Shown here: positions 1 to 12,490 of the stretch, piece after piece
Numbering within the stretch: position 1 is the stretch's first letter
How the letters are laid out: each line of letters starts with the position of its first letter
Program-made: the position numbers and the translations under genes
Source: Alphaproteobacteria bacterium
GTDB lineage: Bacteria > Pseudomonadota > Alphaproteobacteria > Acetobacterales > Acetobacteraceae
Length of the DNA: 12,490 nucleotides
Assembly: GCA_013298245.1 (NCBI GenBank)
Contig: JAAFHD010000065.1
Location: 1 to 12,490 of the forward strand
Reading direction: 5' to 3'
The notes under the pieces: model-generated
What the model was told of the DNA's origin: nothing
The model's input: the letters and a program-made list of their open reading frames with translations, nothing else
Databases searched by the model: none

Positions 1-2
1 GG

Positions 3-1709
3 CGCGCCGGCCAGCGCGTTTTGCTGCTGCGCCCGATGGGCGTGGAGGTGGTGGTCGGCCCCCTGCTGGTGCCCGGCAAAACGCCGCCCTATGGCGCGCT
101 GGGCCTCAGGCTCGCGATGCTGAACCCGCTGCGCAACCTGGTGCCGCTGGAGCATCGGCGCGCCCTCGCCAGCCGTGCCGCGCTGCCCGCCACGCAGCGC
201 ATCGCCGCCCATATCGCGGCCACCGAAATCACCCGCATTGTGGCCGGTGCGGAGGCCGCGCTGAGCGGTGCGGCGATCGTCATCTGCACGCGCAGCTGGC
301 AGAGCCAGACGCACCGCCTGATCCCGCTGGATGACACCCCGCGCGACCACCAAGGCCTGATCGAGATCGCATCGCGCCCGGTGCGCGATGACGCCGGCGG
401 CGCGCTGCGCGTCAACCGCCCGGAGGAGATGCTGGCGCGCTACGAACACCTGGTCAGCCCGCTCACCGGCATCGTGCCCTATGTCTCGCTGGCGACGCCG
501 CCGGCGGCGCGATTCCAGGTGGCGGTATCAGGCCCCAACCACGCAGTGGGCGTGAACCGCATGGCCGATCTGCGCCGCGGCCTGCGCCATTCCAGCGCCG
601 GCAAGGGTGCCAGCCAGGCGCAAGCCCGCGCCGGCGCGCTGGGCGAGGCGCTGGAACGCCACAGCGGCGTGCTGCGCCCCACCGACGCGCGCATCCGCGC
701 CACCTTCGCCGAAATGCGCGACCGCCACGGCGACGCCGCCATCCATGCCAACACCGTCATGGGCTACAGCGCGCGCCAGTACGCCGAACGCGATGCGTGG
801 AACGCCCGCGGCTGCCGCTTCAACCTGGTGCCCGAAGAACTACCGCATGACGTGCCGGTGGACTGGACCGCGATGTGGTCGCTGACGCGCGAGCGCCAGG
901 TGTGGCTGCCGACGCAGCTGGTGACCGTCGGCGCGATGGCCGCCGAAGGCGATACGCGCCGCTTCGCCATGGGTTGTTCGAATGGCCACGCGGCCGGCAA
1001 CACGCTGGAAGAGGCGATGCTGCAAGGCCTGTTCGAATTGCTCGAACGCGATGCGACGGCGATCTGGTGGTACAACCGCATCCGTCGCCCGATGGTGTCG
1101 GAAGACCTGCTGGCGGAGGTGCTGGGCCCCGGCAAGCTCGGCCTTGAACGCCGGCGCGTGGAGGTGCTGGACATCACCAGCGACCTCGGCGTCCCGACCT
1201 TCACCGCGATCATGAGCGATGATGACGCGGTGGGCAGCAAACCCTTGCTGGGCCTGGGTTGCCACGTCGATCCGCGCATCGCCATCACGCGCGCGGTGAC
1301 AGAAGTGCACCAGATGGCGCCGGCGGCCAGCACCGGTTTCGACCATGCCGATCTGGACGCGCCGCTGCGCGATTGGCTGGCCAATGCCACGCTGGACAAC
1401 CAGCCCTATCTGCGCGGCGACGCGACGGCGCGCGCGCTGCCCGTGGCGACCTGGACGCCGAGTGGCGATATCGGCGCCGACCTTCGCGCCGTCATCGCGC
1501 ATCTGGATGCGCATGGGCTGGAGGTGCTGGCGCTGGACCAGACGCGCCGCGATATCGGCCTGTCGGTGGTGAAGATGCAGGTGCCTGGGCTGCGGCATTT
1601 CTGGGCGCGCTTCGCACCCGGCCGCCTGTACGACGCGCCGGTGCGCAGCGGCCTTCTGCCGGCACCGCTGGCGGAAGAGGCGCTGAACCCGATCGGCCTG
1701 TTCATCTGA
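3..1709 (+). CDS. E1-like/YcaO fused azoline cyclodehydratase, 5'-truncated by window
   Basis: This is a YcaO-family cyclodehydratase, which uses ATP to turn Cys/Ser/Thr of a RiPP core into azolines. The reading frame is open to the left edge and the first visible residues already match the middle of the E1-like, leader-handling half (a GPLLVPGKT stretch at nt 57-83), so the true start lies upstream; a TTG at nt 21 is in frame but is not a convincing start. Counting that TTG as residue 1, the YcaO domain covers about 170-562. It shows GKGASQAQAR (194-203), ALGEALERHSG with E209/E212, CSNGHAAGNTLEEA (319-332), a FELLERDA helix (338-345) and AVTEVHQ (425-431), all matching YcaO ATP/Mg-binding motifs. 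Two features are odd: the usual CxxC zinc pairs of the E1-like part are missing, and the C-terminus reads LNPIGLFI rather than a PxPxP-type tail. The stop overlaps the next start (TGATG), so the two genes are probably translationally coupled. Family assignment is firm; the exact domain type of the missing N-terminus is inferred. Confidence 0.93.
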   Translation, partial: RAGQRVLLLRPMGVEVVVGPLLVPGKTPPYGALGLRLAMLNPLRNLVPLEHRRALASRAALPATQRIAAHIAATEITRIVAGAEAALSGAAIVICTRSWQSQTHRLIPLDDTPRDHQGLIEIASRPVRDDAGGALRVNRPEEMLARYEHLVSPLTGIVPYVSLATPPAARFQVAVSGPNHAVGVNRMADLRRGLRHSSAGKGASQAQARAGALGEALERHSGVLRPTDARIRATFAEMRDRHGDAAIHANTVMGYSARQYAERDAWNARGCRFNLVPEELPHDVPVDWTAMWSLTRERQVWLPTQLVTVGAMAAEGDTRRFAMGCSNGHAAGNTLEEAMLQGLFELLERDATAIWWYNRIRRPMVSEDLLAEVLGPGKLGLERRRVEVLDITSDLGVPTFTAIMSDDDAVGSKPLLGLGCHVDPRIAITRAVTEVHQMAPAASTGFDHADLDAPLRDWLANATLDNQPYLRGDATARALPVATWTPSGDIGADLRAVIAHLDAHGLEVLALDQTRRDIGLSVVKMQVPGLRHFWARFAPGRLYDAPVRSGLLPAPLAEEALNPIGLFI

Positions 1710-3040
1710 TGCTGGACGCCGCCGCCCCGGCGCAGGATGCGCGGCAAGCCGTGCTTCGCGTGGCGCTTCCCGCGCATGTGCGCGTGCACATCACCGATGA
1801 TGCGATCCGCCTGCTGACCGGCCTGGATCGTGCCGCGCGGCTTGGCCGCACCGCGCAGGCCGAGGCCATGCTGCGCGCCCTGCAAGACGCGCCGCTGGCA
1901 ACCGCTGATCTATCGGCCGAAGACCAGCTTCTGCTGCACCAGTTGGAAGCACGCGGCATGCTCGCATCATCCTGGTGGGTGGGTGATCGGCGCCTGCTGT
2001 GCTTCGAGCCGATCGGCGCAATGGGCAGCCGCATTCCCGCCACCGCGCAAGGCAAGCTGCGGCTTTCCCCCATGGCGATGCTACGCCCCACCGCCACCGG
2101 TTTCGCGCTGCTCGCCGCCGATGGCGCCGCGCGCCTTTTGCTCGACACGCCGTTGCCCGATGGCCTGTTGGACGCGCTGGCCCAAGGCTGCGACCTGCCC
2201 ACGCTGGTCGTACTCGGCCTGCCCATGCCGGTCGCGCGCGACCTGCTGCGCTGGGGCATCGCCGCGCGTGTGCTGACGCCGCCCGACACAGAGCCGCAAC
2301 CCGGTTGGGAATTCCACGACATGCTGTTCCATCACTGGAGCAATGTCGGGTTTCTCGACCTGCCAGCGGCCGCCACCTATCGGCACTTGGCAACCCATCC
2401 CGCGCCCTGGGCGCCGGCGCCGCGCGACCCCGCGGCACTGCCCTTGCCGCCACCCCTGCCCCTGCCGCCGATCAGCCTGGCCGACGCCGCCGCGCAACGC
2501 CGCAGTTCCCGCGATCCGGGGCGCAAGGCGCTGACGCCGGAACGCCTCAGCGGATTGCTGCACCACATTGCCGCCCACAATGGCAGCATCAGCGGCACGC
2601 TGCCCGATGGCACCACGCGCAGCCTGCCCACGCGCCCCGTGCCATCAGGCGGCGCTGCACAGGCTGTGGATGTGCATGTGCTGCCGCGCAGCATCGCGGG
2701 CCTCGCACCGCGCGTGCATCGCTATGACGGCGCGCATCACGCGCTGGTGCCGCTCGGCCATGCGCAGCCCGCGGTCGATGACGGCATGGGCTGGATGACG
2801 ATCGCACTCGTCGCCCGCTTCTGGCGCGCGCAGTGGAAATACGAACGCATCGCCTATCGGCTGATGATGCTGGAGGCCGGCGCGCTGATCCAACAGACCT
2901 GCCTGGTCGGCAATGCCTATGGCCTCTCGGTCTGCCCCTGGGGTGCGCTGGACGCGCGCCAATTCGCCGAAGCCAGCGGCCTTGATCCATGGCGCGAAGG
3001 GCTGCTCGGCGGCCTTTTCGTCTGGGGCGCCAGGACATGA
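1709..3040 (+). CDS. SagB-type FMN-dependent dehydrogenase (azoline oxidase)
   Basis: This 443-residue protein belongs to the SagB-type nitroreductase-fold dehydrogenases, which use FMN to oxidise azolines to azoles in TOMM pathways. Residues 1-200 form the N-terminal region seen in the longer SagB proteins, ending with WEFHDMLFHHWS (200-211), a recognisable SagB hallmark. A proline-rich linker (about 232-255) leads to the nitroreductase domain at 256-443. That domain has RRSSRDPG (264-271, typical phosphate/FMN-contact region), RPVPSGGAAQAVDVHVL (309-325), KYERIAYRLMMLEAGALIQQ (377-396) and a GLSVCPWGALD segment (405-415). The start was chosen at the ATG that overlaps the upstream TGA; the frame is open further upstream, but that stretch lies inside the YcaO gene and is out of character. 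No Shine-Dalgarno is seen, so coupling is likely. The substrate is inferred to be the azoline-bearing NHLP precursor encoded at 3940-4344. Confidence 0.9.
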   Translation: MLDAAAPAQDARQAVLRVALPAHVRVHITDDAIRLLTGLDRAARLGRTAQAEAMLRALQDAPLATADLSAEDQLLLHQLEARGMLASSWWVGDRRLLCFEPIGAMGSRIPATAQGKLRLSPMAMLRPTATGFALLAADGAARLLLDTPLPDGLLDALAQGCDLPTLVVLGLPMPVARDLLRWGIAARVLTPPDTEPQPGWEFHDMLFHHWSNVGFLDLPAAATYRHLATHPAPWAPAPRDPAALPLPPPLPLPPISLADAAAQRRSSRDPGRKALTPERLSGLLHHIAAHNGSISGTLPDGTTRSLPTRPVPSGGAAQAVDVHVLPRSIAGLAPRVHRYDGAHHALVPLGHAQPAVDDGMGWMTIALVARFWRAQWKYERIAYRLMMLEAGALIQQTCLVGNAYGLSVCPWGALDARQFAEASGLDPWREGLLGGLFVWGART

Positions 3041-3066
3041 AAACCCACCACACGGAGACGACACAG

Positions 3067-3444
3067 ATGCGCTTTCGCACCCTCGCCACACTGGCACTCG
3101 CCAGCCTCATCGCCACACCCGCCATGGCCCAGGGCGGCCGCGGCACCAGCACGCCGACCTGCGTCTCGGCGGGCATCCTCTCCCAAGGGCCGTTGCAGAT
3201 GGGCGGCGGCGGCCCGGGGCGCTGGAGCTACACCGTGCGCATCTCCAACAACCGCGACACGCGCATCCACTTCGACGTCTATTTCCACCCCGCGCCGAAC
3301 GGCCCCGCGCAGATGCTCTACCAACCTGGCCAGAGCCTGAACCGCCGCGAATCGCGCGACTTCACCATCGGCTACAGCAACGGCCCGATGGCCCAGGCCG
3401 ATGTGCTGAACAGCCTGTTCATCATGTGCCCGCGGCACATGTGA
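3067..3444 (+). CDS. Small secreted protein of unknown function, two-Cys layout (A)
   Basis: This is a 125-residue protein that I do not recognise. It has a clear Sec signal peptide (MRFRTLATLALASLIATPAMA, cleavage before QGG at about residue 22), leaving about 104 exported residues. The mature part has only two cysteines: one near its start (PTCVSAG) and one four residues from the end (IMCPRHM). Between them lie alternating beta-like segments (WSYTVRISNN, IHFDVYF, RDFTIGYS), which suggests a small beta-sandwich closed by a disulfide. The ATG at 3067 is preceded by GGAG (3054-3057) at a 9-base spacing; an upstream in-frame ATG at 3037 overlapping the SagB stop is less likely because its only purine run sits two bases away. 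It is co-directional with YcaO and SagB, 26 bases after SagB. Role unknown; immunity, periplasmic chaperone or product carrier are guesses. Confidence 0.8.
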   Translation: MRFRTLATLALASLIATPAMAQGGRGTSTPTCVSAGILSQGPLQMGGGGPGRWSYTVRISNNRDTRIHFDVYFHPAPNGPAQMLYQPGQSLNRRESRDFTIGYSNGPMAQADVLNSLFIMCPRHM

Positions 3445-3458
3445 GAGCGGAGAGAACC

Positions 3459-3851
3459 ATGCACCGCACGCTTCCCATCCTGGCCGCCATGCTGGCCATC
3501 AGCACGCCCGCCTTCGCGCAGGGCACGCGCGCCTTCTGCAATGACCGCGTGACCATCCGCATCGATGCACCGCGCGAATCACCACTGACATCCGGCGACA
3601 GACCGGGCGAAGGTGGGCCGCGCACCGTCACGCTGCTCTACAGCGGCGAAGTGGTGAACACCCGCAACCGCCCGACGCGCGTCACCATCGCCGTCAGTGG
3701 CCTGGCCAATACCAGCGGCGCGCTGGCGCCCATCGATGTGGCGCCGGAAGGCCGTGTCAGCGGACGCACCCTCGTCAGCTACAGCGGCAGCCCGATCAGC
3801 ATCCCGCAGGTTGCGTCGGTGCTGGCCAATCTGCGCGTGACCTGCACCTGA
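3459..3851 (+). CDS. Small secreted protein of unknown function, two-Cys layout (B)
   Basis: This is a 130-residue protein of unknown family. The signal peptide (MHRTLPILAAMLAISTPAFA, cleavage before QGT near residue 21) leaves about 110 residues. As in its upstream neighbour there are two cysteines, one near the mature N-terminus (RAFCND) and one second from the C-terminus (RVTCT). The middle is beta-rich (RTVTLLYSGEVVNTRN, TRVTIAVSG), and the end pattern of an R-led strand, a YS.. turn and a hydrophobic final strand ending in Cys (RTLVSYSGSPIS, VLANLRVTC) resembles protein A, so the two may be diverged paralogues. The ATG at 3459 follows GGAGAG (3449-3454) with good spacing and lies 14 bases after the previous stop. 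It is the last gene of the modification operon, directly before the terminator pair. Export to periplasm or outside is well supported; function is not. Confidence 0.8.
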   Translation: MHRTLPILAAMLAISTPAFAQGTRAFCNDRVTIRIDAPRESPLTSGDRPGEGGPRTVTLLYSGEVVNTRNRPTRVTIAVSGLANTSGALAPIDVAPEGRVSGRTLVSYSGSPISIPQVASVLANLRVTCT

Positions 3852-3893
3852 AAACACCACCGCCGGTCAGCGTTTGGCGCTGACCGGCGGTGG
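3851..3893 (-). terminator. Probable intrinsic terminator for the - strand NHLP precursor gene
   Basis: A perfect 16-bp stem (3857-3872 with 3878-3893, loop TTTGG) is followed on the - strand by TGTTTT (3856-3851). It lies about 47 bases beyond the stop of the precursor gene. On the + strand it has no T run downstream, so it best serves the leftward transcript. Together with the adjacent + strand terminator it forms a tandem two-way transcription barrier. Confidence 0.7.
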
Positions 3894-3902
3894 CATGTGT
3901 TG

Positions 3903-3935
3903 GCTGCGCGGGCTGATCGGCCCGCGCAGCTTTTT
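3903..3935 (+). terminator. Rho-independent terminator of the YcaO-SagB operon
   Basis: A perfect 11-bp GC-rich stem (GCTGCGCGGGC at 3903-3913 with GCCCGCGCAGC at 3920-3930) and a 6-base loop are followed at once by five T (3931-3935). This is a textbook intrinsic terminator for + strand transcripts ending at 3851. It also protects the convergent precursor gene from read-through. Confidence 0.9.
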
Positions 3936-3939
3936 CGCA

Positions 3940-4344
3940 TCAGCCGGTGAAGGCACTGGCGGCAGAGACGTTGCACGACGTCGTCATCTCGCTGGTCGTA
4001 TTGACGCAGTTGACCGACTGCGTGCCGCAACCGGTCGCCGTCATGCCGGTGAACTGGCTCGTCACCGCGCTCTGGTAGCTGAAGCCGCCGGCAGCACCGG
4101 CCAGGTCCTCGTCGCTCAGCACGGCCGAGGGCTTGGGCGGCAGCACGACATGCAGCGTGTCCGCCGTGCTCTCATGCACGGCGATGGTCAGGCCCGCGGG
4201 AACCTCGAAGCCCTCGCGCGCGAGCGTGTTCATCGGGTCGGCCAGCAGTGCCGCCTTGAAGGCGTCATCCGCCCAGGCGCGGGCAATGATGCGCTGGCTG
4301 TCGCGCAGCTGATCAAGGGTGAAACGGCCGATGGGGTTGTTCAT
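3940..4344 (-). CDS. NHLP-leader RiPP precursor peptide, Ser/Thr/Cys-rich core
   Basis: This 134-residue precursor is the likely substrate of the YcaO/SagB pair. Residues 1-87 form a nitrile-hydratase-alpha-like leader: ARAWADDAFKAALLADP (21-37), GFEVPAGLTIAVHES (45-59), TLHVVLPPKP (63-72), LSDEDLAG (76-83), ending in Gly-Gly at 86-87, where a C39 peptidase is expected to cut. The core is residues 88-134 (47 residues) and contains 3 Cys (106, 113, 124), 8 Ser and 10 Thr, nearly half the core. It lacks the CTLC-type metal motif of true nitrile hydratase, so it is not an enzyme subunit. The start was chosen at ATG 4344 because AAGGAG (4357-4352) lies 7 bases upstream; a second ATG two codons earlier is too close to that site. 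The gene is monocistronic, converges on the modification operon and is divergent from the two-component genes. Confidence 0.92.
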   Translation of the reverse strand: MNNPIGRFTLDQLRDSQRIIARAWADDAFKAALLADPMNTLAREGFEVPAGLTIAVHESTADTLHVVLPPKPSAVLSDEDLAGAAGGFSYQSAVTSQFTGMTATGCGTQSVNCVNTTSEMTTSCNVSAASAFTG

Positions 4345-4490
4345 GCGCATGCTCCTTGCTTGTGCGGCGCGCCCATGCTTCCGCGCACCGACCGATGCCG
4401 GCAAGGCGCTTGGCGCCAATCGAAAATATGCGCCGCACCGGCGAAAACACGGCGCTTCGCGCGCCCGCTTTCCGGCCGCATGATGCCACG
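4345..4490. promoter_or_regulatory. Divergent control region between precursor and response regulator
   Basis: This 146-base gap should hold promoters for the leftward precursor and the rightward two-component genes. It contains a strong leftward Shine-Dalgarno (AAGGAG, 4357-4352), a perfect 10-bp palindrome TTGGCGCCAA (4410-4419) and an imperfectly symmetrical block CGCCGcacCGGCG (4431-4443) between two A-rich stretches. On the - strand TATTTT (4428-4423) could be a -10 element, but the matching -35 (near 4450-4445) is weak. The rightward start at 4491 has no clear ribosome site. The palindrome near the predicted leftward transcription start could be an operator; that is inference. Confidence 0.45.
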
Positions 4491-5267
4491 ATGAAGCCCG
4501 CCACACTGTTGTTGATCGAGGATGACCGCGACCAGGCCATGCTGGTCGTGGAGATGCTGCGCGCATCGGGTTTCCGCCTGCTGGTCGCGACCACCGCCGC
4601 CGATGGCCATGCCCGCGCGCTGTCGCAATTGCCGGACCTGATCCTGCTGGATGCAGGTCTGCCCGATGGCGATGGTCGCCTGCTGTGCCGCCGCCTGCGG
4701 GACGATGCGCGCACCGCCGACATCCCCGTCATCATGCTGACCGCGCAGAGCGAGCAGGAAGCCAAGCGCGCCGGCTTCGACGCTGGCGCCAGCGACTACG
4801 TCACCAAACCCTTCGACGCGCCGGAATTGATCGCGCGCATCCGCGTGCATCTGCGCCGCCCCGCGCAACCCGCCGAACCCGCGCCCGACACCAACGTGCC
4901 GATGCGCCAGGAGCTGCACCGCACCGCGCGCCTGGTGGCCGAAACCAAGGCGCGGCTGGTCAGTGATCTCGCCACGCCACCAAGCCTGGAGCGCATCGCG
5001 CGCCAGCTCGCGACCAACGAGAAACGCCTGGCCGAGCTGTTCCGCGCGCAAACCGGCCAGACGCCCTTCGAGTATCTGCGCGCAGAACGCCAGCGCCGCG
5101 CCTGCGCGCTGCTGATCGAAACCGACCTCTCCATCGGTGAGATCGCGCTGCGCGTCGGCTTCACCAGCCAGGCCGCCTTCGCCACCGCCTTCCGCGAACG
5201 CTTCGGCCTGACGCCGCGCGATTTCCGCCGAAGCGCGGGCCTGGTGCCCGAGGATCCGCCAGCGTGA
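4491..5267 (+). CDS. Response regulator, REC + AraC-type HTH
   Basis: This is a 258-residue DNA-binding response regulator. The REC domain (about 5-122) has the acidic pair D11/D12, phospho-acceptor D54 (LILLDAGLPDG), T84 (IMLTAQS) and K106 (YVTKPF), so it should be phosphorylatable. After a linker (123-150), residues 160-247 form an AraC/XylS-type double helix-turn-helix: SLERIARQLATNEKRLAELF, then the signature FEYLRAERQRRACALL, IGEIALRVGF, and FATAFRERFGLTPRDFR. The start is the ATG at 4491, just before the REC core. No Shine-Dalgarno precedes it, so it may be poorly translated or leaderless. Its stop overlaps the kinase GTG by four bases (GTGA), so the two are co-translated partners. Position between the two precursor genes suggests control of RiPP expression; the target sites are unknown. 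Confidence 0.9.
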   Translation: MKPATLLLIEDDRDQAMLVVEMLRASGFRLLVATTAADGHARALSQLPDLILLDAGLPDGDGRLLCRRLRDDARTADIPVIMLTAQSEQEAKRAGFDAGASDYVTKPFDAPELIARIRVHLRRPAQPAEPAPDTNVPMRQELHRTARLVAETKARLVSDLATPPSLERIARQLATNEKRLAELFRAQTGQTPFEYLRAERQRRACALLIETDLSIGEIALRVGFTSQAAFATAFRERFGLTPRDFRRSAGLVPEDPPA

Positions 5268-7780
5268 TCCGCCTGCTGCTGGTGCTTCTGACCTGGGCCG
5301 CGACGGCGGGCGCGCAGACCATTCCCGTCGGCGACGGCGCGCTGCGCATCGGCCCGGAAATGGCCATCAACATGACCGCACCGCCGAGTGCCAGCGCGGC
5401 GGAGATACTGCGCGCACCAGGCTTTGCACCGCGTGGCGACACCACGCTCGACCTCGGCTTCACACGCGGCACGGCGGTCTGGTTGCGCGCGCGCATCACC
5501 AACCCAAGTGCGGCGCCGATCGAACGCGTGCTGACGATGATGCCCGCGCCACCACAACTCGCCGAGCTACACATCTTCACCGCCGAAGGACTGCCGCGCG
5601 GCCCGCCGCATCTCGGCGGCCGGCTGCGCCCCGCGGACCAACGCGACGTGCCCGCGGATGCCGCCGCCTTCCTCATCCGCCTCGCCCCCGGCGAGACGGT
5701 CGATCTGCTGTTGCGCAGCGAAAGCCGTGGCCGCGTCGTGATCCGCCCCATCCTGCTGGACCCGCGCGAGCACGCGCTCGGCCTGCTGGACCAGCAATTC
5801 GTGATGCTCGCGGCACTTGGTGGCTCGGTCGTGCTGCTGCTGGTCACACTCGCGCTCTTCGCCATCGACCGCCAACCAACCTTGCTGCTGATGGCGCTGC
5901 GCCTGGCCACGGTGCTGGTGGGCGAGCTTGGCGTTTCCGGCATTCTCGGCCCGACCCTGTGGCCAGACGCTCTCTTCCTGGATGCAATGTTGCCAGCGAT
6001 CGCGCTCAGCACCTCCACCACGCTGCTCGGGTTTTTCATCCTCGCATTCCTGCCCAAGCCCTTCGCCGCACCAACGCGCGCGCCACTGCTTTGGCTGTCG
6101 GTGCTGGCAATGCCGACCATCCTCGGCATGGTCATTGGCTTCTCGGCATCGCAGGTCAGCAACGTGCTGACCTTGATGGTGCTGGGCATCACACTACTTG
6201 GCCTTCTGGCTGCGGCACTGGCGTTGCGCGAAGGCTTCGCCGGCGCGCGCCTGTTGTTGCTCGGCATGCTGTTGCTGTTTGGCGCACTCGTGCTGCGCTT
6301 CGGCGTCGCGCGGGGTGTGATCGAGTGGGATGTGCCGCCCTCCGCCTGGGTCGGGCTGGGATCGGTGATGAACGTCATCCTGCTGGCCGCGATCATGGAT
6401 CGGGGCCTGGCGCTGCGCATGGCGGCGGGTGCCGCGCAAGCACGCGCATTGTCGATCGAAACTGAACTGCGCGCACGCCTGGAACAGGAGGTCGCCGCGC
6501 GCACCACAGCACTCGAAATCGCCAAGCGCGAGGCCGAGCAGGCGAACCACGCCAAGACCGATTTCCTCGCCCGCGTCGGCCATGAACTGCGCACGCCGCT
6601 GCACAGCATCCTGGGCTATGCCGCGCTGATCCGCGCGACGATGCAGGACCGCGAACAGCTCGACCGCCTGCGCGTGGTGGAGGTCAGCGGCCGCCATCTG
6701 CTGGGCCAGATCGAGGACCTGCTGCGCCACGCGCGCGGCGATGAGGATGTGGAGGCGCTATCGATCGCGCCCTTCGATCCAACGGAACTCATCGACCGCA
6801 TGGCGCGCCAAGGCGAAGTGCTCGCAGCACCTTGGAATGTGCGCTTCGTGCTGCATGACGATCAGCCACCTGGCGCGCTGATGCTCGGTGATGCGCGGCG
6901 CATCGAACAGGTCCTGCTCGTGCTGCTGACCAACGCCATGCGCGCTGCACCCGATGGCGAGGTCACATTCCAATGGCACGCCACGCAGGATGCCGATGGC
7001 TGGCGCGTCGATGCCGCCGTCATCGACAATGGCCGCGGCATTCCGCTGGCCGACCAGGCGCGCATTTTCCAACCCTTCGAGCGCGGCGCGGAGGCCGGCG
7101 GCCAAGGGCTTGGCCTCGGCCTACCGATCGCCGCACGCATCCTGGAACGCATGGGCAGCGCCTTCGCCCTCGACAGCACGCCGGGACAGGGCAGCCGCTT
7201 CGCCTTCACGCTGCGCTTAGGTGCTGCGGCGCCAGACGTCGCTACCCCCATCGGGCTGCCCATCGACATCCTGCTGGTGGAGGACGACGCCGACCACGCC
7301 GCATTGCTGAGCGACGCATTGGGCCGCGCCGGGCACCGGCTGCGCCACGCGCCGGATCTCGCCACGGCGCGCTGCGCATTGGTCGAAGCACCGCCCGAAA
7401 TCCTGTTGCTGGATCAGAACCTGCCCGATGGCACAGGCTGGGATTTGCTGGCCGAAGCCCGCATGGCGCCGGAGCGCGTGATCATGGTCTCCGCCAATGA
7501 TGCCGCGCCGCCAGGCGCCCCGCGCCCCGCGCTGTTCCTGCGCAAGCCGCTTGCCATCGATGCGCTGCTGCGCGCCATCGCGGCCACGCATGCTGCCGCC
7601 GTCCTGCCGAACCTGGCCGATGCCGCTGCCGCCGGCGATGTCTTCGCCATTGAAAACTGGCTGCGCGCGGCGCGCGACGGCGCCGCACCGCCCGACACCA
7701 TCGCACGCATTGAGGCCGCACTCGGCCGGCTGGAATTCGACGCGATCGCGCAGTTGGCGCGGGGCGCGCCGCCGGGTTGA
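5264..7780 (+). CDS. Hybrid sensor histidine kinase with 7TMR-DISM sensor
   Basis: This 838-residue membrane kinase has, in order: a signal peptide (1-17), a periplasmic DISMED2-like beta domain (about 20-170), seven hydrophobic helices (near 180-201, 204-228, 240-263, 272-293, 299-321, 327-347, 362-379), a coiled-coil (390-430), HisKA with phospho-acceptor H440 (ARVGHELRTPLHSILGY), HATPase with N557 (LLTNAM), D588 (IDNGRGIP) and the GGQGLGLGLP loop, then a REC domain from about 667 with D717 (LLLDQNLPDG) and K in FLRKPL. The last 60 residues are helical with no histidine, so they are not a phosphotransfer (Hpt) domain. DISM sensors are thought to bind small ligands such as carbohydrates or other exported molecules. 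The GTG start overlaps the regulator stop. Co-location suggests it senses a cue, possibly the RiPP product, and signals to the REC-AraC regulator. Confidence 0.92.
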   Translation: MIRLLLVLLTWAATAGAQTIPVGDGALRIGPEMAINMTAPPSASAAEILRAPGFAPRGDTTLDLGFTRGTAVWLRARITNPSAAPIERVLTMMPAPPQLAELHIFTAEGLPRGPPHLGGRLRPADQRDVPADAAAFLIRLAPGETVDLLLRSESRGRVVIRPILLDPREHALGLLDQQFVMLAALGGSVVLLLVTLALFAIDRQPTLLLMALRLATVLVGELGVSGILGPTLWPDALFLDAMLPAIALSTSTTLLGFFILAFLPKPFAAPTRAPLLWLSVLAMPTILGMVIGFSASQVSNVLTLMVLGITLLGLLAAALALREGFAGARLLLLGMLLLFGALVLRFGVARGVIEWDVPPSAWVGLGSVMNVILLAAIMDRGLALRMAAGAAQARALSIETELRARLEQEVAARTTALEIAKREAEQANHAKTDFLARVGHELRTPLHSILGYAALIRATMQDREQLDRLRVVEVSGRHLLGQIEDLLRHARGDEDVEALSIAPFDPTELIDRMARQGEVLAAPWNVRFVLHDDQPPGALMLGDARRIEQVLLVLLTNAMRAAPDGEVTFQWHATQDADGWRVDAAVIDNGRGIPLADQARIFQPFERGAEAGGQGLGLGLPIAARILERMGSAFALDSTPGQGSRFAFTLRLGAAAPDVATPIGLPIDILLVEDDADHAALLSDALGRAGHRLRHAPDLATARCALVEAPPEILLLDQNLPDGTGWDLLAEARMAPERVIMVSANDAAPPGAPRPALFLRKPLAIDALLRAIAATHAAAVLPNLADAAAAGDVFAIENWLRAARDGAAPPDTIARIEAALGRLEFDAIAQLARGAPPG

Positions 7781-7781
7781 A

Positions 7782-8864
7782 TCAGGCCGCCTGCCGGCGT
7801 TGCCGGACAGCGACGCGCGACACGCCCGGATAGGCCTTCGCGCGCAATTCGCCATCGCCATCGAAGCCCAGCTTGAATTGCAGGATGTAGCGCATCAGCA
7901 CGGGCAGCATTTCTGCGCTGGCGTGCCGATGCGGCGCACCGGTGATGGGGCGGATGTCATGGCACCAGCCATTCCAACCCAGCAGCGCGGGCGCAACCTC
8001 CGGGCGGCACAGGCGAACGCGCACCATCCAGTCGATGATCGCATGCAGCCGCGCCAGTTTCTCCGCCGCCGGTGCAAAGGGCCAGATCGGAATCGGCAGG
8101 CCGACGCGCGGCGCGCGATCGGCGTAGAAATCCAGCGTGACATGCAGCGCGGGTTCGAAACCCTCATGCACCGCGGCCGCGTGCAGCAGGCGCTCGCTCG
8201 CCTCCACGCCCCAGATTTCGCGCAGCGCCAGGGCCAGTTCCGCCGCCGGCCAGCCGAAGGTGCGCAGGCGCAGCGGCAGGCCCTCGCGGCCGGTCATGAC
8301 GCCGATGGTGGGCACGGTGACGCCGGCCGGGCGCTGACGGTCCAGCCGTGCGACGGCTTCGCGGATGACCGGCGGCGTGGGTTCGCCGCAGACCAGGCGG
8401 TAGGCGTTGTCGGTCTCCTGCACCAGGTTTTCCGCGTGCTTGGCGGGGCATTCCAGCAGCAGGCAGGGTTCGGGGCGCGGGCCTTCCATCGCGGCGCGGT
8501 CGAATTCCAGCCACAGCCGCGCATCCAGCGGGCTGCCGCGCATGCCGAATTCGCGGAGCTGTTGCGCCATGCGCCGCGCCAGTTGCCAGGCCGGCAACGG
8601 CCTCAGATCGGGCGCCACATCGTGCTCCGGCACGGCACCGGCCAACACGTCGAAATCAGCGGGCACGGCGGGCGCAGCGGCGGTGGAAAAATCGATCGGC
8701 GCGGCGGTGTCATGCAGCCGCACCTCGAAGCCGAAATCGAGCGACGGCAACCGCCGCGCCAGCGACAGCATCGCCGGCCGCGCGGCCGCCGGCACCAGCT
8801 CCTGCGGCACCAGATTGAGAATAAGGTCGAGGTCGTGCCCCGTGGTCCAACTTGGCAAATGCAT
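7782..8864 (-). CDS. Conserved-looking protein of unknown function in the NHLP locus
   Basis: This 360-residue cytoplasmic protein has no signal peptide or membrane helix and no catalytic motif I can name. Visible landmarks are HDLDLILNLVPQEL near the N-terminus, LWLEFDRA in the middle, VPTIGVMTGREGLPLRLRTF, then LHVTLDFYADRAPRVGLPIPI, a helical stretch (LHAIIDWMVRVRLC) and ELRAKAYPGVSRV near the end. From memory this order (WLEFD, a GVM..R strand, PR.GL, KAY..V) recalls uncharacterised proteins found beside RiPP and NHLP clusters; I cannot confirm it here. The ATG at 8864 is preferred; the frame stays open to a GTG at 8981, which would give 399 residues but overlap the divergent precursor start. 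No convincing Shine-Dalgarno was seen for either. It ends one base from the convergent kinase stop with no terminator between them. Confidence 0.75.
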   Translation of the reverse strand: MHLPSWTTGHDLDLILNLVPQELVPAAARPAMLSLARRLPSLDFGFEVRLHDTAAPIDFSTAAAPAVPADFDVLAGAVPEHDVAPDLRPLPAWQLARRMAQQLREFGMRGSPLDARLWLEFDRAAMEGPRPEPCLLLECPAKHAENLVQETDNAYRLVCGEPTPPVIREAVARLDRQRPAGVTVPTIGVMTGREGLPLRLRTFGWPAAELALALREIWGVEASERLLHAAAVHEGFEPALHVTLDFYADRAPRVGLPIPIWPFAPAAEKLARLHAIIDWMVRVRLCRPEVAPALLGWNGWCHDIRPITGAPHRHASAEMLPVLMRYILQFKLGFDGDGELRAKAYPGVSRVAVRQRRQAA

Positions 8865-8974
8865 GCGCACACCATGCAGCGCCGCCGTGTCGCATGCAGC
8901 CGCGATCACGCGCGGCGAAAAAATCCACCGCCACAGCGAAAGCCGCGGGTGTGCGCGCTGTGCATGCTGTGTGC
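8865..8974. promoter_or_regulatory. Divergent control region before precursor 2/export operon
   Basis: This 110-base region lies between the - strand unknown gene and the + strand precursor-HlyD-ABC operon. I see no clear -35/-10 pair in either direction. It does hold a direct repeat CATGCAGC (8873-8880 and 8893-8900, exactly 20 bases apart), an inverted repeat GCCGCG/CGCGGC (8899-8904 and 8911-8916), an A6 run (8918-8923) and a repeated TGTGCATG (8959-8966 and 8970-8977), whose second copy includes the start codon. The 20-base phasing would suit an AraC-type regulator on one face of the helix, but this is inference. Confidence 0.35.
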
Positions 8975-9262
8975 ATGTCACACCCCAGCGATGGCGCCGC
9001 CGTCGACATCCGCAGCCTGGTCGCGCGCGCCTGGAGCGACCCGGCCTTCAAGCGCAGGCTGGTCGATGACCCGGTGGGCACGCTGGCGGCCGCTGGCATC
9101 CATGTGCCGTCGGGCGTGATGATCAGCGTGCACGAAAGCAGTGCCACGCATCGCCACCTGGTGCTGCCGCCGCCACCCGACGGCGTGCTGACCGACCAGG
9201 AACTGGATCGCGTCGCCGGCGGTGTTGGCGCATTGCCGCCGATGATCGCGTATCTGCTGTGA
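8975..9262 (+). CDS. Second NHLP-leader peptide with short hydrophobic core
   Basis: This 95-residue peptide is clearly homologous to the precursor encoded at 3940-4344 across the leader: VARAWSDPAFKRRLVDDP (16-33), GIHVPSGVMISVHESS (41-56), HLVLPPPPDG (61-70), LTDQELDRVAGG (72-83). After Gly-Gly (82-83) only twelve residues remain, VGALPPMIAYLL, with no Cys, Ser or Thr, so YcaO chemistry cannot act on it. It could be a signal peptide, a decoy or regulatory leader, a substrate of another enzyme, or a degenerate precursor. The ATG at 8975 was chosen because the leader homology starts soon after; in-frame GTG codons at 8951, 8960 and 8969 are alternatives, and none has a good Shine-Dalgarno. 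Its TGA overlaps the GTG of the HlyD-like gene by four bases, so export genes are translationally coupled to it. Confidence 0.85.
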   Translation: MSHPSDGAAVDIRSLVARAWSDPAFKRRLVDDPVGTLAAAGIHVPSGVMISVHESSATHRHLVLPPPPDGVLTDQELDRVAGGVGALPPMIAYLL

Positions 9263-10503
9263 GCGGCACGGCGCCCCGCCGGCCCGAAGCCGGCGAACAG
9301 CTGGACGCGCTGGTGCGCGTGACGCCGCCGCGCGCATGGGTGGCGCTGGCCGCCGTGCTGGTGATGCTGGGTGCGGTGCTGGTGTGGTCATGGGCCGGTC
9401 GCGTGCCGACCACCGTGCGCGGCCCGGGCCTTCTGCTGGCCGAGGGCGGGCTGCTGCACGAAGCCGTCACCGAGGGCACCGGCATGGTGGAGGTGGTGCT
9501 GGCCGATCTTGGCACGCGCGTGCAGGCGGGCCAGGTGATCGCACGCATCACGCAGCCGGAATTGCAGCAGCAGATCACGCTGGCCGGCGAGGTGGTGGCC
9601 GAGCGCGAGGTGGATCTGCAACGCATCCGCGGCTTCGCCGATGAAACGCTGAACCGCCAGCGCATGGCGATGGCCGAACGCCGCGCGGCGATGGGCGCCA
9701 TCATGACCGCGGCGCGCGAGCGCGAGGCGCAGCTGGCGCGCCGCCTGGCGGAGACGGAGGCGCTGCTGGCGCAGGGCATCGCCACGCGCCCGGCCGCATT
9801 GGCAGCGCGCAGTGCGGCGAACCAGGCCTCGCAGGAAGTGGCGGATGCGCGCAACACGCTGGCGCAGCTGGACCTGCAATTGCTGGAATTGACCGGCCAG
9901 GGGCAGCAGCGCGTCAGCGATGCGGAGCGCGCGCTGGCCGATGCGCGACGGCGCGTGGAGGAGCTGGCGCTGCGCCTGGAACGCCAGCGCGAAGTGCGCG
10001 CACCGGCCGCCGGGCGCGTGACGGAAATCCGCGCGCCGCGTGGTGCCACGGTGCGCCCGGGCACCGTGCTGCTGGCGCTGGAGGATGGCGCGGAACGGCT
10101 TGAACTCGTGCTGTTCATCCCGCCGCGCGACGGCCGGCGCGTACGGCCTGGCATGCCCGTGCGCGTCTCGCCCGCCACCGCGCGCTGGGAGGAATTCGGC
10201 GCCATGCTGGGCGAGGTTTCATCCGTCTCCGAGTTTCCCGCCACGCGCGAGGGCATGGCCGCCATTCTGCGCAATGACACGCTGGTGCAGAATTTCACGC
10301 GTGACGGACCGGCCTATCTGGCGCGTGTGCGGCTGCTGCCCGATACCGCGACAGTCAGCGGGCATCGCTGGACTTCCGCGCGCGGGGCGGAAGCGGCGGT
10401 GGCCGCGGGCACATTGGCTGATGCGACGGTGCGCGTGCGCGAACAGCCACCCATCACGCTGGCGCTGCCGCTGCTGCGAGAGCTGCTGGGCTTTGACTTC
10501 TGA
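9259..10503 (+). CDS. NHLM-type HlyD-like membrane fusion/secretion protein
   Basis: This 414-residue protein is the periplasmic adaptor that pairs with peptidase-containing ABC exporters in NHLP systems. After a short cytoplasmic tail comes one membrane helix (about 25-46), then the first half of a lipoyl domain (VTEGTGMVEVVLADLGTRVQAGQVIARI, about 70-97), a long alpha-helical hairpin rich in Arg, Glu, Ala and Leu (about 100-245), and the second lipoyl half with APAAGRVTEIRAPRGATVRPG (about 248-268), followed by a beta-barrel region up to about 400. It uses a GTG start at 9259 within the stop of the precursor (GTGA) and has no separate ribosome site. Four bases separate its stop from the exporter start. 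The family assignment is strong; which peptide it exports, or whether it takes both, is inferred. Confidence 0.92.
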   Translation: MSGTAPRRPEAGEQLDALVRVTPPRAWVALAAVLVMLGAVLVWSWAGRVPTTVRGPGLLLAEGGLLHEAVTEGTGMVEVVLADLGTRVQAGQVIARITQPELQQQITLAGEVVAEREVDLQRIRGFADETLNRQRMAMAERRAAMGAIMTAAREREAQLARRLAETEALLAQGIATRPAALAARSAANQASQEVADARNTLAQLDLQLLELTGQGQQRVSDAERALADARRRVEELALRLERQREVRAPAAGRVTEIRAPRGATVRPGTVLLALEDGAERLELVLFIPPRDGRRVRPGMPVRVSPATARWEEFGAMLGEVSSVSEFPATREGMAAILRNDTLVQNFTRDGPAYLARVRLLPDTATVSGHRWTSARGAEAAVAAGTLADATVRVREQPPITLALPLLRELLGFDF

Positions 10504-10507
10504 CGCC

Positions 10508-12490
10508 GTGACACCCACCCCCGCCAGCTTCGAACAGCCCGCCAGCGGCAGGCGGCAACGCGTGCCGACCATCCTGCAAATGGAGGCGACCGAGTGCGGC
10601 GCGGCGTGTCTTGCGATGGTGCTGGCGCATCACGGCCGCTGGGTGCCGCTGGAGCAGTTGCGTCAGGATTGCGGTGTCTCCCGCGATGGATCGCGCGCGT
10701 TGAACCTGTTGCGCGCGGCGCGTGCGCATGGCCTGCATGCGCAGGGTTTTCGCAAATCCATCGATGAGCTGTCAGGGCTGCGGCTGCCGCTGATCCTGTT
10801 CTGGAACTTCAACCATTTCGTGGTGCTGGAGGGCATCGACACCAAGCGCGCCTGGATCAACGACCCCGCCAATGGCCCGTGTGAAGTGCCGCTGGAGGAA
10901 TTCGGCCGCGCCTTCAGCGGTATCAGCCTGGCCTTCATCCCCGGTCCTGAATTCCGTCGCGAAGGTGCTGCGCCGGCGCTGGTCGCGCCGCTGCTGGCGC
11001 GCTTGCGCGGTGACCGCACGACCATGATCTTTCTGCTGCTGGTGACACTCGCGCTGATCCTACCCGGGCTTGCGGTGCCGGCGCTGACGCAGCTTTTCGT
11101 CGACCGTGTCCTGGCGCAATCGCAGCGCGATTGGCTGGTGCCCATCCTGCTCGGCCTTGGGCTGTCGGCGCTGCTGCGTGGCATGCTGGGCTGGATGCAG
11201 CAGGCGCAGCTGGCGCGGCTGGAATTGAAGCTGGCGGCGGGCGGCGGTGCTGGGTTCCTCGCGCATATGCTGTCCCTGCCGATCGCGTTTTTCGCGCAGC
11301 GCCACAGCGGCGAACTGGCCTTCCGCATGGGCGGTAACAACCGCGTGGCGGAGCTGCTGGCGGGCCAGCTGGCGACGAGCGCGATCGGGCTGTTCAGCAT
11401 GGTGTTCTTTGCCGCGCTGATGCTGCTGTTTGACCCGCTGATGACGGCGGTGGCCATCGCCGCCGCCGCGCTGAACCTGGCTGCGCTGATGCTGGTGGAC
11501 CGCATGCGCGCCGATGGTAGCCGCAGGCTTTTGCGCGAACAGGGCGCGTTGCTCGCCGTCTCCGTCACTGGTGTGCGGCTGATCGAAACGCTCAAGGCGA
11601 GCGGCACCGAGGATGATTTCTTCCGCCGCTGGGCCGGCGTGCAGGCGCGCTATCTGACCGCGATGCAGGAGCTGCAGGTCGCGTCACTGATGCTGGGCGC
11701 GATGCCGGCATTGCTCACCGCGCTGGGCACGGCGGCGGTGCTGGGCATCGGCGCCTGGCGCGTGACGGAAGGGGCGATGACATTGGGCGGCATCATCGCC
11801 TTCCAATCGCTGATGGCGAGCTTCATGCAGCCGGTCGATGGCCTGGTGCGGCTGGGCACCAACCTGCAGACATTGCGCGCCGATGTGGCGCGGCTGGATG
11901 ATGTGCGGCGCTACCCGGCAGCACCCGCAGCGCCCGCCTTGCGTGAGGCGCCGCAGCCGCTTGGCGGCATGGTCGAATTGCGCGACGTCACCTTCGGCTA
12001 CAGCCCGCTGGATGCGCCACTGCTGGAGGGGTTTTCGCTGCGCCTCGCGCCTGGCAGCCGCATTGCGCTGGTCGGTGGTTCGGGCAGTGGCAAGTCCACC
12101 GTGGCGCGCCTGGTGGCTGGCTTGCACCAACCATGGTCAGGCGAAATTCTGCTCGATGGCCGACCGCTGCGCGACATTCCGGCGGAACGCCTGGCGGCGT
12201 CCATCGCGACGGTGGACCAGGACATTTTCCTGTTCGAAGGCAGCCTGCGGGACAACATCGCGCTGTGGGATGCAACGCTGGCGGAGACCGAGCTGCTGGC
12301 CGCGCTGCGCGATGCCGCGATCCTGGATGTGGTGGATGCACGGCCCGGCCGGCTGGACGCCGCGGTGGCCGAAGGCGGGCGCAATTTCAGCGGCGGCCAG
12401 CGCCAGCGGCTGGAGATCGCGCGCGCGCTTGCGACCAACCCCAGCGTGCTGATCCTGGACGAAGCCACCTCTGCGCTCGACCCGCTGGTG
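10508..12490 (+). CDS. NHLM-type peptidase C39/ABC exporter, 3'-truncated by window
   Basis: This peptidase-containing ABC transporter cuts leader peptides after Gly-Gly and exports the core. The 661 visible residues start at a GTG four bases after the HlyD gene. The C39 peptidase domain (about 15-145) shows LQMEATECGAACLAMVL with catalytic C30, H103 (NFNHFVVLEG) and D119 (WINDPANGP), so it looks active. The transmembrane domain follows (about 165-440, several hydrophobic helices). The ATPase domain (about 485 on) has Walker A GGSGSGKST with K529, Q-loop VDQDIFLFEG, signature FSGGQRQRLE (627-636) and Walker B VLILDEATSALD (D651/E652). The frame remains open at the right edge just after the D-loop, so the H-loop and roughly the last 60 residues are missing. 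In NHLP loci a second ABC protein often follows; it would lie outside the window. Confidence 0.95.
   Translation, partial: MTPTPASFEQPASGRRQRVPTILQMEATECGAACLAMVLAHHGRWVPLEQLRQDCGVSRDGSRALNLLRAARAHGLHAQGFRKSIDELSGLRLPLILFWNFNHFVVLEGIDTKRAWINDPANGPCEVPLEEFGRAFSGISLAFIPGPEFRREGAAPALVAPLLARLRGDRTTMIFLLLVTLALILPGLAVPALTQLFVDRVLAQSQRDWLVPILLGLGLSALLRGMLGWMQQAQLARLELKLAAGGGAGFLAHMLSLPIAFFAQRHSGELAFRMGGNNRVAELLAGQLATSAIGLFSMVFFAALMLLFDPLMTAVAIAAAALNLAALMLVDRMRADGSRRLLREQGALLAVSVTGVRLIETLKASGTEDDFFRRWAGVQARYLTAMQELQVASLMLGAMPALLTALGTAAVLGIGAWRVTEGAMTLGGIIAFQSLMASFMQPVDGLVRLGTNLQTLRADVARLDDVRRYPAAPAAPALREAPQPLGGMVELRDVTFGYSPLDAPLLEGFSLRLAPGSRIALVGGSGSGKSTVARLVAGLHQPWSGEILLDGRPLRDIPAERLAASIATVDQDIFLFEGSLRDNIALWDATLAETELLAALRDAAILDVVDARPGRLDAAVAEGGRNFSGGQRQRLEIARALATNPSVLILDEATSALDPLV

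Follow-up and report, generated by a model that had tools for sequence, protein, structure and literature searches.

What product is expected from the short gene at 3940..4344 of a contig of 12,490 nucleotides (the window; the whole stretch of DNA analyzed here), and which of the neighboring genes would take part in its formation? The window is an entire contig of a draft genome taken to be alphaproteobacterial (3.70 Mb in 523 contigs, 82.8% complete), with a uniform GC content of 66-73%. An earlier note had read the gene as coding for an NHLP precursor (hereafter precursor 1) next to YcaO and SagB, and had predicted a polyazole/azoline peptide, probably undescribed. The present analysis indicates with good probability that the window is part of an azol(in)e-proteusin cluster, with a predicted prenyltransferase. 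The earlier reading was incomplete in that a second NHLP precursor (precursor 2), an NHLM exporter, and a predicted ABBA prenyltransferase were left unmentioned, and it is qualified by the loss of zinc cysteines from YcaO. The lost YcaO zinc cysteines, the divergent SagB, and the location of precursor 1 on the strand opposite to the presumed enzymes are points against the explanation as a whole. Since the contig ends cut the start of YcaO and the transporter, some tailoring genes may be missing.

Gene organization of the window and precursor 1

The genes and sites in the window are listed in Table 1. The position, strand, and reading frame given before for precursor 1 proved right: the frame runs on the minus strand from ATG at 4344 to a stop codon at 3940-3942, encodes 134 residues, and is preceded by AAGGAG. 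Its location next to YcaO and SagB needs qualification: the gene is read from the other strand, and 899 bases, with two small genes in them, separate it from the stop codon of SagB. The two small secreted-looking proteins, for which no homologues were found in the related loci, are possibly accessory or immunity proteins. The inverted repeat at 3857-3893, part of which was scored as a minus-strand terminator in a terminator scan, is likely a terminator separating the convergent gene at 3459-3851 from the precursor 1 gene.

Table 1. Positions of genes, precursor parts, and sites in the window
Feature	Position	Strand	Remarks
Fused YcaO cyclodehydratase (leader-binding/E1-like part and SagD-type YcaO)	3..1709	+	Start codon beyond contig end
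SagB-type FMN dehydrogenase (azoline oxidase)	1709..3040	+	ATG shares one base with YcaO stop
Small protein, signal-peptide-like start	3067..3444	+	No NCBIfam/Pfam match
Second small secreted-looking protein	3459..3851	+	No family over its cutoff
Perfect 16-bp inverted repeat, 5-base loop	3857..3893		Read from sequence
NHLP precursor 1, 134 aa	3940..4344	-	TIGR03793, 72 bits
Leader of precursor 1, residues 1-87	4084..4344	-	LX4L, L76-L81; Gly-Gly, 86-87
Core of precursor 1, residues 88-134, 47 aa	3943..4083	-	3 Cys, 8 Ser, 10 Thr, 1 Glu
Ribosome-binding site for precursor 1 (AAGGAG)	4352..4357	-	Seven bases upstream of ATG
Response regulator, AraC-type DNA-binding domain	4491..5267	+	PF00072, PF12833; divergent from precursor 1
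Hybrid sensor histidine kinase, 7TMR-DISM sensor	5264..7780	+	PF07695, PF07696, PF00512, PF02518, PF00072
Predicted ABBA-fold prenyltransferase, 360 aa from ATG 8864	7782..8864	-	Frame open from 8981; no Pfam/NCBIfam annotation
NHLP precursor 2, 95 aa	8975..9262	+	TIGR03793, 72.7 bits
Core of precursor 2, VGALPPMIAYLL	9224-9259	+	No Ser/Thr/Cys
NHLM HlyD-family secretion adaptor	9259..10503	+	TIGR03794, 284.5 bits (cutoff 156.2); overlaps precursor 2
NHLM peptidase/permease/ATPase transporter	10508..12490	+	TIGR03796, 901 bits (cutoff 853.3); candidate start GTG at 10508; runs off contig end

The assignment of precursor 1 as an NHLP precursor was confirmed by TIGR03793, which covers residues 17-87 with a score of 72 bits (cutoff level, 50.9), and by the presence of LX4L (LSDEDL, residues 76-81) followed by Gly86-Gly87. 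Recounting of the core downstream of Gly-Gly agreed with the note: 21 of the 47 residues are Ser, Thr, or Cys, the three Cys are in GCG, NCV, and SCN contexts, and apart from Glu at core position 32 the core is uncharged. The core contains one Tyr (core position 3) and no Trp, and the monoisotopic mass of its unmodified form is computed to be 4735.013 Da. Since Ser/Thr/Cys number 4.5 on average (sd 2.2, maximum 12) in 3473 segments of 47 residues from the ten other proteins of the window, and only nine in the 87 residues of the leader, the richness of the core in these residues is beyond composition.

When 5.8 billion proteins were searched, the only matches besides the query were three proteins covering 51-67% of precursor 1, approximately the length of the leader. 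The core thus gave no close relative, in line with the hypervariable cores of NHLP precursors. Comparison can therefore not show which residues of precursor 1 are modified. The view that the product is probably undescribed agrees with this result for the core, but azole-bearing NHLP peptides as such have already been described experimentally.

For comparison, a total of 76 other distinct NHLP cores of 3-60 residues were collected from the neighborhoods of YcaO or prenyltransferase genes. No core among them reaches 47 residues or 21 Ser/Thr/Cys, the nearest being a nostatin-like core with 20 in 31 residues (locus L050). Leader matches ending before Gly-Gly and tails outside 3-60 residues were excluded from this collection, by which 30 of 123 NHLP-domain frames were dropped. 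Without the filter, tails of at least 47 residues are present in 17 frames, and stretches of 47 residues with 25 (L051) and 21 (L058) Ser/Thr/Cys are found behind weak leader matches of 39 and 36 bits, respectively. The ranking of the precursor 1 core as the longest and richest overall was dropped, because it fails once the filter is lifted. In L051 (702-3035), L058 (8068-9459), and L030 (7563-9410), a frame in the vicinity of YcaO begins with a stretch that weakly resembles NHLP (33-39 bits); the very long tails behind it, of 373-711 residues, contain 123-231 Ser/Thr/Cys.

YcaO, SagB, and the proposed pathway

The identities of the enzymes, as named before, were borne out by the curated cutoff levels: the fused YcaO matched TIGR03882 with 66.7 bits (cutoff 36.9) and TIGR03604 with 250.7 bits (cutoff 219.25), and SagB matched TIGR03605 with 85.4 bits (cutoff 78.4). 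Both the fused cyclodehydratase-YcaO and the FMN dehydrogenase, features of azole proteusin clusters, are present. In an alignment of 60 rows (59 relatives and the copy in the window, L001), YcaO retains 100 of the 118 conserved columns, among them the glutamate pairs E215/E218 and E345/E348. At the four Cys columns, which we take to be the zinc ligands, the window copy carries P29, A32, T112, and D115, whereas CCCC is present in 56 of the 59 relatives; of the other three, two retain three of the Cys and one is a truncated sequence. In the corresponding alignment of SagB (40 rows; 39 relatives and the window copy, L001), 37 of 57 conserved columns including K377-Y378 are retained and 20 are not, and the SagB copy in the window is, as judged from this alignment, divergent. 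The zinc tetrathiolate mentioned for a cyclodehydratase in the available part of one report (PMC2887384) is absent from the cyclodehydratase part of the window YcaO, and this loss provides a natural test of the zinc requirement in cyclodehydration. The assignment of the cluster to the azole proteusins is based on its other features, with the zinc site noted as an exception.

These replacements in YcaO and departures in SagB are the signs to be expected if the pair were decaying and precursor 1 were exported unmodified or nearly so. Both frames, however, are long and intact, YcaO keeps most of its conserved columns together with the paired glutamates, and LX4L and the Ser/Thr/Cys richness of the core persist; decay is held to be distinctly improbable. 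With the leader, YcaO, and SagB over the cutoff levels, LX4L present, and database hits only of leader length, a probably undescribed azol(in)e peptide is the best reading of precursor 1. The predicted conversion into an azol(in)e peptide is well supported, though weakened by the lost zinc site. An azole/azoline peptide as proposed in the note stands in this form, but the word polyazole goes further; the number of rings is not readable from the sequence.

A pattern scan of species genomes gave 263 YcaO relatives, from which 80 loci were kept; an NHLP leader was found in 37 of these and a SagB relative in 53. The closest YcaO relatives among these 80 loci show about 52-53% identity in the case of a fragment (L016), whereas full-length sequences do not exceed 44%. 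Among nine same-genus genomes, a SagD match over the cutoff was found only in the genome of the window, and the gene set is therefore unconfirmed by close relatives. Two NHLP precursors, with the cores GAKKKTQAVSM and RRSYCLPWGRQ, were observed in another same-genus genome (L188, 137-756; G141, contig C73), in which no SagD-type YcaO was found.

In the proposed pathway, the NHLP leader of precursor 1 would use LX4L and its first helix to dock on the leader-binding part of YcaO, by analogy with MprE7, the leader of which binds the YcaO MprC through these two elements according to the available text of that study (PMC12455567). As expected from the enzyme families, YcaO with ATP would convert the core Cys and some of the Ser/Thr into azolines, and SagB would turn some of the azolines into azoles. 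The peptidase of the NHLM transporter would cleave after Gly-Gly, and export would take place with the HlyD adaptor. The divergent response regulator and the kinase probably control precursor 1. Less certain is the step of the predicted ABBA prenyltransferase, a probable isoprenylation for which the Tyr in VGALPPMIAYLL is the most plausible site. It is likely that the product is exported and serves as an antibacterial or signaling peptide.

The predicted ABBA-fold protein and precursor 2

The protein encoded at 7782-8864 matched no family of Pfam or NCBIfam at E up to 10. In the predicted model, it forms an alpha-beta-beta-alpha barrel, as judged from the order of secondary structures and from fold searches, with modest Foldseek TM-scores (0.36-0.51 for the 13 best). 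It is divergent, with 16-24% identity to its family, and the profile of this family gave no sequence match to solved prenyltransferases. In ABBA prenyltransferases, diphosphate-binding Arg, Lys, and Tyr are located on the barrel strands. Of 57 members of the family to which the window protein belongs, 52 to 57 share E47, D58, D122, R193, R199, K331, K343, and Y345, and the conserved acidic, basic, and Tyr positions are mostly on predicted strands. Among them, R193, R199, K331, K343, and Y345 are of the Arg/Lys/Tyr type, a likeness at the level of residue kind. H329 and E257, otherwise common in the family, are absent from the window protein.

The shared fold, itself predicted, does not prove activity. 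An ABBA-fold protein devoid of prenyltransferase activity, such as an immunity protein or a leader-binding helper, would be in keeping with a fold match that shows no function and with a divergent copy of which the family profile finds no solved prenyltransferase. The near-complete conservation of the strand positions and the enzyme-like fusion to methyltransferase domains in 5 of 61 relatives speak against this, and such a role is considered unlikely. As modeled, the gene product is probably an enzyme that isoprenylates one of the peptides made by this pathway.

The association with NHLP precursors is seen beyond the window. A short NHLP precursor was located within approximately 10 kb of a family member in 16 of 27 same-class regions and in none of 20 control regions, where the match in control region L228 was a frame of 795 bases taken for nitrile hydratase and not counted; of the 27, ten gave no NHLP match and one only a large NHLP-like frame. 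Among the 80 YcaO loci, a prenyltransferase relative was found in four, all four with NHLP precursors. In two of them, L020 and L022 (Methylovulum), the relatives are weak and occur with Cys/Ser-rich cores mostly devoid of aromatic residues, and the model of the L020 relative is also weak (pLDDT 67.5). As many as 20 of the 26 linked precursors in the same-class regions end in Trp or Tyr (LCCCW accounting for seven), in agreement with an aromatic target close to the C-terminus; neither core in the window ends in this way.

Precursor 2 is recognized by TIGR03793 over the same cutoff level of 50.9 bits, and contains LX4L (LTDQEL, residues 72-77) and Gly-Gly at 82-83; no clear ribosome-binding site was seen in the sequence upstream. 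Its core VGALPPMIAYLL is devoid of heterocyclizable residues despite the YcaO/SagB cluster setting and therefore offers nothing for YcaO to cyclize. This core has one Tyr, third from the end, and no Trp, and its mass in the unmodified form is 1256.720 Da. Since the prenyltransferase gene adjoins precursor 2 and each core in the window has one Tyr and no Trp, precursor 2 is weakly favored as the substrate, at its Tyr.

The prenyltransferase might instead act on precursor 1, at Tyr3, at the N-terminus, or at core Ser/Thr, so that one azole peptide would also be prenylated, much as azolines and prenyl groups occur together in cyanobactins. The single Tyr of the precursor 1 core and the setting of the weak relatives in L020 and L022 are compatible with such a substrate, but the gene adjoins the other precursor, the linked precursors point to a C-terminal aromatic target, and the L020 model is poor, leaving precursor 1 a doubtful, if possible, substrate. 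Among the two precursors, precursor 2 is retained as the weakly favored one.

The leaders of the two precursors also differ. Positions 7, 10, and 11 of the first helix govern the choice of YcaO in MprE7, as stated in the accessible part of the study (PMC12455567). With alignment on A14 and W17, shared with the L020 precursors, these positions are R, Q, and R in precursor 1 and V, R, and S in precursor 2; these differences suggest that the leaders may be read by different enzymes.

A bolder reading makes the window a two-peptide system, in which precursor 1 gives the azole peptide by YcaO/SagB, while precursor 2 would be prenylated by the ABBA enzyme, leave through the same NHLM export, and act as a lipidated signal on the neighboring kinase and regulator to turn on precursor 1; the unannotated ABBA family would then serve NHLP precursors across several phyla, as prenylated proteusins. 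In the ComQXPA system, a prenyltransferase, a pre-pheromone, a kinase, and a regulator form a conserved unit. The window resembles it in that kinase, regulator, prenyltransferase, and precursor 2 follow one another at 4491-9262. No kinase or regulator match, however, was obtained in the 16 same-class regions with NHLP precursors, whereas the 20 control regions gave kinase matches in two and regulator matches in five; one regulator was matched in L015. This single-sequence search is insensitive, giving only one kinase match across the YcaO loci. The comparison therefore lends no support to the signal reading, which is very improbable as a whole.

Comparison with known systems and other loci

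The following comparisons extend as far as the available parts of the cited reports. Azole-bearing NHLP peptides have been shown experimentally for MprE1-10 with MprC and MprD (PMC12455567). The Mpr proteusins share with the window an NHLP leader with LX4L, a fused YcaO with a leader-binding domain, and an FMN oxidase (PMC12455567). The ten-precursor locus L020 of Methylovulum psychrotolerans, which would be the mpr cluster, likewise has a weak prenyltransferase relative, but its ten cores are of 7-10 residues as against one of 47 in the window, and its YcaO, 41% identical, keeps the zinc Cys that are lost in the window.

Nostatin A, with oxazoles and thiazoles on a core of 30 residues, is similar in its NHLP leader, YcaO, oxidase, and long Ser/Thr/Cys-rich core (PMC11583998). 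It differs in the core itself, and in having a LanM, an epimerase, and one more radical SAM protein (PMC11583998), all three missing from the window; in the L050 relative, the core is not preceded by Gly-Gly. Carnazolamide and the dehydrazoles also share the NHLP leader, YcaO, a dehydrogenase, and a Cys-rich core region, with a LanM-like dehydratase and an epimerase unseen in the window (PMC10676384).

In nostatin A and carnazolamide, a LanM-type dehydratase and an epimerase accompany the NHLP leader, YcaO, and oxidase (PMC11583998, PMC10676384), which raises the question of whether the precursor 1 core might become a hybrid of azoles with dehydrated residues, thioethers, or epimerized residues, through LanM-type or radical SAM genes on another contig. 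Such a product would resemble nostatin A or carnazolamide and not a pure polyazole. The L050 and L018 cores are similarly rich in Ser/Thr/Cys, and the window is one whole contig of an incomplete draft; LanM and radical SAM were nevertheless absent among the proteins scanned from the 12.5 kb, a cluster cut at both ends. A hybrid is a tentative alternative, and the azol(in)e peptide is kept as the reading of precursor 1. As MprE, nostatin A, and carnazolamide are described, precursor 1 would be a further member of the azole-proteusin kind; taken alone, it would extend this kind by a peptide whose core is long and rich in Ser/Thr.

The gene families NHLP, the TIGR03882 fusion, TIGR03605, and NHLM transporters are also those of the NHLP-TOMM clusters (Haft et al. 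2010) and of the NHLP/Nif11 group (Cox et al. 2015), for which the available text describes no NHLP-linked prenyltransferase (PMC2887384, PMC4603692); cyanobactin prenyltransferases are mentioned in the latter (PMC4603692). MppC is a leader-dependent ABBA prenyltransferase of a Nif11-leader lanthipeptide (PMC12715784). Its system is similar to the window in the ABBA fold, the RiPP cluster, and a long structured leader with LX4L, but is different in its lanthipeptide and Nif11 leader, with YcaO unmentioned in the accessible text (PMC12715784); the likeness is one of fold and setting. The PalQ-PalX-PalP cluster of Paenibacillus alvei also places an NHLP precursor beside a prenyltransferase and a histidine kinase (PMC10853753), but PalQ came from mining of the isoprenoid-synthase superfamily (IPR008949) instead of ABBA proteins, and the three-gene cluster is without YcaO (PMC10853753). 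Both MppC and PalQ, leader-aided peptide prenyltransferases, act on Trp (PMC12715784, PMC10853753). The Srp proteusins of sponge bacteria combine an NHLP precursor with YcaO, as in the window, but have a five-residue core and a brominase (PMC10858898, PMC10286304). The SrpE core LCCCW was found in 7 of the 27 prenyltransferase regions, and no match to SagB was obtained in these seven.

What is new in the cluster is that the gene set of an azole proteusin is joined by a second precursor and by a predicted ABBA prenyltransferase. In the literature available to us, the original mpr and srp papers aside, no description of an ABBA prenyltransferase in a YcaO-NHLP cluster was found. If the prenyltransferase reading is true, azole proteusins would join cyanobactins as peptides with both rings and isoprenyl tails, and the family, which has no Pfam or NCBIfam model, would be a handle for finding more; srp-core clusters, and perhaps mpr, may already carry a member.

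Several other loci were recorded in the course of the analysis. Precursors with LCCCW adjoin a gene of the prenyltransferase family in L194, L195, L197, L199, L200, L202, and L211, all of same-class genomes. A single prenyltransferase gene is located amid eleven NHLP precursors, all with C-terminal Trp, in L193 (6280-11890), and no YcaO was matched in this locus of 19.5 kb. The five relatives with added methyltransferase domains (P0049, P0051, P0052, P0054, and P0059) are 611-648 residues long. Frames of approximately 440-530 codons with an NHLP-like stretch of about 46-51 bits were noted near ABC-transporter genes in L194 (7365-8804), L195 (10225-11598), L197 (7881-9464), L199 (10441-11754), L200 (3179-4513), and L209 (5111-6499). 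An NHLP frame broken by a stop codon is present in a cyanobacterial cluster (L015, 8478-8795), and a frame in L022 (7717-8862) has an NHLP-leader-like beginning (MNEEQIRHHSQIVARQW), while the rest of the frame looks like a membrane desaturase. In Sinorhizobium medicae, an NHLP-like precursor (L048, 8561-9139) carries a tail repeating a GWSACIGLPVTAQLCFSGAGQPGGG-like unit, and the NHLP precursor of L017 (3793-4311) has a core very rich in Gly and Cys (ACGGGGCRCGGGG...).
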